Source: Myxococcota bacterium (GTDB taxonomy: Bacteria; Myxococcota_C; UBA6777). From it: 64,000 nucleotides of DNA. The position numbers and the translations under genes were made by a program. The notes under the pieces are model-generated. The model was not told the origin of the DNA, made no database searches, and saw nothing but the letters and a program-made list of their open reading frames with translations. The stretch spans positions 62,001 to 126,000 of the forward strand of contig JAKLKB010000004.1 in assembly GCA_023150835.1 (NCBI GenBank), given 5' to 3'. Shown here in pieces: positions 1-64,000 of the stretch. Positions within the stretch are counted from its first letter, which is position 1, and the number at the start of each line of letters is the position of its first letter.

Positions 1-22
1 AAGCATGGAGAGAGAGGTAAGG

Positions 23-2410
23 ATGCTGTTTTCCCGTCGATCTTGGTTGCCCGTATTGCTATGGCTAGGGCCTGTGTTTGTCTTTGCGGGCGGACTCAAG
101 GTGTGGAAGTTGCTGCGTGTGGATGATGCTGCTCATCTGTTGGTTCTTTTTGAAGGCTTGCGTTGGGATATCGTCTTCTTTCTTTTGCTTTCGCTGACTT
201 TTCTTGTGTTGCTCGAAGAGATGGCTCGTTGGCGCGGCTACCTGCTGTTCTTGTTGGCCGTCTTGTCGCAGTGTTTGATGCTGCTTGCGGGTACAGAACA
301 CGGCTTCTTTATGATCACAGGCACTCCGGGGGATTGGTTCTTGTTGCAGTACGGGATGCGCAGTCTGGCCGATCCTGCAACCGTTCAAGTCTTTATCAAC
401 CAAGCCAAAGGGCCGCGTATCCTCTTGTTGCTCTTGCCACCGATGTTTCTGTTCTTGCCGATATGGTGGATGCGGCGACCCAAGATCGCAGCGTGGTTAC
501 ACGCAACGGTTCACAAAGACACGCAACATCCAAGTTGGTTCTTTTGTCTGAGCCTCACTATCGGCCTTGCTTGTGCGACGTTGCCCGAACAACAGTTGCG
601 CGGTGATCTTCAAACGCTCTCTCAAAATCTCTACGTCCGCATCGTTGGGGGGATGTTTGAGTATCTGTTCCAAGAAGAACCTGACATCGACCCTGTGGGT
701 TCAAAAAGCCCGCTGTTCCAAGGCGAGCGCTTGCGCCTCTTTCCCACCGCCCGCACCCAAAAGAAAAATGTCGTCTTTGTCCTTCTCGAATCCCAACGCG
801 CCCGCTCCCTCACCCCCTACAGATCCCTCGTTCCAAGGCATCCCTACGAACCCAAGCTCGAAACCACCCCTTTCCTCGCTTCCATCGCCAAAGAAAGCTG
901 GCTCGCAGAACATCTTTCCGCCATCGTCCCCCACACCTCCAAAGCTCTTGTCCCGATCTTGTGCGGAATCTACCCAAAAATAAACGTCGATATCGATGAA
1001 GGAGAACGCAACGGCATCCCCTCACGCTGTCTCCCTACCCTTTTGAAACAAGTCGGCTATCGTAGCGCTTTTTTCCAATCTGCAACCAACCTTTTTGAAA
1101 ATCGCGCACAGATGGTCGCCAATATGGGCTTTGATATCTTGCGCGGCCACGAAGATCTCGACGAACGCGGCTTTGCCAAAACCAACTACTTTGGTTATGA
1201 AGATCGCATCATGCTTCAACCCAGCCTTCGTTGGATCGACCAAAACCGCCAGCGCCCTTTTCTGATGACCTATCTGCTGTTGGTTTCACACCACACTTAC
1301 ACGACTCCCCCCCGATTTCGTAAAAAACACTATACGAATAGCCGCGATCCTGAACTAAACGATTATTATAATTCACTTTTTTATGTCGATGAATTCTTGC
1401 GCGATTTATTCGATGGATTCAAAAAGCGCGGTATGCTCAAAGATACGGTCTTTGTTTTTGTGGGCGATCACGGCGAAGCCTTCGGCGAGCATGGCCGCCG
1501 TCAACACGACAACATCCTGTGGGAAGAGGGGATCCGCATCCCTGCGTGGATCTACGCGCCAAGCCTGATCACACGGCCCAAACAGATCCAAGGGCGCCGA
1601 AGTCAGATCGACCTTGTGCCGACTGTACTGGACTTGCTTGGGCTAGAAGTTCGCGACGGAAAGCTGCCCGGGTTTAGTCTCGCCAAGCCCGTCGAGGCAT
1701 CACGTCCGATCTTCCACAGTTGTTGGTATGAGCATCAGTGTATGGCCTTGCGCGAGGGGGATTACAAATACATCTACCACTACAAGCATCGGCCTTGGGA
1801 GGTGTACGATATCTCCAAAGATCCGCTCGAACAAAGAAATCTGTTTTTTCAAAAAGGCTTTGATCGCAATCCTTTAGAAGAGATCGAGAAACGCCTCTTG
1901 CGTTGGAAAGCCGAAGTCAACCGCATCTACCAAAAAGCCGACAAAGCACGCATCGTTCGTGTTGTTTCGCCGACCATGCCGCGTTTTCAAAAAGCCGTGG
2001 GCGTGGCCTTTGGCGATTATGCTCGTATCGTCGGGTATTCGTTGGCTTCCCCCACCGTCAAAGCAGGGGAAACCCTTCGCATCACTTACATATTTGAAGC
2101 ATTACGCCCCATCCCCGCAAAGTGGAACCTGTTTTTTCACATCGAAACCACACGACCTTTCCACTTTATCAACGGCGATCACAACCCCGCTGGCGGCGTC
2201 CTTACGCCGAATCGCTGGAAGCCGGGGACTTACATCCTCGACGAGCAAGAGATCCACGTCCCCGCCGATCAAGCGGTAGGTTCCGCCGTCAACGTCTTCC
2301 TCGGGATGTGGTCCGAACAAGACGGGCGCCTTGGCTACCGAGATCTCGGGCGCTACCGCACGGATAGCAAAAAGCGCCTGTTGTTGGTTTCCGTACCTGT
2401 GGTGCGCTAA
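23..2410 (+). CDS. Membrane-anchored sulfatase / LTA-synthase-like phosphotransferase
   Basis: About 795 residues. Roughly the first 190 residues hold several hydrophobic helices, the usual layout of the LtaS/phosphoethanolamine-transferase branch of the alkaline phosphatase superfamily. The catalytic domain (about residues 245-560) shows VVFVLLES at the first metal site, a PHTSKALVPILCG segment that should supply the Thr nucleophile, VSHHTYTTP, and GDHGEAFGEHG with the Asp-His metal ligands. A C-terminal part (about 640-795) is beta-rich and not recognised. The likely role is transfer or removal of a phospho- or sulfo-group on a surface polymer outside the inner membrane; the substrate cannot be told. 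An in-frame ATG lies at 5, but the ATG at 23 has GAGAGGTAAGG just upstream and is preferred. The true start could also lie beyond the window edge. Confidence 0.8.
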   Translation: MLFSRRSWLPVLLWLGPVFVFAGGLKVWKLLRVDDAAHLLVLFEGLRWDIVFFLLLSLTFLVLLEEMARWRGYLLFLLAVLSQCLMLLAGTEHGFFMITGTPGDWFLLQYGMRSLADPATVQVFINQAKGPRILLLLLPPMFLFLPIWWMRRPKIAAWLHATVHKDTQHPSWFFCLSLTIGLACATLPEQQLRGDLQTLSQNLYVRIVGGMFEYLFQEEPDIDPVGSKSPLFQGERLRLFPTARTQKKNVVFVLLESQRARSLTPYRSLVPRHPYEPKLETTPFLASIAKESWLAEHLSAIVPHTSKALVPILCGIYPKINVDIDEGERNGIPSRCLPTLLKQVGYRSAFFQSATNLFENRAQMVANMGFDILRGHEDLDERGFAKTNYFGYEDRIMLQPSLRWIDQNRQRPFLMTYLLLVSHHTYTTPPRFRKKHYTNSRDPELNDYYNSLFYVDEFLRDLFDGFKKRGMLKDTVFVFVGDHGEAFGEHGRRQHDNILWEEGIRIPAWIYAPSLITRPKQIQGRRSQIDLVPTVLDLLGLEVRDGKLPGFSLAKPVEASRPIFHSCWYEHQCMALREGDYKYIYHYKHRPWEVYDISKDPLEQRNLFFQKGFDRNPLEEIEKRLLRWKAEVNRIYQKADKARIVRVVSPTMPRFQKAVGVAFGDYARIVGYSLASPTVKAGETLRITYIFEALRPIPAKWNLFFHIETTRPFHFINGDHNPAGGVLTPNRWKPGTYILDEQEIHVPADQAVGSAVNVFLGMWSEQDGRLGYRDLGRYRTDSKKRLLLVSVPVVR

Positions 2411-2416
2411 TCTTTC

Positions 2417-2482
2417 GCTGACGTCGATCAAGGTATCGCCGACATCTCCGAGATTTCCAGCCGCGTGGACATCGCTCTAGAA
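2417..2482 (-). pseudogene. Diverged duplicate of the 3' end of the neighbouring hydrolase gene
   Basis: These 66 bases align with the last coding bases of the next minus-strand gene (2488-2553) at a distance of 71 bases, with about 85 percent identity. On the minus strand they translate as SDVHAAGNLGDVGDTLIDVS against SDINAAGNPGNVGYTLINVS in the intact gene. The copy lacks the stop codon and any upstream coding sequence, so it is a remnant of a paralogue or of a partial tandem duplication. Confidence 0.7.
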
Positions 2483-2484
2483 TC

Positions 2485-5235
2485 TTAGCTGACGTTGATC
2501 AAGGTATACCCGACATTTCCGGGGTTTCCAGCCGCGTTGATATCGCTCCAGAAGCGACGGAAGGTCTCGGGTGGCATGGTCTGACAGCCTGCGCTGCCTG
2601 TGTTGCTGCTGCCGCCTGCGTGGAACAACATACTCTGTCCAGCGCTTGCATAAGCATTGTCGTTGAACAGGCCGTCTTGATTGGTGTCGCGTTCTGCGTT
2701 GGTAGAACGAGTGGGGCGCAGGACGTTGCCAAGCGTCGAGGAATAATCTTTGGTGTACTCATAATAACCTGCGGGCAGGCGGCCTTGGTCAAGGCGGCCA
2801 TCACCGTTGACATCCACGCCCATACGTCCGCGATATTGGGCGCTTGGCTCGGTGTTAGAATCGTACTCTTTGACATGCTTACGACCACTCGAATCGGTCC
2901 ACATCATGTAGGTCTTGTCGTCGTAGCGGCCTTTTCCGTTGTTGATATCGGCGTCGGTTTGACGACGCAACGAGATGATGTTGCGCTTGTTTGGCGAAGA
3001 GTTGATCTTGCCGCCGTTGGCCTCAGCCAATGCCTTGAGATAGTCGTAGCGTTGGGACTCGTTGCTCATCCCCATCAGATCGCGGATCGCGGTGTTTTTG
3101 TTGACTTCGGGGTTTGGTTGGTTCGGGTCGGTCGGCTGCGTTGGGTTTGTCGGCGTGGGGTTGCTGTTTTGGATCGAAGCATTGCGGTTGCTCGCGAGGT
3201 TATTGATATTCAGCCCAAGGCTCTCCGTGAAACGTGATGCGCCATCCCATGTACCATCCGAATTTTTGTAAGCAGCGTTGATCATATCTTGGTTGGTTTT
3301 GACATCAGGATGTTGCGCAAGGAAGTTTCCAAGAGGCGTTGTCGGCTGTGTCGGCTGTGTCGGCTGTGTCGGCTGTGTCGGCTGTGTCGTATTGCGCGGG
3401 AGAGTTGCGTTGCGATGGCTTGCGAGATCGTTGAGATTCAAGCCCAGACCTTGGGTGAAACGCGATGCGCCGTCCCATGAACCGTCCGAATTTTTGTAAG
3501 CGGCGTTGATCATATCTTGGTTGGTTTTCACGTCGGGATGTTGTGCAAGAAAGCCATCCAAGGGAGACTGCGGGGTTGGCTGCGTGGGAGTCGTCGGCTG
3601 TGTGGGTTGTGTGGGAGCCGTCGGCTGTGTGGGTTGTGTATTTTGAGGCGCACTTTTGGCGAGTTGTTCCTGAGCGATAGGAAGAAGTGTATCCCAACGC
3701 AAGAGTCCTTCTTTACGAGAAGCAGGAACATTGATGATGCGACCTCCCGGCCCGACGCTGGTTCCACCGGGATGGAGGGGGTGAGGATTGGAATCGGAGG
3801 GGTTCAACATCCATCCCGATCCGCGTTCATTGGCAGCACGCCCTGCTCCCGGGCCTGCGATATAAGAAAGCGCGGTTCCGGCGATCTCGCCTTGGTTCAT
3901 CTTGCCGTCGACTTGGATGCCTGCGTAGCGAGCGTTGCGCTTGAGATGTTCGGCGGCGATCACGGCGCTTTGGAGGGTGGAGCGTTCGGAGCCTGTGCCG
4001 CGTTCCCACGTTCCGAGGCCATGTTTGGCGAGTTGCTCGTTGCCCCATTGGTCCGAAACATAGCGCGGATCGAGGCCAAAGCCTGATTCTGGTCCGTGTG
4101 TGGAGGCGCGATACGTCCCAAACTGCGACTCATTCCCGTGAAGGGCTGCGACCATCTCCGCAGGAACGCCCGTCAGTTCGGAGGCTTTGCGATAAGCATC
4201 TGCATGTTTGGGGATCTGCGTTTCGGCAAGTTTTCCAAGAGAAGAGGCTTTTGCGCGGCGAAGTGCTTCGGCATTGGTATGAAAGGTCAGTTCGCTTTTG
4301 ATGCCCTGTGCGCCTCCAGTCGCCAGATTGAGCTTTTGCTCAAGAGCCGAAAAGGTGGTTGGTCCCATCTTTCCCGTCTGTTCGATGTTGTTGGCGGCTT
4401 GGAAGTTTTTGAGCGCGGTTTCGGTGGTCGGACCGAATTGGCCGTTGGCTTCGACACCAAAGCCAGCTTTGGTCAAAGCGCGTTGCATATCGTACACAGC
4501 GGCACCTGCATCGCCTTGTTCAAGAACTTTTCCATGACCAACGGTGTGGCGCAAAGCTTCTGCATTCGGACGTTCCGCAGCTTCTGCTTGTTTAAGGGCT
4601 TGCAGCGTGGTGGGTCCCAATTGTCCTGTCTGTTGGACGTTGTGTTGTTTTTGAAAGGCTTGTAGTTCGCGTTCCGTACCGGGGCCGAATTTGCCGTCCA
4701 CTTTAGCGCTGTAACCCAATTGGCTCAGGCGATCTTGGAGCTGCTCCACAGGTTTGCCGCCTTGGCCGCGTTGCATCACCGCACCATTGAGGACATCTCC
4801 TAGGCTTGGGGCTGGTGCGTAACCATCAGGAACGCCCGCTGCTGTCGCCAGATTCGTTGGGATCGCGTTTGTGTTGTTGGTTGAATCGGGTGGGACGGCT
4901 CCCGTGTTTTCTGCGCTGATCGTCGTACGTGGGATGCTGCGCGGGCTGCTGTTGGCGGCTGTACTGGCCGGAGCTGCGGCGAGATCGGGACTTGCGACTT
5001 CTCGCGTCAGGGTGGGGCGTGGAGCGGCTTCTGTACCCCGTTGCAGTGCGGCGCTGGCGTCTGCAAGCGATTCGGTGGTCGCGGGGGCTGCGGGCGCTGC
5101 GCTGCTTGGGGCGGTTGTGGCCGTCGGGGCAGCGCTGCTGGAAGTCGCCGCAGGAGTGGGCGTTGTGGCCTTGGAAGCGGCTGGCTTCTCTTGGGGCGGT
5201 TGGATCGGGGTGTTGCGGTTTTGATCGATCTTCAT
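2485..5235 (-). CDS. Multidomain peptidoglycan hydrolase without signal peptide (PG-binding x2, lysozyme-like, LDT-like)
   Basis: About 916 residues. After an Ala/Pro/Thr-rich N-terminus (about 1-140) come two PG_binding_1-type modules (LQDRLSQLGYSAKVDGKFGP and a second about 75 residues later). Next is a lysozyme/transglycosylase-like region with AALHGNESQFGTY, whose Glu could be catalytic. Two about 50-residue repeats (FLAQHPDVKTNQDMINAAYK) follow, separated by TQP-rich linkers. The C-terminal region carries HAGGSSNTGSAGCQT, which resembles the His...Ser-x-Gly-Cys signature of L,D-transpeptidases. No Sec signal peptide or lipobox is visible, so export would need another route. The ATG at 5235 is chosen because AGGAG lies 8 bases upstream; a longer reading from 5286 lacks such a site. 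The TQP linker is coded by a 9-base tandem repeat near 3340-3390. Confidence 0.75.
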   Translation of the reverse strand: MKIDQNRNTPIQPPQEKPAASKATTPTPAATSSSAAPTATTAPSSAAPAAPATTESLADASAALQRGTEAAPRPTLTREVASPDLAAAPASTAANSSPRSIPRTTISAENTGAVPPDSTNNTNAIPTNLATAAGVPDGYAPAPSLGDVLNGAVMQRGQGGKPVEQLQDRLSQLGYSAKVDGKFGPGTERELQAFQKQHNVQQTGQLGPTTLQALKQAEAAERPNAEALRHTVGHGKVLEQGDAGAAVYDMQRALTKAGFGVEANGQFGPTTETALKNFQAANNIEQTGKMGPTTFSALEQKLNLATGGAQGIKSELTFHTNAEALRRAKASSLGKLAETQIPKHADAYRKASELTGVPAEMVAALHGNESQFGTYRASTHGPESGFGLDPRYVSDQWGNEQLAKHGLGTWERGTGSERSTLQSAVIAAEHLKRNARYAGIQVDGKMNQGEIAGTALSYIAGPGAGRAANERGSGWMLNPSDSNPHPLHPGGTSVGPGGRIINVPASRKEGLLRWDTLLPIAQEQLAKSAPQNTQPTQPTAPTQPTQPTTPTQPTPQSPLDGFLAQHPDVKTNQDMINAAYKNSDGSWDGASRFTQGLGLNLNDLASHRNATLPRNTTQPTQPTQPTQPTQPTTPLGNFLAQHPDVKTNQDMINAAYKNSDGTWDGASRFTESLGLNINNLASNRNASIQNSNPTPTNPTQPTDPNQPNPEVNKNTAIRDLMGMSNESQRYDYLKALAEANGGKINSSPNKRNIISLRRQTDADINNGKGRYDDKTYMMWTDSSGRKHVKEYDSNTEPSAQYRGRMGVDVNGDGRLDQGRLPAGYYEYTKDYSSTLGNVLRPTRSTNAERDTNQDGLFNDNAYASAGQSMLFHAGGSSNTGSAGCQTMPPETFRRFWSDINAAGNPGNVGYTLINVS

Positions 5236-5684
5236 CCTGAATACTCCTGTTGTCCGTAAGGCGGCGAGTCCTCTCGCCTGAATCATGGGCCTTCTTCATT
5301 GATTGTTTTCGTCACTGCGTTCAAAAATGTTTCTTTGCTTTTCAAGGGCTTATTTGTGTTCCTATCCAAAAACAAGGAGATGCCTTTGCAAAATTGAACA
5401 CGTTCTATTTCTGCTCGCCCGCATTCTGCGTTCGTGCGTGATCGTTTGTGGCGATCATGTGTCGACTCGGCCTCGGTTTTGCCATCCTTTTTGTTTCCGT
5501 CCCCCCATCCACTTGTCACCCTTGCGTCAAACTTGGCCTCTATGTTTCGCGCCGAAAAAAGAGAGCATCCTGAAGTCCTTTGATTTTGGATGGTTTTTCG
5601 CGTGTTGTGCAAGCCATGTGCGGCGATCCTTGATCATGGAGCAAGCAAAAAGCTTTGCGACATAAACCAAAAGGAGCAAGCAAG
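5236..5684. other. Divergent intergenic region
   Basis: 449 bases between the divergently read hydrolase and beta-helix lipoprotein genes, so promoters for both should lie here. No clear sigma-70 hexamer pair was found. A short perfect inverted repeat TGATCG-N7-CGATCA sits at 5439-5457 and could be an operator. I see no gene here. Confidence 0.4.
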
Positions 5685-7106
5685 ATGAAAGCATTTTCTG
5701 GTATGAGATGGCTGTCTTTTGTGAGTATCTTGTGTTTTTTGTACGGAACTACTTTGACTGGATGTCCGGCAACGACGAACACGGAAAAGACCAGCGAACC
5801 GACAGGCGATGGGGGCAATCATCCCGACGGTTCAGGCGGGCGCACGGTCAACGAAAACTGCAACGGAAAGATCTGCACCCTTGAGGGCAAATACACCAAC
5901 GATATCGAACTGAAAGCCGATACAGAATACCTCATCAAAGGCGGCGTCTTTATCGGCCAAGACAGCAAAGATCCGAGCGGCGAGATCAAGGCCACCCTCA
6001 AGATCGAAGCAGGGACCAAGATCTATGCGGATACTGCAACCAAAACCTTTTTGACCGTCGTGCGCGGTTCCAAGATCCTCGCCGAAGGAACGAAAGAAAA
6101 GCCGATCATCTTCACTTCAGCCGCCGAAAAAGGCAAACGCGCCCCCGGTGACTGGGGCGGGATCATCCTCAACGGCAAGGCCAAACTCAACGCCGGAAAA
6201 GAAGCCGAAGGAGAAGGCGGCACAGGCTTTTATGGCGGCGAAGACGATGCCGACAACAGCGGCACTTTGCGCTATGTTCGCATCGAATACGGCGGAAAAC
6301 AGATCACAGGAACCAACGAACTCAATGGCCTCGCGCTCCAAGGCGTCGGCAGCGCAACCACCCTCGAATATATCCAGATCCACATGACAAAAGATGACTG
6401 TATCGAATTCTTCGGTGGTACGGTCAACTTCAAGTACATCCTCTGTACAGGAACGCAAGACGATGGATTAGACTGGACGCAAGGATGGCGTGGAAAAGGT
6501 CAGTTTTTTGTCAGCCAGTTTTACAAAAACGCCGGAAATCACGGCATCGAAGCCGATAACCTCGAAGACGACAACACCGCAACACCACGTTCCAAACCGA
6601 TACTCTCGAATCTGACGTTTATCGGCCACCCTGAATCCGCCGAAGAAGGCTCTGGGATGCTGTTGCGTCGCGGAACAGGGGCCAATATCTCGAATGCGGT
6701 CGTGGTGGGATGGAAAACCTCTTGCTTTACACTAGACAGCCCAGAAACGTTCAAAAATGCGTGGAACAACGGAAAGTTAAGCGGCGATCTCACTGTCACA
6801 AACTCTTACTTTTCTTGCGCAAAACTCGTCAGCGAACCCAAGCCCGACAAAGTCCCCTCCCCCGAATTCAAAGTCGAAGAATTTCTCAAAGCCCTCAACA
6901 GCGACAACAAAACAGACGATCCGATGCTGACGTATGATCCCGCCCAAGACAAAGCACCGGGTTGGCTGCCCAAAGAAGGCTCGCCTGTACTTTCCGGAGC
7001 CAAGATCCCAAGCGATGGCTTTTTCAAACAAGTCTCCTTTGTGGGAGGCGTCGGTCGCGGCGCAGACGATTGGACCCAAGGCTGGACCACCCACGAAGAA
7101 AACTAA
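5685..7106 (+). CDS. Lipoprotein with right-handed beta-helix-like fold
   Basis: About 473 residues. The N-terminus is a lipoprotein signal (MKAFSGMRW, hydrophobic stretch, lipobox LTGC), so the protein should be lipid-anchored. The body contains ILAEGTKEKPIIFTS followed by APGDWGGIILNGKA, a sequence typical of large parallel beta-helix surface proteins in Bacteroidota and Myxococcota. Later strands (YVRIEYGGKQ, DGLDWTQGWRGKGQFF, NHGIEADN, ISNAVVVGWKTSCF) fit helix coils. The ATG at 5685 is preceded by AAGGAG; a TTG-initiated extension to 5655 would put that site inside the gene. No catalytic motif was seen; a structural, binding or polysaccharide-related role is possible. Confidence 0.75.
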   Translation: MKAFSGMRWLSFVSILCFLYGTTLTGCPATTNTEKTSEPTGDGGNHPDGSGGRTVNENCNGKICTLEGKYTNDIELKADTEYLIKGGVFIGQDSKDPSGEIKATLKIEAGTKIYADTATKTFLTVVRGSKILAEGTKEKPIIFTSAAEKGKRAPGDWGGIILNGKAKLNAGKEAEGEGGTGFYGGEDDADNSGTLRYVRIEYGGKQITGTNELNGLALQGVGSATTLEYIQIHMTKDDCIEFFGGTVNFKYILCTGTQDDGLDWTQGWRGKGQFFVSQFYKNAGNHGIEADNLEDDNTATPRSKPILSNLTFIGHPESAEEGSGMLLRRGTGANISNAVVVGWKTSCFTLDSPETFKNAWNNGKLSGDLTVTNSYFSCAKLVSEPKPDKVPSPEFKVEEFLKALNSDNKTDDPMLTYDPAQDKAPGWLPKEGSPVLSGAKIPSDGFFKQVSFVGGVGRGADDWTQGWTTHEEN

Positions 7107-7115
7107 ACACCACGA

Positions 7116-7145
7116 AAAAGGCGCCCACAAGCGCCTTTTGTCGTT
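7116..7145 (+). terminator. Rho-independent terminator
   Basis: A perfect 9-bp stem AAAAGGCGC / GCGCCTTTT with a 6-base loop, followed by GTCGTTTT, lies 10 bases after the stop of the beta-helix gene. It ends that transcription unit. The first gene of the TonB cluster starts only about 23 bases further on, so that cluster needs read-through or a promoter inside the preceding gene. Confidence 0.75.
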
Positions 7146-7167
7146 TTGCAGCAGAGCACAAAAACAA

Positions 7168-7932
7168 ATGATACAGCTTCGTCGATGGGTGTGTGGCAGT
7201 GTGTGGCTCTATGGATTGTTCTATTTTTTCCTGCGATCTCAAGCTTTTGCAGAAAGCTCTTTGGCGGTCGAATTGGCTCGACTTCGCGGTGAAGTGGAAG
7301 CCTTGGCAAGCCAAATCGAAGAAAAAAAAGAACATGTGCGCAATCAATTGCGCTCTTTGTCGATGCAACGAAGCGCGCTGGCACTCTCGCTTGACAAAGA
7401 GCGTTTGCGCTTGCGTGCGTTGATGCGACAAATCTCGACACAACGGGCGCGGGTGGCCTCTTCGAAAAAAGAAAGCGAAGAACTTGTATCGGTCGCCAAA
7501 CAAGCCGCCGCTCTTCTTCAAGCACAGATCGCTCGCTCTTTGCCTTTTCGTCTAAAAGAACGTACAGAAGTGATCGAACAAATCCAAAAACAACTTCAGC
7601 TCAAGCTGATCACTTCGCACCAAGCACTCGCTCGACTTTGGCAGGCCGCAGAAGATGAACTGCGGCTTGGCAAAGAAAACGGCCTTTACAACCAGACGAT
7701 CACGCTTGAGGGAAAGGCTCGTCTTGTTCAAGTGGCACGGTTGGGCATGATCTTGTTGTTCTTTAAGACACGCGACGGACGCTATGGAGCCGCCCAGCAA
7801 AAAGGGCAGACGTGGGTCTTTGAAACCTTCCGCTCTCCAGAACAAAACAAACAGGTCGAGGCGCTGTTTGATGGCCTCAAAAAGCAGATCCGATCGGGCT
7901 TTTGGACGATCCCAGACATCTTGCCGCGTTGA
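7168..7932 (+). CDS. DUF3450-type periplasmic coiled-coil protein of a TonB system
   Basis: About 254 residues. A signal peptide (MIQLRRW, hydrophobic core, SQAFA) is followed by a long heptad-like helix (LARLRGEVEALASQIEEKKEHV onward) and a compact C-terminal half (KARLVQVARLGMILLFFKTRDGRYG, FRSPEQNKQVEALFDGLKKQIRSG). This matches the DUF3450 family, which in proteobacteria is coded beside TtpC/ExbB2/ExbD2/TonB2 systems, exactly as here. The likely role is a periplasmic partner of the TtpC-like protein downstream. The start at 7168 is chosen because it begins a proper signal peptide; a longer frame runs back into the preceding lipoprotein gene. Confidence 0.8.
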   Translation: MIQLRRWVCGSVWLYGLFYFFLRSQAFAESSLAVELARLRGEVEALASQIEEKKEHVRNQLRSLSMQRSALALSLDKERLRLRALMRQISTQRARVASSKKESEELVSVAKQAAALLQAQIARSLPFRLKERTEVIEQIQKQLQLKLITSHQALARLWQAAEDELRLGKENGLYNQTITLEGKARLVQVARLGMILLFFKTRDGRYGAAQQKGQTWVFETFRSPEQNKQVEALFDGLKKQIRSGFWTIPDILPR

Positions 7933-7964
7933 GGCAAGGGCGCAAATAGAGAGGAAAGATCGAG

Positions 7965-9428
7965 ATGCGGCGTAGTGCCTTGGTGTGGTGTGGTTGGATG
8001 GGATGGTGTCTTGTGTTCGTCTTTTCCCAGAAAGCCTACGCAGAAGATGCCTTAACAGAAGCATACAAAAAAGAGTTTGCTTTTTTACAAGCGCAGAAAA
8101 CATCTCTTCAAAAACGACTGTTTCAATTAGAAAAAACCTCCGAACAACGTCTCCGCCAAACCAAGGCACGCATCCTCCAAGCCCAAGGGCAACTGTTGCA
8201 CGCTCAAGAACAAGTCGGAAAACTCCAGCAAGCCTTGCAGATGGCCGAGCAATCGGCTCAAAAAGTCGACGAACAAAAAGAGCAACGCGACAAGATCACA
8301 GAGCGCGGCTTGTTGGCTCTACGCGAGGGCGGGCTTGCGATCGACGAAGACGCCCAAAAGCAGAAAACACAAGAAGCCCTCTGGATCGAGATCTTCCGCC
8401 GTGTGTCCTTGCTGCTTGATCGACAAGGGCAAATACGCAAAGAAAAAAGCCGATTTTTCTTACGCGATGGAACCCAAGACACAGGGGATCTGATCCACCT
8501 CGGCCAGATCGCCAGTTTCGCCATCAGCCCACGCTTTCAGGGCGCGCTGGCTCCCGCAGGCGGAGGCCAACTCAAAGTCTGGCCTCAAGATGCCGCCACC
8601 ACCGCGCAAGCTCTGTTTAAAAATTTGCAAACCAAAGACATCAGTCTTTTTCTTTATGAGAATCGAGAAAAAGAAGCCCAGTGGAAAGAGCAACAAACTC
8701 TCTATGCGTGGCTCGATAGTGGCGGCAGCATCGCGTGGGTGATCGTTTGGTTGGGGGCTGCGGGTGCGCTTTTGTTGTTGTTGCGCCTGTTGATCTTGGG
8801 GTGGGCCACGATCCACATCCCCTCTTTGCTGTACAAAGTCGAAGAACGTGTCTTACGCGGCGAAATCAAAGAAGCTTTAGAGATCGTGCGACGTTATCGC
8901 GGTCCTGTCGCAAGAGGATTGGAAACGACGCTGGTACACTTGGACAAACCACGCAGCCAAGTCGAAGAACAATTCGACGAGTGTATGTTGCGCGAAGCCC
9001 CGAAGATCGAGCGATTTGGAACAGCGCTTGGCGTCACAGCAGCGGTGGCCCCGCTGCTTGGGCTTTTGGGAACTGTGACCGGGATGATCGCCACTTTCAA
9101 CGTCTTAACAGAACAAGGCGCAGGTGATCCCAAAGCCCTCGCAGGCGGCATCTCCGAAGCCTTGATCACAACAGAACTGGGCTTGCTCGTGGCGATCCCA
9201 GCTTTGTTGCTGGGCACCTTATTGTCGGGCTATGCTTCCCGTCTGCTCGGCCAGATGGAATGGGCCAGCCTCCATCTCCTTAACGCTATCCAAAATCAAG
9301 CCGCTTCTTTTCCTGAAACAACGATCGACCGAGAAGACTCCATCGATATAACAACAAGCCAAGAATCTTCTTTTGATCTGCCTTCCAAAGCCAAATCTTA
9401 TTCGCCAGATGCCTATGCTTCTTCTTGA
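7965..9428 (+). CDS. TtpC-like MotA/TolQ/ExbB proton channel protein with periplasmic coiled coil
   Basis: 487 residues. Signal peptide (ending KAYA), an N-terminal coiled-coil periplasmic region (about 25-260), a membrane helix (SIAWVIVWLGAAGALLLLLR), then the ExbB/TolQ core with VAPLLGLLGTVTGMIATF and GGISEALITTELGLLVAIPALL. This is the architecture of TtpC, the extra channel-like subunit of TonB2 systems, which links the inner-membrane motor to the periplasm. GAGGAAAG sits upstream of the ATG. It lies 32 bases after the DUF3450 gene and belongs to the same operon. A pair of repeat elements separates it from the next gene. Confidence 0.85.
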   Translation: MRRSALVWCGWMGWCLVFVFSQKAYAEDALTEAYKKEFAFLQAQKTSLQKRLFQLEKTSEQRLRQTKARILQAQGQLLHAQEQVGKLQQALQMAEQSAQKVDEQKEQRDKITERGLLALREGGLAIDEDAQKQKTQEALWIEIFRRVSLLLDRQGQIRKEKSRFFLRDGTQDTGDLIHLGQIASFAISPRFQGALAPAGGGQLKVWPQDAATTAQALFKNLQTKDISLFLYENREKEAQWKEQQTLYAWLDSGGSIAWVIVWLGAAGALLLLLRLLILGWATIHIPSLLYKVEERVLRGEIKEALEIVRRYRGPVARGLETTLVHLDKPRSQVEEQFDECMLREAPKIERFGTALGVTAAVAPLLGLLGTVTGMIATFNVLTEQGAGDPKALAGGISEALITTELGLLVAIPALLLGTLLSGYASRLLGQMEWASLHLLNAIQNQAASFPETTIDREDSIDITTSQESSFDLPSKAKSYSPDAYASS

Positions 9429-9439
9429 TAAAAACCTGA

Positions 9440-9598
9440 TGCAAAATCCGCAGACTGTGTGATCGGCATCTGTAGGGGCAGCCCCCCGTGGCTGCCCAAG
9501 AATAGGACATCGGTAGCGATATGCAAAATCCACAGGCTGTGTGATCGGCATCTGTAGGGGCAGCCCCCCGTGGCTGCCCAAGAATAGGACATCGATAG
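9440..9598. repeat. Two tandem family-1 repeat elements inside the TonB operon
   Basis: Two nearly identical units of about 77 bases begin at 9440 and 9522 (period 82). Each contains TGCAAAATCC, then TGTGTGATCGGCATC and the palindromic core GTAGGGGCAGCC..GTGGCTGCCC. The core is shared with elements at 17545, 42708, 44317, 45043, 50798, 62500 and 63637. Transcripts of the operon would carry two strong hairpins here, which could tune expression of the ExbB-ExbD gene against the TtpC gene. Confidence 0.85.
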
Positions 9599-9670
9599 AA
9601 GATCTTGTCGACGTGAGTATCACACATTTCTCGGAAATCGTATTAATCTTAAAAAGAAAAGACCGAGAGC

Positions 9671-10786
9671 ATGAATCTGACAGCCTTTTTTCATTCTACC
9701 CAAGCCTACCTCCACCAAGGGGGGCTTGTGATGTGGCCGTTGGCGGCGGGTGCTTTTTTGCTTTGGTATGCGCTGGGCTATCGCTTTTTGACTTTACGAC
9801 GTGGGACATGGCGCTCTTTGGAGAGCTTGATCAAACAAGCCTTGCAACAGCCTACTCGCCCAACGCATGGTGTGATCGATACGGCTGTATGGAAAAGCGT
9901 ACAGATCAAGAGAACATTTTCGCAAACATCGCTTCGTCAAAAACTGGATGAAGAGATGGAACCTTTTTTACGCGAAATCGAACGTTTTGGACTATTGATT
10001 CAAGTCATCGTCGTTGTCGCTCCGTTGGCGGGGCTGTTGGGAACGGTGACGGGCATGATCGAAACCTTCGATGCACTCGGCGAGATGTCGCTTCACAGCC
10101 AGTCTGGAGGCATCGCGGGCGGCATCTCTCAAGCGCTGTTGACGACACAAATGGGCCTTTCTGTCGCGATCCCGGGGCTGATCATCGGCCAGTTGTTGCG
10201 GCAAAAACAGATCAGCTTATCCAACGAGATCGAACGCCTCAAAGAGCTTTTGTGCGCGTGGCCTCTCTCACTTCCACCGCTGCCCTACGGATCGCAGCCG
10301 TTCCACGCAGCAGCTTCATCGATCCATACGCAAGATCTCACACAATTACCTTTTCAACGTGAAGAAGCCTCTACTACAAAACGAAAAAAAAATCGACGCT
10401 CAAGCACTTCTCCTGCCATCGATATCTCTCCGCTGATTGATATGGTGTTTATTTTGCTGATCTTTTTTATGGTCTCCACCACGTTTGTCAAAGACATGCA
10501 GATCGCGCTCAGCCGCCCCGCCCAAAACAGCGCAAGCACGGCATCCATCAAAGCCATCCGCGTGCTCCTTGACGCAAAAGGCGGGATATCGATGGAAGGA
10601 AACACAGTCCAAGCATGGATGCTACAAAGTCGCCTACGTGCCTTGCGCAAAGAACAAGCCGATCGCCCTGTCTTGGTGATCACCCATCGACTTGTACGCA
10701 CCGAGCGCTTGATCGAGATCGTCGATCAATGTCGCCTTGCGGGTGTCAAAGACGTCGGCGTCTCCAAAGCCGAAGAAGCAGGTTAA
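9671..10786 (+). CDS. Natural ExbB-ExbD fusion protein
   Basis: 371 residues. Residues 1-215 are a complete ExbB/TolQ subunit: membrane helix GGLVMWPLAAGAFLLWYALG, then VVVAPLAGLLGTVTGMIETF and GGISQALLTTQMGLSVAIPGL. A basic Ser/Thr-rich linker follows. From about residue 250 there is a full ExbD subunit: IDISPLIDMVFILLIFFMVS with the proton-relay Asp, then a periplasmic domain. In known systems ExbB and ExbD are separate and assemble as five to two, so a 1:1 fusion alters stoichiometry unless the free ExbD downstream or the TtpC-like subunit compensates. The stop is 6 bases before the next exbD. Confidence 0.85.
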   Translation: MNLTAFFHSTQAYLHQGGLVMWPLAAGAFLLWYALGYRFLTLRRGTWRSLESLIKQALQQPTRPTHGVIDTAVWKSVQIKRTFSQTSLRQKLDEEMEPFLREIERFGLLIQVIVVVAPLAGLLGTVTGMIETFDALGEMSLHSQSGGIAGGISQALLTTQMGLSVAIPGLIIGQLLRQKQISLSNEIERLKELLCAWPLSLPPLPYGSQPFHAAASSIHTQDLTQLPFQREEASTTKRKKNRRSSTSPAIDISPLIDMVFILLIFFMVSTTFVKDMQIALSRPAQNSASTASIKAIRVLLDAKGGISMEGNTVQAWMLQSRLRALRKEQADRPVLVITHRLVRTERLIEIVDQCRLAGVKDVGVSKAEEAG

Positions 10787-10792
10787 ACAAAG

Positions 10793-11194
10793 ATGCGTCG
10801 AAGGCGTACAACAGGAGAGATACAGATCGACATCTCTCCGCTCATTGATATGGTGTTTATTTTGCTGATCTTTTTTATGGTCTCCACCACGTTTGTCAAA
10901 GATATCAAAGTCGAGTTAGAACGCCCCAACGCTGCGAGCGCAGCACGTGCTTCGACCAAGGCTTTGCGCGTCCACATCGATCGCGGCGGTGCCGTTTACG
11001 TCGACGGAGCCACGATCTCTTTGTCGGCGATGGATGGGCGTGTGCGTCAGCTTTTGCAAGAAGACAAAGCTCGCCCGGTCTTGATTATGGCTGATCGGCT
11101 TGTGCATGCAGAAAAACTCTTGGACGTGGTGGACAAGTGTCGCCTTGCTGGAGCAAGAGATATCGGCATCGCTACGCAAGTGACAGAACCTTAA
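10793..11194 (+). CDS. exbD: ExbD/TolR-type biopolymer transport protein
   Basis: 133 residues. Short basic cytoplasmic N-terminus, a single membrane helix with the family Asp (IDISPLIDMVFILLIFFMVS) and a periplasmic domain with DKARPVLIMADRLVHAEKLLDVVDKCRLAGARDIGIAT. It works with ExbB-type channel proteins to pass proton-motive force to TonB. It starts 6 bases after the ExbB-ExbD fusion. A 77-base stretch over the membrane helix is almost identical at DNA level to the ExbD half of the fusion, while the rest has diverged. Confidence 0.9.
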   Translation: MRRRRTTGEIQIDISPLIDMVFILLIFFMVSTTFVKDIKVELERPNAASAARASTKALRVHIDRGGAVYVDGATISLSAMDGRVRQLLQEDKARPVLIMADRLVHAEKLLDVVDKCRLAGARDIGIATQVTEP

Positions 11195-11220
11195 CCTCTA
11201 CGCTTTGAGGAGGCGATGCG

Positions 11221-11874
11221 ATGCGCCGTTCTCTCTTTCCTTTTTTTCGACAGATCGGAGCGTTGGCCGCGATGTGTTTGGGCGGCTTTTCGATCTTGGG
11301 CCTGATGGTGGCGATGAACGTGGACCAAGCTCCCAAAAAGACGGCCTCTTCCCAAAAAGCGCAACACTTCGATCTTCAGCCTCCCCGCCGTCGCCCTCCG
11401 AAACGCAGCACGCCTCGAACCCGCCCACGCCCCCGCCCTGCCACACCAACGCCACGCGCACCCATGCCTCAACTCGCCGCTCATCTCTCAGGATTCAGCT
11501 TTGGGATCCCCGGCCTTACCCACACAGGCATCGAAGAGGCATCAAACCGTCTACTCGGCCAAACCACCGACGCCTCCAAGCTTGTGATGACAGAAGATGC
11601 CGTCGATACGCCGCCACAAGCAATCCACCGCGTCGCAGCCGCATATCCCCCACGCGCACGCGCACGCAATCTCACAGGCCACGTCAGACTCCGTCTCTTG
11701 ATCGATGCTCACGGAAACGTTCAAGAAGCCGAAGTGATCGAGGCCCAACCCACAGGCGTCTTTGAACAATCCGCCCTCACCGCCATCCGCCAATGGCGGT
11801 TCTCTCCCGCGCTCTACAAAGGAAAAGCTGTTCAACTGCGCGCCACCCAAACCATTCAATTCACCTTGGAATAA
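11221..11874 (+). CDS. tonB: TonB energy transducer
   Basis: 217 residues. One N-terminal membrane helix (GALAAMCLGGFSILGLMVAMNV), a Pro/Arg-rich spacer (RPRPRPATPTPRAPMP) suited to spanning the periplasm, and a C-terminal TonB domain with AAAYPPRARARNLTGHVRLR and FEQSALTAIRQWRFSPAL. It contacts the TonB box of outer-membrane receptors and delivers energy from the ExbB/ExbD proteins coded just upstream. TTGAGGAGG precedes the ATG. The large receptor at 13604 is the likely client. Confidence 0.9.
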   Translation: MRRSLFPFFRQIGALAAMCLGGFSILGLMVAMNVDQAPKKTASSQKAQHFDLQPPRRRPPKRSTPRTRPRPRPATPTPRAPMPQLAAHLSGFSFGIPGLTHTGIEEASNRLLGQTTDASKLVMTEDAVDTPPQAIHRVAAAYPPRARARNLTGHVRLRLLIDAHGNVQEAEVIEAQPTGVFEQSALTAIRQWRFSPALYKGKAVQLRATQTIQFTLE

Positions 11875-11933
11875 AAACCGTGTATTCTCCCTATTTCAAC
11901 GACATACAAATAAGACTCAAGCCGTCAGAAGGT

Positions 11934-12025
11934 GTTTGTGGGGTTCCACCCCACACCCCGCAAGGGAGCACCGCTCCCTTGACCCCTTATCGGCGAAACG
12001 ACCAGAAGTTTTTCAAACGAACATC
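11934..12025. repeat. Family-2 repeat element, reverse orientation
   Basis: The segment holds TGGGGTTCCACCCCA and CGCAAGGGAGC..GCTCCCTTG followed by ACCCC. This is the inverse of the element at 13386-13515 and shares its core with elements at 34330, 36551, 43617 and 47255. It fills the space between tonB and the TPR gene. Confidence 0.7.
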
Positions 12026-12047
12026 TCTGACGCTTGAAACACCGCGA

Positions 12048-13277
12048 ATGTGTCCTTCCTTTTTCAACCACGTCACTCCTGCGCAAAGTAAAGCGAGATG
12101 CTTTTTAGGAGCGCCACTTCGGTATGGAGTCTTGCTGTGCTTGTTCTTTCAGATCACAAGCCTCCACCAAAAAGCTCATGCCAAAACTCCCTCAAAAAAC
12201 CAAGTCGACCGCCTTGCACTCGCCGCATTGTTGATCAAAGATGGACACTTTGACCGTGCGGATGCCGTTTTGTCTGAAATCGACTTACGCCAAAAAAATG
12301 TTTCTCTTGCACGTTATTATAGCCTTCGAGGAGCCATCGGCTTACATACAAAAGCTTATGTCAAAGCAGCCCTTTACCTTAGAAAAGCCGTCGAGCAAAA
12401 GGGCGTCGATCCGATGGTGTGGCTGTTTTTGGCGCAAGCCCGTTTTCAATTGGGACGTTATGCCAAAGCCCTTGAGGCGCTGCAACACGCTCCCCCTCAA
12501 GCCTTCAACCTCGGGGGGACTTTGCTGTTGCAAGCGCAATCTCTGTGGAAACTCAAGCGCTTTCATGCAGCGTATCAAGCCATCGAACAAGGCTCGAAGC
12601 GTTTTTCCAAAGAAGATGGATTCCTTCGATTAAAAGTATTGTGGTTATTAGAAAAAAACCTGATTGAACAAGCCCACGTTCTCGGATGGCATTATCTACA
12701 GGCTCCGAGGCGAAGTGCGGAGGATCATCTGGGATTGGCCGAAGCCATGCGGCGACGTAAACAACCGTCGTATGCGGCCTTGTGGCTTGAACAAGCCCTC
12801 CTTCGCTTTCCGAGTCATCCACAAATCTTGATGCTCTTAGCACGTTGCTACCTCGAAAACAGAAAAACCCTGACCGCAGCGATCTTTTTGGAACGTGCCG
12901 CCCAAAAAGACCGCAAGCTACTCGTCGAGGCAGCAGAGTTGTATCGGCGTGCAGGGCAGCCTTGGAAAGCGTTGTATCTCAATGCGCAAGTGGCCGATCA
13001 AAAGGCCAAGATCAAACAACGACTGGGGTTGCTAATCGAGATGAAGCGGTATGAAGAGGCCGCTGTGATGGGGTCTCGGTTGTCGCGCCTCGATCTGCTT
13101 GAAGATCAGCGCGTGCTTTATGCCCTCGGTTTTGCGGCTTTTCAGATCGGGCGCTACAAAACAGCGCATTCTTGGCTCGCGCAGATCACCGACCCATCGC
13201 TCTTTCAACGCTCCATCGCTTTGCGCAAAACCATGCAAAGCTGCCTCAAAGAACAAGAAGCTTGGTGGTGCCCATGA
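12048..13277 (+). CDS. Secreted TPR-repeat protein of the TonB cluster
   Basis: About 409 residues. After a signal-peptide-like segment (GVLLCLFFQITSLHQKAHA) come repeated helix pairs of TPR type, for example LALAALLIKDGHFDRADAVLS, LRGAIGLHTKAYVKAALYLRKAV and FLAQARFQLGRYAKALEAL. TonB2 loci in other bacteria also carry a TPR protein next to tonB, so a scaffolding or assembly role in the periplasm is likely. No good ribosome binding site is visible. The ATG at 12048 is chosen as the first in frame after the repeat element and before the signal peptide; a frame running back into tonB is unlikely to be used. Confidence 0.7.
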   Translation: MCPSFFNHVTPAQSKARCFLGAPLRYGVLLCLFFQITSLHQKAHAKTPSKNQVDRLALAALLIKDGHFDRADAVLSEIDLRQKNVSLARYYSLRGAIGLHTKAYVKAALYLRKAVEQKGVDPMVWLFLAQARFQLGRYAKALEALQHAPPQAFNLGGTLLLQAQSLWKLKRFHAAYQAIEQGSKRFSKEDGFLRLKVLWLLEKNLIEQAHVLGWHYLQAPRRSAEDHLGLAEAMRRRKQPSYAALWLEQALLRFPSHPQILMLLARCYLENRKTLTAAIFLERAAQKDRKLLVEAAELYRRAGQPWKALYLNAQVADQKAKIKQRLGLLIEMKRYEEAAVMGSRLSRLDLLEDQRVLYALGFAAFQIGRYKTAHSWLAQITDPSLFQRSIALRKTMQSCLKEQEAWWCP

Positions 13278-13348
13278 AGCTGCGGTTTGACGGACGCGAC
13301 CGAACGAAGCAACGGTTCCAAAAAGCAAGAAGCTTGGGGGTATCCATC
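13254..13348 (+). repeat. Imperfect duplicate of the TPR gene 3' end
   Basis: The last bases of the TPR gene (CAAGAAGCTTGGTGGTGCCC from 13254) recur at 13326 as CAAGAAGCTTGGGGGTATCC, 72 bases away, with similar flanks. The copy carries no open frame and looks like a decayed partial tandem duplication. Confidence 0.5.
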
Positions 13349-13385
13349 CTGCCCTCCCATCCCAACAACCACGATGACATAGAAG

Positions 13386-13515
13386 ACAAAAAAACCCCCG
13401 TGTTCGCAAAGATTCAAGCGGCACCGCTGTTGTTTTGCAAAGCACCTGTTCGCCCCGCCGATACGGGGTCAAGGGAGCCGCGCTCCCTTGCAGGGCGTGG
13501 GGCAGCGCCCCATAG
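13386..13515. repeat. Family-2 repeat element, full-length example
   Basis: About 130 bases with no coding sense. It begins with an A-run then CCCCCGTGTTCGC, continues through a TTCAAGCG segment and ends in GGGGTCAAGGGAGCCGCGC with the palindrome TGGGGCAGCGCCCCA. The same order is seen at 43617-43750 and, more degenerate, at 36551-36634 and 47255-47372. It lies between the TPR gene and the receptor gene, within a 326-base stretch that holds nothing else recognised. Confidence 0.75.
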
Positions 13516-13603
13516 CACAAATTTCACAACCTCATTCTTACAACAAAAAACAAAAAACATACATGACAACACACACTTCTTACAAAGATTTTAGAGAAAA
13601 GCA

Positions 13604-16600
13604 ATGTATGACATCAAAAGCCTCGCGATACCTCGATGGGTGTGGTTTGAGTGGAAAATTCTCTGGATTTCGCTTGGCCTTGCCTTTTGTACTCCGCTCA
13701 ACGCCTACGCAAAAGCCTCGCAAGAAACGGGCGTCTTGCGGGGAATCGTCTTTGAAAAAGAGACAGGGCGGCCCTTACCCGAAGTGTGGGTCGGCATCCA
13801 AGGCTTCTCCGCCCAACAGACAGATCGAGACGGTGCTTATTGGTTTCGTCTGCCTACGGGTCATCATCGCCTTCGCCTTTGGGGAAAGGGGATCGCACAA
13901 CGCATTACAAAGCCGATTCCTGTTCTCAAAAAAGAAGTGACTGAAGCTCTTTTAACGATTTTTCTGAAAACAAAAGAAACAAATACCTCGATTGAAACTG
14001 CGATTCGTCACTACCGAACTCATCAAAAAAGCCTTTCGACTGAATTGACGATCTCTGTAATCGGGCGAGTGCAAACAGCAAAAACCAACCAGCCGATCGC
14101 CAAGGCGCAGATCTTTGTCAAAGGGCAGACAGAGGAAGCCGAAAGCCTTGTGGATGGGACGTTTACACTGCGCTTGCCGCTTGGCGAACATCTGCTCACG
14201 GTGATCCATCCGTCCTATTCGACGACACGCAAACAAGTCGCGATCCGCCGCAAGATTCCGCCCATTGTGTTTTCCATGATGCCGGCCTCGATCCAACTTC
14301 AGACATTCACTGTGTCCGCGCCTCGAATCATCGGAAATACAGATGAACTTATGAAGCAACGACACCAAGCCTCCGGTGTCGCCGAGATGCTTGGTGCGGA
14401 GCAGATGGCCAAGTCGGGCGATAGCAACGCCGCTGCTGCGCTTCAACGCGTTTCTGGTGTGACGATCGTGGGCGGGCGTTTTGTGTATGTGCGCGGCCTT
14501 GGAGACCGCTACGCAAGCACCCTCTTCAACGGCGCGACCTTGCCGAGTCCTGAGCCTGAAAACCGCGTCATCCCGCTGAACTTGTTTCCCTCGGGCATCC
14601 TCGAAAAACTGGTGATCGAAAAAACGTATATGCCCTACCTTCCTGCTGAATTTGGTGGTGGTTCGGTCCAGTTGTTTACAAGATCTTTTCCCAAAAAATT
14701 CCACGCCGCTTTATCCCTTCAAGTCGGCTACCGCCAAGGTACGACCTTCGAGCAAGGGCAGCATTATAACGGCGGCGGATCAGACTTTTTAACACTCGGA
14801 CTGCCTACACGCGGCCTGCCTCAAGAAGTACGAAAAGCCTCTGAAAAAACCTTGCTTCTCCCACAAAATCGATTCAATCCAGAAGTGGGTTATCCACGCG
14901 CTGAACTGGAGCGGTTTGGCGAGCTTTTGCCCAATGTATGGAACACGCAAAGCACGCTGATTCCGCCCCAGATCAAGCTCTCGGCGACTCTTGGAGATTC
15001 TTTCTCTCTAGGCGGCGAGACGCGAACAGGTTATTTTCTGTATCTTAATTACGACAACAACTGGCAACATCGCGTACATGAAGAAAATGCTTTTGAAAGA
15101 CAAAATGTGCTGAAACTGTATTTTCTTGGCGCAAGAAAAAAGCTGGAATTAAACAACGATTACAAGCTTACGCAGCTTGAAAATGGGATCAATCTCGGTG
15201 GGATGTTGGTCTGGGGGATCGCGTTTGGAAGCGCGCACAAACTTCGCTTGACCTCGTTGCTCAATCGCATCGTGTCGAATGAAACGCGCATCGTCGAGGG
15301 CTACAACGCCAACGTGCTTGGCGATATCCGTTTGACGCGGTTTCGTTGGATCGAGCAAACGCTCAGTTCAACGCAACTTTGGGGCGAACATATCCTCTCC
15401 AAAACCAGCGGGTTCACGCTATCATGGCGCTACACCTATTCTTTGGCTCTGCGTGCCGAACCTGATCGGCGGGAAACGCGATACGATAAAACGGCAGAAG
15501 GCACCTATCAACTGTCTGATCTACCAGAAGGCAATCTGCGCTTTTTTTCGGATCTGCTCGACAACAACCACGATCTCGCGGTCGACATGAAACTGCCTTT
15601 TCGCCAATGGTCAGGGCTTCAAGCCGAAGCGCGCTTTGGTGGGCTATTTGCCTACAAAGATCGCAACGTCGACACGCGCCGCTATAAGTATCAAATGCGC
15701 GGAGATGCGAACATCTACCGCTCTCCAGACCTGATCTCGCAATCCCCCGAATCGATCTTTTCTCCCAAACATATCAGCCCTGATGGATACCAATTCGAGG
15801 AGATCACTCGCGAAACCGACAACTACCGCGCACGCCAATACATCGGTGCGATGTATCTGATGGCCCGCCTTCCGCTGCTCAATACGCTGCGCTTGGAAGG
15901 CGGAGCGCGATTCGAGTACAGCACACAAGACGTCGAGACGTTCGAGCTCTTCCGCCCCAACAAAACCCCGATCCGTTCAGCCCTTGTGACGCCAGACCTT
16001 TTGCCTGCGCTGTCTCTTTCGTGGGAGATACGACCGAATATGGTCTTGCGTGGCGCAGGAGCGATGACGGTTTCAAGACCAGACTTTCGTGAGCTATCTC
16101 CTGCAACTTTTGACGCTGTTGCAGGTGGACGACAGCTTTTTGGGAATCCGAATCTTGAACGTGCTTTGATCACCCATGCGGATCTACGTTGGGAGTGGTA
16201 TCCAGAAAGCGGTGAGTCATTGTCGATCGGCTTGTTTTACAAGCACTTTTATCGACCGATCGAAACCAAGCTGATCGTCAGCGCCAACCAATCGATCACC
16301 TTTGCCAACGCCGATGGCGGCGCAAACAACGTCGGCGCAGAACTGGATTTTCGCAAACGGCTCGGCTTTTTGCATGGCTTTTTGCGCGATATCTATGTGG
16401 CCGGAAACCTTACCTTGGTCTGGTCGCAGATCCAGCTACCCGCCGAGAGCATCGAAACCAACAAGATCCGCCCGATGCAAGGCCAATCTCCCTATGTGAT
16501 CAACTTGGCCGTCGGCTATGACAACGCCGATACGGGGACTTCTGTGGCCCTTCTGTACAACGTTTTTGGGCCGCGCATCGCGGAAGTCGGCGCAGACGGC

Positions 16601-16798
16601 ATCCCCGATACATACGAAGAACCCTTCCATCAACTCGATCTCGTGATCCGACAACGCTTTGCACAACGCTGGCTTCTGACGTTTCGCGCAAGAAATCTGA
16701 TCAATGCCCCCAAGATCTTCACCCTCGGCGATCAAGTCGCCCGCCTTTTTTACCGCAACCGCGATCTGACCCTCAGTCTCAGCTACACCTTCGATTAA
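13604..16798 (+). CDS. TonB-dependent outer-membrane receptor with two regulatory-like domains
   Basis: 1064 residues. Long signal peptide (ending about NAYAKA), then two carboxypeptidase-regulatory-like domains (about 42-115, GVLRGIVFEKETGRPLPEV; about 148-220, VIGRVQTAKTNQPIAKAQIF). The plug domain spans about 240-360 (ALQRVSGVTIVGGRFVYVRG, FGGGSVQLFTR). A 22-strand-type barrel follows, ending in LTLSLSYTFD with the usual terminal aromatic residue. It should import a large ligand such as a metal chelate, polymer or peptide across the outer membrane using the TonB complex coded upstream. Two N-terminal domains rather than one are less common and could contact a partner. The ligand cannot be told from sequence. 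Confidence 0.9.
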   Translation: MYDIKSLAIPRWVWFEWKILWISLGLAFCTPLNAYAKASQETGVLRGIVFEKETGRPLPEVWVGIQGFSAQQTDRDGAYWFRLPTGHHRLRLWGKGIAQRITKPIPVLKKEVTEALLTIFLKTKETNTSIETAIRHYRTHQKSLSTELTISVIGRVQTAKTNQPIAKAQIFVKGQTEEAESLVDGTFTLRLPLGEHLLTVIHPSYSTTRKQVAIRRKIPPIVFSMMPASIQLQTFTVSAPRIIGNTDELMKQRHQASGVAEMLGAEQMAKSGDSNAAAALQRVSGVTIVGGRFVYVRGLGDRYASTLFNGATLPSPEPENRVIPLNLFPSGILEKLVIEKTYMPYLPAEFGGGSVQLFTRSFPKKFHAALSLQVGYRQGTTFEQGQHYNGGGSDFLTLGLPTRGLPQEVRKASEKTLLLPQNRFNPEVGYPRAELERFGELLPNVWNTQSTLIPPQIKLSATLGDSFSLGGETRTGYFLYLNYDNNWQHRVHEENAFERQNVLKLYFLGARKKLELNNDYKLTQLENGINLGGMLVWGIAFGSAHKLRLTSLLNRIVSNETRIVEGYNANVLGDIRLTRFRWIEQTLSSTQLWGEHILSKTSGFTLSWRYTYSLALRAEPDRRETRYDKTAEGTYQLSDLPEGNLRFFSDLLDNNHDLAVDMKLPFRQWSGLQAEARFGGLFAYKDRNVDTRRYKYQMRGDANIYRSPDLISQSPESIFSPKHISPDGYQFEEITRETDNYRARQYIGAMYLMARLPLLNTLRLEGGARFEYSTQDVETFELFRPNKTPIRSALVTPDLLPALSLSWEIRPNMVLRGAGAMTVSRPDFRELSPATFDAVAGGRQLFGNPNLERALITHADLRWEWYPESGESLSIGLFYKHFYRPIETKLIVSANQSITFANADGGANNVGAELDFRKRLGFLHGFLRDIYVAGNLTLVWSQIQLPAESIETNKIRPMQGQSPYVINLAVGYDNADTGTSVALLYNVFGPRIAEVGADGIPDTYEEPFHQLDLVIRQRFAQRWLLTFRARNLINAPKIFTLGDQVARLFYRNRDLTLSLSYTFD

Positions 16799-16892
16799 GC
16801 TCCTTCGCTCTTGAGGTGAACCCTCACGTGTGTTTTGCTGTCCTTGGTTTTTTCCGACGACGTGTGACCGATTGAAAACCAAGGAGAGATCG

Positions 16893-17378
16893 ATGTTACG
16901 ACCTGTTGAGTCCCAAGATATCGAAGCCATCGCAAAGATCTACAACCACTACATCGAACACACGGTGATCACGTTTGAAGAACAAGCCGTCTCTTGCGAA
17001 GAGATGAGCGATCGCATCCAAGAGATCGCGTCTGTTGCGCTGCCTTGGTGGGTGGCTTGCGAAGAACATCGCGTCGTGGGATTTGCTTATGCAAGCAAGT
17101 GGAAAGGCCGATGTGCCTACCGCTATTCTGCGGAATCAACGGTGTATCTGGCTCCTGACGCCGTAGGGCGCGGGTATGGAACGGCTCTCTACGGCACATT
17201 GTTCTCTCTGTTGCGCGAAAAGTCGTACCATGTTGTCATGGGGGGAATCGCCTTGCCCAATGCAGCGAGCGTTGCGTTGCACGAGCGTTTGGGATTTGAA
17301 AAAGTCGCTCATTTTAGAGAAGTAGGTTATAAATTTGAGAGATGGATCGATGTGGGTTATTGGCAATTGTTCTTATAA
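16893..17378 (+). CDS. GNAT N-acetyltransferase, phosphinothricin acetyltransferase-like
   Basis: 161 residues. MLRPVESQDIEAIAKIYNHY with ITFEEQ near the N-terminus, YASKWKGRCAYRYSAESTVYL and the acetyl-CoA loop VGRGYGTALYGTLFSLL are hallmarks of the Pat/Bar/MddA branch of GNAT enzymes, which acetylate small amines such as phosphinothricin, methionine sulfoximine or related amino acids. C-terminal NAASVALHERLGFEKVAHFREVGYKF is also typical. AAGGAG at 16881 fixes the ATG at 16893. The stop codon TAA touches the first base of a family-B repeat element. Confidence 0.85.
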   Translation: MLRPVESQDIEAIAKIYNHYIEHTVITFEEQAVSCEEMSDRIQEIASVALPWWVACEEHRVVGFAYASKWKGRCAYRYSAESTVYLAPDAVGRGYGTALYGTLFSLLREKSYHVVMGGIALPNAASVALHERLGFEKVAHFREVGYKFERWIDVGYWQLFL

Positions 17379-17495
17379 TAGGACTTACGCAGTTGAAAAG
17401 GGAAACCCTGAGATATCAGAACGTTGTAGGGGCGGTTCGCGAACCGCTCACGCCCGAACATCTGCCTTTTTCGTATCGAACTGCGTAAGTCCTAT
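17378..17495. repeat. Family-B inverted-repeat element (118 bp, MITE-like)
   Basis: Bounded by perfect 17-bp inverted repeats, ATAGGACTTACGCAGTT at 17378-17394 and its complement at 17479-17495. The middle carries the palindrome GGCGGTTCGCGAACCGC. No coding sequence. Its first base is the last base of the acetyltransferase stop codon, and its hairpin could end or stabilise that transcript. A second, broken copy lies at 62380. Confidence 0.85.
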
Positions 17496-17544
17496 ATAAA
17501 AAGATTTCCATTTCTGCATAAAAAAAGAAAAAGTCGAAAATGTG

Positions 17545-17646
17545 TTCCCGTAGGATAGTGCGTAGACACCCGATTGTTGGTCCAAGTGCATACCTGTCTG
17601 CCCCTACGTTTTGCGATCACACACCCTGCGGATCTCGTATTATACG
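17545..17646. repeat. Family-1 repeat element, reverse orientation, degenerate
   Basis: Contains CTGCCCCTACGTTTTGCGATC, then the end CGGATCTCGTATTATACG. The left part is degenerate. It sits directly after the family-B element and directly before a gene fragment, the same pairing as seen at 62380-62617. Confidence 0.65.
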
Positions 17647-17781
17647 ATGGCCGAGGGGTTGGCTGATCTCAACTGTTTTTCAAAATGCCCGTTGTTGCAG
17701 CCTTTGTGGTCGGAGCCTGAATTTGTGGATCTGCACGCCAAGGTTCAGGCCCGCGTCCAAAAAGCACGACAACTCGCTTGA
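17647..17781 (+). pseudogene. 3'-terminal gene fragment (TPR-protein-like C-terminus)
   Basis: A 44-codon frame reading MAEGLADLNCFSKCPLLQPL then WSEPEFVDLHAKVQARVQKA ends in TGA. The pattern PLxSxPEFxxLxxxVxxR is common at the very C-terminus of TPR proteins fused to kinases or cyclases. Everything upstream is repeat DNA, so this looks like the tail of a gene whose front was lost when the repeats arrived. It could instead be a real tiny gene, but no ribosome binding site is seen. Confidence 0.4.
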
Positions 17782-17913
17782 GCCGCTGTTGGATATCGGG
17801 CCTTGCCTTGTTGGGCGTCTTGTGCAAGGTTGCAGGAGAGTTCAGTTTTTGGGTGCCGTAATGCCTTCAAGCAGCGTGGCATCGGGAAAGTCGGCACGAT
17901 ATCGGAGCGTCGC

Positions 17914-19632
17914 ATGGAACGAAAAAAGGATCAGCGCAACAAGCCTTGGCAGCGGGTGTTTGTAAGCGTGTGGGTGTGTGCGGTTTGTATCGGGATGTGT
18001 GGCTTTGCGCAAAAAGCAAGAGCATGGGGGGAGATCGAAGACGACGGATTCCCTTTGTGGCAGGAGGTGTTGCAGTTGGTTCTCACCAACCGCGTTCGAC
18101 AGGATACTGCCCAAGCCAAAACGGATTACAGCGATCCGAACGCTCCCAAAAACAAGACGTGGAAAGACAAGGATTATCCCGTCTGCCCGCCTGTGGTCTT
18201 TCACAACATCGTCGCAAAAGCCGCACGGCTACACAGCCGCGATATGGACGTGCAAAACTATTTCGATCACACCGCCAAAGACGGATCCTCTCCCGGAGAG
18301 CGCGTCAAGCGGCAGTTGGGAACGAGCGTCCCCACAGGCGAAAACATTGCAGTGGGCTACGGCACCTCCGAAAAAGTCACCATCGGCTGGCTCAATAGCG
18401 ATGGACACCGCGAGAATATCTTTAACTGCACATGGACACACTTGGGCGTCGGTTTTAGCAAGATCAACCGCGATTATTGGACGCAAAACTTTATCAAGAT
18501 CAGCTTGGAGCGCCCGTTGGTCCACGCAGGCATCCATTTTCCGCAGTCCGTCTCAGCAGGCCAAGACGTGAACTTCTTTGCGAACTACTACCACAAAAAC
18601 GGCGATGCGCCGCAAGAAGCCAAAGTCGTCGTCAATGGCCGATGCTACGATATGCGCGTTGAATACGGCACCGCAGGCAACGGAAACTACGCGCTCAAAG
18701 CCCAACTCTCCGAAGGCTGCCAAAGTTATTACTTCCGCTTTCGTGGTTCAGACGGCAAACTAGAGCTTTTTCCGACACGCGGATCGTACCAAGTCGGCGT
18801 TGGTGCAGAGTGCGACAAGCTCTATATAGCCAACCAAGTGGACGCCCAATGCGATCAAGGTTGCAGCAAAGACGACCAATGCGCTTCACACCAAGAATGC
18901 AAAGAAAGCAAGTGCGTCGATACGCGCCGTTGCAAGGGCAACGCAGACTGCCCCACAGGTACTTCGTGCCGAGAACAACATTGCCAACCCAACGCCAAGA
19001 TGTGGGAAGCCTGTGGCGCAGGGACTTCGTGTACTTCTCCGCTCTCGTGTATGAAGCATAACGGAGAAGATCGCTGTAGTGTCTCTTGTCAAAAGTATGT
19101 ACCCTGCCCGCAAGGTTTCGCCTGTGCATTAAGTGGAACCCAAGGCGTCTGCACACCGCGAACCGATTGCAGCAGCGACTTCGATTGCGCCGCCTACCAC
19201 ACTTGCAAAGAAGGCAAGTGCATCGAACGTGGGCCTTGTGTCAAACACGCCGATTGTCCGCAAGGAACGATGTGCAAAGAAAAACTCTGCATCGATCCCG
19301 GGACGCTCGGCGTCGCCTGCCAAGGCGAGCGCGACTGCGACACAGGCTCGTCCTGCATCCCGTGGAGTATCGAAGGACAAACGCAGCGCGCTTGTGGTTT
19401 TGCTTGCAAGGCCGCCGAAGATTGCCCCAAAGGATCGACTTGTAAGGAATTTGGAGGAGGAGACAGCTATTGTTTCGGAAAGCCAGAACCTCCACCTCCC
19501 CCCCAGAAAAAGCCCGAAGAACCGCCCAAAACAGGCTGCTCTTCTCGCCCTGTTCCCGTCGACTCCAGCTTCGCCCTTTTCGGCTTGTTGTTCTTGCTGT
19601 TGCGCAAACGCCGAAAGGCTCGCTCTCTTTGA
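17914..19632 (+). CDS. Secreted CAP/SCP-domain protein with Cys-rich repeats and MYXO-CTERM-like tail
   Basis: About 572 residues. Signal peptide (ending KARAW), a CAP domain (about 40-215) with AARLHSRDMDVQNYFDH, GENIAVGYGTSE, SDGHRENIFNCTWTHLGVGF, then cysteine-rich Dickkopf-like modules (CSKDDQCASHQECKESKC and similar). A C-terminal GC motif, hydrophobic segment SFALFGLLFLLL and RKRRKAR complete the protein. This tail fits the MYXO-CTERM sorting signal of myxobacteria, so it is probably a surface protein. CAP domains are secreted proteins of varied function, with no agreed enzymatic role in bacteria. GGAG sits 6 bases before the ATG. Confidence 0.85.
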   Translation: MERKKDQRNKPWQRVFVSVWVCAVCIGMCGFAQKARAWGEIEDDGFPLWQEVLQLVLTNRVRQDTAQAKTDYSDPNAPKNKTWKDKDYPVCPPVVFHNIVAKAARLHSRDMDVQNYFDHTAKDGSSPGERVKRQLGTSVPTGENIAVGYGTSEKVTIGWLNSDGHRENIFNCTWTHLGVGFSKINRDYWTQNFIKISLERPLVHAGIHFPQSVSAGQDVNFFANYYHKNGDAPQEAKVVVNGRCYDMRVEYGTAGNGNYALKAQLSEGCQSYYFRFRGSDGKLELFPTRGSYQVGVGAECDKLYIANQVDAQCDQGCSKDDQCASHQECKESKCVDTRRCKGNADCPTGTSCREQHCQPNAKMWEACGAGTSCTSPLSCMKHNGEDRCSVSCQKYVPCPQGFACALSGTQGVCTPRTDCSSDFDCAAYHTCKEGKCIERGPCVKHADCPQGTMCKEKLCIDPGTLGVACQGERDCDTGSSCIPWSIEGQTQRACGFACKAAEDCPKGSTCKEFGGGDSYCFGKPEPPPPPQKKPEEPPKTGCSSRPVPVDSSFALFGLLFLLLRKRRKARSL

Positions 19633-19793
19633 GCGGCAGCACGCGGAGAATCAAAACTCCGACACCGAGGCGAGGTCTGAACATTGCGGAAGATGCGGGT
19701 AGCTGCGAATACAACGGGAACAGAAGACAGAAAGAATACGACAACAGACAGCAAAAACATCAGCAAGGTTCACAAGCTCGAAGGAGACCAGTG

Positions 19794-21329
19794 ATGCAGG
19801 CATTTCAACGGTTTGGGATAGTGGTTCTGTTGTGGGTAGTGGCGATGTTGTGGCAGGGCGGATGCGGTCCCAACGGGGATTGCAACAGCGATAACGAATG
19901 CACCACAGGATTCAACTGCCAACTCGTCGAAGGCACCAAGCGATGTATCCGTCCCGCTTGCGTCCCTGCTTGTGTGGCGGGTCAAGAGTGTATCTTGAGC
20001 CGATGTATTCAGACCGAATCTGCCCCACAAGATGGCGGAAACAACGAAACTTCCAGCGAAAACCCCACCGAACAGCCTTGCCAAGGACTCGGATGTGCTT
20101 GTCAAAAAGATGCAGACTGTCAAGCCAATCAGCGATGCGCCTCTGGCTTCTGTATCCTGCGTACAACCGAAGGAGCAAACGAGACCCCGACCGCTGAGGC
20201 TGGTCCTGACGAACCGATCACAGAAACCACACTCACCGAAGAACAGCCAAACTCTGAGACTTCCACAGAAAATATCCCAGAAGATCCGATCCGCGAAACA
20301 CTCTCTGAGCAAGAATCCACCGAAGAAAAACCCACCACCGAAACCATCTCCGAAACGCCCGAGAATACGGACTCTTCGACGCCTCCCGACACCAACGCTT
20401 GCCAAAAAGACAGCGATTGCAAAGCGGGCTACCTCTGCCAACAAGGCGTGTGTGTGCTGGCTCCGCCCGTCGTGTGCAATCCCTCCTGCGCAGCCACACA
20501 ACAATGCACCCCGAGCGGTTGTGTAAGCGAAACCACCGCAGGGATCGGTGAAGAGTGTTCGGCTCAAAAACCCTGCGCCCAAGGACTCGGATGTGTGCAA
20601 GTTAGCAGCAGCGTCTCCCGCTGTTTCCAGCCCTGCCAAGGCCCACAAGACTGTCAACAAAATGCCCTGCGCAAAGCGTGTTATTTTCTCGGTGGAAGCA
20701 AGAGTTATTGTATCCAAGAAGCAGGAAACGGCCAATCCTGCGGGCTGTCGGGAAAGATCCAAGCACTCTGCAACAGCGCCACCGTCTGCCAAGAAAGTAT
20801 CTGCCAAGTCCCCACCACAGTCGCCCCCAACGCACGCTGCGGCATCCAAGGGAAGATCTGCCCCCAAGATCATCCCTGCATCGGATTTCCCGATGGCAAC
20901 GGAGGTTTCATCCGCTACTGCATGAGATCATGCACCTACAACAGCAGTGATCCCAAAAGCGACTGCCCCAACCTCTTCACATGCGAAGAACTCAGCGGAA
21001 CAAGGGGCTTTTGCACCCCCAACGGAACCGCGCAAGTCGATGATCTGTGCGGTGGAACCCAAAGCGGCAACACCTTCGATCCCTCCAAAGCCTGCGCCCC
21101 CGACCTGAGTTGTGTAGGACTCGCTCGCTCGATCTGCCTGCCTTTGGCAGACGGCGATTGCACAAGCTCTGGCCTACAATGCGCAAGTGGCCGTCAATGT
21201 AGCGTGATCTACGGTGGAGGAAAAAGCTACTCGATCTGTAGCCAAGTGTGTAGCGCATCCAATATCTGCAATAAGTCTTATCTTCAATGTGACACCAGTC
21301 GCAAACTGTGTTTCCCAAACAACCCTTGA
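19794..21329 (+). CDS. Cys-rich Dickkopf-repeat lipoprotein
   Basis: About 511 residues. Lipoprotein signal (MQAFQRFGIVVLLW, then lipobox QGGC). The chain alternates disulfide-type modules (CNSDNECTTGFNCQ, CQKDADCQANQRCASGFC, CQKDSDCKAGYLCQQGVC) with a Thr/Glu/Pro-rich acidic spacer at about residues 125-200, and ends in further Cys-rich segments. AAGGAG lies 7 bases before the ATG. The gene follows the CAP gene by 161 bases and shares its module style, so both are probably surface proteins made together. No enzymatic motif was recognised. Confidence 0.8.
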   Translation: MQAFQRFGIVVLLWVVAMLWQGGCGPNGDCNSDNECTTGFNCQLVEGTKRCIRPACVPACVAGQECILSRCIQTESAPQDGGNNETSSENPTEQPCQGLGCACQKDADCQANQRCASGFCILRTTEGANETPTAEAGPDEPITETTLTEEQPNSETSTENIPEDPIRETLSEQESTEEKPTTETISETPENTDSSTPPDTNACQKDSDCKAGYLCQQGVCVLAPPVVCNPSCAATQQCTPSGCVSETTAGIGEECSAQKPCAQGLGCVQVSSSVSRCFQPCQGPQDCQQNALRKACYFLGGSKSYCIQEAGNGQSCGLSGKIQALCNSATVCQESICQVPTTVAPNARCGIQGKICPQDHPCIGFPDGNGGFIRYCMRSCTYNSSDPKSDCPNLFTCEELSGTRGFCTPNGTAQVDDLCGGTQSGNTFDPSKACAPDLSCVGLARSICLPLADGDCTSSGLQCASGRQCSVIYGGGKSYSICSQVCSASNICNKSYLQCDTSRKLCFPNNP

Positions 21330-21382
21330 TTCGCGTAGCGATGCAACAGCAGATCGAAACAAAGACCCAAAAGGAGGAAAGA

Positions 21383-22222
21383 ATGCTACAACACAAAGGA
21401 AACAACTCTCTGCATATGCGCCGACTGTGTGCGTTGTTTGTGGGGTGGGTGGTGGGACTGGCCCTCGCCGCCCCTACCCACGCACAAGATGCGATGTGCG
21501 AAGAACCCGGGTTTTACAGCGTCTTGTGTGGACCTTATCAAGTCAAAAAAGAGCAACATGCCGATAGAACACGCGAGACGACGTTGGTAAGCCCGACGGG
21601 AGCGCAAGTGATCTACCAAGTCATCCCCTTTGCCTATTTTCCTGACCAACGCGGCTCTCTCAAGCAAGTGATCGAATTTTATCGGCAAAAGCTCACGCAA
21701 GCCAAAGGCAGCGCCCCGCAAGAAAAATGGTACCTCCACCAAGGCAGAATCCGCTTTTACCAGATGTATTTCCCTCCGAACATCGGACTGTGGATGACAT
21801 CGACCGCAGGCGGCTACTTGGCGATCTTTGCGACATGGAAAGATCCCAAAGATCCGTTGATGCAACACATCGACACGACCCGTTATGCTGCCCGCCCGAT
21901 CAACGAAACCATCGCACCGCCTTCTGCTCCCCCCTCCAACGCTGTCGGCCAAGGCCAATGGTTTTGCAAAGCCCAAGGTGTCGTACAGCATTGCCGAAAA
22001 AATCGCGGTTCCTATTACACGCCTTGCACCTCGCTCACAGCTTTTGGCGGGGGCATCGGCGCAACACGCGATGCAGCCGCATCTGCCGCGCTCCGGAAGT
22101 GCATGATGAACCGAACGAGCCTCTATATTCGAGGGAATTTCCCATCAGGCTCGTCCCACTACTACAATTTCAGCCGTTATGCGGGGCCGTGTACGGTGAC
22201 GCATTGCAGTCTGTCTCGCTGA
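21383..22222 (+). CDS. Secreted protein of unknown function
   Basis: About 279 residues with a signal peptide (ALFVGWVVGLALAAPTHAQ) and seven or more cysteines in the mature part. The first half (YRQKLTQAKGSAPQEKW, YLHQGRIRFYQMYFPP) could form an alpha/beta fold. The second half (WFCKAQGVVQHCRKNRGSYY, ATRDAAASAALRKCMMNR) has paired cysteines and an Ala-rich segment reminiscent of small secreted domains such as DUF4189. AAGGAGG is 5 bases upstream of the ATG. The start is 53 bases after the Cys-rich lipoprotein stop, so it is likely cotranscribed. Confidence 0.65.
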   Translation: MLQHKGNNSLHMRRLCALFVGWVVGLALAAPTHAQDAMCEEPGFYSVLCGPYQVKKEQHADRTRETTLVSPTGAQVIYQVIPFAYFPDQRGSLKQVIEFYRQKLTQAKGSAPQEKWYLHQGRIRFYQMYFPPNIGLWMTSTAGGYLAIFATWKDPKDPLMQHIDTTRYAARPINETIAPPSAPPSNAVGQGQWFCKAQGVVQHCRKNRGSYYTPCTSLTAFGGGIGATRDAAASAALRKCMMNRTSLYIRGNFPSGSSHYYNFSRYAGPCTVTHCSLSR

Positions 22223-22325
22223 TGCGAGAGTCCGTATCTTCGGGGGAGATCCGTCGATTTGAGGAGACCACATTGGGAGAGAGAAGCGGAGGGGCCAAGG
22301 ATGCGGGGAGGCGCGATAGGACGGA

Positions 22326-22703
22326 TCATGAGGGATTTTGCGCAAGGGCAAAGGGAGGTTCGAGGGGAGGAAGCCCCCAACGTGCGCGGGCTTTGTCACA
22401 ATCGGGGTGGTGTTCTCCGTTGGCCCACGAATAAGGAAAGGCACGACAAGTCGTCGAACGCTGCGCGTAGATCGAACAGTGAACGCTTTTTCCGATCTCT
22501 CCTTGAAGCGCAACGCATCGGGGGTTGGGCTGATTGGTGCCTTTCATCACGCGACGGTAAGGAGGAAGATCCTCCACAAGCTCCGTTGGAACGGTACCGC
22601 CTTCGCAATCGCTACCTTCTCCCCAATAGAAGGCTACCTGAAAAAAAGCACAACAAGCCCCACAAGAGACACAAGGATTCAATTCGGGGAACACGGATGA
22701 CAT
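22326..22703 (-). CDS. YkgJ-type cysteine-cluster protein
   Basis: 125 residues. The N-terminus LNPCVSCGACCAFFQV is the CxxCGxCC cluster of the YkgJ/UPF0153 family, with further Cys at CSIYAQRSTTCRAFPYSW, the usual second half of the metal-binding set. Family members are thought to bind zinc or an iron-sulfur cluster; the role is unknown. The ATG at 22703 has GGAGG 8 bases upstream. A longer frame to 22865 gives an improbable N-terminus. It converges on the preceding secreted gene and diverges from rlmI. Confidence 0.8.
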   Translation of the reverse strand: MSSVFPELNPCVSCGACCAFFQVAFYWGEGSDCEGGTVPTELVEDLPPYRRVMKGTNQPNPRCVALQGEIGKSVHCSIYAQRSTTCRAFPYSWANGEHHPDCDKARARWGLPPLEPPFALAQNPS

Positions 22704-22964
22704 AGCCGAGACCTCCACGCAAAGCACGCGCAGGCAAATTGTCGACTGCGTAATTCCTACAGACCTTGGACGAGGGAAATGCACGAAAGAAACGACGTGC
22801 AGAGGCGTCCTAGCACAAGCGAAAACAGGACGCAAGATCACAAAAGAGCCAAGGCATCGAAGCAAGCCCCCTTGTCAAGATCGCAGCGATCCCACACAAC
22901 AAGCGCCGCCTTTTTCGGGGGCGCAGCTCGCGTCGTGGATCTGTTGGCGAGAGGAGAAAGAAAC

Positions 22965-24155
22965 ATGAAGGCAGTGGTACGGTTGAAAACGGCAGGAGAG
23001 CGTTCGGTAGAGCGCCGCCACCCGTGGCTTTTTACGGGGGCATTGGACAAGATCGAAGGAAAGCCGAAGAGCGGTGAAACGGTCGGCGTATTGAATACAA
23101 AAGGCGAGATCTTGGGGTTTGGAGCGTATTCGCCCCAGTCACAGATCGCCGTTCGGATGTGGCATCATTCGCCCGCTCGTGGGGTCGATCATGCTTTTTT
23201 TATGGAGCGTTTTCGTGCAGCGATCACGATGCGCTCGAAAGTGTTGCCGCCCGATGCACAAGGCGCGTGTCGGCTGATCTATGGTGAATCCGATGGATTT
23301 CCCGGTCTGATCGTCGATCGATATGGAGATTATCTGGTGATGCAGTGCCTTTCGGCAGGAGCGGAGTTTTGGAAGCGAGCATGGGCGGAGATGTTGCAAT
23401 CCTTGTTGGAAGTGCGCGGAGTCTTCGAGCGATCGGAAAGCGATGTCCGAAAGAAAGAAGGATTGGACCAAGTGACGGGCGTCTTGAAAGGAGAAGCGCC
23501 ACCAAATCCGCTCACGATCGAAGAGGGCGGATTGCGCTATCTCGTGGATGTGTATGAAGGCCACAAGACGGGATTTTACCTCGACCAGCGGGCCAATCGT
23601 GCGATGCTGCGGTCTTTGGTGCAGGGCGCAGAAGTGCTGAATTGCTTTGCTTATACGGGAGGGTTTGGTTTGTCCGCGCTCAAGGGAGGGGCCGCGCACG
23701 TTACGCAGATCGAAGCCTCCGCAAAAGCCCTTGAGGTCGCTCGTCAGCACGTCGCCTTCAACGGCTTTGACGCCCAACGCAGCACACTGATCGAAGGCGA
23801 TGTGTTTGCGGAGCTTCGGCGGTTTCAGAAGGAACAGCGGATGTTTGATGTGATCGTCCTCGACCCACCGAAGTTTGCAGAGTCCAAGGCCCAACTCGAT
23901 CGAGCCTGCCGAGGCTACAAAGATATCAATCTTCAAGCCTTCAAGCTTTTGCGCCCGGGAGGCTTGCTGTTGACCTTCTCTTGTTCAGGACAGATGACGA
24001 CGCCTCTGTTTCAAAAGATCGTGGCGGATGCTGCGCTAGATGCCGGACGCACCGCCCAGATCTTGCGGCGGCTTGAACAAGACGTCGATCACCCGACGCT
24101 GTTGTCCTTCCCCGAAGGAACTTACCTCAAAGGCTTGTTGTGTCGGGCAGAATAA
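22965..24155 (+). CDS. rlmI: 23S rRNA (cytosine-5)-methyltransferase RlmI-like
   Basis: 396 residues. N-terminal PUA-type domain (VERRHPWLFTGALDKIEGKP), a middle domain, and a Rossmann methyltransferase with VLNCFAYTGGFGLSALKGGA (SAM-binding motif I), VIVLDPPKFAESKAQ and LLTFSCSGQM, whose Cys is the usual catalytic residue of RlmI-type m5C enzymes. It should methylate C1962 of 23S rRNA or an equivalent position. GAGGAG lies just upstream of the ATG. The last codons and stop are duplicated downstream (24132-24201). Confidence 0.9.
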   Translation: MKAVVRLKTAGERSVERRHPWLFTGALDKIEGKPKSGETVGVLNTKGEILGFGAYSPQSQIAVRMWHHSPARGVDHAFFMERFRAAITMRSKVLPPDAQGACRLIYGESDGFPGLIVDRYGDYLVMQCLSAGAEFWKRAWAEMLQSLLEVRGVFERSESDVRKKEGLDQVTGVLKGEAPPNPLTIEEGGLRYLVDVYEGHKTGFYLDQRANRAMLRSLVQGAEVLNCFAYTGGFGLSALKGGAAHVTQIEASAKALEVARQHVAFNGFDAQRSTLIEGDVFAELRRFQKEQRMFDVIVLDPPKFAESKAQLDRACRGYKDINLQAFKLLRPGGLLLTFSCSGQMTTPLFQKIVADAALDAGRTAQILRRLEQDVDHPTLLSFPEGTYLKGLLCRAE

Positions 24156-24201
24156 GCACTCGATCGAGGGCTTGTTGTGTCAGGCAGAATAAGCACTCGA
24201 T
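24132..24201 (+). repeat. 37-bp tandem duplication of the rlmI 3' end
   Basis: The stretch GGCTTGTTGTGTCGGGCAGA through the stop codon to CACTCGATCGAG at 24132 is repeated from 24169 with one or two changes. The second copy therefore repeats the last codons and the stop of rlmI outside the gene. It needs no protein function and looks like a recent slippage event. Confidence 0.8.
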
Positions 24202-24210
24202 ATAAGCGCT

Positions 24211-25815
24211 CTATTCTTCTTCTCGAAACAACACAAACCACCCAAACACCGCCGTTCCAAGCAAGACAATCAACGCCAGCAACCAACGCAGCGAGTCCAC
24301 CCAAGGCGCATTGCCCAAGATCACCCGCAAGCCAAAGATCGCAGGAAGTGAAGTCGCCAAAAATCCACCGAGCCGCATACTCCATTCGATCTGTTGCCGC
24401 GAACGATCTTGGAGGTATGTGTTGAGTTCGGAGGATTGATCGTTGACTTCACGCATCAGCTTTTCGACCTCAAAGACGCCTTGCCACCGACGCCACAGCA
24501 CCAAGCCGCGTTCGCGGTGCGTGATCTGGCTAAACCAACTCTGGTTCTTAAACAGCAACACGGCTTTGCGCAAACGCCGCAAGATCTGTTGGCTCTCCCA
24601 ACTCAACGCCGTCAACGAACGGATATCCGAAAGTCGTTCAAACAACAGCAGCAACGCCGTTCGTTGGAGCGAAGCCAACAAAAAGATATCGAAATAATAA
24701 CTGCCGTGATATTGGCCGAGAAACACGCGATTGAACTCGTCCACATCAAAAGCCACAAGGGAACTGCCTTCTTTCGAGATGCTTTGCCAACGCCGTGTCA
24801 GCCATTGTTGCGTCTCATCTTCGTTCTCCGAGCCGATACGACCGCTCAGATCGTCATCAAATCGCGAAAAAGCATACCGTTCAAGCTGTCGCCGAGCGCG
24901 CTCACGATCCGCCAAGCAGGTCCGATGATCGATGCAGCTAAAGGTGTACACCATCATCCGATCATCGTAGCTCGGGCGCACAGGAAGTTGCAAACGTTGT
25001 TCGTAGCGATGGGGCGGCGCGATCGGTCGCAACGCATCAAAGTCTGCAAGCAGATGCGCAAGAAGCTGGTTGATCTGAAAAGATTGATCTGCCACCGACA
25101 TCGTTGGCATCGAAAATCCCCGATAGATCGGTGCAAGCAATCGAAAAAACAAGGTTGCGTGCATCTGATCCATATAGGTCGGACGATCCCCCGAACAGCG
25201 CAATCGAAAGATCAAAAAGCCCACCCGTAGGCTGCTTACAAGCAATTGTACTTCGTCCAACAGCATCGCGTGACGGTAGTTGCGTTTGTCGCGGTCGTCT
25301 TGCCCGGACAACCAAAAAGGCAAACAGCCTTGTGCATCGGTGGGGCCAAGCGTATCCAGATCAAGCCGATAATGCTGCAACGTCGGTACAGAAAAATCCT
25401 CATGCGGATCGAATCCTTGGCGATCTTCATACAGCGAAGGGAAAAGAAATCTCTTCACATAAGGCAAGAAATATTCTGTGCGATCCACGTCTTCGGGATC
25501 GTCTTCTGAAAAAACGCGCCGCTTCCAACGCGACGATTTACGCAGGCGCATAAAGCTGTTGCCATCGTCCTCATGGAAAGTGAACGGAAACACACAAAGG
25601 CTGTAATGCCCCGTCAGTTGGAACGGCTGCTCGCCTTTTTCCGCCTCCAAGGTCTCGCTCAAACACGCCCCGGGCGCACAAGGTAGCGCGCTCTCCTCGG
25701 TGGATGAGGCGGTTGCGTCCTCCAGCGGTTTTGCACAGATCGCGCAGCGCTTGCCGCGCTTTGGCGTTGGATTCGTCGGATGCGAGAGCGCAGCAGAGAT
25801 CAGATCGTCGTTCAA
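24211..25815 (-). CDS. Unrecognised membrane protein with C-terminal helix pair (CorA-like layout)
   Basis: About 534 residues. An N-terminal CAICAKPLED pair of cysteines is followed by a mixed alpha/beta domain (about 60-400), long charged helices (HRERGLVLWRRWQGVFEVEKLMREVNDQ) and two adjacent membrane segments at the end (LGGFLATSLPAIFGLRVILG and SLRWLLALIVLLGTAVFGWFVLF). The long helix plus two terminal helices resemble the CorA superfamily, but the GMN signature is absent, so a transport role is only a guess. A TTG start at 25815 is preferred because TAAGGAGG lies 5 bases upstream; an ATG at 25899 with GAGAG is the alternative. Confidence 0.55.
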   Translation of the reverse strand: MNDDLISAALSHPTNPTPKRGKRCAICAKPLEDATASSTEESALPCAPGACLSETLEAEKGEQPFQLTGHYSLCVFPFTFHEDDGNSFMRLRKSSRWKRRVFSEDDPEDVDRTEYFLPYVKRFLFPSLYEDRQGFDPHEDFSVPTLQHYRLDLDTLGPTDAQGCLPFWLSGQDDRDKRNYRHAMLLDEVQLLVSSLRVGFLIFRLRCSGDRPTYMDQMHATLFFRLLAPIYRGFSMPTMSVADQSFQINQLLAHLLADFDALRPIAPPHRYEQRLQLPVRPSYDDRMMVYTFSCIDHRTCLADRERARRQLERYAFSRFDDDLSGRIGSENEDETQQWLTRRWQSISKEGSSLVAFDVDEFNRVFLGQYHGSYYFDIFLLASLQRTALLLLFERLSDIRSLTALSWESQQILRRLRKAVLLFKNQSWFSQITHRERGLVLWRRWQGVFEVEKLMREVNDQSSELNTYLQDRSRQQIEWSMRLGGFLATSLPAIFGLRVILGNAPWVDSLRWLLALIVLLGTAVFGWFVLFREEE

Positions 25816-25917
25816 GGTAGCCTCCTTACAGATCGCAGGACTTAGGGAGAAAAGGGACAGGTTGGATTTTTTGTGGGGCGAGGTGTCAAACTCCGCCATA
25901 GACTCTCGCCCCTTGGC

Positions 25918-26030
25918 CACCTATCGGCGAGCTTGCAGAGGTACATTTCGTGTGACTCCCTGAGGCGGCTGCGCCCATCGTACCGCAATCGCACCTATCG
26001 GCGAGCTTGCAGAGGTACATTTCGTGTGAC
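25918..26030. repeat. 39-bp direct repeat, two copies 74 bp apart
   Basis: CACCTATCGGCGAGCTTGCA and the following 19 bases at 25918-25956 recur exactly at 25992-26030. There is no gene here. The first copy lies just upstream of the CorA-like gene and the second abuts the family-3 element. Confidence 0.85.
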
Positions 26031-26127
26031 CCTCACCCCCCAACCCCCTCTTCTTTCCCCTCGCGGCAGCAGCGAGGCTTTGCGAGCGTCGCAGGGAGAT
26101 GGGTGTCGCGCAGCGACGGGGTGAGGG
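26030..26127. repeat. Family-3 inverted-repeat element
   Basis: About 98 bases bounded by CCCTCACCCC and GGGGTGAGGG, with an internal imperfect palindrome near GCGGCAGCAGCGAGG. It resembles short non-coding elements of the same end sequence that I know from other environmental genomes. It lies between two minus-strand genes; the remaining bases to 26217 show nothing else. Confidence 0.65.
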
Positions 26128-26217
26128 TGAGCCAGCACGTACCCCTCCTGTCGGGAGTGATTCTTTTCAAGCGTAATCTACCCACCGAGAAAAAAGAAGC
26201 CCCATCCCTGAAATCGC

Positions 26218-28230
26218 TTACATCGGCGCAGGGAGCCACACCACAAACGACTCTTCCAACAAGATCCATAACGCCGAAGCCATCGTATCTTCCCACCAAT
26301 CTTCGATAGCCTTTCCTGAAGCCACCGCTTGTAGCACAGTTTCCATCTCCGCATCCAACGGCAACAGCTTCATCGCCTCTGCGTGATGGATCACCGCCAA
26401 CATCCGAGGCGCAGCTCCCGCGCTTTCCTGCGCAGACGCCGCACGAAAACGCTCCCACAACAACGCATCCATCTCTTCTTGCGACTCTGCCTCGGGCCGC
26501 TCGTCCAAGACTTCTTCGGCCAACCACCCCGACCACAGCGCATAGCGCAAGGTCCGATGCAACCGCAAAACCCCCGCCGCTTCCAACAGATCCCCCACAT
26601 CGTCAGGCAACGCTGCGAAGTCTTCGGCCTCTTCGTCTTTACGCGGCTCTTCTTGCGACCACGCCAAAAACCGCGCCATCTCACGCCAAGGAGCCGAAAC
26701 ATCCGAACGGGACGCCAGCCACGCAGACCACCGCACCATCAACCGCCCATGCTCCCCAAACGCCGAAGAATGCGCAAACTCCGCAAGGCTCTCTTCGGAC
26801 AACACAGCCCCTCGCTGCGTCAACGAACCATCCAAAAAGAACCACGATGCTGCACTTTGTATCCCTTCGCGCAAGATCGCAGCCCCGCCCCCCAACCATG
26901 CTTCTCGCGACTTGCCCGTGATCGCTTGCATCTGCGGCCACATCACCCCCGTTGCACCAAGGCCGATCGCACGCTCACCCATCCCCGCCATCCGCGCTGG
27001 AACGGCGGCCCGAACCGCTTCTTCCCATGCCGAAAACACCCCATATCCCGACGTCAGATCCGCATCCGCAGACAACAACGCCCGACAACGCGCTCCCATC
27101 GACTCCAACACAGGCCACAAGATCCGCTCGGCTCGCTGGGCCTGCATCGAACCTTCCTCCATCCATTCCAACGCAAGCAACGTCCGATACCCAAGATCCT
27201 GCAACAATCGCCGTTGCAACATCCGTTGACACTTCCCTGCATCGATCTCGATATCTCCCATCAATAGGCCCGATGCGACACTCAAATGGTGCTCCATCAA
27301 CCCCGCCACCGTAGAAAAAACATCCACCCCTTCAAGCAAAAACAATTCGACCCACGAGCCAAAGCTCCATGCCGTCAAACGCGGCCAATGACCGTAGACA
27401 TAACCCATCGCATCGCTCGATGCATCCAGATATCCCCGTGGCGAGACGATCCGACGACCGCTCTCCAACTCCCGAAGACAAACCGACCACTCCGAAAAGA
27501 AATGCTCGCGTGCCGATTCTGCATGACGCAGTGCGTCTTCACGCGCTCCTACCCGATCGTACCCCGCCTCACGCTGCCAATAGGCCCGCCCTTCCGCCTC
27601 ACACGCCACGCAAAAAGATCGCAACGGCCCACCATGCCGATGTTCCGCACAACGCGGTCGAAAAACCTCGTCCCAACCGTACCAATGCACCACCGGCAAC
27701 AACTCGTTCACTCGCGCCGAAAGATACAGCGAAAAACGATTCATCTGCGGATGCCAAAAAAATCGCAACAACCCATGCAACAATTCATGCGCACGCCATT
27801 TTCTCCGATAATTCGGGTTATACGGCGCAAGCGGTGCCTCTTGAAAAAAAGAAAAGTACTTGGGTTCCATCCGCACCCCCGCCCCCCACACAGGCACCGT
27901 CTCACCTTCCCAAACCGCACGCTCTGGCTCTAAACCCTCGGGCATCGCGATCGCACCGCGCAGTTCGTGATGGAAAAATCCTCGCCCCTCTCCCGCAGAC
28001 CACAACCCCACCCGCGCACTCATCGGCGTCACCAATAGATCCAACGCCGGTACACCCAAACCTGCAAACACTTCTTCCAATCCCGCAACAGGGCCCGCTT
28101 CGATCGTCGAAGCGACACTCTCCACCCACGCCTCTGATGACGGCCACCACGACGAAGGCGGCACCTCTAATCTCAACTTTTCTCTCTGCTCTTTCCCCGA
28201 TAATCCCGAACTCAACCGAATCTTTTCCAT
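26218..28230 (-). CDS. Unrecognised protein with HELLH motif
   Basis: 670 residues, no signal peptide. An HELLH motif stands at residues 148-152 within RKWRAHELLHGLLRFFWHPQ, which could be a zinc-metalloprotease HExxH site, and a Cys/His set (CAEHRHGGPLRSFCVACEAE) follows about 50 residues later. The rest is helix-rich with many Trp residues and AGKCQRMLQRRLLQDLGYRT. No family was recognised and the third metal ligand is not obvious, so the protease idea is inference. AAAAGGAG precedes the ATG. It diverges from the repeat lipoprotein at 28394. Confidence 0.6.
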   Translation of the reverse strand: MEKIRLSSGLSGKEQREKLRLEVPPSSWWPSSEAWVESVASTIEAGPVAGLEEVFAGLGVPALDLLVTPMSARVGLWSAGEGRGFFHHELRGAIAMPEGLEPERAVWEGETVPVWGAGVRMEPKYFSFFQEAPLAPYNPNYRRKWRAHELLHGLLRFFWHPQMNRFSLYLSARVNELLPVVHWYGWDEVFRPRCAEHRHGGPLRSFCVACEAEGRAYWQREAGYDRVGAREDALRHAESAREHFFSEWSVCLRELESGRRIVSPRGYLDASSDAMGYVYGHWPRLTAWSFGSWVELFLLEGVDVFSTVAGLMEHHLSVASGLLMGDIEIDAGKCQRMLQRRLLQDLGYRTLLALEWMEEGSMQAQRAERILWPVLESMGARCRALLSADADLTSGYGVFSAWEEAVRAAVPARMAGMGERAIGLGATGVMWPQMQAITGKSREAWLGGGAAILREGIQSAASWFFLDGSLTQRGAVLSEESLAEFAHSSAFGEHGRLMVRWSAWLASRSDVSAPWREMARFLAWSQEEPRKDEEAEDFAALPDDVGDLLEAAGVLRLHRTLRYALWSGWLAEEVLDERPEAESQEEMDALLWERFRAASAQESAGAAPRMLAVIHHAEAMKLLPLDAEMETVLQAVASGKAIEDWWEDTMASALWILLEESFVVWLPAPM

Positions 28231-28393
28231 CTCCCGCTCCTTTTCTTCTACGCTTCGCTTGTTTCAAAAAAAATCACACTCTTGACACGTTTTGACAGGA
28301 CACCTTTTCATATCCTCCCACGTTACACTGTTGGATGCTACGTCGGATCAGCCGCCACCCCAACCCCCCCTATCCACCCAAAAGGATCTTCTG

Positions 28394-30952
28394 ATGTTGC
28401 CCTTTTTCAAACGAGCTTTTTTTTCTTTGACTGCCTGTTGCCTTCTTTTTGCCTTCAACCTCTTCTTCACCCATTGCGGTCCCGAAAAACGCGCATGCAC
28501 CGACAACAGCGCTTGCCTCGGCGATGAGATCTGCAACCAAGGCTTTTGCAAAACCCCCTGCCAAAGCAACAATGACTGCCTTGGCGATCAGACCTGCACA
28601 AGCGGCATTTGCCGAAACGCTTGCAGCAGCAGCAACGATTGTCTCGGCGATCAAGCCTGCATCGCGGGCCTCTGCCAAGATGCCCTCGGCGACGGCGGTC
28701 TCCCAGACGGATCATGCCAACCCACCACCTGCAACAAAGAAGGTAAGAATTGCGGCCAGATCTCCGATCGTTGTGGTGGTACGATCTCTTGTGGCGATTG
28801 CAAACAGGGCGAAACGTGCGGAGGCTCCGGCACGCCCAACCTTTGCGGGGTGGGGACTTGTACGCCCAAAGACTGCCAAGCACAAGGTATCTCTTGCGGG
28901 CAAGCCAACGATGGTTGCGGCAATCTCCTCAACTGCGGGTCTTGTGATGTCTGCGATCCATCATGCCCGCAAAGCTACTCGTGCAAACAAGGCGTCTGCA
29001 TCGAAGGCGACCCGAACAACCTCAAACTCGAAGCCAGATCTTACAACATCGGAGGAAGTGTGCTCTTGAATGGCGAAACACCCCGCATTATCGGCGCGCA
29101 CTGCACTCCCGAATCCGAAGATGAAGCCATCCTTGTGCGCTTTCTCGAAGACACTTTCAAGTACAACACCTTCACAACGATCTCTTGCAAACAACTCTTC
29201 ACCCAAAAAGCCGCACTCTTCTCGATCGCCCTCTATCCCGGGACGTACCGCGTGCAAGTCGGTGGCCGCAACCAAAGCACACACTTTCCCCAAGCCGAAC
29301 AGGTCATCCTTACCGCCTTCAAAGTCGAACAGCACAAAAGCGATCTCAAACTCGAAGCCAGATCTTACAACATCGGAGGAAGTGTGCTCTTGAATGGCGA
29401 AACACCCCGCATTATCGGCACGCACTGCACTCCAGAATCCGAAGATGAAGCCATCCTTGTGCGCTTTCTCGAAGACACCTTCAAGTACAACACCTTCACA
29501 ACGATCTCTTGCAAGCAACTCTTCACCCAAAAAGCCGCACTCTTCTCGATCGCCCTCTATCCCGGGACTTATCGGGTACAAGTCGGTGGCCGCAACCAAA
29601 GCACAAACTTTCCCCAAGCTGAACAGGTCATCCTTACCGCCTTCAAAGTCGAACAACACAAAAACGATCTCAAACTCGAAGCCAGATCCTACAACATCGG
29701 TGGCAGTGTTCTGCTCAACAACGAGATGCCCCGCATTATCGGGGCGCACTGCACTCCCGAATCTGAAGATGAAGCCATCCTTGTGCGCTTTCTCGAAGAC
29801 ACGTTCAAGTACAACACCTTCACAACGATCTCTTGCAAACAACTCTTCGCCCAAAAAGCTGCCCTCTTCTCGATCGCCCTCTATCCCGGGACGTATCGGG
29901 TACAAGTCGGTGGCCGAAACCAAAGCACAAACTTTCCCCAAGCCGAACAAGTCATCCTTACCGCCTTCAAAGTCGAGCAACACAAAAACGATCTCAAACT
30001 CGAAGCCAGATCCTACAACATCGGAGGAAGTGTTCTGCTCAACAACGAGATGCCCCGCATTATCGGGGCGCACTGCACTCCCGAATCCGAAGATGAAGCC
30101 ATCCTTGTGCGCTTTCTCGAAGACACTTTCAAATACAACACCTTCACAACAATCTCTTGCAAACAACTCTTCGCCCAAAAAGCTGCCCTCTTCTCGATCG
30201 CCCTGTACCCGGGGACGTATCGGGTACAAGTCGGTGGCCGAAACCAAAGCACCCATTTTCCCCAAGCCGAACAGGTCGTCCTCACCGCCTTCAAAGTCGA
30301 GCAGCACAAAAGCGATCTCAAACTCGAAGCCAGATCTTACAACATCGGAGGAAGTGTGCTCTTAAACGGCGAAACACCCCGCATTATCGGGGCGCATTGC
30401 ACCCCCGAATCCGAAGATGAAGCCATCCTTGTGCGCTTTCTCGAAGACACTTTCAAGTACAACACCTTCACAACGATCTCTTGCAAGCAACTCTTCGCCC
30501 AAAAAGCTGCCCTCTTCTCGATCGCCCTGTATCCCGGGACGTACCGCGTACAAGTCGGTGGCCGAAACCAAAGCACTCATTTTCCCCAAGCCGAACAGGT
30601 CGTCCTCACCGCCTTCAAAATCGAGCAACACAAAAGCGATCTCAAGCTCGAAGCCAAGAGCCACAACGTCAACGGAAGTGTGCTCTTGAATGGCGAAACA
30701 CCCCGCATTATCGGCGCGCACTGCACTCCCGAATCCGAAGATGAAGCCATCCTTGTGCGCTTTCTCGAAGACACCTTCAAGTACAACACCTTCACGACGA
30801 TCTCTTGCAAGCAACTCTTCACCCAAAAAGCCGCCCTCTTCTCGATCGCCCTCTATCCCGGCATCTACCGCGTGCAAGTCGGTGGTCGCAACCAAAGCAC
30901 ACACTTTCCCCAAGCCGAACAGGTGATCGTGACACGGCTACGCATCCCTTGA
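28394..30952 (+). CDS. Lipoprotein with Dickkopf-like modules and six nearly identical 108-residue repeats
   Basis: About 852 residues. Lipoprotein signal (LTACCLLFAFNLFF, lipobox FTHCG), then three CLGDxxC modules, a Cys-rich middle part (CTPKDCQAQGISCGQANDGC), and six tandem repeats of 108 residues starting near residue 210. Each repeat reads DLKLEARSYNIGGSVLLNGE, then RIIGAHCTPESEDEAILVRF and ALYPGTYRVQVGGRNQST, with two conserved Cys that may form a disulfide. The strands and the PGTYRVQV motif suggest an immunoglobulin-like fold. It is probably a surface stalk or adhesin. The ATG at 28394 begins the signal peptide; an upstream frame from 28292 does not. Confidence 0.75.
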   Translation: MLPFFKRAFFSLTACCLLFAFNLFFTHCGPEKRACTDNSACLGDEICNQGFCKTPCQSNNDCLGDQTCTSGICRNACSSSNDCLGDQACIAGLCQDALGDGGLPDGSCQPTTCNKEGKNCGQISDRCGGTISCGDCKQGETCGGSGTPNLCGVGTCTPKDCQAQGISCGQANDGCGNLLNCGSCDVCDPSCPQSYSCKQGVCIEGDPNNLKLEARSYNIGGSVLLNGETPRIIGAHCTPESEDEAILVRFLEDTFKYNTFTTISCKQLFTQKAALFSIALYPGTYRVQVGGRNQSTHFPQAEQVILTAFKVEQHKSDLKLEARSYNIGGSVLLNGETPRIIGTHCTPESEDEAILVRFLEDTFKYNTFTTISCKQLFTQKAALFSIALYPGTYRVQVGGRNQSTNFPQAEQVILTAFKVEQHKNDLKLEARSYNIGGSVLLNNEMPRIIGAHCTPESEDEAILVRFLEDTFKYNTFTTISCKQLFAQKAALFSIALYPGTYRVQVGGRNQSTNFPQAEQVILTAFKVEQHKNDLKLEARSYNIGGSVLLNNEMPRIIGAHCTPESEDEAILVRFLEDTFKYNTFTTISCKQLFAQKAALFSIALYPGTYRVQVGGRNQSTHFPQAEQVVLTAFKVEQHKSDLKLEARSYNIGGSVLLNGETPRIIGAHCTPESEDEAILVRFLEDTFKYNTFTTISCKQLFAQKAALFSIALYPGTYRVQVGGRNQSTHFPQAEQVVLTAFKIEQHKSDLKLEAKSHNVNGSVLLNGETPRIIGAHCTPESEDEAILVRFLEDTFKYNTFTTISCKQLFTQKAALFSIALYPGIYRVQVGGRNQSTHFPQAEQVIVTRLRIP
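29021..30952 (+). repeat. Six tandem 324-bp coding repeats
   Basis: Units begin at about 29021, 29345, 29669, 29993, 30317 and 30641, each exactly 324 bases long and in frame. Identity between units is very high even at third codon positions; the last unit starts with the most changes (EAKSHNVNGS). This points to recent amplification or ongoing homogenisation by recombination, with copy number likely to vary between strains. Confidence 0.95.
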
Positions 30953-30996
30953 TTGCGGAAAAAAGCCCCACAAACACCCTCCCACCGCGAATTCCC

Positions 30997-32724
30997 CTAT
31001 CCATGACGATGAACCAACAGCACTCCTTCAAACGGTCGCAATCGCGTAGGTCTCGACACAAGCAGCGCAGCCTCGGACAACATCGGCAACGCCACACCGC
31101 GATCCAACCAAGCCACTTCCTCGACGCTCGCCTCCAAAGAAGAAAACCAAGCCAAAGGCGCATCTCCCACAGGTAACGCCTGTTCTTGTGTTCCAAAGTT
31201 TAACCAGATCTCCGCCCGCCAAGCCTCTCCCGCCAAGCTTCGCTCATAACCAAGCAACATCCGCCGACTGCGTTGATCTTCGAACAAGCGCATCTCACCC
31301 CGCGCCAAACAAGGCAACAGCCGCCGCCAATGCAACAAGCGGCGATAACACCACAGCAACGAATTCGGATCTTTGCGCTGCGCTTCGACGTTGACGCGCC
31401 GAAAGTTCGGATGCACAGGAAGCCACGTCTTTTCTTTCGTACCAGAAAAGCCCGCGTGATGGCCATCTTCCCATTGCATCGGACTACGGCAGACGTCGCG
31501 ATGGACAAACAATCCCATCCGCTTCATCCAAGGCCACAACAGATCAGGCACCCAGCCATAATGATGCGCCAGCGGATCGAGCGAAGACGAAAACGGCGTA
31601 TCCAGCGATGTCATCCCGATCTCTTCGCCGTAGTAAAGAAACGGCACACCACGCGCCGTCAACTGCACAAAGGCCAATAGCGCCGCCCGACGGGGATCTC
31701 CGTCAAGTCGATCGATCGATCGTGCGCGATCATGGTTCCCAAACACCCATGTCGGCAACAGCGGCGGCGCAAAGTGTTGTTCGTACTCCGCAATCAACGC
31801 TCGAAACGCTTCTGCTCGAAACGCCGTTCGCATCGCTCGAAACAAAAAGACCAGATGCAAACCATCGGCATGTTCGCCACAATAACGCTTGAGCGCTTCG
31901 GGAGAGCCAAAGACTTCGCCGACCAAAAAGCGCGAAGGATGGCTGTAGCTATCTAACACAGCCCGAAGCTCTTTGGAAAAAGCCAAGGTATCGGGATGAT
32001 CGATGGTGTGCAGCGGTCGTTGGAAAAATCCTTCGGGGCTGTCTTCGCTTGGAAAAGGTCGCCAAGATCGCGGATTATCCGCAAAAGAAGCATCTTTGAA
32101 GATCGCATTAAAGATATCCAACCTGAAACCATCGACGCCTTGATCCAACCAAAAACGCACATGATCCAACATGGCCCGTTTGACTACAGGATTCCGATAA
32201 TTCAGATCAGGCTGAAAAGGTAAAAAAGTGGCCCAATACCACTGCTCGGTTTGTTCTTCGTAATGCCATCCACTGCCGCCGATCATCGAACGCCAGTTGT
32301 TGGGGGGCTTTTTCCCGTCTTTCCCGCGCCCATCGCGCCACAAATACCAATCGCGCTTGGGATCATCGCGGTGACTGCGTGATGCCTCAAACCAAGCAGA
32401 ATCCGAGGATGTGTGGTTCATCACCATGTCCATCACCAAACGCATCCCTTGTGCATGAACGGCCTCGATCAGCCGCTTCATCGACTCCATCGTCCCATAT
32501 TCGGGCGCGATCGCTCGATAGTCGCTGATATCATAACCAAAGTCGCGTTGTGGACTCGCATACACGGGCGACAACCACAGCGTCTCGACTCCCAACCACT
32601 TGAGATATCCCAGACGCTGCAAGATCCCTTCGATATCCCCGATGCCATCGCCATCTGCATCCATAAACGAACGCGGGTAGATCTGATACACCGTCGTGGC
32701 TTTCCAGTCCTCACGCACTTCCAT
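30997..32724 (-). CDS. GH13 alpha-glucosidase / oligo-1,6-glucosidase-like
   Basis: 575 residues, cytoplasmic. The four GH13 regions are visible: DMVMNHTSSDSAWF, GVDGFRLDIFNAIF (catalytic nucleophile Asp), FLVGEVFG (acid/base Glu) and WVFGNHDRAR (transition-state Asp). The N-terminus WKATTVYQIYPRSFMDADGD and the QPDLNYRNP segment are typical of alpha-glucosidases, oligo-1,6-glucosidases and trehalose-related enzymes (GH13 subfamilies 17/23/31). It should cleave glucosyl residues from malto- or isomalto-oligosaccharides. It diverges from the RNA methyltransferase gene across only 59 bases. Confidence 0.9.
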   Translation of the reverse strand: MEVREDWKATTVYQIYPRSFMDADGDGIGDIEGILQRLGYLKWLGVETLWLSPVYASPQRDFGYDISDYRAIAPEYGTMESMKRLIEAVHAQGMRLVMDMVMNHTSSDSAWFEASRSHRDDPKRDWYLWRDGRGKDGKKPPNNWRSMIGGSGWHYEEQTEQWYWATFLPFQPDLNYRNPVVKRAMLDHVRFWLDQGVDGFRLDIFNAIFKDASFADNPRSWRPFPSEDSPEGFFQRPLHTIDHPDTLAFSKELRAVLDSYSHPSRFLVGEVFGSPEALKRYCGEHADGLHLVFLFRAMRTAFRAEAFRALIAEYEQHFAPPLLPTWVFGNHDRARSIDRLDGDPRRAALLAFVQLTARGVPFLYYGEEIGMTSLDTPFSSSLDPLAHHYGWVPDLLWPWMKRMGLFVHRDVCRSPMQWEDGHHAGFSGTKEKTWLPVHPNFRRVNVEAQRKDPNSLLWCYRRLLHWRRLLPCLARGEMRLFEDQRSRRMLLGYERSLAGEAWRAEIWLNFGTQEQALPVGDAPLAWFSSLEASVEEVAWLDRGVALPMLSEAALLVSRPTRLRPFEGVLLVHRHG

Positions 32725-32783
32725 GCTCGCACCTTTCCTTCTGTGTGCTACAATACCGCCTTGAAAGAAGGAGATCTCTCAAA

Positions 32784-34124
32784 ATGGCCCAGACCTACTT
32801 TGCTACCACGCTACCCGGCTTAGAAGAAGCCCTCCAACTCGAACTGCGCGCCATGCGCTGCAAACATACGCAGATCGTCTTGGGCGGTGTCGAGTTTGAA
32901 GCCACCCGAAAGGGCCTCTACACCGCCCTTTACACCACACGTTGCGCGCATCGGATACTGCTGCGCCTTGATGATTTTCGCGCAGGCGACCTCTTCACCC
33001 TCCATCGCAAAACCCAACGCATCGAATGGTCGCGTTATCTCCCGCCCCATGCGCCTTTGCAACTGCACATCACCAGCCACCGTTCCCGCCTCCACAGCCG
33101 CGATGCCATCGAACGCACCCTGATCGACGCCCTCCAAGACGCCCTCCCCAAAGCCCCGCCGATCCCGTCTCGTTCTTTGGAGGACGACGCATCGCCTCAT
33201 CTCTCTTCGGACGAAGCCAATCTATCGGACACAACAAACCCTTCGCGCTCCTTGCAAAACGCCGACGCATCGCCTCATCCACGCTCCTTGCAAAACGCCG
33301 ACGCATCGCCTCATCCACGCTCCTTGCAAAACGCCGACGCATCGCCTCATCCACGCTCCGCCCAACAAGACAGCCCATTCGGTTTGTGGGTTCGTGTCGA
33401 AGAAGACCGCTGCACCTTGAGTTTCGATACAACAGGGCCGTTGCTCTACCAACGCGGTTGGCGCACAGCCACAGGCGAAGCACCCCTGCGCGAATCCATC
33501 GCTTGCGCTTTGTTGTGGCTGCTTGGTTGGACGCCTGCGCAGCCTCTTGTCGACCCTGTCTGCGGCTCGGGAACTTTTCTGATCGAAGCAGCCCGCCTAC
33601 AAGCCGCCCTCCCTCCGCGCTTACCGCGTCCTTATCTTGTCCAGCGTTGGCCTGACTTTGACCCCGCCCTCTGGGAAGAAGTCTTGCGCGCTCCGTTGCT
33701 TCTTCCGCGCTGGAAAGCGCACAACCCACCGCCAACCGAACCCTCGCAACTGTGGGGATTCGACCACGATCCCAACGTCATCGGATACGCCAAGCAAAAC
33801 GCTCTTCGTGCCGAGGTTTCCCCGCTCACCCAGTTCTCGACGCGCTCCCTTGACGCCCTGCTCCCCCCCACCCCAAACGCAGGCTTCCTGATCGCCAACC
33901 CCCCTTACGGAAGACGCCTCTCCCGAAAAACACCACAACAAAAAGGCGCAGAGCAAGTCTTACTTCGACGCTTTGCTGACCACTTCACGGGATGGCGGAT
34001 GGGCTTGCTCTTGCCCCGCGATATCACGCCACAACACCCCGCCCTCCAAGCCCAAGAGATCGCTCGCTTTCGCAACGGTGGTTTCCCCGTGACCTTTTGG
34101 CGGCTCTCTCACCCACCCTCATAA
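32784..34124 (+). CDS. THUMP-domain RNA methyltransferase, RlmL-like
   Basis: 446 residues. The N-terminus MAQTYFATTLPGLEEALQLE and GGVEFEATRKGLYTALYTT are characteristic of RlmL/YcbY-type enzymes with a THUMP domain. The C-terminal half is a Rossmann methyltransferase with LVDPVCGSGTFLIEAARLQA (motif I) and LIANPPYGRRLSRK (the NPPY motif of N2-guanine methyltransferases). It likely makes m2G in 23S rRNA. A linker of SLQNADASPHPR repeats lies between the domains and is coded by a 36-base minisatellite. AAGGAG precedes the ATG. Confidence 0.85.
   Translation: MAQTYFATTLPGLEEALQLELRAMRCKHTQIVLGGVEFEATRKGLYTALYTTRCAHRILLRLDDFRAGDLFTLHRKTQRIEWSRYLPPHAPLQLHITSHRSRLHSRDAIERTLIDALQDALPKAPPIPSRSLEDDASPHLSSDEANLSDTTNPSRSLQNADASPHPRSLQNADASPHPRSLQNADASPHPRSAQQDSPFGLWVRVEEDRCTLSFDTTGPLLYQRGWRTATGEAPLRESIACALLWLLGWTPAQPLVDPVCGSGTFLIEAARLQAALPPRLPRPYLVQRWPDFDPALWEEVLRAPLLLPRWKAHNPPPTEPSQLWGFDHDPNVIGYAKQNALRAEVSPLTQFSTRSLDALLPPTPNAGFLIANPPYGRRLSRKTPQQKGAEQVLLRRFADHFTGWRMGLLLPRDITPQHPALQAQEIARFRNGGFPVTFWRLSHPPS
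33245..33358 (+). repeat. 36-bp coding minisatellite in the RNA methyltransferase gene
   Basis: Three perfect copies of a 36-base unit (CGCTCCTTGCAAAACGCCGA and 16 more bases) at 33245, 33281 and 33317, plus a partial fourth. It codes SLQNADASPHPR between the THUMP and catalytic domains. Confidence 0.9.
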
Positions 34125-34194
34125 GGAGATCGCTGTGTATCGACGCCTATTCTTTCTTTCTCGCTCACTTTTCCGTATCATCCATTCCGATCGT

Positions 34195-34329
34195 ACCCCT
34201 TTTTCTGGGGCGCTGCCCCACACCCCTTTTTCTGGGGCGCTGCCCCACACCCCTTTTTCTGGGGCGCTGCCCCACACCCCTTTTTCTGGGGCGCTGCCCC
34301 ACACCCCTTTTTCTGGGGCGCTGCCCCAT
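34195..34329. repeat. Five tandem 27-bp hairpin units, amplified end of a family-2 element
   Basis: Five perfect 27-base copies, each containing TGGGGCGCTGCCCCA followed by CACCCCTTTTTC, fill the space after the RNA methyltransferase gene. The palindrome is the inverse of the end hairpin of the family-2 element at 13386-13515, and a family-2 core follows immediately (34330-34360, CGCAAGGGAGC..GCTCCCTTGACCCC). Each unit can form a GC hairpin followed by T-residues, so the array could act as a row of weak transcription terminators. Confidence 0.85.
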
Positions 34330-34361
34330 TCCCCGCAAGGGAGCGCGGCTCCCTTGACCCC

Positions 34362-35036
34362 GTGCATGGCTTTTTTTATTTATTACTTCAAGTCTGTTAT
34401 TTCATAAGATTTTTTCTTGTATTATTCTTTTTCCTGCCTCCAACCGCCGTCTCTGCAAAAGGTCTATTGGCCGACTGCCTCAAACGCTGCACAGACCGAC
34501 AACAACAACGCTATCTCCGTTGCTTGCAAGATCAGCCTTCTTCTCCCACCTCCCCATGCCTTCGACCTTCCGAAGCTCTCTGCCACTCACGCTGCCAACA
34601 ATACGTCGCCCACTCCCGCGACCGCGAGCGCCATCTTTGTACGCAACAATACATCCTGCGGATGCGCTTGTGCCAAGATCTCCGCCCCTCCGAACAGCGC
34701 GCCTGTCGGCAATTTGCCATCCAACAAAAACGCCGTTGCCTCAAACCTTGTCTCCCTGCCCCCGCAGAATCCGACGTTTTGCGATGCCTCAGATATTGCA
34801 ACCAGTTCCAGTCCAAAAAGCTGCTTCGATGCAAACGCTTGCGCCTCTTGCCCCGCTTGCGCCGCCTCTGCGAACAACGCTACCGCGAAGAATACGACCG
34901 TTGCATCCACCTCTGCAAGCGCCCGTCTGCCCTCACCCCGCCCACTTCCCTTCCCTCCCCCACTTCCCTTCCCTCCCCCACTTCCCTTCCCCTGCGCGCT
35001 CTTCCGTCCTCCCCCACCTCCCGACCTGTGTGGTGA
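34362..35036 (+). CDS. Secreted Cys-rich, Arg-rich protein with Pro/Ser/Thr tail
   Basis: About 224 residues. A hydrophobic signal region (FIRFFLVLFFFLPPTAVSAKG) is followed by a helical, very basic domain with paired cysteines spaced CxxxC (CLKRC, CHSRC, CLKPC, CLRYC, CIHLC). These could form helical hairpins held by disulfides. The tail has three TSLPSP repeats. The only in-frame start is GTG at 34362, which lies in the last bases of a family-2 repeat element, with no ribosome binding site. The original start may have been replaced by the element. The stop is 3 bases before the next gene, so the two are coupled. Confidence 0.6.
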   Translation: MHGFFYLLLQVCYFIRFFLVLFFFLPPTAVSAKGLLADCLKRCTDRQQQRYLRCLQDQPSSPTSPCLRPSEALCHSRCQQYVAHSRDRERHLCTQQYILRMRLCQDLRPSEQRACRQFAIQQKRRCLKPCLPAPAESDVLRCLRYCNQFQSKKLLRCKRLRLLPRLRRLCEQRYREEYDRCIHLCKRPSALTPPTSLPSPTSLPSPTSLPLRALPSSPTSRPVW

Positions 35037-35039
35037 TCC

Positions 35040-36545
35040 ATGAAAACAAAGCTTACCTTCGTCCTGTTGCTAAGCGTGTGTTTGTTCCATTGCAGCGAAC
35101 ATCTCCCCGTTTGTCGGTCTTCGATGGACTGCCACGCGGGCTTTGTTTGCGCAGAGGCCCAAGGTTCGACGCGGTTGCTTTGCGTGAGACTGCCCGCCCC
35201 CTCCGTATCGTCTCACAACCCTCCCGCTACCTCCCACAATCGCCGCCGCTCACAAATGCCCAACCCACCGCCCAGATCAGCTACATCTCCACCATCTCGC
35301 CAAACCGCCCCTCTGCCGTCTCCCCCAAATCAAACCGCCCCTCTGCCCTCCGCTTCTCCCAACGCGCTTTCGCCTGTGTCTCTCGCAGAAGACGCCCCGC
35401 CTTCCAACGCAAACGCTGCGGTCGATTGCTTGCCCTCACCCTACCTCCCCCCACAAGAGGCCGAAAACGGCGGCCGCACCGTCCACATCGACGCGCAAGA
35501 TCAAGCGTTGTTTCGCACCTTGCGCTTGCTTTATCACGTCGGCCAACGTTGCAGCGCGAAGATCTGGTCCGAGAGCTTTCGCATCGACCGCATCCCGAGC
35601 TACTTCGTCAACATCGGAGCCTCTTCTCCCGAGCAACAACGGCCCCTTCGAGGCTTTTTGATCAACCATCCCAACCCCCCTTCGGACGCGATCCTCGTCG
35701 ACTCACGCCAAGCCCAAGGTCTCACCAACGTGTACCTTTACAACACCCAAAAAAGGCAGATCCCCGCCCCCGGGTTCACTTTTCAGCTTCGGATCCACGA
35801 GATACCAAGCTACGCCATGCTTTATGGCGCACAAAAAAGCCTGCGCGCAGAAAGCCACTCTTTCAAACGCCTGTTGGTTCACGAGATCTTCCACCGCGCA
35901 CAGATCATCGAAAAAGCGTGGAGATACCCACACGGCATCCAAAACCGATCAGGCTATGCCTTTGACTCCCAAAGCATCGCGCTGGCTCTTTTGGAAAACC
36001 GCCTCCTTGCACGAGGACTCCAAAGCCCCCAACCTGAGCGCTTTCTGTTGCTTTTTTATGCGGTGCGTTCTTCGCGGATCATGCGAAATCCTGACCGACA
36101 AAATCGCATCGAAGACTACGACAATTATCAAGAATGGCTGGAAGGTACCGCCATGTTTGTGGAGCATCAATTCTCTCTTTATGCGGGCTTCCCATTCCAA
36201 CACAACGATCTAGAAAGCATCTCCCAACGCCTCTTGATCTTTGAACAAAACCATCGCGACCTCGACTCTAGTTTCGTGCGCGAAGGTCTTTTTGCGCGAT
36301 TTTATGGAACAGGCGCAGCCATCGGTCTTTTGCTTGATCGGTTGGGCGACACACGCTGGCGTCATGCTTGCCGCGAAGGGCGCACACTCTATCAACATCT
36401 GCAAGCTCGGTGGGGCCGTCTCTCCACCCAAAAACAGCGCGCCCTCCTTCGAGAAGCGCAACATCAACACGGAATGACCGAACTTCAACACATCGCCCAA
36501 AGCTTTTCAAAGAGGCTGCGAAGCCGTCACACCGACAACGAGTGA
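35040..36545 (+). CDS. Putative lipoprotein metallopeptidase (HExxH)
   Basis: 501 residues. N-terminal lipoprotein-like signal (LTFVLLLSVCLFHCSEH), a short Cys-rich module (CRSSMDCHAGFVC), a Pro/Ser-rich linker, and a domain with RLLVHEIFHRAQIIEKAW at about residues 278-295 (HEIFH). EWLEGTAMFVEHQF at about 366-379 could provide the third zinc ligand. The spacing fits gluzincin-type peptidases. The substrate is unknown. It overlaps in operon style with the Cys-rich protein before it; the pair could be a secreted protease with its partner. The stop is followed directly by a family-2 repeat. Confidence 0.6.
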   Translation: MKTKLTFVLLLSVCLFHCSEHLPVCRSSMDCHAGFVCAEAQGSTRLLCVRLPAPSVSSHNPPATSHNRRRSQMPNPPPRSATSPPSRQTAPLPSPPNQTAPLPSASPNALSPVSLAEDAPPSNANAAVDCLPSPYLPPQEAENGGRTVHIDAQDQALFRTLRLLYHVGQRCSAKIWSESFRIDRIPSYFVNIGASSPEQQRPLRGFLINHPNPPSDAILVDSRQAQGLTNVYLYNTQKRQIPAPGFTFQLRIHEIPSYAMLYGAQKSLRAESHSFKRLLVHEIFHRAQIIEKAWRYPHGIQNRSGYAFDSQSIALALLENRLLARGLQSPQPERFLLLFYAVRSSRIMRNPDRQNRIEDYDNYQEWLEGTAMFVEHQFSLYAGFPFQHNDLESISQRLLIFEQNHRDLDSSFVREGLFARFYGTGAAIGLLLDRLGDTRWRHACREGRTLYQHLQARWGRLSTQKQRALLREAQHQHGMTELQHIAQSFSKRLRSRHTDNE

Positions 36546-36550
36546 CGTCG

Positions 36551-36634
36551 TCGACAAAAAAACCCCATGCTCGCGCCCGTTGCGAGCGACAAAGTTGTGG
36601 GTGTGAAAGACCCGTGATCTTTTCACCCCACAAA
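36551..36634. repeat. Degenerate family-2 repeat element
   Basis: The A-run then CCCCATGCTCGCG, TTGCGAGCGACAAAGTTGT and CCCGTGATCTTTTCACCCCA follow the same order as the element at 43617-43750. It occupies the gap between the HExxH gene and the Stig1-repeat gene. Confidence 0.6.
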
Positions 36635-36677
36635 CACGATCCAACCCTTCGCGTGCAAGAATCATAAGGAGAAGAAA

Positions 36678-39623
36678 ATGATCCGATGGAAACGACACCT
36701 TGGGCTGCTTGGCCCCTTGGTGCTGTGGTGGTGGATGGCCGCTTGTGGCTCTCCCATCGGCACTTGCCAACAAGACAGCGAATGTAGCGGCGGCCAAAAG
36801 TGCCTCGAAAAGCTCTGCCGTTGTCCCGATGCTTCCGCTCGTTGCGCAAATACTTGTGTTTCTTTGCTCAACGACAACGCCCATTGCGGCGCTTGCACCT
36901 GCAAGTCGGGCGAAAAGTGTGCGGCAGGTCGTTGTGTCGTCGCCTGTCCTGCCCTCACTCCCGACGCTTGCGGCGATGCCTGTATCTCCCTTCAAACCAA
37001 CGTCAACCATTGCGGCTCTTGCAACAAAGCCTGTTCTGCCGGTCAAACCTGTCAAAATGGTCAATGCCTTTGTCCTTCGGGCCAGCGCGATTGTGGCGGT
37101 GCTTGCGTCGATGTCGTGCTTTCGCCCAAACATTGCGGCGCTTGCAACAACGCCTGTCCAAGCGGCCAATCCTGCGCGATCGGCGAATGTGTTCAACAAT
37201 GCCCCGCATCGACTCCCACGCTTTGCCTTGGAAGCTGCGTCGATATGACCCGTGATGCCGCCCATTGCGGCGCGTGTGGAAGCGCCTGTCCTACGGGTCA
37301 ACGCTGCCAAGAAGGGCGCTGCACATGCCCCGATGGAAGCACCCTATGCGCGGGACGTTGCGTCGATCTACAAAGCAGCGGCCAGCATTGCGGTGTGTGC
37401 GACAATCCCTGCGCAAGCGGCAGCGTTTGCGCCGAAGGTCTGTGCATCCCGTCCTGTCCGAGTGCGACCTCCGCTTCTTGTTTTGGTGGATGCGTCTCGA
37501 CGCAGACCAACGCCGATCATTGCGGTGGATGCGGGAAAGCTTGCAAAGAAGGAGAAGTCTGCAACAGCGGAAGCTGCGCTTGTCCGAGCGGTATGCTGTC
37601 GTGCGATGGAGCCTGCCTCGATCCAAAAGTCAATCGCCTACACTGCGGGGCGTGCAACAGCCTGTGCAAAGCAGGAGAAGTCTGTGCAGGCGGTAGTTGC
37701 GTGCAATCGTGTCCTACCGTCACCAACACCGCCTGTTATGGAGGATGTTTCGACATCCAACAAGACGCCCGTCATTGCGGCAAATGCGGCATCGCTTGTC
37801 GCGTCGGCCTTGTTTGCAAGGCGGGTGTGTGTACTTGTCCAAACGAACAAGCCTCTTGTCGTGGCCGTTGCACCGATCTCCAAACCGACAACCAAAACTG
37901 CGGTGGGTGCGGCAAGATCTGCCGTTCCACCGAGTCTTGCGACAAAGGCCAATGCGTCTTACGTTGCACCTCTCCGACCCAAGCCTGCAACGGCGCTTGT
38001 GTCGATACCAAAACCAACAACCAACACTGCGGAAGTTGCGGGAATGGCTGTGCGAGTACCCAACAATGCAAAGATGGAAAATGCGTTTGTGGCGAAGGGC
38101 GCGCAGATTGTGGCGATGGGCGATGTGTCGATACACTCTATAATGCCCGTCACTGCGGAGCTTGCAACAATGCTTGCCAAAGTGATCAGACCTGTGCGCA
38201 AGGCAAATGCTTGTGCCGCCCAGACGGCTGTCACTTTGCGCTGCACAGCCCGGGCAGCGATCCCATGAGCGAAGCGCGTATCGTGCAGATGGCCGATGGT
38301 CGCAACAAAGAAGTCATCTATGCCTTTTCGTATCGAGGCGGAGCTTTTACCTTCGCAGGAAAAACCTTCCCTGCCTCCCCGAGCGCACAATCTTTTGCGA
38401 TCGCCGCGCTCGACGAAAACAACAAGCTCCTCTGGAGCCAAGACGTCGCTGGAAAAGGCAACCAAGGAGCCAAAACCACCGATCTCTTCGTCGCTCCCAA
38501 CGGAGATATCTTCGTCTTCGGCCAATTCACCAGCGAGCTTACCCTCGGTGCGCAAACGCTCAAACCTACAGACTCCTCCGTACAGCCGTACGACCTCTTG
38601 GGATTCATCGCCAAACTCAACGCCCAAGGGCAATGGCAAGGCGCACAGATCCTTGAGATATCACGGCTCCCCTCGTTGGAAAGCCCCTTTGTTGAACTCC
38701 ATTCGATAGCCCGCGCAAGCAACGGGGATCTGTACCTGAGTGGTTCTTATCAAGGAAAACTGCGCTTTCTGACCTCTTCTATCGATAATCTCGCACGCCA
38801 AGCCTTTGTCTTGCGCATCAACAGCCAACTCCAAAGCCCGCTTTTTGCGCGAACAATATCTGGTGCAACCCCCAGCACCGTCGACTACACCAGCCTTGTC
38901 ATCGACGAAAACGACAAAACCTACCTCCTCGGCCAAGCCAACGGAGAAGTGGTGTTTGGCACACACAAACTCACCCCCAGCAGCACCAAAGCTCCAACTG
39001 GCTTTTTGGTGCGCTTCGATCTCCAAGTCGCCGATCCTTGGGTGGTCGCTCCTTATGCTTTGCCGCCGTGGCCTTTTTCAAACAACCATGCCAACGTGGC
39101 GACGGCAGCGACGGGCGGCGGTGTGGTGTGGGCCGGCTCCTACACAAAAGCTTTCCAGATCAGCAACATCAGACGCCCTGATCCCCCACGCTCCACCGCA
39201 TACATCGCCTCCATCGACGGCAGCGGCACCATGCGCTGGCTAAAAGAATCGACCGGCCCCTCCGACACAGAAAGCTCTTTCGTTCGCCGCTCCCCCACCA
39301 AGGAACTCCAATGGGTCGTTCAAGCCAACGATGCCATACAATTCGGTCGATCCACCCACCCCTATCCGTACCAAGGAGGCGACGCCCCCCATCATGTCGC
39401 TTTTTTCCTCAACGAGAACGGCGATCTCCAAGCCTCAAAAACCCTGTGGCTCGGTGAATTATTACTCTCTGGCCTCCGTATCGGGATCCGCTCCGTCCTC
39501 TTGCGCTCCGAAAGTGCTTTGATCGGCGGCTCCATCCAAGGCAGCGGCTTCACTCTCTACGGCAAAACATACCAACCTACCGGAACAGAAGACGTTTTTC
39601 TTTTCCGAAGCTTCTACCGCTAA
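36678..39623 (+). CDS. Stig1-repeat lipoprotein with C-terminal beta domain
   Basis: 981 residues. Lipoprotein signal (GPLVLWWWMAACG). Residues about 35-520 carry eleven modules with the pattern HCGxCxxxC..G..C...C, as in stigma-specific Stig1-like proteins that are abundant in Myxococcota. Residues about 530-981 form a separate beta-rich region with repeated strands (FTFAGKTFPASPSAQSFAIA, GDIFVFGQFTSELTLGAQTL, GDLYLSGSYQGKLRF) that suggests a beta-propeller of the SBBP type. AAGGAG precedes the ATG. It is probably a cell-surface binding protein. Confidence 0.8.
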   Translation: MIRWKRHLGLLGPLVLWWWMAACGSPIGTCQQDSECSGGQKCLEKLCRCPDASARCANTCVSLLNDNAHCGACTCKSGEKCAAGRCVVACPALTPDACGDACISLQTNVNHCGSCNKACSAGQTCQNGQCLCPSGQRDCGGACVDVVLSPKHCGACNNACPSGQSCAIGECVQQCPASTPTLCLGSCVDMTRDAAHCGACGSACPTGQRCQEGRCTCPDGSTLCAGRCVDLQSSGQHCGVCDNPCASGSVCAEGLCIPSCPSATSASCFGGCVSTQTNADHCGGCGKACKEGEVCNSGSCACPSGMLSCDGACLDPKVNRLHCGACNSLCKAGEVCAGGSCVQSCPTVTNTACYGGCFDIQQDARHCGKCGIACRVGLVCKAGVCTCPNEQASCRGRCTDLQTDNQNCGGCGKICRSTESCDKGQCVLRCTSPTQACNGACVDTKTNNQHCGSCGNGCASTQQCKDGKCVCGEGRADCGDGRCVDTLYNARHCGACNNACQSDQTCAQGKCLCRPDGCHFALHSPGSDPMSEARIVQMADGRNKEVIYAFSYRGGAFTFAGKTFPASPSAQSFAIAALDENNKLLWSQDVAGKGNQGAKTTDLFVAPNGDIFVFGQFTSELTLGAQTLKPTDSSVQPYDLLGFIAKLNAQGQWQGAQILEISRLPSLESPFVELHSIARASNGDLYLSGSYQGKLRFLTSSIDNLARQAFVLRINSQLQSPLFARTISGATPSTVDYTSLVIDENDKTYLLGQANGEVVFGTHKLTPSSTKAPTGFLVRFDLQVADPWVVAPYALPPWPFSNNHANVATAATGGGVVWAGSYTKAFQISNIRRPDPPRSTAYIASIDGSGTMRWLKESTGPSDTESSFVRRSPTKELQWVVQANDAIQFGRSTHPYPYQGGDAPHHVAFFLNENGDLQASKTLWLGELLLSGLRIGIRSVLLRSESALIGGSIQGSGFTLYGKTYQPTGTEDVFLFRSFYR

Positions 39624-39667
39624 TCCTCGGCTACTTCGATCTCCCTCTCCTTTTGTCTCCCTTAGAT

Positions 39668-42600
39668 ATGGCAGCTTTCTATTCTTGCAATCGGTTCATG
39701 CCTCGCCTACAATCACGAAGATCCACCGCGCAAAAGTCTCCGCCCGCAAGCGCACCCAAACACAACACTCGACAAGGAGCTGATCTTCTCTTGCTCGATC
39801 AAAGCCGCCTCCCTCAGTCATTCCCAACACGCCTACCGCAAACGCGGTGTGTCGGACTCTTCTGCGCTTGCCTTTCGGCTTGCTTGCTTTGGCTTGCTTG
39901 GTCGATCTGCCCCCACGATGCCTTGTCTTCTCCGTTGCCTCAACCTTTTTCTTCCGCACTGACCCAAAAAGACCGCCCCTCTAAGGAGATCCTCCTTGAT
40001 GCTCGTGCACCCTTCGTTTCGCTCGGTCGCCAAGTAGAGATCCTTCCCGATACTCTAGGTAAATACACCTTTCAAGAGGTACAACAACCCCCGCTTTTTC
40101 GCGCCTTCCAGCCCTCCACCCAAGATATCGTCAGCTTCGGGCAAACCAAAACAACCTACTGGCTGCGCTTTCGTATCCACCAAACGACCGATACTCCGCG
40201 ACTTTGGTATCTCGTCACTCCGCGTTGGTGGCTTCAACTCGCCCTCCACGACCCCACCCAAAATCGCCCGACACACCTCGCCATCCGCCGCTATGATCGC
40301 CCTTTTCACGAACGCCTGTTCCCTTACTACGGAGCCGTGTTCCCCCTTGAACTCCCTCCCCTCAAAGCCCACCACTTCCGCTCTTTTCCCAACGCTTCCT
40401 CCTCCTTGCCGCATCCGCTTTCTACCACCACCCCTCCTTCTACCACCCGACCCCATCCGCTTTCTACCACCCCCCCTCCTTCTACCACCCGACCCGCTCC
40501 AAGTCCTCCTCCCCTCGCTCTATCGGCCACACACACCTTTTATCTGCGCGCACAAACCGACTTTGGCTCCATGAGCGTACCTCTGGCGCTCTGGCAACCT
40601 CATGCCCTCCGAAGCCAGTTGCTCCTCGAATACGTCCTCTGGGGGCTGTTTTTCGGAACACTTTTTTCCCTTCTTTTCTACAATCTTTTCTTGTATCTCT
40701 CTTTGCACGAACGCCCCTACCTCGACTACGTGATCTATATCGGTGGATTGGCCCTCTACATGGCCTCCAACAATGGCCTTGCCTTCCAATACCTCTGGCC
40801 GAACGCGCCTTGGTGGAACCAACGGGCGGCCTTGTTTTTTGTAGGCTTTGCACTCTTTGGAGCGGTGCGCTTCATCGCAGGATTTTTGGACACCAAACAT
40901 CATCTGCCTCGACACCACCGCTTCTTACAAGCGCTGATGCTTGGCTGCTTGTGTTTGATCGCCTCTTCGCTCGTGGATGCGGGCATCGCCAACCAACTCT
41001 CTACATGGCTTGCGTTGCTCACGGCCCTGTTTGCTCTCACAGCGATCATTCGATGCGCCCACAAACGCCACCGCAGCGCTTACTTTGTCCTCGCAGGATG
41101 GGGCGCGTTGCTTGGTGGAGGAGCCCTGTATGCGTGCGCGATTATGGGATGGCTGCCTTTCTCACCCATCACACAAAACGGCCTACTCTTCGGAGCCGTC
41201 ATCGAAGCGCTGCTGCTTTCCTTTGCGCTCGCCGATCGCGTCCACACGCTCAACCAAACCCTCGACACCCAAAAACACCAACTCTCCAAACAAAACGCCA
41301 CCCTTGCTCGCCTCGACCAACTCAAAGACGAACTGATCGCCAACACTTCTCACGAGCTACGCACTCCCCTCAACGGCATGATCGGCTTGACCGAAGCCCT
41401 GCTCGAAGATTACGCAGAAGCCCTTCCTGCCGATGCCCAACAAGATCTTCAGCTACTCGCTCAAAGCAGCCGACGCCTTGCCGCGCTTGTCAACGATCTC
41501 CTCGATTTCTCCAGCCTCAAACAAAACCACCTAACCCTCCAAACCGCCCCCGTCGATCTTGCCCATGCCGCCGAGACCGTCATCGCCCTCTCCCAACAAG
41601 CAGCCCACAAAAAACAGATCTCTCTCCATAACCAGATCTCTCCAAAAGCACCGCTCGTCGAAGCCGATCCCAACAGACTCCAACAGATCCTCCATAACCT
41701 CGTCCACAACGCGATCAAGTTCACTCCTTGCGGACACATCACCCTCTCCGCACACACACAAAGCGATGCCCTCGCAATATCCGTCGAAGACACAGGCATC
41801 GGCATCAAAGAACAAGATCAGACCCGTATCTTCCGCTCTTTTGAACAAGTCGATGGCTCCCACAAACGCCCCCACGAAGGTCTCGGTCTTGGGCTTGCCA
41901 TCACCAAACAACTTGTCAACCTCCACGGCGGTGAGATATCCGTCCGCTCGATCCTCGGACAAGGCACCCGCTTTACCTTCACCCTCCCGATCGCCCAAAC
42001 CCCAACCGCCCTCTCGCCTGCCACCACTTCTTCTCTCGATATCGCCCCATCTACCTCCTCTCCCGATACCCCCCAAACCACTCCCGCTTATCCCTCCAAC
42101 CAAACCGCTCCTGCTCTCGATATCGCCCCATCCACCTCCTCTCTCGATATCGCCCCATCCACCTCCTCTCTCGATATCGCCCCATCCACCTCCTCTCTCG
42201 ATATCGCCCCATCCACCGAAGAAACTCCTCAAAACAAAATCCGACTCACAACCGATCCTCCCCAAACCACCACACCCGAAAGCGTGTCCACCCCGCTCTC
42301 TCACGAGGACGAACCTATGCGCCAACCTGTGCGCATCCTCGCCGTAGACGACGACCCCATGAATCTCCGCGTGCTCCAAGCCCAACTTCGCCCTCCCGCC
42401 TACCTTCTCACGCTCGTCCAAAGTGGCCCCCAAGCCCTCCAACAGATCGAACAACACGGCCCTTTTGATATCGTTCTCATGGACATCATGATGCCCTATA
42501 TGTCCGGCTATGAAGTCGTTCAAACACTTCGGCAACATCACCCTCCCCACCAACTCCCCATCCTTATGCTCTCCGCCAAAAACCAAGTCAAAGACTTCGC

Positions 42601-42709
42601 GGCTGCTTTTCAAGCAGGAGCCAACGATTACATCGCCAAACCTTACGCAAAGTCCGAACTGATCGCCCGCATCCAACGCCATCTCACCTCTCCCCAAAGC
42701 GACGGATAA
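39668..42709 (+). CDS. 7TMR-DISM hybrid sensor histidine kinase with receiver domain
   Basis: About 1013 residues. An extracytoplasmic DISMED2-type domain (about 105-285), seven membrane helices of 7TMR-DISM type (VLWGLFFGTLFSLLFYNLFL, GLALYMASNNGLAFQYLWP), a HisKA domain with NTSHELRTPLNGM (His about 562), an HATPase domain with LHNLVHNAIKFTPCG, VEDTGIGIKE and GLGLGLAITKQL, then a linker and a receiver domain (VLMDIMMPYMSGYE, Asp about 939). It should autophosphorylate in response to an external ligand and pass the phosphate internally or to a partner. The start is uncertain; ATG at 39698 and upstream TTG at 39653 are other options. Two low-complexity repeats interrupt it. The stop overlaps a family-1 element. 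Confidence 0.85.
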   Translation: MAAFYSCNRFMPRLQSRRSTAQKSPPASAPKHNTRQGADLLLLDQSRLPQSFPTRLPQTRCVGLFCACLSACLLWLAWSICPHDALSSPLPQPFSSALTQKDRPSKEILLDARAPFVSLGRQVEILPDTLGKYTFQEVQQPPLFRAFQPSTQDIVSFGQTKTTYWLRFRIHQTTDTPRLWYLVTPRWWLQLALHDPTQNRPTHLAIRRYDRPFHERLFPYYGAVFPLELPPLKAHHFRSFPNASSSLPHPLSTTTPPSTTRPHPLSTTPPPSTTRPAPSPPPLALSATHTFYLRAQTDFGSMSVPLALWQPHALRSQLLLEYVLWGLFFGTLFSLLFYNLFLYLSLHERPYLDYVIYIGGLALYMASNNGLAFQYLWPNAPWWNQRAALFFVGFALFGAVRFIAGFLDTKHHLPRHHRFLQALMLGCLCLIASSLVDAGIANQLSTWLALLTALFALTAIIRCAHKRHRSAYFVLAGWGALLGGGALYACAIMGWLPFSPITQNGLLFGAVIEALLLSFALADRVHTLNQTLDTQKHQLSKQNATLARLDQLKDELIANTSHELRTPLNGMIGLTEALLEDYAEALPADAQQDLQLLAQSSRRLAALVNDLLDFSSLKQNHLTLQTAPVDLAHAAETVIALSQQAAHKKQISLHNQISPKAPLVEADPNRLQQILHNLVHNAIKFTPCGHITLSAHTQSDALAISVEDTGIGIKEQDQTRIFRSFEQVDGSHKRPHEGLGLGLAITKQLVNLHGGEISVRSILGQGTRFTFTLPIAQTPTALSPATTSSLDIAPSTSSPDTPQTTPAYPSNQTAPALDIAPSTSSLDIAPSTSSLDIAPSTSSLDIAPSTEETPQNKIRLTTDPPQTTTPESVSTPLSHEDEPMRQPVRILAVDDDPMNLRVLQAQLRPPAYLLTLVQSGPQALQQIEQHGPFDIVLMDIMMPYMSGYEVVQTLRQHHPPHQLPILMLSAKNQVKDFAAAFQAGANDYIAKPYAKSELIARIQRHLTSPQSDG
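42116..42223 (+). repeat. 27-bp coding minisatellite in the histidine kinase gene
   Basis: Four consecutive copies of CTCGATATCGCCCCATCCAC plus 7 bases, coding LDIAPSTSS; a further single copy begins at 42035. It lies in the linker between the kinase and receiver domains. Confidence 0.9.
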
Positions 42710-42824
42710 TACGAAATCCGCTCGTTGTGTGATCGTAAAAATGTAGGAGCAGCCTCCTGTGGCTGCCCAAGCACAGGGCGTCTACGCGCTCGCCTTCGAT
42801 CACAGATCACTCGGATATCGTATA
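42708..42824. repeat. Family-1 repeat element, forward, with both ends
   Basis: Starts ATACGAAATCCG, then TTGTGTGATCGTAAAA, the core GTAGGAGCAGCCTCCTGTGG, and ends CGGATATCGTAT. The ends are inverted repeats of each other. The first bases overlap the TAA stop of the histidine kinase. Bases 42825-43092 hold nothing further that I recognise except the ribosome binding site of the next gene. Confidence 0.85.
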
Positions 42825-43092
42825 CGATGCCGCCAATTTGTATTTTTTCCCATACACCTCCCGATCTCAGATATCTGAAAGCCTCCGCCTGTAGAGGAAT
42901 CCCCGCCATTCAAGGACATCTGCATAAACACTTGATTATAAAAACAAAATAAACAATCGTTGTGTTGGCCTATTTTTTGGAGAAAGACTCCACAACAAGA
43001 TCGCAACGCGCCAGCACGCAACCAAACAAGCGTACCGCTGACGCGAACTGTATCCACACAACCAAACCTTCCGAATCCAAAAGGAGTTTCCG

Positions 43093-43581
43093 ATGAAAAC
43101 CAACACCATCCTGTCTTTGCTGTTTTCCGCCTTGCTGTTCTCGCACCTCACGGCTTGTGGGCCAGACAACCGCGTACAAACCACCGCTCTCCAACAAAGC
43201 GCTTGCCTCTCCAACCAAGCCCAACCCGATCCCGGTAAAGAGCCGCCCAACCCCTACAACACCAAGCCCGAGATCGCCGTCACCAAAGCCACCAGCACGC
43301 TCAACGTGATGTACAAAAATGTACGCTTTCGATGCGAACAAAAAACCTTGATCGAAGCCTTTCTTGACGGACAAATCCTCCGCGTCGTCGCCCGTCCCAT
43401 CGAGATGAACCCAAGCGTTGTCGCTGGCTGCGACTGCATCTACGATCTCGGCGCACAAGTCGGCCCGCTACCCGTTGGAAAATATACCCTCAAAGTTCAG
43501 CGCCAAACCGACAACTACGGTGGAAAAAGTGAAACCTCCGACCTTCACACCCAAGAGATCGAACTCGGCAATCCACGATAA
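43093..43581 (+). CDS. Small lipoprotein, paralogue of the next gene
   Basis: 162 residues. Lipoprotein signal (LFSALLFSHLTACG). The mature part has VRFRCEQKTLIEAFLDGQIL, CDCIYDLGAQVGPLPVGKYT and TDNYGGKSETSDLHTQEIEL. The beta-rich layout with a CDC motif and a GKYTLKV strand suggests an immunoglobulin-like domain. Function unknown. It shares about half its residues with the protein coded at 43795. AAGGAG precedes the ATG. Confidence 0.75.
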   Translation: MKTNTILSLLFSALLFSHLTACGPDNRVQTTALQQSACLSNQAQPDPGKEPPNPYNTKPEIAVTKATSTLNVMYKNVRFRCEQKTLIEAFLDGQILRVVARPIEMNPSVVAGCDCIYDLGAQVGPLPVGKYTLKVQRQTDNYGGKSETSDLHTQEIELGNPR

Positions 43582-43599
43582 CAATCTCTCTCTTTTCTC

Positions 43600-43760
43600 A
43601 TAAGACTTACGCAGTCGCCAAAAAAAGCCGTGTTCGCGACACTTCAAGCGACAGAGTCGTTGTTTTGAAAAACCGTGATCTGTTCGCCCCTCTCGGGGTC
43701 AAGGGGCGACAGTCTATGGCGGGGCGTGGGGTGACACCCCACAAAATAAGCCCAACTGCG
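43600..43760. repeat. Family-B end joined to a family-2 element
   Basis: ATAAGACTTACGCAGT at 43600 matches the terminal repeat of the family-B element at 17378, but the rest of that element is absent. It is joined to a family-2 element (GCCGTGTTCGC, CTTCAAGCGACAGAGTCGTT, GGGGTCAAGGGGCG, GGGGTGACACCCCAC). The pair of paralogous lipoprotein genes is separated by this composite. Confidence 0.7.
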
Positions 43761-43794
43761 GAACTCCGATCTTACATAAAAGGAGATTTTCCTA

Positions 43795-44256
43795 ATGAAA
43801 AAGTGTTTTCTACTTCTTGGAAATATCTGGCTATTTTCATTTTTCGCTTGTGCGACTCCGACAGGAACCGCGCTCCAAGCAACCGCTATCCAACAAAGCG
43901 CTTGCTTGCCCAACTCCCAAACCCAAGATCCCGCCAAAACGGACGGAAAAGAAGCCTTTACGGTGGCGGCCAACGGCGACCAAGTGGAGATCAGCTTTAA
44001 AAACGCACATCTTCGCTGCGAACAAAAAGTGACGTGGGAAGCCTCGCTTGATGGACAGATCCTGACTGCTGTGGTGCGCCCCCAAGAGATGAACCCCACC
44101 ACCGTCCCTCGCTGCGACTGCCGCTACGATCTCGGCGTCAAGATCGGTCCGCTCAACAAAGGCAAATACACCGTCAAGATCCAGCAAAAGTCTGATAACT
44201 ACGGCAGCCCCAGCACCACCAAAGACGTACACACCAGCGAAGTCACCATCCCTTAA
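43795..44256 (+). CDS. Small lipoprotein, paralogue of the previous gene
   Basis: 153 residues. Lipoprotein signal (LGNIWLFSFFACATP) and a mature part parallel to the protein at 43093: ATAIQQSACLPN, HLRCEQKVTWEASLDGQIL, CDCRYDLGVKIGPLNKGKYT, SDNYGSPSTTKDVHTSEVTI. The duplication is old, since the proteins have diverged widely while keeping all cysteines. AGGAG precedes the ATG. Function unknown. Confidence 0.75.
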   Translation: MKKCFLLLGNIWLFSFFACATPTGTALQATAIQQSACLPNSQTQDPAKTDGKEAFTVAANGDQVEISFKNAHLRCEQKVTWEASLDGQILTAVVRPQEMNPTTVPRCDCRYDLGVKIGPLNKGKYTVKIQQKSDNYGSPSTTKDVHTSEVTIP

Positions 44257-44316
44257 AACTCCCTCTCCCCCATCCACCCCCTCGCCATCTACCTTATCGC
44301 TCGCTCTTGAATCGGG

Positions 44317-44427
44317 TTATACGATATCCGAGTGGCGTACACAGCAAAGGAGAATACGTAAGTGCCCGATTATTGGGCAGCTGCTCCTACCTCTTTACGG
44401 TAACGCAACGGGCGGATTTCGTGTTAT
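44317..44427. repeat. Family-1 repeat element, reverse, overlapping the sodN stop
   Basis: Runs TTATACGATATCCG to CGGATTTCGTGTTAT. The core palindrome is reduced (TTGGGCAGCTGCTCC). The terminal TTAT includes the TAA stop of the nickel superoxide dismutase gene on the minus strand. Confidence 0.75.
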
Positions 44428-44894
44428 TTCTTCGGAGTCCAGTCGCCTGCGATGCCGTCGATGGCTTTGTGAAGTCCTTCTGCTGCGCTCAGGGATGCTT
44501 GTTGTTTGGTGAACATCGCAGCTCGCATCACGGCATGATGGCGCGCCAGCTTCGCAAGATACGCGCTGTGGTCTTTGTGACCGGCTGGAACAGGGGCGAT
44601 CTTTTGGGTCAAGAAATACTCTGCAATCACTTTGATGATATTTGAGGCATGAGCTTCTTTTGTCATCACCCAACGCACCAACTGATTCTTGCTTTGTGCA
44701 TCTGTTTTATCGCTAAGTGCAAGAATATTTTTGATGGCTTTGGTGATGGTTTGGCTGTCTTCATACAAGGCATGAACACGCGCATGATCATCATAAATCC
44801 CGCAAGGTACTTGGCAGTGCGCGTCCACTTTTTGAGAACCGACAGTCGTCATCCCCAACACCAGAAACCAGATCACGCTCCATCGCTTGATCAT
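44424..44894 (-). CDS. sodN: Nickel superoxide dismutase, Sec-exported form
   Basis: 156 residues. A Sec signal peptide (MIKRWSVIWFLVLGMTTVGS, then QKVDA) would be cut before HCQVPCGIYDDHARVHAL, which is the nickel-hook HCxxPCGxYD with His1, Cys2 and Cys6 as nickel ligands. The remainder is the four-helix-bundle part, with VMTKEAHASNIIKVIAEYFL. The enzyme converts superoxide to hydrogen peroxide and oxygen. In Streptomyces the pro-peptide is removed by SodX; here signal peptidase could expose His1 directly, placing the enzyme outside the cytoplasm. AAGGAG precedes the ATG at 44894. A promoter is visible upstream. Confidence 0.9.
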   Translation of the reverse strand: MIKRWSVIWFLVLGMTTVGSQKVDAHCQVPCGIYDDHARVHALYEDSQTITKAIKNILALSDKTDAQSKNQLVRWVMTKEAHASNIIKVIAEYFLTQKIAPVPAGHKDHSAYLAKLARHHAVMRAAMFTKQQASLSAAEGLHKAIDGIAGDWTPKK

Positions 44895-44984
44895 TTTTTT
44901 CTCCTTTTTCTGTGCTTGCCTGTTTGCCCAGTTGCGCCTGCTCGCTCGGATACTCGGGGGTGCGAGACGGAACACAACGGCGGC

Positions 44985-45013
44985 ATCCTAGGCCCGACGG
45001 TTTTTTCTGTCAA
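44985..45013 (-). promoter_or_regulatory. Sigma-70-type promoter of sodN
   Basis: On the minus strand TTGACA (45013-45008), a 17-base spacer and TAGGAT (44990-44985). It predicts a transcript start near 44978 and an untranslated leader of about 84 bases. A family-1 element begins 30 bases upstream of it. Confidence 0.65.
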
Positions 45014-45042
45014 GGCAACCGCTGTGGCGTGTCCCCTAGGCC

Positions 45043-45170
45043 TTATACGATATCCGAAAGATGTGTGCTCGAAGGGCAGCTGCGATCCGCTGTAACTGCC
45101 CTGTCCTTGGGCAGCCACAGGGGGCTGCCCCTACGTTTTACGATCACACAATGGGCGGATTCCGTATTAT
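45043..45170. repeat. Family-1 repeat element, reverse
   Basis: From TTATACGATATCCG to GGATTCCGTATTAT, with the core GGGCAGCCACAGGGGGCTGC and TTTTACGATCACACAATGGG. It lies between the divergent sodN and darT genes. Bases 45171-45342 show no gene. Confidence 0.85.
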
Positions 45171-45342
45171 CCATCCGATGCCACCTCATGCCTCGTGATC
45201 TTCGACCTCTCGCGCCGCCCTCAACGCCTCGCTGCCGCTCGCCTACAAAGCCACCTTTGGCAGAAAAAAAGAACGACGCTACAAAACAGCCCGCCAAATC
45301 AAACGTACTTATCGGGGTTCTTCCACCCAGACGCGAGCTCTC

Positions 45343-45372
45343 TTGACAACGATCATCCTGATGGAATATAAA
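45343..45372 (+). promoter_or_regulatory. Sigma-70-type promoter of darTG
   Basis: TTGACA at 45343-45348, an 18-base spacer and TATAAA at 45367-45372. A transcript would start near 45379, so translation must begin after that point. Confidence 0.7.
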
Positions 45373-45407
45373 CAACACAGTTCGCACAAACGTTGTATCA
45401 AAGTTCT

Positions 45408-45425
45408 TAATTTCATCAGAAATTA
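45408..45425. promoter_or_regulatory. Perfect inverted repeat upstream of darT
   Basis: TAATTTC-ATCA-GAAATTA lies between the predicted transcript start and the darT start codon. It could be a binding site for control of the operon, or a small hairpin in the leader. No regulator gene is coded nearby. Confidence 0.4.
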
Positions 45426-45438
45426 TACTAAAGCGTGT

Positions 45439-46092
45439 ATGCCTACAGTGAACAATATGATTCCAAAAGACTTAAAGATTTACCACATCGTTCATCTGGA
45501 CAGACTGGTGTCGATTATCAGCGAGGGCTGTTTGTGGAGTGATGCGGCAGGTCAAGCAAAAAATTTGGGCGGAACCATGATCGGAATGTCCCATATCAAA
45601 CAGAGGCGTATGACCAACAGCATATCAAGTCACCAAGGATTAACCGTCGGACAATGCGTGCCGTTCTACTTCTGCCCACGTTCTATCATGCTCTACATCA
45701 TTTCACAACAAAGCCATGAGAATATCTCGTATCGAGGTGGGCAACAACCCATTATTCACCTGCAAGCTGATCTGAATCGGGTTATCTGCTGGGCACAGCA
45801 GAACAATAAACGGTGGGCTTTTACAGATTCAAACGCAGGGTCTTTCTACTTCAACGATTATTGCACTTTAGGTGATCTGAAACGAATTGATTGGAACGCG
45901 GTAAATGCCTACTCATGGTCGCGATGTAAAGAACAAAAACAGGCTGAATTTCTACTGGAAGAACAATTCCCGTGGACGCTGATTGAAGCGGTCGGCGTCT
46001 ATTCGCAGACGCAAGATCAGCAAGTCAGAGCTAGATTGAATTCAGCAGGGCATCGACCGCCCATTTCAATTCAGCGCGACTGGTATCACTAA
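45439..46092 (+). CDS. darT: DarT-type DNA ADP-ribosyltransferase toxin
   Basis: About 217 residues. KIYHIVHLDRLVSIISEGCL, the loop MSHIKQRRMTNSI, and VPFYFCPRSIMLYII are characteristic of the DarT (DUF4433) family. DarT uses NAD to add ADP-ribose to thymidine or guanosine in single-stranded DNA. The catalytic Glu is expected in KQAEFLLEEQFPWTLIEAVG. The antitoxin DarG follows 14 bases later. The start is set at 45439 (ATG at 45457 is the alternative), because the longer frame begins inside the promoter. The base composition is more AT-rich than the neighbours, in keeping with transfer. Confidence 0.9.
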   Translation: MPTVNNMIPKDLKIYHIVHLDRLVSIISEGCLWSDAAGQAKNLGGTMIGMSHIKQRRMTNSISSHQGLTVGQCVPFYFCPRSIMLYIISQQSHENISYRGGQQPIIHLQADLNRVICWAQQNNKRWAFTDSNAGSFYFNDYCTLGDLKRIDWNAVNAYSWSRCKEQKQAEFLLEEQFPWTLIEAVGVYSQTQDQQVRARLNSAGHRPPISIQRDWYH

Positions 46093-46106
46093 AGGAGGAC
46101 GCTCAG

Positions 46107-47150
46107 GTGATTACCTACAAAACAGGCGATATTTTTAAAGAAGAAGCAGATGCGATAGTCAACACGGTAAATTGTGTAGGCATCATGGGGCGTGGCATCG
46201 CGTTGCAGTTCAAGAAGTGGTTTCCCGAAAACTTCAAAGTTTACGCGGCTGCCTGCAAACACAAGAAAGTCGTGCCCGGAAGAATGTTTGTGCATGAAAC
46301 AGGCTCCCTGATGGGGCCTAAATACGTCATCAATTTTCCGACCAAACGGCACTGGCGTGGAGCCAGCCGCATGGAAGATATCGAGTCTGGCCTTCAAAAT
46401 TTGGCAGAGGTTATACCGACCCTGAATATCGAATCCATCGCTCTTCCGCCGCTCGGCTGCGGGTTAGGCGGGCTAAACTGGGATGAGGTTCGAGAGCGTA
46501 TCGAAAATACGCTTTCTCATTTGTCAGATACGCGAGTCATCGTTTTTGAACCTCAAGGGGCACCCGAAGCGAAAGAGATGGCAAAGAACCGCAAGGCACC
46601 GAAGATAACCGCCGGCAGAGCTGCGTTGGTCGAATTGGTGCATCGCTACCTTGGCGGTCTACTCGATCCTTTTATTTCTCTGCTTGAGATTCAAAAACTA
46701 CTGTATTTTTTGCAAGAAAGTGGTGAACCTCTCCATTTGAACTATCAGAAAAATATCTATGGTCCTTATGCTGAAAATTTGCGCCATGTATTGAATGCCG
46801 TTGAAAACCACCTGCTTTCTGGCTACGCAGATGGTGGCGACAGACCAGACAAAGAACTCAGGCTGGTTTCGGGAGCCTACGAAGCCGCGTCAAAGTTCAT
46901 GGCGGAGCATCCCCAGACAAAGCAGCGTTTCGATAAAGTTTCTGATCTAGTTGAAGGCTTTGAATCTCCCTTTGGGATGGAGCTACTTGCGACAGTTCAC
47001 TGGGTTGCCACAAAAGAAAGTGCCAAAACGAAAGATCGGGTCGTCTCAGGAGTTCACGGATGGAATGATCGTAAGAAGCAATTTACGCCTCGCCAGATTG
47101 GGTTGGCTTTCGACGTTTTATCAGAAAAAGGCTGGATTGATCAAGATTGA
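46107..47150 (+). CDS. darG: DarG-type macrodomain antitoxin
   Basis: 347 residues, GTG start with AAAGGAGG upstream. The N-terminal macrodomain (about 1-155) has GDIFKEEADAIVNTVNCVGI, MGRGIALQFKKWFPE and LPPLGCGLGGLNWDEV, and should strip ADP-ribose from DNA modified by DarT. The C-terminal domain (about 165-347; LLEIQKLLYFLQESGEPLHL, KNIYGPYAENLRHVLNAVE) is the family's second part, which in studied systems binds and blocks the toxin. It lies 14 bases after darT in one operon. Both genes differ in style from the surrounding GC-richer genes. Confidence 0.92.
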   Translation: MITYKTGDIFKEEADAIVNTVNCVGIMGRGIALQFKKWFPENFKVYAAACKHKKVVPGRMFVHETGSLMGPKYVINFPTKRHWRGASRMEDIESGLQNLAEVIPTLNIESIALPPLGCGLGGLNWDEVRERIENTLSHLSDTRVIVFEPQGAPEAKEMAKNRKAPKITAGRAALVELVHRYLGGLLDPFISLLEIQKLLYFLQESGEPLHLNYQKNIYGPYAENLRHVLNAVENHLLSGYADGGDRPDKELRLVSGAYEAASKFMAEHPQTKQRFDKVSDLVEGFESPFGMELLATVHWVATKESAKTKDRVVSGVHGWNDRKKQFTPRQIGLAFDVLSEKGWIDQD

Positions 47151-47154
47151 CGTC

Positions 47155-47213
47155 CTCCCTCCACCAAACCAAGAGACGAAGCTTGCGCAACGTCTCAAAG
47201 GTTGTGGTGGGAG
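47155..47213 (+). terminator. Possible transcript-end hairpin after darG
   Basis: CTCCC, CCACCA and AACC at 47155-47170 can pair with GGTT and GTGGTGGGAG at 47200-47213, and inside them GAGACG pairs with CGTCTC. The stem is long but imperfect and has no T-run, so it may be a processed or factor-dependent end rather than an intrinsic terminator. Confidence 0.35.
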
Positions 47214-47254
47214 CCTTCCCGCTCGTCTTGGGTAAACGTGGTGTTGGAGGCGTT

Positions 47255-47372
47255 CGTCGCTCGCGGTACTTCAAGCGACAGAGTTGTTGGCGTAAAAAGC
47301 GATGACTTCTTCGCCAACGCGGGGCCAAGGGGACCGTGTCAAGGAATTGGGGCGTGGAGCCGCGCTCCAAAC
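47255..47372. repeat. Degenerate family-2 repeat element
   Basis: TTCGTCGCTCGCGGTACTTC, AAGCGACAGAGTTGTTGGCG and the end GGGGCGTGGAGCCGCGCTCC match the order of family 2. It lies between darG and the PD40 gene and marks the right side of the darTG segment. Confidence 0.6.
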
Positions 47373-47449
47373 CATCCAACAAGCCGATCCTGTACTCTCC
47401 AAACAACAGGAATGCGATCCATTCCCTTCACACGAACAGGAGTTCCACG

Positions 47450-48715
47450 ATGATCGCGATACCCTCATCCACCACGACAAACCGCTCATGGTTCGGTGGC
47501 CTTGCGCTCTCGGTGCTTTGCTTTGCCCTGCTTCCGTGGGCCTACGGAAGCCCACCCACCACCCAGCCCTCACGCCTCACTTCTACAACAGCGCCATCCA
47601 AACAGCCCTCTGTTTCGCGCCGTTCGCTCGCCCCTCAGCCTCTGCCCACGCCGCCACAGGGCTACATCCCCGCCTCCCCTCGCCAACTTACCTCCCAAGG
47701 GGTCAACGGAGAGGCCTATTTTTCACCCGATGGAAAAAAACTGATCTTTCAATCCTACGGAAGAAAAGAACACGCCCATACACAAATCTACATCCTTGAC
47801 CTCCAAAATGGAAAAGAAACGCGCCTTACCAACCATGACGGCGATGATACATGTTCTTATTTCCATCCAAACGGAAAGAGTATCCTTTACGCCTCGACCG
47901 TTGATGAAGTCAGAGAATCTTACCACTTCCGTTTTTTCGCCCCCTCTTGGGTCGCCAAGCACCGCGCACAACGCGAACAAGCTGCCAAGTCCCAAAAATG
48001 GGGCAAAAAAAACCGCGCAAAACACAAACGAACCTACACTTGGGTCTACAAACCCTACGAGATCTATCTTGCGGGGCTTGATGGCAAAAATCCCCGACGC
48101 CTGACCCACGCCAACGGCTATGATGCCGAAGGAACCTACAGCACCGATGGAAAGCATATCATCTTTAGCTCCCACCGCGACGGCGACCAAGAGCTTTACT
48201 TGATGAACGCAGACGGCACAGCCCAACGCCGCCTCACTTGGCGCAAAGGCAACGATGGTGGCCCCTTCCTCTCCCCCAGCGGAAAAGCCGTGACTTGGCG
48301 CTCTTTTGACGTCAAAGGCAATTCCCAGATCTTTGTGGCCGACCTGCAAGACGCAACACTCCGCAATATCCGCCAATTGACCTTCAAATCGGGCATCCAC
48401 TGGGCACCCTTCTGGCATCCCTCCGAAAAATGGGTTCTTTTCAGCGCCAACAGCGACGACCGCAAAAACTTTGAACTCTATCTCGTCAACACCGAAGGAA
48501 CCTGCCTCAAACGCCTGACTTACAGCCACGCTCAAGATGTCTTGCCCGTCTTCTCCCCTGATGGGAAACAGATCGCTTTTACAGCCCGAAAAGGCCGATA
48601 CAGCCAGCTTTACATCATGCCTTTTGTGATGCCCAGCCACTGCGAAGATCCTCGCCTCCACCGCACTCCCCAAAGCCTTCTCCACTTCCCTCCACCCCCA
48701 CCTCAAAAACACTAA
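47450..48715 (+). CDS. Secreted PD40 (TolB-like) beta-propeller protein
   Basis: About 421 residues. Signal peptide (GGLALSVLCFALLPWAYGS), a Pro/Thr-rich stretch, then six or so PD40 propeller strands (AYFSPDGKKLIFQS, YFHPNGKSILYAST, YSTDGKHIIFSSHRDGDQEL, FLSPSGKAVTWRSF, FWHPSEKWVLFSA, FSPDGKQIAFTARK). The fold is that of TolB and DPP-IV propellers. A ligand- or substrate-recognition role outside the inner membrane is likely; there is no peptidase domain. The ATG at 47450 has AGGAG 7 bases upstream. Confidence 0.8.
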   Translation: MIAIPSSTTTNRSWFGGLALSVLCFALLPWAYGSPPTTQPSRLTSTTAPSKQPSVSRRSLAPQPLPTPPQGYIPASPRQLTSQGVNGEAYFSPDGKKLIFQSYGRKEHAHTQIYILDLQNGKETRLTNHDGDDTCSYFHPNGKSILYASTVDEVRESYHFRFFAPSWVAKHRAQREQAAKSQKWGKKNRAKHKRTYTWVYKPYEIYLAGLDGKNPRRLTHANGYDAEGTYSTDGKHIIFSSHRDGDQELYLMNADGTAQRRLTWRKGNDGGPFLSPSGKAVTWRSFDVKGNSQIFVADLQDATLRNIRQLTFKSGIHWAPFWHPSEKWVLFSANSDDRKNFELYLVNTEGTCLKRLTYSHAQDVLPVFSPDGKQIAFTARKGRYSQLYIMPFVMPSHCEDPRLHRTPQSLLHFPPPPPQKH

Positions 48716-48769
48716 ACTCCGCTCCCACACAAACACCCCAACCACGAGACACAAAGAAAGGCAGCCTCC

Positions 48770-50797
48770 ATGCCCAACTCAACACGCACCAACCCCCATC
48801 GTCCCCTCCCCCCCGCGCCCAACACACCTCACCTCTCCAACACCGCTCCCGTCGCCCCCACCCCAAGCCCTGCCTCCACCCGCGATCCACACCGCTTTGA
48901 GCGTCCCGCTCCAAGTCCCACCAACCCGCACACGCCCCCCGCACACACACCCGCCACTCCTGCCGAACGCTACATGCAGCCCCTTGATCACGGCTTTTGG
49001 AAAGATCCCCAAAGCACCGCACCCATCGGCAAGATCAACGGCTACATCGACTTTGCCGTCCAAAACTACGAGTACCACAAAAAGATGGCTGTCGAAGTCC
49101 AAGTCGAGCGCGAAGACGGAAGCACCGAGCGTTACCTCTATCGCCCCCAATACAAAGGCAAACTCCCCGATGGCCGCGAAAAATGGGGCGTCGATCCGAT
49201 CTCCATCTTCCCCGATATCCCGGGCCGATCTGCTGTCAAAGAAGTCCGCTTTTCTTATAAGGTACAAGCCGACGTCGATCACGACGGACAACGCGACCTT
49301 TGCGTCTCCCACAACTTCTACAAGATCGCCGACGCCAACGCGCTGCGGACTCCCTCCACACAACTTGGCTCACCCGCTCCCACCGCTCAAAATCCCGAAG
49401 CCATCGCCCCTCTCGCCGATCCCTCACGCATCCACAACGCCGCAGCTTCCCTCAAAGACACCGTCCCACCCGTCGAAGTCTACTTCGCTCCCTACCAACA
49501 CCCCGAACGCGCTTTGATCGCCGAGATCGACAAAGTCATCCAAGCCAAACGCCTTGACCCACAAAGCCACCACAGCATCCATGCTTCTGTCTTCAACATC
49601 AACGACCCCGAGATCGCAAACAAACTGATCGAAGCCCATCAAACTGGCGTGGAGGTCAAACTGCTCACCGCCGCCCACCAGATGGATCCCAACAAAGCCT
49701 ATCAACTCGAATACAAGCGACTCCAACAAGCCGGTGTCCCCGTCATCGGCATCGCACGCGACGAGATGTTTGCCTCCAATCATACAAAGTTTGCGATCTT
49801 TGACGGACACACCGTGACTACAGGTTCTTACAATTGGGAAAGCCGCTCGAACGACGAAAACAATGAAAATATGATGATCTTGCGTTCTCCTGCCGTCGCG
49901 GCTCTCTACGAAGATATCTTCCGAGGCGTCGCGGGTGAAGCCCAAGTCGACCGCTCCATCCAACCTCTCGACAAAGTCAACGTCCTCTACTCCCAGCAAC
50001 ACAACGTCCCCAAAGCCATCTACGACGAGATCGAAAAAGCCAAAGACAGCATCACCCTCTCGATGTTCACCTTGCGCTCCCTCCAATTCGAGGACGCAGG
50101 ACAGCACAAAGATATCCTTGATGCACTGATCCGCGCTCAACAACGCGGTGTCAAAGTCTCGATCCTTCTTGAGAAAAATATTGCAGATGCGGGTGAATAT
50201 TACGGACGCCTTACAGAAAATGATCCGACCGACGAACGCCTTGCACAACACGGCATCGAGATCGTCAAGATCAAAACCAACTTCAACAACAACCCCTATG
50301 CGGCCATGCACCACAAGTTCGCCGTGTTTGACGGCCAAACCACCATGACGGGAGCCTACAATTGGTACGCAGGGAGCCAAGTGTCCGACGACGACTTGAT
50401 CGTGATCCGCGACACCGATATCGCCCAACGCTACCTCGGCGAAGTCACCAACCTACGCCGACACTACGATCCCGACTTCGATCCAAGCAGCGTCCCCCAC
50501 ACCCAAGTCGCCTTCTCCGTCCAACACCCCCACACCCGACCCGGAGACCAAGTCTACCTCGTCGGCGATATCCCCGAGCTTGGCGGATGGGATCTCGACA
50601 AGGGCATCCGCCTCAACGCAAACGACTGGCCCGACTGGAAGGTCGCTCTCGATATCCCCGCAGGTACGCACTTTGAGTACAAGTTTGTCGTCAAAAACCC
50701 TTGGAGTGGCCGCGTCTGGGAAGCCGGCGCAAACCGCGAACATACCGCCAACTCCAACCAACCCAAGGATGCCCTCTTCGAGCATTTTCGCGGATAG
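48770..50797 (+). CDS. Phospholipase-D-like protein with C-terminal CBM20 module
   Basis: 675 residues, no signal peptide. A Pro/Thr-rich N-terminus (about 1-70) leads to a beta-rich domain (about 75-190, NGYIDFAVQNYEYHKKMAVE) that may be another carbohydrate-binding fold. Two PLD repeats follow with HxKxxxxD motifs HTKFAIFDGHTVTTGSYNW (His about 338) and HHKFAVFDGQTTMTGAYNW (about 514), so the active site is complete. The last about 100 residues are a CBM20 starch-binding module (GDQVYLVGDIPELGGWDLDK, GTHFEYKFVVKN). The substrate could be phospholipid or nucleic acid held at glycogen. Its stop is directly followed by a family-1 element. Confidence 0.8.
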   Translation: MPNSTRTNPHRPLPPAPNTPHLSNTAPVAPTPSPASTRDPHRFERPAPSPTNPHTPPAHTPATPAERYMQPLDHGFWKDPQSTAPIGKINGYIDFAVQNYEYHKKMAVEVQVEREDGSTERYLYRPQYKGKLPDGREKWGVDPISIFPDIPGRSAVKEVRFSYKVQADVDHDGQRDLCVSHNFYKIADANALRTPSTQLGSPAPTAQNPEAIAPLADPSRIHNAAASLKDTVPPVEVYFAPYQHPERALIAEIDKVIQAKRLDPQSHHSIHASVFNINDPEIANKLIEAHQTGVEVKLLTAAHQMDPNKAYQLEYKRLQQAGVPVIGIARDEMFASNHTKFAIFDGHTVTTGSYNWESRSNDENNENMMILRSPAVAALYEDIFRGVAGEAQVDRSIQPLDKVNVLYSQQHNVPKAIYDEIEKAKDSITLSMFTLRSLQFEDAGQHKDILDALIRAQQRGVKVSILLEKNIADAGEYYGRLTENDPTDERLAQHGIEIVKIKTNFNNNPYAAMHHKFAVFDGQTTMTGAYNWYAGSQVSDDDLIVIRDTDIAQRYLGEVTNLRRHYDPDFDPSSVPHTQVAFSVQHPHTRPGDQVYLVGDIPELGGWDLDKGIRLNANDWPDWKVALDIPAGTHFEYKFVVKNPWSGRVWEAGANREHTANSNQPKDALFEHFRG

Positions 50798-50919
50798 ATT
50801 ATGAAATCCGCCCATCGCGTGCGCCGACACGTAGGGGCAGCCCCCTGTGGCTGCCCAACCATAGGGCGTCTACAGCGGATCACACCTACCCTTCGTGTAC
50901 ACTTCTCTCGGATATCGTA
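50798..50919. repeat. Family-1 repeat element, forward
   Basis: ATTATGAAATCCGCCC at the first base after the PLD-like gene's stop codon, core GTAGGGGCAGCCCCCTGTGG, end CTCGGATATCGTAA. Confidence 0.85.
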
Positions 50920-50958
50920 AAATATCGCGCCTCACCACAAACAGCCCCTCATCCCCTC

Positions 50959-52557
50959 TCACAACAACGAGCAGATCCCCACAACACAGACTTTGAACAA
51001 GCCCGAACATTTGTTTCCACAACGACCACAGTTGTTCGGATCCGTAAGAAATGTCACACACTTACCGCCGCAGTCACGAGGTTGAAGAAGCGGGCATTCG
51101 CACTTGCCCTTCTCACAGGACTGATTACTGTGACACGCCGCACCGCACCTTCCGCAATGCCGCGTATCATCGCGCAGATTCACACAAGCCTCTCCGCAAC
51201 GTGTGAGTCCCTCTCGGCAAACACACTGCCCTGCTCCACAAACTTCTAGTTTCGAGCAGACTTTGTCACAGGCCCCGCAATGATCGGGATCTTTTTGTAG
51301 ATCGCGGCACGCACCGCCACACGACACATACCCATCCCTGCATCGACAAGCCCCCTGATCACAGATCTGATTTTCCGCGCACTTCGTCGTGCAATCCCCG
51401 CAATGTTGCGGATCGCTTTTCAAATCGACGCATCGCCCATCGCATGAAGACTTGCCCTCTGAACAAGAAAGTACACACTTGCCTTCTTGGCAGCTTTGCT
51501 CGGCCCCACACACCACACCACAACGACCGCAATTCGACGGATCCAACGAGAGATCCGCACAGCGAACTCCGCACAGCGTCCGCCCCACCGCGCAACGGCA
51601 CTCGCTTGGACAAAAAGCCCCTTGACATGCCGAATCGATCGGCAAACAGACCTCTTCGTTTGCACAAAGATTCCCGCACGATCCACAATGCTTTGGCCCC
51701 CATGCCGTCAAGCAGCGCTGCTCACAAACCACCGTGTCACAGCCGCAATCTTCGTCCACCACTCCGTCACAATCGTCGTCCAATCCGTTGCATTTTTCGC
51801 TAGGCAACGGCAAGACTTCGCCTTCGCAAACATCGGACCATTCATTGTTTTCCTTGCAACGCTGCTTGCCTTGTTGGCAGATCCCCACCCCCGCAAACCG
51901 CAGATCTCCCGAATAGCAAGGCCGCTCTTCTCCTGCCTTACAATCGCAGCTTTTGTCTTTCGGGTTGTCGATCTTTCCGTCGCAATCTGTATCCAAACCA
52001 TCGCATTTTTCGGGGCTTGGCAGCACTTGTCCCAAACAGTTCCCCCACCGAAACACCCCATCTTCGGCCACTTCGCAAAGCTGGATCCCTGCGCGACACG
52101 ATCCGACAGGCTCACTCTGCCCCACCAACAAAGGCCCCGCATAACAAGGTCGCTGCGCCCCCAGCGCAAGGCATGTACAAGCGTTGTTTCCGACGTTGTC
52201 GATCTTCCCGTCACAGTCGTTGTCGATCCGATCGCAGATCTCGGCTGTTGGGGTGACTTCACCTTTGCAAACCGACCACACCCCGTCTCTTCCACAAAAC
52301 CGCTCTCCCCACCGACAAGGCGATGTATCGGCGGTTTGTGGAGAGCTGCTGCACCGCTCGATATCACCCGCAACGCACTCCGCCACTTCGCAGGTCTTGT
52401 ATGCGGCATTCGGCAAGTTCAAACAATGCACCGCAGGCGCACTCCCCCTACAGTCTTCGGCTGTTTCGCAAGCTCTCTTCACTTTACCGATGCACCCTCC
52501 CCACAACAACGAGACACTCCACAACACCACACATCCGATCCGCACACCACCACGCAT
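50959..52557 (-). CDS. MopE/Stig1-repeat lipoprotein
   Basis: 532 residues. Lipoprotein signal (VVLWSVSLLWGGC). Three MopE-type motifs (CDRIDNDCDGKIDN, CDGLDTDCDGKIDN, CNGLDDDCDGVVDEDC), thought to bind calcium or copper, are followed by six Stig1-like modules (HCGSCGNLC, NCGRCGVVC, HCGDCTTKC and so on) reaching the C-terminus. It is presumably a disulfide-rich surface protein. It is read divergently from the radical SAM gene. Confidence 0.85.
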   Translation of the reverse strand: MRGGVRIGCVVLWSVSLLWGGCIGKVKRACETAEDCRGSAPAVHCLNLPNAAYKTCEVAECVAGDIERCSSSPQTADTSPCRWGERFCGRDGVWSVCKGEVTPTAEICDRIDNDCDGKIDNVGNNACTCLALGAQRPCYAGPLLVGQSEPVGSCRAGIQLCEVAEDGVFRWGNCLGQVLPSPEKCDGLDTDCDGKIDNPKDKSCDCKAGEERPCYSGDLRFAGVGICQQGKQRCKENNEWSDVCEGEVLPLPSEKCNGLDDDCDGVVDEDCGCDTVVCEQRCLTAWGPKHCGSCGNLCANEEVCLPIDSACQGAFCPSECRCAVGRTLCGVRCADLSLDPSNCGRCGVVCGAEQSCQEGKCVLSCSEGKSSCDGRCVDLKSDPQHCGDCTTKCAENQICDQGACRCRDGYVSCGGACRDLQKDPDHCGACDKVCSKLEVCGAGQCVCREGLTRCGEACVNLRDDTRHCGRCGAACHSNQSCEKGKCECPLLQPRDCGGKCVTFLTDPNNCGRCGNKCSGLFKVCVVGICSLL

Positions 52558-52903
52558 CCATCACCTCGCTCCACACTCGCCTCACAAACAAACCATGCCA
52601 CCACACACCCCAAGCATCCGCGATCTTCGACCACTTGCACCTTTACCACATCGCTCACAAACAAGCCAAGCCGTCACACACCAAGCATCCCCCAAAAAAC
52701 ACCTCTTCACAAGGCTTTACAAAAAACAGGCGCGATCGCACACTCCAGCCCGCAGGAAAGGTCTGTACAACACCGCACACGCCCCCCCACAAGACCAAAG
52801 ACCACAAGACCAGACCCTCTGCACACCACCCATGCCCGCAAACAAGGCCCGTCCTCTTCACAGCGACGCGCTCCTGCGCGGCTTTTGCAAACGAGAAAAA
52901 AAC
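52558..52903. other. Divergent intergenic region with imperfect direct repeat
   Basis: 346 bases between the MopE/Stig1 gene and the radical SAM gene. A segment CTCACAAACAAACCATGCCA at 52581 recurs imperfectly at 52654 (CTCACAAACAAGCCAAGCCG), 73 bases away, continuing with CAAGCATCC in both. No promoter pair was convincing and no gene is seen. Confidence 0.5.
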
Positions 52904-54940
52904 ATGTCCGCCCCACGCACACGTTCTTTAACCGACTGGCTTCCCACCACCCCCAAAGAGGCCCAACTTCGCGGCTGGGATGAACTCGATGTGATCTTGG
53001 TTTCGGGTGATGCCTATATCGATCACCCCGCGTTTGGCACCGCTGTGATCGGTCGCCTCATCGAAAGTATGGGCCTGCGTATCGCTCTCGTCTGCCAACC
53101 CAACTGGAAAGACGATCTGCGCGACTTCAAAAAGTTTGGCCCACCTCGCCTTTTCTTCGGTGTCACCGCTGGCTGCATGGACTCCATGGTCAACAAATAC
53201 ACCGCAGGCAAACGCCTTCGCTCCAACGACGCCTACACACCAAGCGGTGAATCGGGCTTTCGCCCTGACTACGCAGCCACCGCCTACTCCCGCATCCTCA
53301 AACAACTCTACCCCGAAACACCCGTACTGATCGGCGGGATCGAAGCCTCCCTTCGGCGCGTCACTCACTACGACTATTGGTCCGATCAAGTCAAACCCTC
53401 CATCCTGATCGACAGCAACGCCGACCTCCTTGTCTACGGCATGGGCGAACAACCCCTCCGCGAGATCGTCCGCCTCCTCCAAAAAGGCGTCCCCTTTGAA
53501 AGCCTCAAAACCATCCCCCAAACCGCTTTCGCTCAACCTCGCCAAGAAGCCCTCCCCAAACACAAACAATGGCAAAGCTTCGCCCTCGCAAGCCACGAAG
53601 ATTGCCTCAACAACAAAAAAGTGTACGCCCGTAACTTTAAATACGTCGAGCAAGAATCCAATAAACAATTTGCTCGACGTCTGACACAAGATTGCGGTGA
53701 GTCGACGGTGGTGATCAACCCACCCTTTCAAACCATGACCGAAAAAGAGATCGATACCTCTTTCGATCTGCCTTATACCCGACTCCCTCACCCCAAATAC
53801 GCCAAACGCGGGCCGATCCCTGCCTACGAGATGATCAAGTTTTCCGTCAATATGCACCGTGGATGCTTCGGTGGCTGTAGCTTTTGCACCATATCTGCCC
53901 ACCAAGGCAAGTTTATCGCCAGCCGCTCGAAAGAATCGATCCTTAAAGAAGTCGATGCCATCACCAAGATGGAGGACTTTCGCGGATACATCAGCGATCT
54001 CGGCGGTCCTTCCGCCAATATGTACAAGATGAAAGGAAAAGTCCAAGAGATCTGCGACCGCTGCGTCAGCCCTTCTTGTATCTTCCCTGTCGTCTGCCAC
54101 AACCTCGACACCAACCACCGACCCATGCTCGAAGTCTATCGCGCAGTCGCTCAACACCCCGATGTCAAAAAAGCCATCGTATCAAGCGGTATCCGATACG
54201 ATCTGTTCATCGACAAAGACCCCGAAGAAGACGCCCAAAACGGCTATACCGCCTACCTCGAACAACTCGTCACCCAACACGTCTCAGGCCGCCTCAAGGT
54301 CGCCCCCGAACATACCTCCGACAACGTCCTCAAGATGATGAGAAAACCTTCGTTCCAGCTTTTCCACAAGTTCAAAGCCCGATTCGACGCCATCTGTGAA
54401 CGCGAACAGATCAACCAACAACTCATCCCCTATTTCATCTCCAGCCACCCCGGCTGCGACCTCAAGGATATGGCCCACCTTGCCGCTGAAACCAAAGAAC
54501 TCGGCTTCCAACTCGAACAAGTCCAAGACTTTACGCCCACCCCCATGACCGTCGCCACCGAGATCTATTACTCTGGTTATCATCCTTACACGCTCAAGGA
54601 GATCAGTACGGCACGCACACACCAACAAAAGACACTTCAACGCCGCTTTTTCTTTTGGCATGAGAAAGAAAATCACTCATGGATCCGCCAAGCCCTCCAA
54701 GAGATCAAGATGGAAAGTCTCGCCAAAAAACTGCTTGATGAACCCTCCCCAACGGCTCCCACTACTTCTGCGATCTCCCGCCCCGCCCACCGCAGCCAAG
54801 AGTCCCCTCCAACAACGCCGCCCAAAGATCGCCCCGCCTCGACCTCCCGCCAAGTCCCCTACCGCGCCCCTCACCCCAAGGCCAAACATCGCGCCCTCCA
54901 AAGTCATCGCTCTCCCCGTCCTCACGGCCCAGAAAGATAA
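52904..54940 (+). CDS. ygiQ: YgiQ-type radical SAM protein
   Basis: 678 residues. The N-terminus LTDWLPTTPKEAQLRGWDEL and DVILVSGDAYIDHPAFGTAV are typical of YgiQ. The radical SAM cluster is in NMHRGCFGGCSFCTISAHQG (CxxxCxxC), and the C-terminal part (LKVAPEHTSDNVLKMMRKPS, YFISSHPGCDLKDMAHLA, QVQDFTPTPMTVATEIYYSG) also fits. The family's reaction is not established. A frame extending far upstream is not likely; the start ATG at 52904 follows ACGAGAAAAAAAC. Its last 19 bases overlap the end of the gene read from the other strand. Confidence 0.9.
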   Translation: MSAPRTRSLTDWLPTTPKEAQLRGWDELDVILVSGDAYIDHPAFGTAVIGRLIESMGLRIALVCQPNWKDDLRDFKKFGPPRLFFGVTAGCMDSMVNKYTAGKRLRSNDAYTPSGESGFRPDYAATAYSRILKQLYPETPVLIGGIEASLRRVTHYDYWSDQVKPSILIDSNADLLVYGMGEQPLREIVRLLQKGVPFESLKTIPQTAFAQPRQEALPKHKQWQSFALASHEDCLNNKKVYARNFKYVEQESNKQFARRLTQDCGESTVVINPPFQTMTEKEIDTSFDLPYTRLPHPKYAKRGPIPAYEMIKFSVNMHRGCFGGCSFCTISAHQGKFIASRSKESILKEVDAITKMEDFRGYISDLGGPSANMYKMKGKVQEICDRCVSPSCIFPVVCHNLDTNHRPMLEVYRAVAQHPDVKKAIVSSGIRYDLFIDKDPEEDAQNGYTAYLEQLVTQHVSGRLKVAPEHTSDNVLKMMRKPSFQLFHKFKARFDAICEREQINQQLIPYFISSHPGCDLKDMAHLAAETKELGFQLEQVQDFTPTPMTVATEIYYSGYHPYTLKEISTARTHQQKTLQRRFFFWHEKENHSWIRQALQEIKMESLAKKLLDEPSPTAPTTSAISRPAHRSQESPPTTPPKDRPASTSRQVPYRAPHPKAKHRALQSHRSPRPHGPER

Positions 54941-57900
54941 ACGTACACCAAAAAGATCAACAGCAAAAACACCGCACCCAACCCCAACGCTTTGATTCCA
55001 CCACTAATCTCAGGCCCCGAAGCCGCAGGATTTCGGGCTTTTTCAGCGGCGAGGCTGCGTTTTTCGCCTGTTTTGCTCGGCGTCGTGGGATGGCCTGCGC
55101 TTGGCCTTGAAGGAGAGGCCAAAGACGCAGACGGCGGAGGCGGCGTACCCGCGACAACAGGCGATCGCCCCCCTGCTGACGCAGCAGGGCGGCCTGCGGC
55201 GGCAGGCGAAGTCTGAGCGGACGAGCGGGGCGCGATCTTTTGCGCTTCTTGCGTATAAGCACCGGGCGGCATCGGCTGAAACAGCGGGATCTTGGACAAA
55301 ACTTCGACAGGTGCAAGCAAGATCTCATCAGGCGGCAAGATCCCACCACCCGCAGGTTTGTGCTGTGGAGCGTGCTGTTGCAGCAAAGCTTGTGCAACAA
55401 ACCGAATCATCGGGCTTTCATCCGCCAGTAGCTTTTGCATCATGGTGCGCCGCCAAACGCCATGCCCGCGTTGCCACAAGGTGTACATCAATTGAAAGCG
55501 CAGCTTTTCGCCAAGCATCGAAGCAGCGGGCGAAAACAGAGCTTCTTCAAACAGCGCACGCCCTTCTTCGGGAGGCAAACAACCGATCATCCAAACCGCG
55601 TGGTGGCGTTGGGCAGCAGGGCGATTGGCATGAAAGATCTCCGAACGCAAAAACCCCGAGGCATCGAATCCTTGCGTTCTCGCCCATGCGGAAAAGACCA
55701 TCTCTTCGATGAACGGGATAAAAGCGAGAGCGCGCTGCCGCAAGCACTGATCCAGCCACCACTGCAAACGCGGCGAAGGATGCAACAACGCTTGGGTCAC
55801 CCACAGATGAAAACTGCGCGGAGATTGCTCGTATTGGAGGTGATCGAGGATCATCGACTCAAGGATATCGGGCGCACAACTCCGCGCAAGATCACAAAAG
55901 ATCTGCCACATCTCCAAAGAAGGCGGATGGTGGTCAAAATACTCAAAGATGATGTGAAACGCCGAAGCAACGCGGGCTTTGTCTGCACGCAATGCGACTT
56001 GGGCAAAGATCTCGGCTTGTTGTTCGCGCAAAGGACCTTCTGGACTCTTGATCAAAAAGCGCGCACACAACGGCAACGACTCAGGAGCCAACTCCGCCAA
56101 CAAGGCCCGCGCCTCTTCTCCGTGTGGGTGCATCCCTTCACGCAAGATATGCGTCATGCGGTGGCGGGTCTTGAGATGGCCGAGCATCTCACGCAGACTC
56201 AACTGGATACGACGCGAGGGATTTTCTTGCGCAATCTTCTCTAAAAAAGAAACCATTTGGCGAACGGATCTCCAATCCGTTGTCTGAAGCTGTGCATCGA
56301 CGATGTCTTTGGAAAGAGAAAGGGCGCTTTCCAAAAGTTCGCGGTTGGGGCTGTCTTGGATCTTGGTGATCAGATCGCGCTGGACGTGTTGAATCGTATC
56401 GGGAGACAACACACGCAACAAACCGCGCCGAACGGCCTTTCCAAACGCATCGGAAGACGAGGCTTGCAACCAATACTGCGCGATCAACGACTCATCCAAC
56501 GCAGCGATCTGTTGGAGGACGCCCAAGACAAATTGCTTGCGCAGAGCATCTTCTTGGATCTGGCCGACCGCTTCGCCAAAACGGGAGAGATCTTCTTGGA
56601 TGGTCTGTTGAGTGACGGGCGCGACAAGATGTTTTGGATCGCGCTGCGACGCTGCGTAAGTCTGCAAACCACGCAATGAGGCTTGCACATAACGCGGAAA
56701 GTTCGGCTGCTGCATCAATTCGCCGAAACGCTGCGAGCGAACGATCTCTTCGATACGCAAAGACTTGGGCCACCGATCGAGCGGAACGTTCGCGGCTTGG
56801 TTCCAATCGATATCGTCGAACGACGGCAACGGCGCAGCGTAGCCCGAAGCATGAGCCTCCACCACAAGCCCCTGCCCTGTCGGGGTCGCCCCACGCGACT
56901 CCACCATTGAGCGCGCATCGCTCGCGCTAAGGTGATCTAACGAAGCCGTCACATCGACAAATCCGCCAAAGTCTTGTTGCGATCCGCTGACGTCGACGCC
57001 TGCGATCGACATACTTTCTTCGCCCTGTCGGGTGACATCAAACATCTCGACCGAATGCGTCGAGGCATCCACCCGATGCCCCGTGATCTGCAACGGATCT
57101 GCCGTTTCCGCAGATCCACTACGAGCCGCAACATCCGATGCAGCGGGAGCCACAACAACCGACGGAACGCCTCCTGAGCGATCCAAAGATCGGCTGTTCT
57201 GGCCTTGTTGTGCGGGTTGAGGTTGCGCGGTACGCAACGCTTGCGCCAACTGCTCTTGCCATGTCAACAAACGGGCGAGTGCTTCGGCGGCTTCGACGCT
57301 CATCTCTTGTTCTTGAGCAGCGCGAGTGTCTCGTTCCGCAGCCGCCAAAAGCTCCGAAAGAGACGGAAGCTGTAGCGGTTCCCCCACTCCACCGATCCCT
57401 TGGGGGCCTTTTGCGGAAAACAGATCTTGGCGTTGCGCCATCGCGTTGGACAACGCATCCAACATGGGATCCGCAGCGGCAGATTCTTCGGCTGCAAACC
57501 CCGATTCGGCTTGCGCGGGTGGGATGTCGGCGAACAATTCGTTGGGCAAAAACTGCGATGGATCGAGGGGTATCGGAACGCTGGTCACGCCTTGCGTATG
57601 CAACACTCCACCCGCTTTGGCGGGCATCTCACCCTGCCAAGGGAGCGGTGCGCCCGAGCCTTCAAAAAAGGGCTGGAGCGGCGCGGGAGCCGCCGCTTCT
57701 TTTTCCATCGTGCGCTTGTTCTGTGGCCCTGCGATCCCCTCCGAAAGCACCTCCAACAACCCACGCGATCCAGATCGCGGCAGAGAGATATCCTCCGAAA
57801 CAGGCATCCCTTCGAGAACTTCAAGCCCCTTCGGAGGAGCCTGCATCCCGCTTCCACTTGAGAATGGCCTTGCACTCGGGGCTTGCCCTTGACTTCCAGA

Positions 57901-58860
57901 AAAACCTGTTGTCGGCCCTTGGCTTCCAGAAAAGCCCGCCATCTGTCCTTGACTGGTCGAAAGAGCTGCCATCTGCCCTTGACTTGCAGAAAGAGCAGCA
58001 CGGCTTGGCACCGTCGAGAGGCGAGCAGAAGTCCCCGCAGCGTGAGAGGCTCCGGCTTTTGTTTGGCGCAACGCCCGTTCTCGGCGATAACGCGTGTCTC
58101 GTTTGATCAAGGTGAAAGCGAAAAGTCCCGAACGAACGGCATCTTCGAGATGCTGTTCTTGTTTGGCGACGTTTGGATCAACCGATCCCTGCATCGCTTC
58201 TGACGGTGCTTCGGGCGACTGTGCGTTCGGCTGTTCGAGCGCTTCCAAAAATTCGGGGGCCAGTTGCTCATCTTCAAGCCCCAGTTCTTTCAACAACGAA
58301 TCGCGATCCATCGATGCCATGATCTCGCGCACAGACAGCTTGTCGCGCACCTGCTCGCTGGCGTGTCGAGTGACGACTTGCCGATTCAACTGAAGGTGCG
58401 GAAAATGCGACTGTTGCAGATCGACACGAAAGGAAGCATCGTCGTCTTCGACATCTTGGCGGCTGATAAAACGCAACCACTCGGCAAATTCTTGAACCTG
58501 TGTCGTTCGATCGTACACCACCGTCTTGACACCACGCGCAACAAAGATCTTGGCGAGTTCTTGTGCAAGCCGAGACTCGGCGACGTTGCGCGGAACAGGC
58601 TCGCCGTTGAATTCGATGTTGTCCGATGCAAAGTTCAAGACCAATTGCCCAAGCGAGTCACACAACGCCCCCATCCCACGCGCAAAACGTTCGACGCTGC
58701 GCTGGATCATCTGGTTTCCGGGCGGGTACATCCGAAACGCATTGATCACGGCGCGCAACAGTCGCACTAGCTCGATAGAGTCCGCAATACGGGGCTTTGC
58801 GAGGTCTTGAAGATGGATGACTTGTGCGTCGACTTGGAGCAGGCCCTGTTGCGTACTCAT
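54922..58860 (-). CDS. Large protein with HEAT-like helical region and C-terminal membrane helix
   Basis: 1312 residues. N-terminal domain (about 30-180; LLRAVINAFRMYPPGNQMIQ, NFASDNIEFNGEPV, FAEWLRFISRQDVEDD) of a type that often precedes HEAT or HD-GYP modules in Myxococcota. A Gln/Ser/Gly-rich middle follows with tandem SQGQMAAL-like repeats (about 280-340), then a long helical region (about 680-1190) of HEAT-like character, a Pro/Ala-rich linker and a terminal membrane helix (ALGLGAVFLLLIFLVYVYLS). The start ATG overlaps the stop of the kinase-like gene as ATGA, so both are translated together. A membrane-bound scaffold working with the pseudokinase is the simplest idea. Confidence 0.7.
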   Translation of the reverse strand: MSTQQGLLQVDAQVIHLQDLAKPRIADSIELVRLLRAVINAFRMYPPGNQMIQRSVERFARGMGALCDSLGQLVLNFASDNIEFNGEPVPRNVAESRLAQELAKIFVARGVKTVVYDRTTQVQEFAEWLRFISRQDVEDDDASFRVDLQQSHFPHLQLNRQVVTRHASEQVRDKLSVREIMASMDRDSLLKELGLEDEQLAPEFLEALEQPNAQSPEAPSEAMQGSVDPNVAKQEQHLEDAVRSGLFAFTLIKRDTRYRRERALRQTKAGASHAAGTSARLSTVPSRAALSASQGQMAALSTSQGQMAGFSGSQGPTTGFSGSQGQAPSARPFSSGSGMQAPPKGLEVLEGMPVSEDISLPRSGSRGLLEVLSEGIAGPQNKRTMEKEAAAPAPLQPFFEGSGAPLPWQGEMPAKAGGVLHTQGVTSVPIPLDPSQFLPNELFADIPPAQAESGFAAEESAAADPMLDALSNAMAQRQDLFSAKGPQGIGGVGEPLQLPSLSELLAAAERDTRAAQEQEMSVEAAEALARLLTWQEQLAQALRTAQPQPAQQGQNSRSLDRSGGVPSVVVAPAASDVAARSGSAETADPLQITGHRVDASTHSVEMFDVTRQGEESMSIAGVDVSGSQQDFGGFVDVTASLDHLSASDARSMVESRGATPTGQGLVVEAHASGYAAPLPSFDDIDWNQAANVPLDRWPKSLRIEEIVRSQRFGELMQQPNFPRYVQASLRGLQTYAASQRDPKHLVAPVTQQTIQEDLSRFGEAVGQIQEDALRKQFVLGVLQQIAALDESLIAQYWLQASSSDAFGKAVRRGLLRVLSPDTIQHVQRDLITKIQDSPNRELLESALSLSKDIVDAQLQTTDWRSVRQMVSFLEKIAQENPSRRIQLSLREMLGHLKTRHRMTHILREGMHPHGEEARALLAELAPESLPLCARFLIKSPEGPLREQQAEIFAQVALRADKARVASAFHIIFEYFDHHPPSLEMWQIFCDLARSCAPDILESMILDHLQYEQSPRSFHLWVTQALLHPSPRLQWWLDQCLRQRALAFIPFIEEMVFSAWARTQGFDASGFLRSEIFHANRPAAQRHHAVWMIGCLPPEEGRALFEEALFSPAASMLGEKLRFQLMYTLWQRGHGVWRRTMMQKLLADESPMIRFVAQALLQQHAPQHKPAGGGILPPDEILLAPVEVLSKIPLFQPMPPGAYTQEAQKIAPRSSAQTSPAAAGRPAASAGGRSPVVAGTPPPPSASLASPSRPSAGHPTTPSKTGEKRSLAAEKARNPAASGPEISGGIKALGLGAVFLLLIFLVYVYLSGP
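57890..58010 (-). repeat. 30-bp coding minisatellite in the large scaffold gene
   Basis: Four degenerate 30-base units coding SASQGQMAAL, STSQGQMAGF, SGSQGPTTGF and SGSQGQAPSA in the low-complexity middle of the protein. Confidence 0.75.
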
Positions 58861-60944
58861 CGCCCCTCCTTCTTTTGGTGCGACTTGCCTTTCTTGCGGC
58901 GAATTTTGTTCGGACGCTTTCGGCTTTTTGGACGGCGTTTTTTGGCCCGCGAACGGGGAAAAGAAGAACGGCGCTTGAGTCGACGGCGTATCGGCTTTTT
59001 TCGCCTTTTTGCGGACTCAACCGCAGGTTCGTTTGCGTCATTCGTGGAATCACGCTCCCGACTAGGCAAAGCTCGGTTCTCTGTAGGCTCATCGCGTCGG
59101 GCCGGCGCTTCGCCTGGTGGCAAAGGACGAGCTGCCGAAGGTACGATCGCTTTATTCGTCCGCATATCGGGTGGAATCAAACGCCGACGCGGTACAGCAA
59201 CAGATTCATCTGTCGTACCCGAGCGCAGATACCAGCCGATCAAAGCCGTCAGTCCAAGCAACACCACCAAAAGGCCAACGATGGCCCGCCACGCCCTTCT
59301 TTTTGTAGAAGCTCTCTTCTCAGAAATCGCGTTCATCTCGATATCATCGAGATCTTGTGACCTCGGCGAAGCATGATGCAAAGAAGCATCAGGGGGAGAA
59401 AGCTTGCGCCCCTTTTCTTCGGGGCCTTGCTGGATCTGTGCAAGGCCGGGCAGTCGGGCCTCTAATTCGGAAAGAGACAAGATCTCCTTGGCTGCCAACG
59501 CCTGCACACTTTGACTCTTGTTGCCCGCCCCTTTCTCCGCCATCTCTTGCGTTAAAGCGCGGAAACGACCCGTACGCTGTGCCCCTGAAGCCTCGCCTAA
59601 CCGCCCAAGACGCGCCATCGCTTGACGCGCACGCTGCGCATCGGGGATCTGCTCGACCAACCCACGCGACAACGCCGAGGAGCCGCTGCGCTGCATGTGA
59701 AACGACAACAGATCCACCCATGCCCCTTCTTCTCGTAGCTTTTTCTGACTCGCCTCCGAGATCGCCCCCTCCCCAAAAGTCCCCAACGCACCTCGATCGA
59801 TCCAACCATCCAACTGCGCACGCAACGATGCCGGAACATAGGGCAATATCAACTGCCACGCTTCGAGATGATCCGCCATCCCGAACAGTCCCAAACGCCC
59901 GCCCCCCACAGCGTGCGCCCTGTCTGGAGGCAACTCACGCGGGATCTCCACAGGGATCTCCGCAACGATCGGCGGCGTCCACAACGCAACCGCCTCTTGC
60001 CAACGCTCCAACACCTCTTGCATCGACGCGGGCCGATGAATCGGGTCTTTTTGCAACATCTGCTCAACCAATGTTTCCAACGCCTCAGGAAACGAGATCT
60101 GCGGCGCGATCTGCGACAGACGCGGAGGCTTCATCACCTCATGACGCTCACGCCAATCCAAATGCGGCTGCCGCTCCCGCTCTCGTTCCCCCCCCACCAT
60201 CGGCACATCCAAAGGATGTTGGCCTGTCAACATCTCAAACAACAACAGCCCCGATGTGTAGATATCGCTCCGATGATCCGATGGTTCCGCACCACGCACT
60301 TGCTCTGGAGACCGATACTTCAAGCCAAACGAACCGCTACAACAAGCGATCATCTCCGCCGTCTCACGCCCAATCCAACGCGGCACACCAAACCAACCCA
60401 CCCGCACCTCAGACCAACCCCGACCCGACGGCCACCACAGCGCAGACGGACTCAAATAACCATGCGCAAGCCCCTTGCGATGCGAAAAATGCAACGCCTC
60501 ACAAAAAGACGGCCACAGCTTCACGATCTGCTCCCGCGACAAGGCCCCCCAACTCCCCATCATCGACCGCAAACTATGCCCCAAACAAGCCTCAGACACC
60601 ACAAAACTACCCAACCCCTCTTCTTTTCCAACATGCAGCAGCGACAAGATGTGCGGATGTTGCAACGTCGCAGCAACCCGAATCTCTCGCTCGAAACGCT
60701 CTTCCACTTCGCTGTCGGTACTGACTTGATAAGGATACAAACGCACCCACACGCGCTGATGACGCGCACGATCCACCGCCCCATACACCAACCCCAACGC
60801 CTCTTCAGCGATCCACTTCTCTAAATAAAATCGCCCCTCCAACAACCGCCCCGCATGGACGCCACGTTGGGCCTCGTCTTCTCCGACGGCCCGCCCTTCC
60901 CGTCCTTTCTCCTGAGAAAAAGAACCCTGTTGCAATACACTCAT
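58857..60944 (-). CDS. Membrane-anchored serine/threonine pseudokinase
   Basis: About 695 residues. The fold is a PknB-type kinase: EREIRVAATLQHPHILSLLH (helix C Glu), LKYRSPEQVRGAEPSDHRSD (activation end) and IYTSGLLLFEMLTGQHPLD. Three catalytic positions are lost. The VAxK lysine is Arg (VWVRLY, about 68), HRDxxP is HGYLSP with no Asp (about 161-166), and DFG is WFG (about 184-186). The glycine loop is also degenerate. A membrane helix (AIVGLLVVLLGLTALIGWYL, about 555) and a very basic tail follow. It probably senses or scaffolds instead of phosphorylating. A longer frame starting at 61091 gives no better start. It is coupled by ATGA overlap to the 1312-residue protein. Confidence 0.8.
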   Translation of the reverse strand: MSVLQQGSFSQEKGREGRAVGEDEAQRGVHAGRLLEGRFYLEKWIAEEALGLVYGAVDRARHQRVWVRLYPYQVSTDSEVEERFEREIRVAATLQHPHILSLLHVGKEEGLGSFVVSEACLGHSLRSMMGSWGALSREQIVKLWPSFCEALHFSHRKGLAHGYLSPSALWWPSGRGWSEVRVGWFGVPRWIGRETAEMIACCSGSFGLKYRSPEQVRGAEPSDHRSDIYTSGLLLFEMLTGQHPLDVPMVGGERERERQPHLDWRERHEVMKPPRLSQIAPQISFPEALETLVEQMLQKDPIHRPASMQEVLERWQEAVALWTPPIVAEIPVEIPRELPPDRAHAVGGGRLGLFGMADHLEAWQLILPYVPASLRAQLDGWIDRGALGTFGEGAISEASQKKLREEGAWVDLLSFHMQRSGSSALSRGLVEQIPDAQRARQAMARLGRLGEASGAQRTGRFRALTQEMAEKGAGNKSQSVQALAAKEILSLSELEARLPGLAQIQQGPEEKGRKLSPPDASLHHASPRSQDLDDIEMNAISEKRASTKRRAWRAIVGLLVVLLGLTALIGWYLRSGTTDESVAVPRRRLIPPDMRTNKAIVPSAARPLPPGEAPARRDEPTENRALPSRERDSTNDANEPAVESAKRRKKPIRRRLKRRSSFPRSRAKKRRPKSRKRPNKIRRKKGKSHQKKEGR

Positions 60945-61185
60945 ACCGAACGTCCCGTGAAGGTGGGCCACTTCGCCTTCTCTCTCTCGTATGCCCCAAC
61001 GCATCGAAACGTAGCCCTTGCTTCGCTGCGGCGCGGCATCCTCTCCGCATCCAGATCTTCCAAGCAAACCACAGGTCAACCACCAAAGCAAGGTTTCCTT
61101 TCTCTCCCCCTTGTCACGCTATCCCCTCCCGCACTAGCATCACTCTCTCTTGCGTTATTTCACCTTCCACCTTGTGAGCGACACC

Positions 61186-62379
61186 ATGCCATCTTCCGAT
61201 CTCGAAGCACTTCCTGCCTCTCTCTCCGAAGCCATCCATGCCGTCGCCAAAGACCCCGCTTCTCTCGATGAACGCACGGCCCTCGCCGCCCTCCTCCAAT
61301 CCAAGGCCCACCCCCAAGCCAACGCGGCTTGGGAAGCCGTCGCTTTTCTTGCCGCTGCTCGCGGCGAGTTCTTCCACAGCCTTTTGCTCACCCGCCTACA
61401 CCTCGACGACGAACAGCAGCGCCGCGTCCTTCAAACCATCCTCCCTTACTTTCTCGCCCCCCCTTCCGACAACACCGCCCCTTGGAATCCTCAACTCCCC
61501 CCCCTCTCTCTCCAGATCCCTCCCTCTCCCTCCGCTCAACTCGCTCTCGCCTTTCAACTGATCCGCGACCTCAAAGGCGTCAAACTCACCGCAGCCCTCC
61601 CCAAACCTGCCTTGGCGATCTTTAGCGACCTCCCCGAAAAACTCCTGCTCCATCTCCTCCGAAAAATGGAAGCCGTCCCTCTCCTCGAAGGCGATCACCT
61701 CCTTCAACAGGGCCAAAATGAACAAGCCTGCTACCTCCTCACTCACGGACGGGTTCGCCTCTTTCAGCGCCGAAACAACGGCCAAGAGATCCCTCTCTCT
61801 CGCCTCCGCGCACCCGCCTTACTCGGAGCCGCCTCTCTGCTCACCACTTCTCCCCACCGTATCACTCTCTCCGCCGACGAACCCTCGATCGCATGGCGCA
61901 TCGACCTCGCTCTGTTCACCTCCCTCGCACAACGACACCAAGTCCTCGTTCATAAACTTCGCAGCTTTGTCCGCGAATATCTCCAAACACTTCTTCTTCG
62001 CTTTTACCCACAACTCATGTCTTTGTCTGAACCCGAACGAGATCTGTTATTACAAACCTTTTTGCTTCAATCCATCGAACCCAACGGAACCATCCTCCAA
62101 CAAGGAGCCCCCTCTCCCGGCCTCTTTATCCCCGCCTACGGCGAAGCTCTGGTCTTTACCTCCCAAGGCGGGGCCATGCAAGTCTGGGTGGCCGAACTCC
62201 CCGAAGGCGATATCTGCGGCGCACGCGCCTTTTGGCAACAAACCCCCTCCCCCTACACCATCCTCATGCCCGAAGGTGGCTTTGTCTTTCACCTCGGCTC
62301 CCGCGAACTTCAACTCCTCCAACAACAAGCCCCCAACCTCTTCCACAAACTCTCCGAACTCCGACAACTCCCCTACTGA
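61186..62379 (+). CDS. Protein with two cyclic-nucleotide-binding-like domains
   Basis: About 397 residues, no signal peptide or membrane helix. A helical N-terminal part (ALPASLSEAIHAVAKDPASL) is followed by two beta-roll domains of cNMP type (about 155-265, VPLLEGDHLLQQGQNEQACY and GRVRLFQRRNNGQEIPLSRL; about 280-390, QSIEPNGTILQQGAPSPGLF and VAELPEGDICGARAFW). The phosphate-binding RxxA-type arginine is not obvious, so ligand binding is uncertain. No helix-turn-helix is seen. It is divergent from the pseudokinase operon. The final 23 bases are duplicated beyond a repeat element at 62480. Confidence 0.75.
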   Translation: MPSSDLEALPASLSEAIHAVAKDPASLDERTALAALLQSKAHPQANAAWEAVAFLAAARGEFFHSLLLTRLHLDDEQQRRVLQTILPYFLAPPSDNTAPWNPQLPPLSLQIPPSPSAQLALAFQLIRDLKGVKLTAALPKPALAIFSDLPEKLLLHLLRKMEAVPLLEGDHLLQQGQNEQACYLLTHGRVRLFQRRNNGQEIPLSRLRAPALLGAASLLTTSPHRITLSADEPSIAWRIDLALFTSLAQRHQVLVHKLRSFVREYLQTLLLRFYPQLMSLSEPERDLLLQTFLLQSIEPNGTILQQGAPSPGLFIPAYGEALVFTSQGGAMQVWVAELPEGDICGARAFWQQTPSPYTILMPEGGFVFHLGSRELQLLQQQAPNLFHKLSELRQLPY

Positions 62380-62502
62380 GAGGACTTACGCAGTTCGATA
62401 CGAAAAAGGCCCATGTTCGGGCGCGGGCGGTTCGCGAACCGCCCCTACAACGGGTTGATTCTTCACGCTTTCCCTTTTCAACTCCGACAACTCCCCTACT
62501 GA
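62357..62502. repeat. Truncated family-B element flanked by 23-bp direct repeats
   Basis: A family-B element in reverse orientation starts at about 62380 (AGGACTTACGCAGTTCGATA, then GCGGTTCGCGAACCGC), but its other terminal repeat is missing: at AACT it switches to host sequence. That host sequence is a perfect 23-base copy (62480-62502) of the gene end at 62357-62379 (AACTCCGACAACTCCCCTAC plus TGA). The shared AACT could be microhomology at the junction. Confidence 0.85.
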
Positions 62503-62617
62503 TACGGGATCCGAAAGATCTGCGATCGTCGGATCGTGCGTAAACGCCCTGCTATCGGGCAGCCACTTGTGGCTGCACCTACCTCTTTACGATCACACAA
62601 CGGGCGGATTTTGTAGA
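62500..62617. repeat. Family-1 repeat element, reverse
   Basis: GATACGGGATCCG, core CGGGCAGCCACTTGTGGCTG, TTTACGATCACACAACGGGC and end GGATTTTGTAG. It follows the truncated family-B element and lies before the sigma-factor stop. Confidence 0.8.
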
Positions 62618-62640
62618 ACGCACCCTACACCTCCAAAGCT

Positions 62641-63585
62641 TCAGTCCGATGTATCCTGCTCCTGCAATGAAGTATCCGAATCTCCCGTCTCTTCGGACTT
62701 TAACAAACGGTGCAGACTCAGATCCAAGCGGCTGCGGATCATCTCCATCAAGCTGTCGAATTCTTCTTGCGGCAGTTTTAGCCGCGCCAACAGCGCATCG
62801 CGTGTGCGTGCAAGCAAGACCTCTCGCGCACGAGCGATCCGACGTGCAGCTGTCGCCCGATGGATGTGATAGATCGCCCCGATCTGATCGATCGAAAGAC
62901 CTGCGATCAGGTTTTGCCGCAGCAGATTCCGCTCGCCGCTGCTCAACGATCGCATCGCCTCCTCGAAAGCTTCTTTGAACTGGTTTCGATACTCACGCTT
63001 CAAAAAGTCCAACTCGACATCGGTTTGCAGGTCAGGAGCGTTCATCAACCGATCATCGTCCGCCCCATGCTCGCGTTTTTGCTGCGCACCGCTACGCACA
63101 CAATCCAAAAAAGTCCGCGTGGCGGTCACCCGCAACCAACTGTGAAACGGCCCTTGTCCCGCATAATGCCGAATCCGCGCATCTCGCTGCGGTGTATCCA
63201 CAAATAACTTTTCGCGCAAGATCTGGAGCAGATCTTCTTCGGGATGTGCTTGACTCGCAAAACGCCTTGCGATCTGACGCACCATCGAAGCGTGTTGGCG
63301 CTCCAACATCTCGATGGCTTCGGCGTCTTGTTGGGTACAAGCAAAGGCAAGATACAGATCCGAAGCATACAACCGAGAAAACCACGCATCCAAGGGCATA
63401 TTCGACGCATGGCTCACATAACTCTGCGCCAAATGCCTCACAAACGCCGAAGAATCCATAAGGATCGTTGGCCAACATTGCTGCGCTTGCTGCATATGCC
63501 CTTGCAGGCGCGCTTCGAGATCAAAGATGGCTTGGGCTTGCTTGCCTAAGGTAGGACCGAGAGCTTGCACAAAGATTTCTTGCAT
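62641..63585 (-). CDS. Sigma-70 family (ECF-like) sigma factor, Myxococcales type
   Basis: About 314 residues. The C-terminal half contains region 2 (HYAGQGPFHSWLRVTATRTF, LDCVRSG) and region 4 (MRSLSSGERNLLRQNLIAGL, SIDQIGAIYHIHRATAARRI) of a sigma factor. The N-terminal about 90 residues extend beyond ordinary ECF sigma factors, as in the long Myxococcales sigma-70 family (TIGR03001 style). It should direct RNA polymerase to a stress or envelope regulon. No anti-sigma factor gene is adjacent in the window. The start at 63585 is preferred because GGAG lies about 7 bases upstream; the frame from 63624 would begin with GTG. Confidence 0.8.
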   Translation of the reverse strand: MQEIFVQALGPTLGKQAQAIFDLEARLQGHMQQAQQCWPTILMDSSAFVRHLAQSYVSHASNMPLDAWFSRLYASDLYLAFACTQQDAEAIEMLERQHASMVRQIARRFASQAHPEEDLLQILREKLFVDTPQRDARIRHYAGQGPFHSWLRVTATRTFLDCVRSGAQQKREHGADDDRLMNAPDLQTDVELDFLKREYRNQFKEAFEEAMRSLSSGERNLLRQNLIAGLSIDQIGAIYHIHRATAARRIARAREVLLARTRDALLARLKLPQEEFDSLMEMIRSRLDLSLHRLLKSEETGDSDTSLQEQDTSD

Positions 63586-63636
63586 CCAATACTCCGAGAG
63601 ATCCGCGCAATACAAAACAACCACACCAAAACAGTC

Positions 63637-63753
63637 ATACGCGATCCGAGTGATGTGTACACAAAGGAGAGTACCTAGACGCCCGATTATAGGGCATCCC
63701 CCTGTGGCTACCCCTGCCTTTCACGATCGCACAACGGGCGGATCTCGTATCAC
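63637..63753. repeat. Family-1 repeat element, reverse
   Basis: CATACGCGATCCG, core GGGCATCCCCCTGTGGCTAC, TTTCACGATCGCACAACGGG and end GGATCTCGTATCACT. It lies about 50 bases upstream of the sigma-factor start. The rest to 63929 shows nothing else. Confidence 0.8.
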
Positions 63754-63929
63754 TCGCCAAACGCCGGGCACAGCGTTGCAAAAAAAACAGTCGCTCACGA
63801 AAGATGCGCCAGACGTCGTGTTGCGTTAAGATACCCCAGACCTTGCAGAAGCGAAAGATCGCAGCGCCAAACTCCACACCCTCGACGCTCGAAACGCTCG
63901 TTTCGCAAGATCCACACACGGAGGTCTGT

Positions 63930-64000
63930 ATGCCCGCACCAAAAAAGCCTTCGCTCCGACCTCTCGGACTCGAAAGCACAAACGAAGCCACGACCACACC
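63930..64000 (+). CDS. Start of a further gene, cut by the window edge
   Basis: ATG at 63930 with CGGAGGTCTGT just upstream (GGAGG 6 bases from the start) and an open frame to the end, reading MPAPKKPSLRPLGLESTNEA. Too short for any family call; the Pro/Lys-rich opening suggests a cytoplasmic protein. Confidence 0.55.
   Translation, partial: MPAPKKPSLRPLGLESTNEATTT

Follow-up and report, generated by a model that had tools for sequence, protein, structure and literature searches.

Ton motors run on protons and drive nutrient uptake, with ExbB as their ring and ExbD as their axle. Known Ton motors have the composition ExbB5ExbD2 (PMC12905483). How could such a motor be assembled from a protein that carries one ExbB and one ExbD in the same chain? 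This question is raised by a 64-kb stretch of DNA from a Myxococcota bacterium (hereafter, the window), in which an earlier note, made from the sequence alone, had pointed to one open frame holding a complete ExbB and a complete ExbD, to a separate exbD 6 bases after it and to a surrounding DUF3450/TtpC/TonB cluster. The analysis described here argues that the fused gene is real, conserved and derived, and suggests how its product might be accommodated in a motor.

A single frame encodes ExbB and ExbD within a TonB2-type operon

The operon and the parts of the fused gene are as follows.

7168..7932, + strand: TtpB-like DUF3450 protein (Pfam DUF3450, E 6.1e-22; ORF from 6934, start at 7168 estimated)
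7965..9428, + strand: TtpC-like protein, 487 aa, with an N-terminal region and a C-terminal ExbB-type channel domain (Pfam)
9671..10786, + strand: ExbB-ExbD fusion gene, 371 aa (single ORF; Pfam MotA_ExbB and ExbD; AF2 model)
9671..10261, + strand: ExbB half, residues 1-197, three TM helices (alignment, AF2, Foldseek)
10262..10408, + strand: linker, residues 198-246, disordered, cytoplasmic (pLDDT about 50)
10384-10392, + strand: run of nine A (A9) in the linker, the sole A9 of the window
10409..10783, + strand: ExbD half, residues 247-371, TM helix with D257 and periplasmic domain (Pfam, AF2, Foldseek)
10793..11194, + strand: free ExbD, 133 aa (Pfam ExbD, E 1.9e-28)
11221..11874, + strand: TonB (Pfam TonB_C, E 5.5e-21)
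12048..13277, + strand: TtpD-like TPR protein (Pfam TPR families; ORF from 11793, start at 12048 estimated)
13604..16798, + strand: TonB-dependent receptor (Pfam Plug and TonB_dep_Rec; TIGR01782 under its cut-off)

The fused gene is one ORF with no stop or frameshift inside, and Pfam finds both domains in it, MotA_ExbB (PF01618) at residues 78-188 (E 2.9e-23) and ExbD (PF02472) at residues 245-365 (E 8.4e-24). The frame that the earlier note had read is therefore borne out, as is the separate exbD, the ORF at 10793-11194, which follows after a gap of 6 bp. The ExbB half matches the profile of the ExbB/TolQ/MotA channel family and has its three TM helices and pore Thr; T125, Q154 and T159 align with T148, E176 and T181 of E. 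coli ExbB. The ExbD/TolR profile matches both ExbD copies, and the TM helix with an Asp and the periplasmic domain of that family are present, D257 of the fused copy aligning with the TM Asp of E. coli, D25.

An AF2 model built with 30 sequences has a mean pLDDT of 82.8 (a model with three sequences only was poor, at 51.9). Both halves are confident in this model, with values of about 90 and above over most of residues 1-200 of the ExbB part and a confident ExbD periplasmic part, and the region from about 200 to 250 is disordered. Foldseek finds separate matches for the two parts, TolQ/ExbB for the one and the ExbD periplasmic domain for the other, the latter with rmsds of 1.7-1.9 to 8vgc and 8pek. 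In both families, the ExbB C-terminus and the ExbD N-terminus are cytoplasmic; thus, a covalent link between them is topologically allowed. We regard it as near certain that 9671-10786 is a real fused gene.

The flanking genes are those that the earlier note had recognised, coding for TtpB/DUF3450, TtpC, TonB_C and TPR proteins and a TonB-dependent receptor. Their order is that of the six-gene Vibrio TonB2 system, ttpB-ttpC-exbB-exbD-tonB-ttpD (PMC6957404), plus one extra exbD, and the same six-gene order is annotated in Pseudoalteromonas. The window operon thus shares all six components of Vibrio TonB2/TonB3 (TtpB-TtpC-ExbB2-ExbD2-TonB2-TtpD; PMC6957404), in the same order, but Vibrio ExbB and ExbD are separate, whereas here they are fused, an exbD has been added and a receptor gene lies downstream. 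Separate ExbB and ExbD proteins are a trait of the TonB2 type; since the two share a single frame here, we file the operon as a TonB2-type variant and not as a typical member.

Other features were seen around these genes. A 483-aa protein whose N-terminus is lipoprotein-like, and for which neither Pfam nor NCBIfam gave a match, is encoded at 5655-7106, and ORFs of similar size occupy the same site upstream of ttpB in two related genomes, KLAP109 and NP119. The gap between ttpC and the fusion contains two tandem units of 82 bp (9439-9598); in KLAP109 this gap is only 37 bp. The window also contains a dispersed, REP-like palindromic repeat, GGGGCAGCCCCC-N3-GGCTGCCC, with 11 matches over both strands at seven places (9475-9497, 9557-9579, 42746-42768, 45109-45131, 50834-50856, 62557-62579 and 63691-63713) and none expected by chance.

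The fusion is conserved and both halves are under purifying selection

The earlier note had proposed a search for the fused gene in related genomes, and it was found in two independent relatives. KLAP109, labelled a Myxococcota MAG and of the same genus, carries the same fusion at 89% identity; NP119, labelled a Deltaproteobacteria MAG and of another genus of the same family, carries it at 58% identity. All three frames are free of stops between the halves. The fusion is therefore conserved across two genera, on a narrow base of three MAGs from one small family. Between the window and KLAP109, dN/dS (NG86, own script) is 0.073 for the ExbB half, 0.083 for the fused ExbD half and 0.067 for the free ExbD. 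The linker is relaxed, at 0.465, with no indel and the frame kept, and in NP119 it is shorter than in the window. These values show strong purifying selection on both halves of the fusion.

Could the fusion have been created by a sequencing or assembly error, through an indel in the A9 run or the collapse of a repeat? The A9 run lies in the linker, exactly where an indel error would split a gene, and the TM-coding stretches of the two exbD copies are near-identical. However, the same frame is read in an independent MAG that also has nine A (KLAP109) and in NP119, whose linker lacks any A run. Reshuffling of the assembly through the TM-coding stretches was considered as well and rejected, because a single direct repeat with unique flanks has one order only and its parts cannot be reordered. 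Finally, the window offers no usable start codon from the A9 run up to the ExbD TM helix; the conserved ExbD half can therefore be translated only within the fusion, and yet it is under purifying selection. An artefact is almost certainly the wrong explanation.

The fused ExbD half might alternatively be a decaying passenger, with the free ExbD doing all the work. Indeed, ancestral residues retained by the free copy, for example in ELERP and YVDG, have changed in the fused one. Against this stand its low dN/dS, its retained TM Asp and its confident fold, as well as the situation in NP119, where the other ExbDs belong to distant subfamilies and none is of the subfamily of the fusion. Such decay is extremely improbable.

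One channel position differs from E. coli in all three fusions (3/3), which have Gln (Q154) where E. coli ExbB has Glu176. We considered whether this change marks a dead ExbB in need of TtpC and rejected the idea, as unfused relatives have E, Q, K or G at this position and some TtpCs have I or Q. Because position 176 varies in this way across TtpC-type systems (E, Q, K, G or I), it is not defining for the family, and nothing is concluded from Q154.

The fusion is rare in its subfamily and derived

A profile that combined the three fusions with seven pairs joined from unfused operons was used to search 386 genomes, mostly of unrelated families, with the best five candidates per genome scored. 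Among the matches listed, both domains are covered in a single frame by more than 75 ExbB/ExbD pairs. Only three of these, in the window, KLAP109 and NP119, are stop-free, the halves of all the others being separated by one stop or more; in-frame matches in other phyla were thus discarded as candidate fusions, a stop being found between the genes. Scans of 284 Myxococcota-group and 321 gammaproteobacterial genomes at a strict threshold, at which distant fusions could be missed, gave no further stop-free pair. Rarity is therefore established for this ExbB/ExbD subfamily, not for all ExbB/ExbD, and no description of a natural ExbB-ExbD fusion was found in the literature searched.

The closest unfused relatives come from Nitrosomonas, Sulfurimonas/Sulfuricurvum, Bdellovibrionales and others, and have separate genes in the order TtpC-ExbB-ExbD. 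The genome of the window itself contains a second, unfused TtpC operon (contig C5, L042), common to KLAP109 and related to one in genome G004. This operon was examined as another possible fusion and set aside: its exbB and exbD (L042:4827-5936) are in the same frame, but about 200 bp and four stops lie between them. The unfused operons of Nitrosomonas, Sulfuricurvum, Bdellovibrionales and contig C5 are the closest in sequence to the window operon and share its gene order; unlike it, they have a stop codon and a separate ExbD start between the genes. Since the closest relatives are unfused with the same gene order, the fusion is the derived state. It would have arisen when two adjacent genes, exbB and exbD, were joined through loss of the stop between them.

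These comparisons also bear on whether the fusion is a precursor, cut by a protease in its disordered linker so that the parts assemble as ordinary ExbB and ExbD. The disorder and rapid evolution of the linker (dN/dS 0.465) would suit such cleavage, but no conserved cleavage motif was seen among the linkers of the window, KLAP109 and NP119. Moreover, a stop codon is a simpler route to two proteins, and it is kept in more than 75 other in-frame pairs among the matches listed. We consider processing of this kind very unlikely.

Each lineage has a candidate second source of free ExbD

The free exbD of the window operon is also present in KLAP109 but absent from NP119, where TonB starts at the stop of the fusion. 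In the fused frame of NP119, however, an in-frame ATG at residue 215 (L045:5899, in region L045:5860-5960) aligns exactly with the starts of unfused ExbDs (MRFR, MRYS, MRRF...). It is preceded by a Shine-Dalgarno (SD) sequence, GGAG, with a 7-nt spacer, and the predicted anti-SD duplex of -6.6 kcal/mol compares with -6.1 for both TtpC and TonB; among 60 further internal ATGs of the NP119 operon, 13% have a duplex of equal strength. These features are suggestive only, and it may be that translation in NP119 also begins internally, at the ancestral exbD start, to yield free ExbD. There is a precedent in SctQ of type III secretion, where SctQC is made from an internal start in some species and from a separate gene in others (PMC8553256). 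SctQ resembles the fusion in that a C-terminal domain is made both within a long protein and alone. It is an unrelated protein, and its internal start is proven, whereas that of NP119 is only predicted.

In the genus of the window, the ancestral internal ATG has been lost and the fusion is followed by a separate exbD that starts in a similar manner (MRRRR...). Each lineage would thus have a second source of free ExbD, the separate gene in the window genus and the candidate internal start in NP119. In an ExbD tree, the fused and free copies fall near NP119, and the tree is compatible with an origin of the free copy either before or after the NP119 split. We infer an ancestor with dual output, whose two products came to be divided between the copies after a duplication.

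The free exbD has diverged from the fused copy, its partner, but their TM-coding stretches still match. These stretches (10418-10495 and 10826-10903) are 96% identical in DNA, with a synonymous difference of 0.175, and the rest of the two genes is saturated, with a synonymous difference of 0.66. Gene conversion confined to the TM helix would produce such a pattern, a reading that is tentative given the few sites.

The A9 run offers a possible route to ExbB alone

In the window genus, the A9 run might cause transcriptional slippage or -1 frameshifting and so give a share of ExbB-only protein, in which case ExbB, ExbB-ExbD and ExbD would all be made and the usual 5:2 ring could form. The position of the run fits this idea: it lies inside the linker, is the only A9 in 64 kb and is also present in KLAP109, and both shifted frames, reached by a one-base slip in either direction, stop within 25 codons, to give an ExbB-only product of 254-263 aa. 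Across the genome there are 130 A9 hits in 7.56 Mb, overlapping ones counted; read in frame as A AAA AAA, the run also forms a slippery heptamer for -1 shifts. Nine A in the Thermus thermophilus dnaX gene give rise to subunits of two lengths, 50% of the product being the short form (PMC1088944). As in dnaX, nine A stand in frame and slippage would shorten a subunit of the same complex, but the genes are unrelated, and slippage is shown for dnaX and only a candidate for the fusion.

Several observations weaken this reading. The Lys codons of the fusion gene are AAA by 14:1, so the run may be incidental; shuffles predict about 2.7 A9 runs in the window; and the run is absent from NP119. An RNA structure that could stimulate frameshifting was sought downstream of A9 and none was found (z about 0). 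Tuning of the subunit ratio by slippage is unlikely. Taken together, the candidate internal start in NP119, the A9 run in the window genus and the diverged free exbD suggest that the system may be other than strictly 1:1.

A proposed mixed motor with TtpC in the ring

Free ExbD in addition to a 1:1 fusion shifts the ratio away from 5:2 still more, and only another protein in the ring could redress this. Besides the fusion, TtpC alone among the proteins of the operon is of the ExbB type, and it keeps the pore Thr and Glu (T, E and T at E. coli positions 148, 176 and 181); hence we propose it as the ring filler. The earlier note had expected a 1:1 fusion to assemble differently from ExbB5ExbD2, which may be so, and had suggested that TtpC could supply extra channel subunits; its interpretation is partly supported. 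The part of the TtpC suggestion that stands is an intact ExbB-type channel domain that could fill the ring; that it does so is our proposal, and no report of TtpC and ExbB co-assembling in one ring was found in the literature searched.

Our preferred reading, to which we give slightly less than an even chance, is that of a functional TonB2-type (TtpB/C/D) energiser operon with a fused exbB-exbD, the product of which enters a mixed 5:2 motor with TtpC supplying most of the ring. We infer the stoichiometry from the components encoded. TtpC channel domains would form most of the pentamer, the fusion would take the remaining position or positions and bring one tethered ExbD, and free ExbD would complete the axle dimer. 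The simplest 5:2 sets would be TtpC4 + fusion1 + ExbD1 and TtpC3 + fusion2. TonB and TtpB/TtpD would pass the force to the neighbouring receptor.

In comparison with the E. coli ExbB5ExbD2 motor (PDB 6TYI, 9DDO; PMC12215075, PMC12905483), both halves of the fusion are homologous and the channel Thr and ExbD TM Asp are kept. In contrast, the E. coli subunits are separate, with no TtpC and a free choice of 5:2, and the fused ExbB has Q at the position of E176. A ring made of fusions alone can also be envisaged, with a pentamer of five fusions in which two of the ExbD TM helices occupy the pore and three are pushed aside or disordered, and with TtpC working elsewhere in the system. The occupancy of ExbD is plastic, with E. 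coli ExbB:ExbD preparations of 5:1, 5:2 and 6:3 (PMC12905483), and the linker is long and flexible. However, extra ExbD helices that cross the membrane with an Asp exposed would come at a cost, and such a ring would account neither for the further source of free ExbD nor for the channel residues kept in TtpC. We rate it as decidedly unlikely.

Within the mixed motor that we favour, how the fusion is placed would affect how the axle can move. A single tether of 33-50 residues at the cytoplasmic tip of the axle would hold an ExbD in every motor and leave rotation unblocked. To our knowledge, rotation of the Ton motor has not been directly observed. Under the rotary model (PMC12215075; PMC9389320), two tethers would braid and one could swivel, so that a pair made of a tethered ExbD and a free one would be favoured. 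We therefore put forward, as a tentative possibility that is doubtful on balance, an asymmetric built-in axle in which one ExbD is tethered to a ring subunit and one is free, TtpC paralogues make up most of the ring, and an ancestral gene with both outputs, which NP119 would still display, was divided by duplication in the window genus into a fusion-only gene and a free exbD.

Where ring and axle are covalently joined in nature, the join dictates which subunits are neighbours and limits the possible motions. If the fusion works uncut, it would constrain the stoichiometry of the motor, give TtpC a role and allow rotation to be tested by the number of tethers. If true, the asymmetric axle with one tether would provide a natural means to learn whether the Ton motor rotates.
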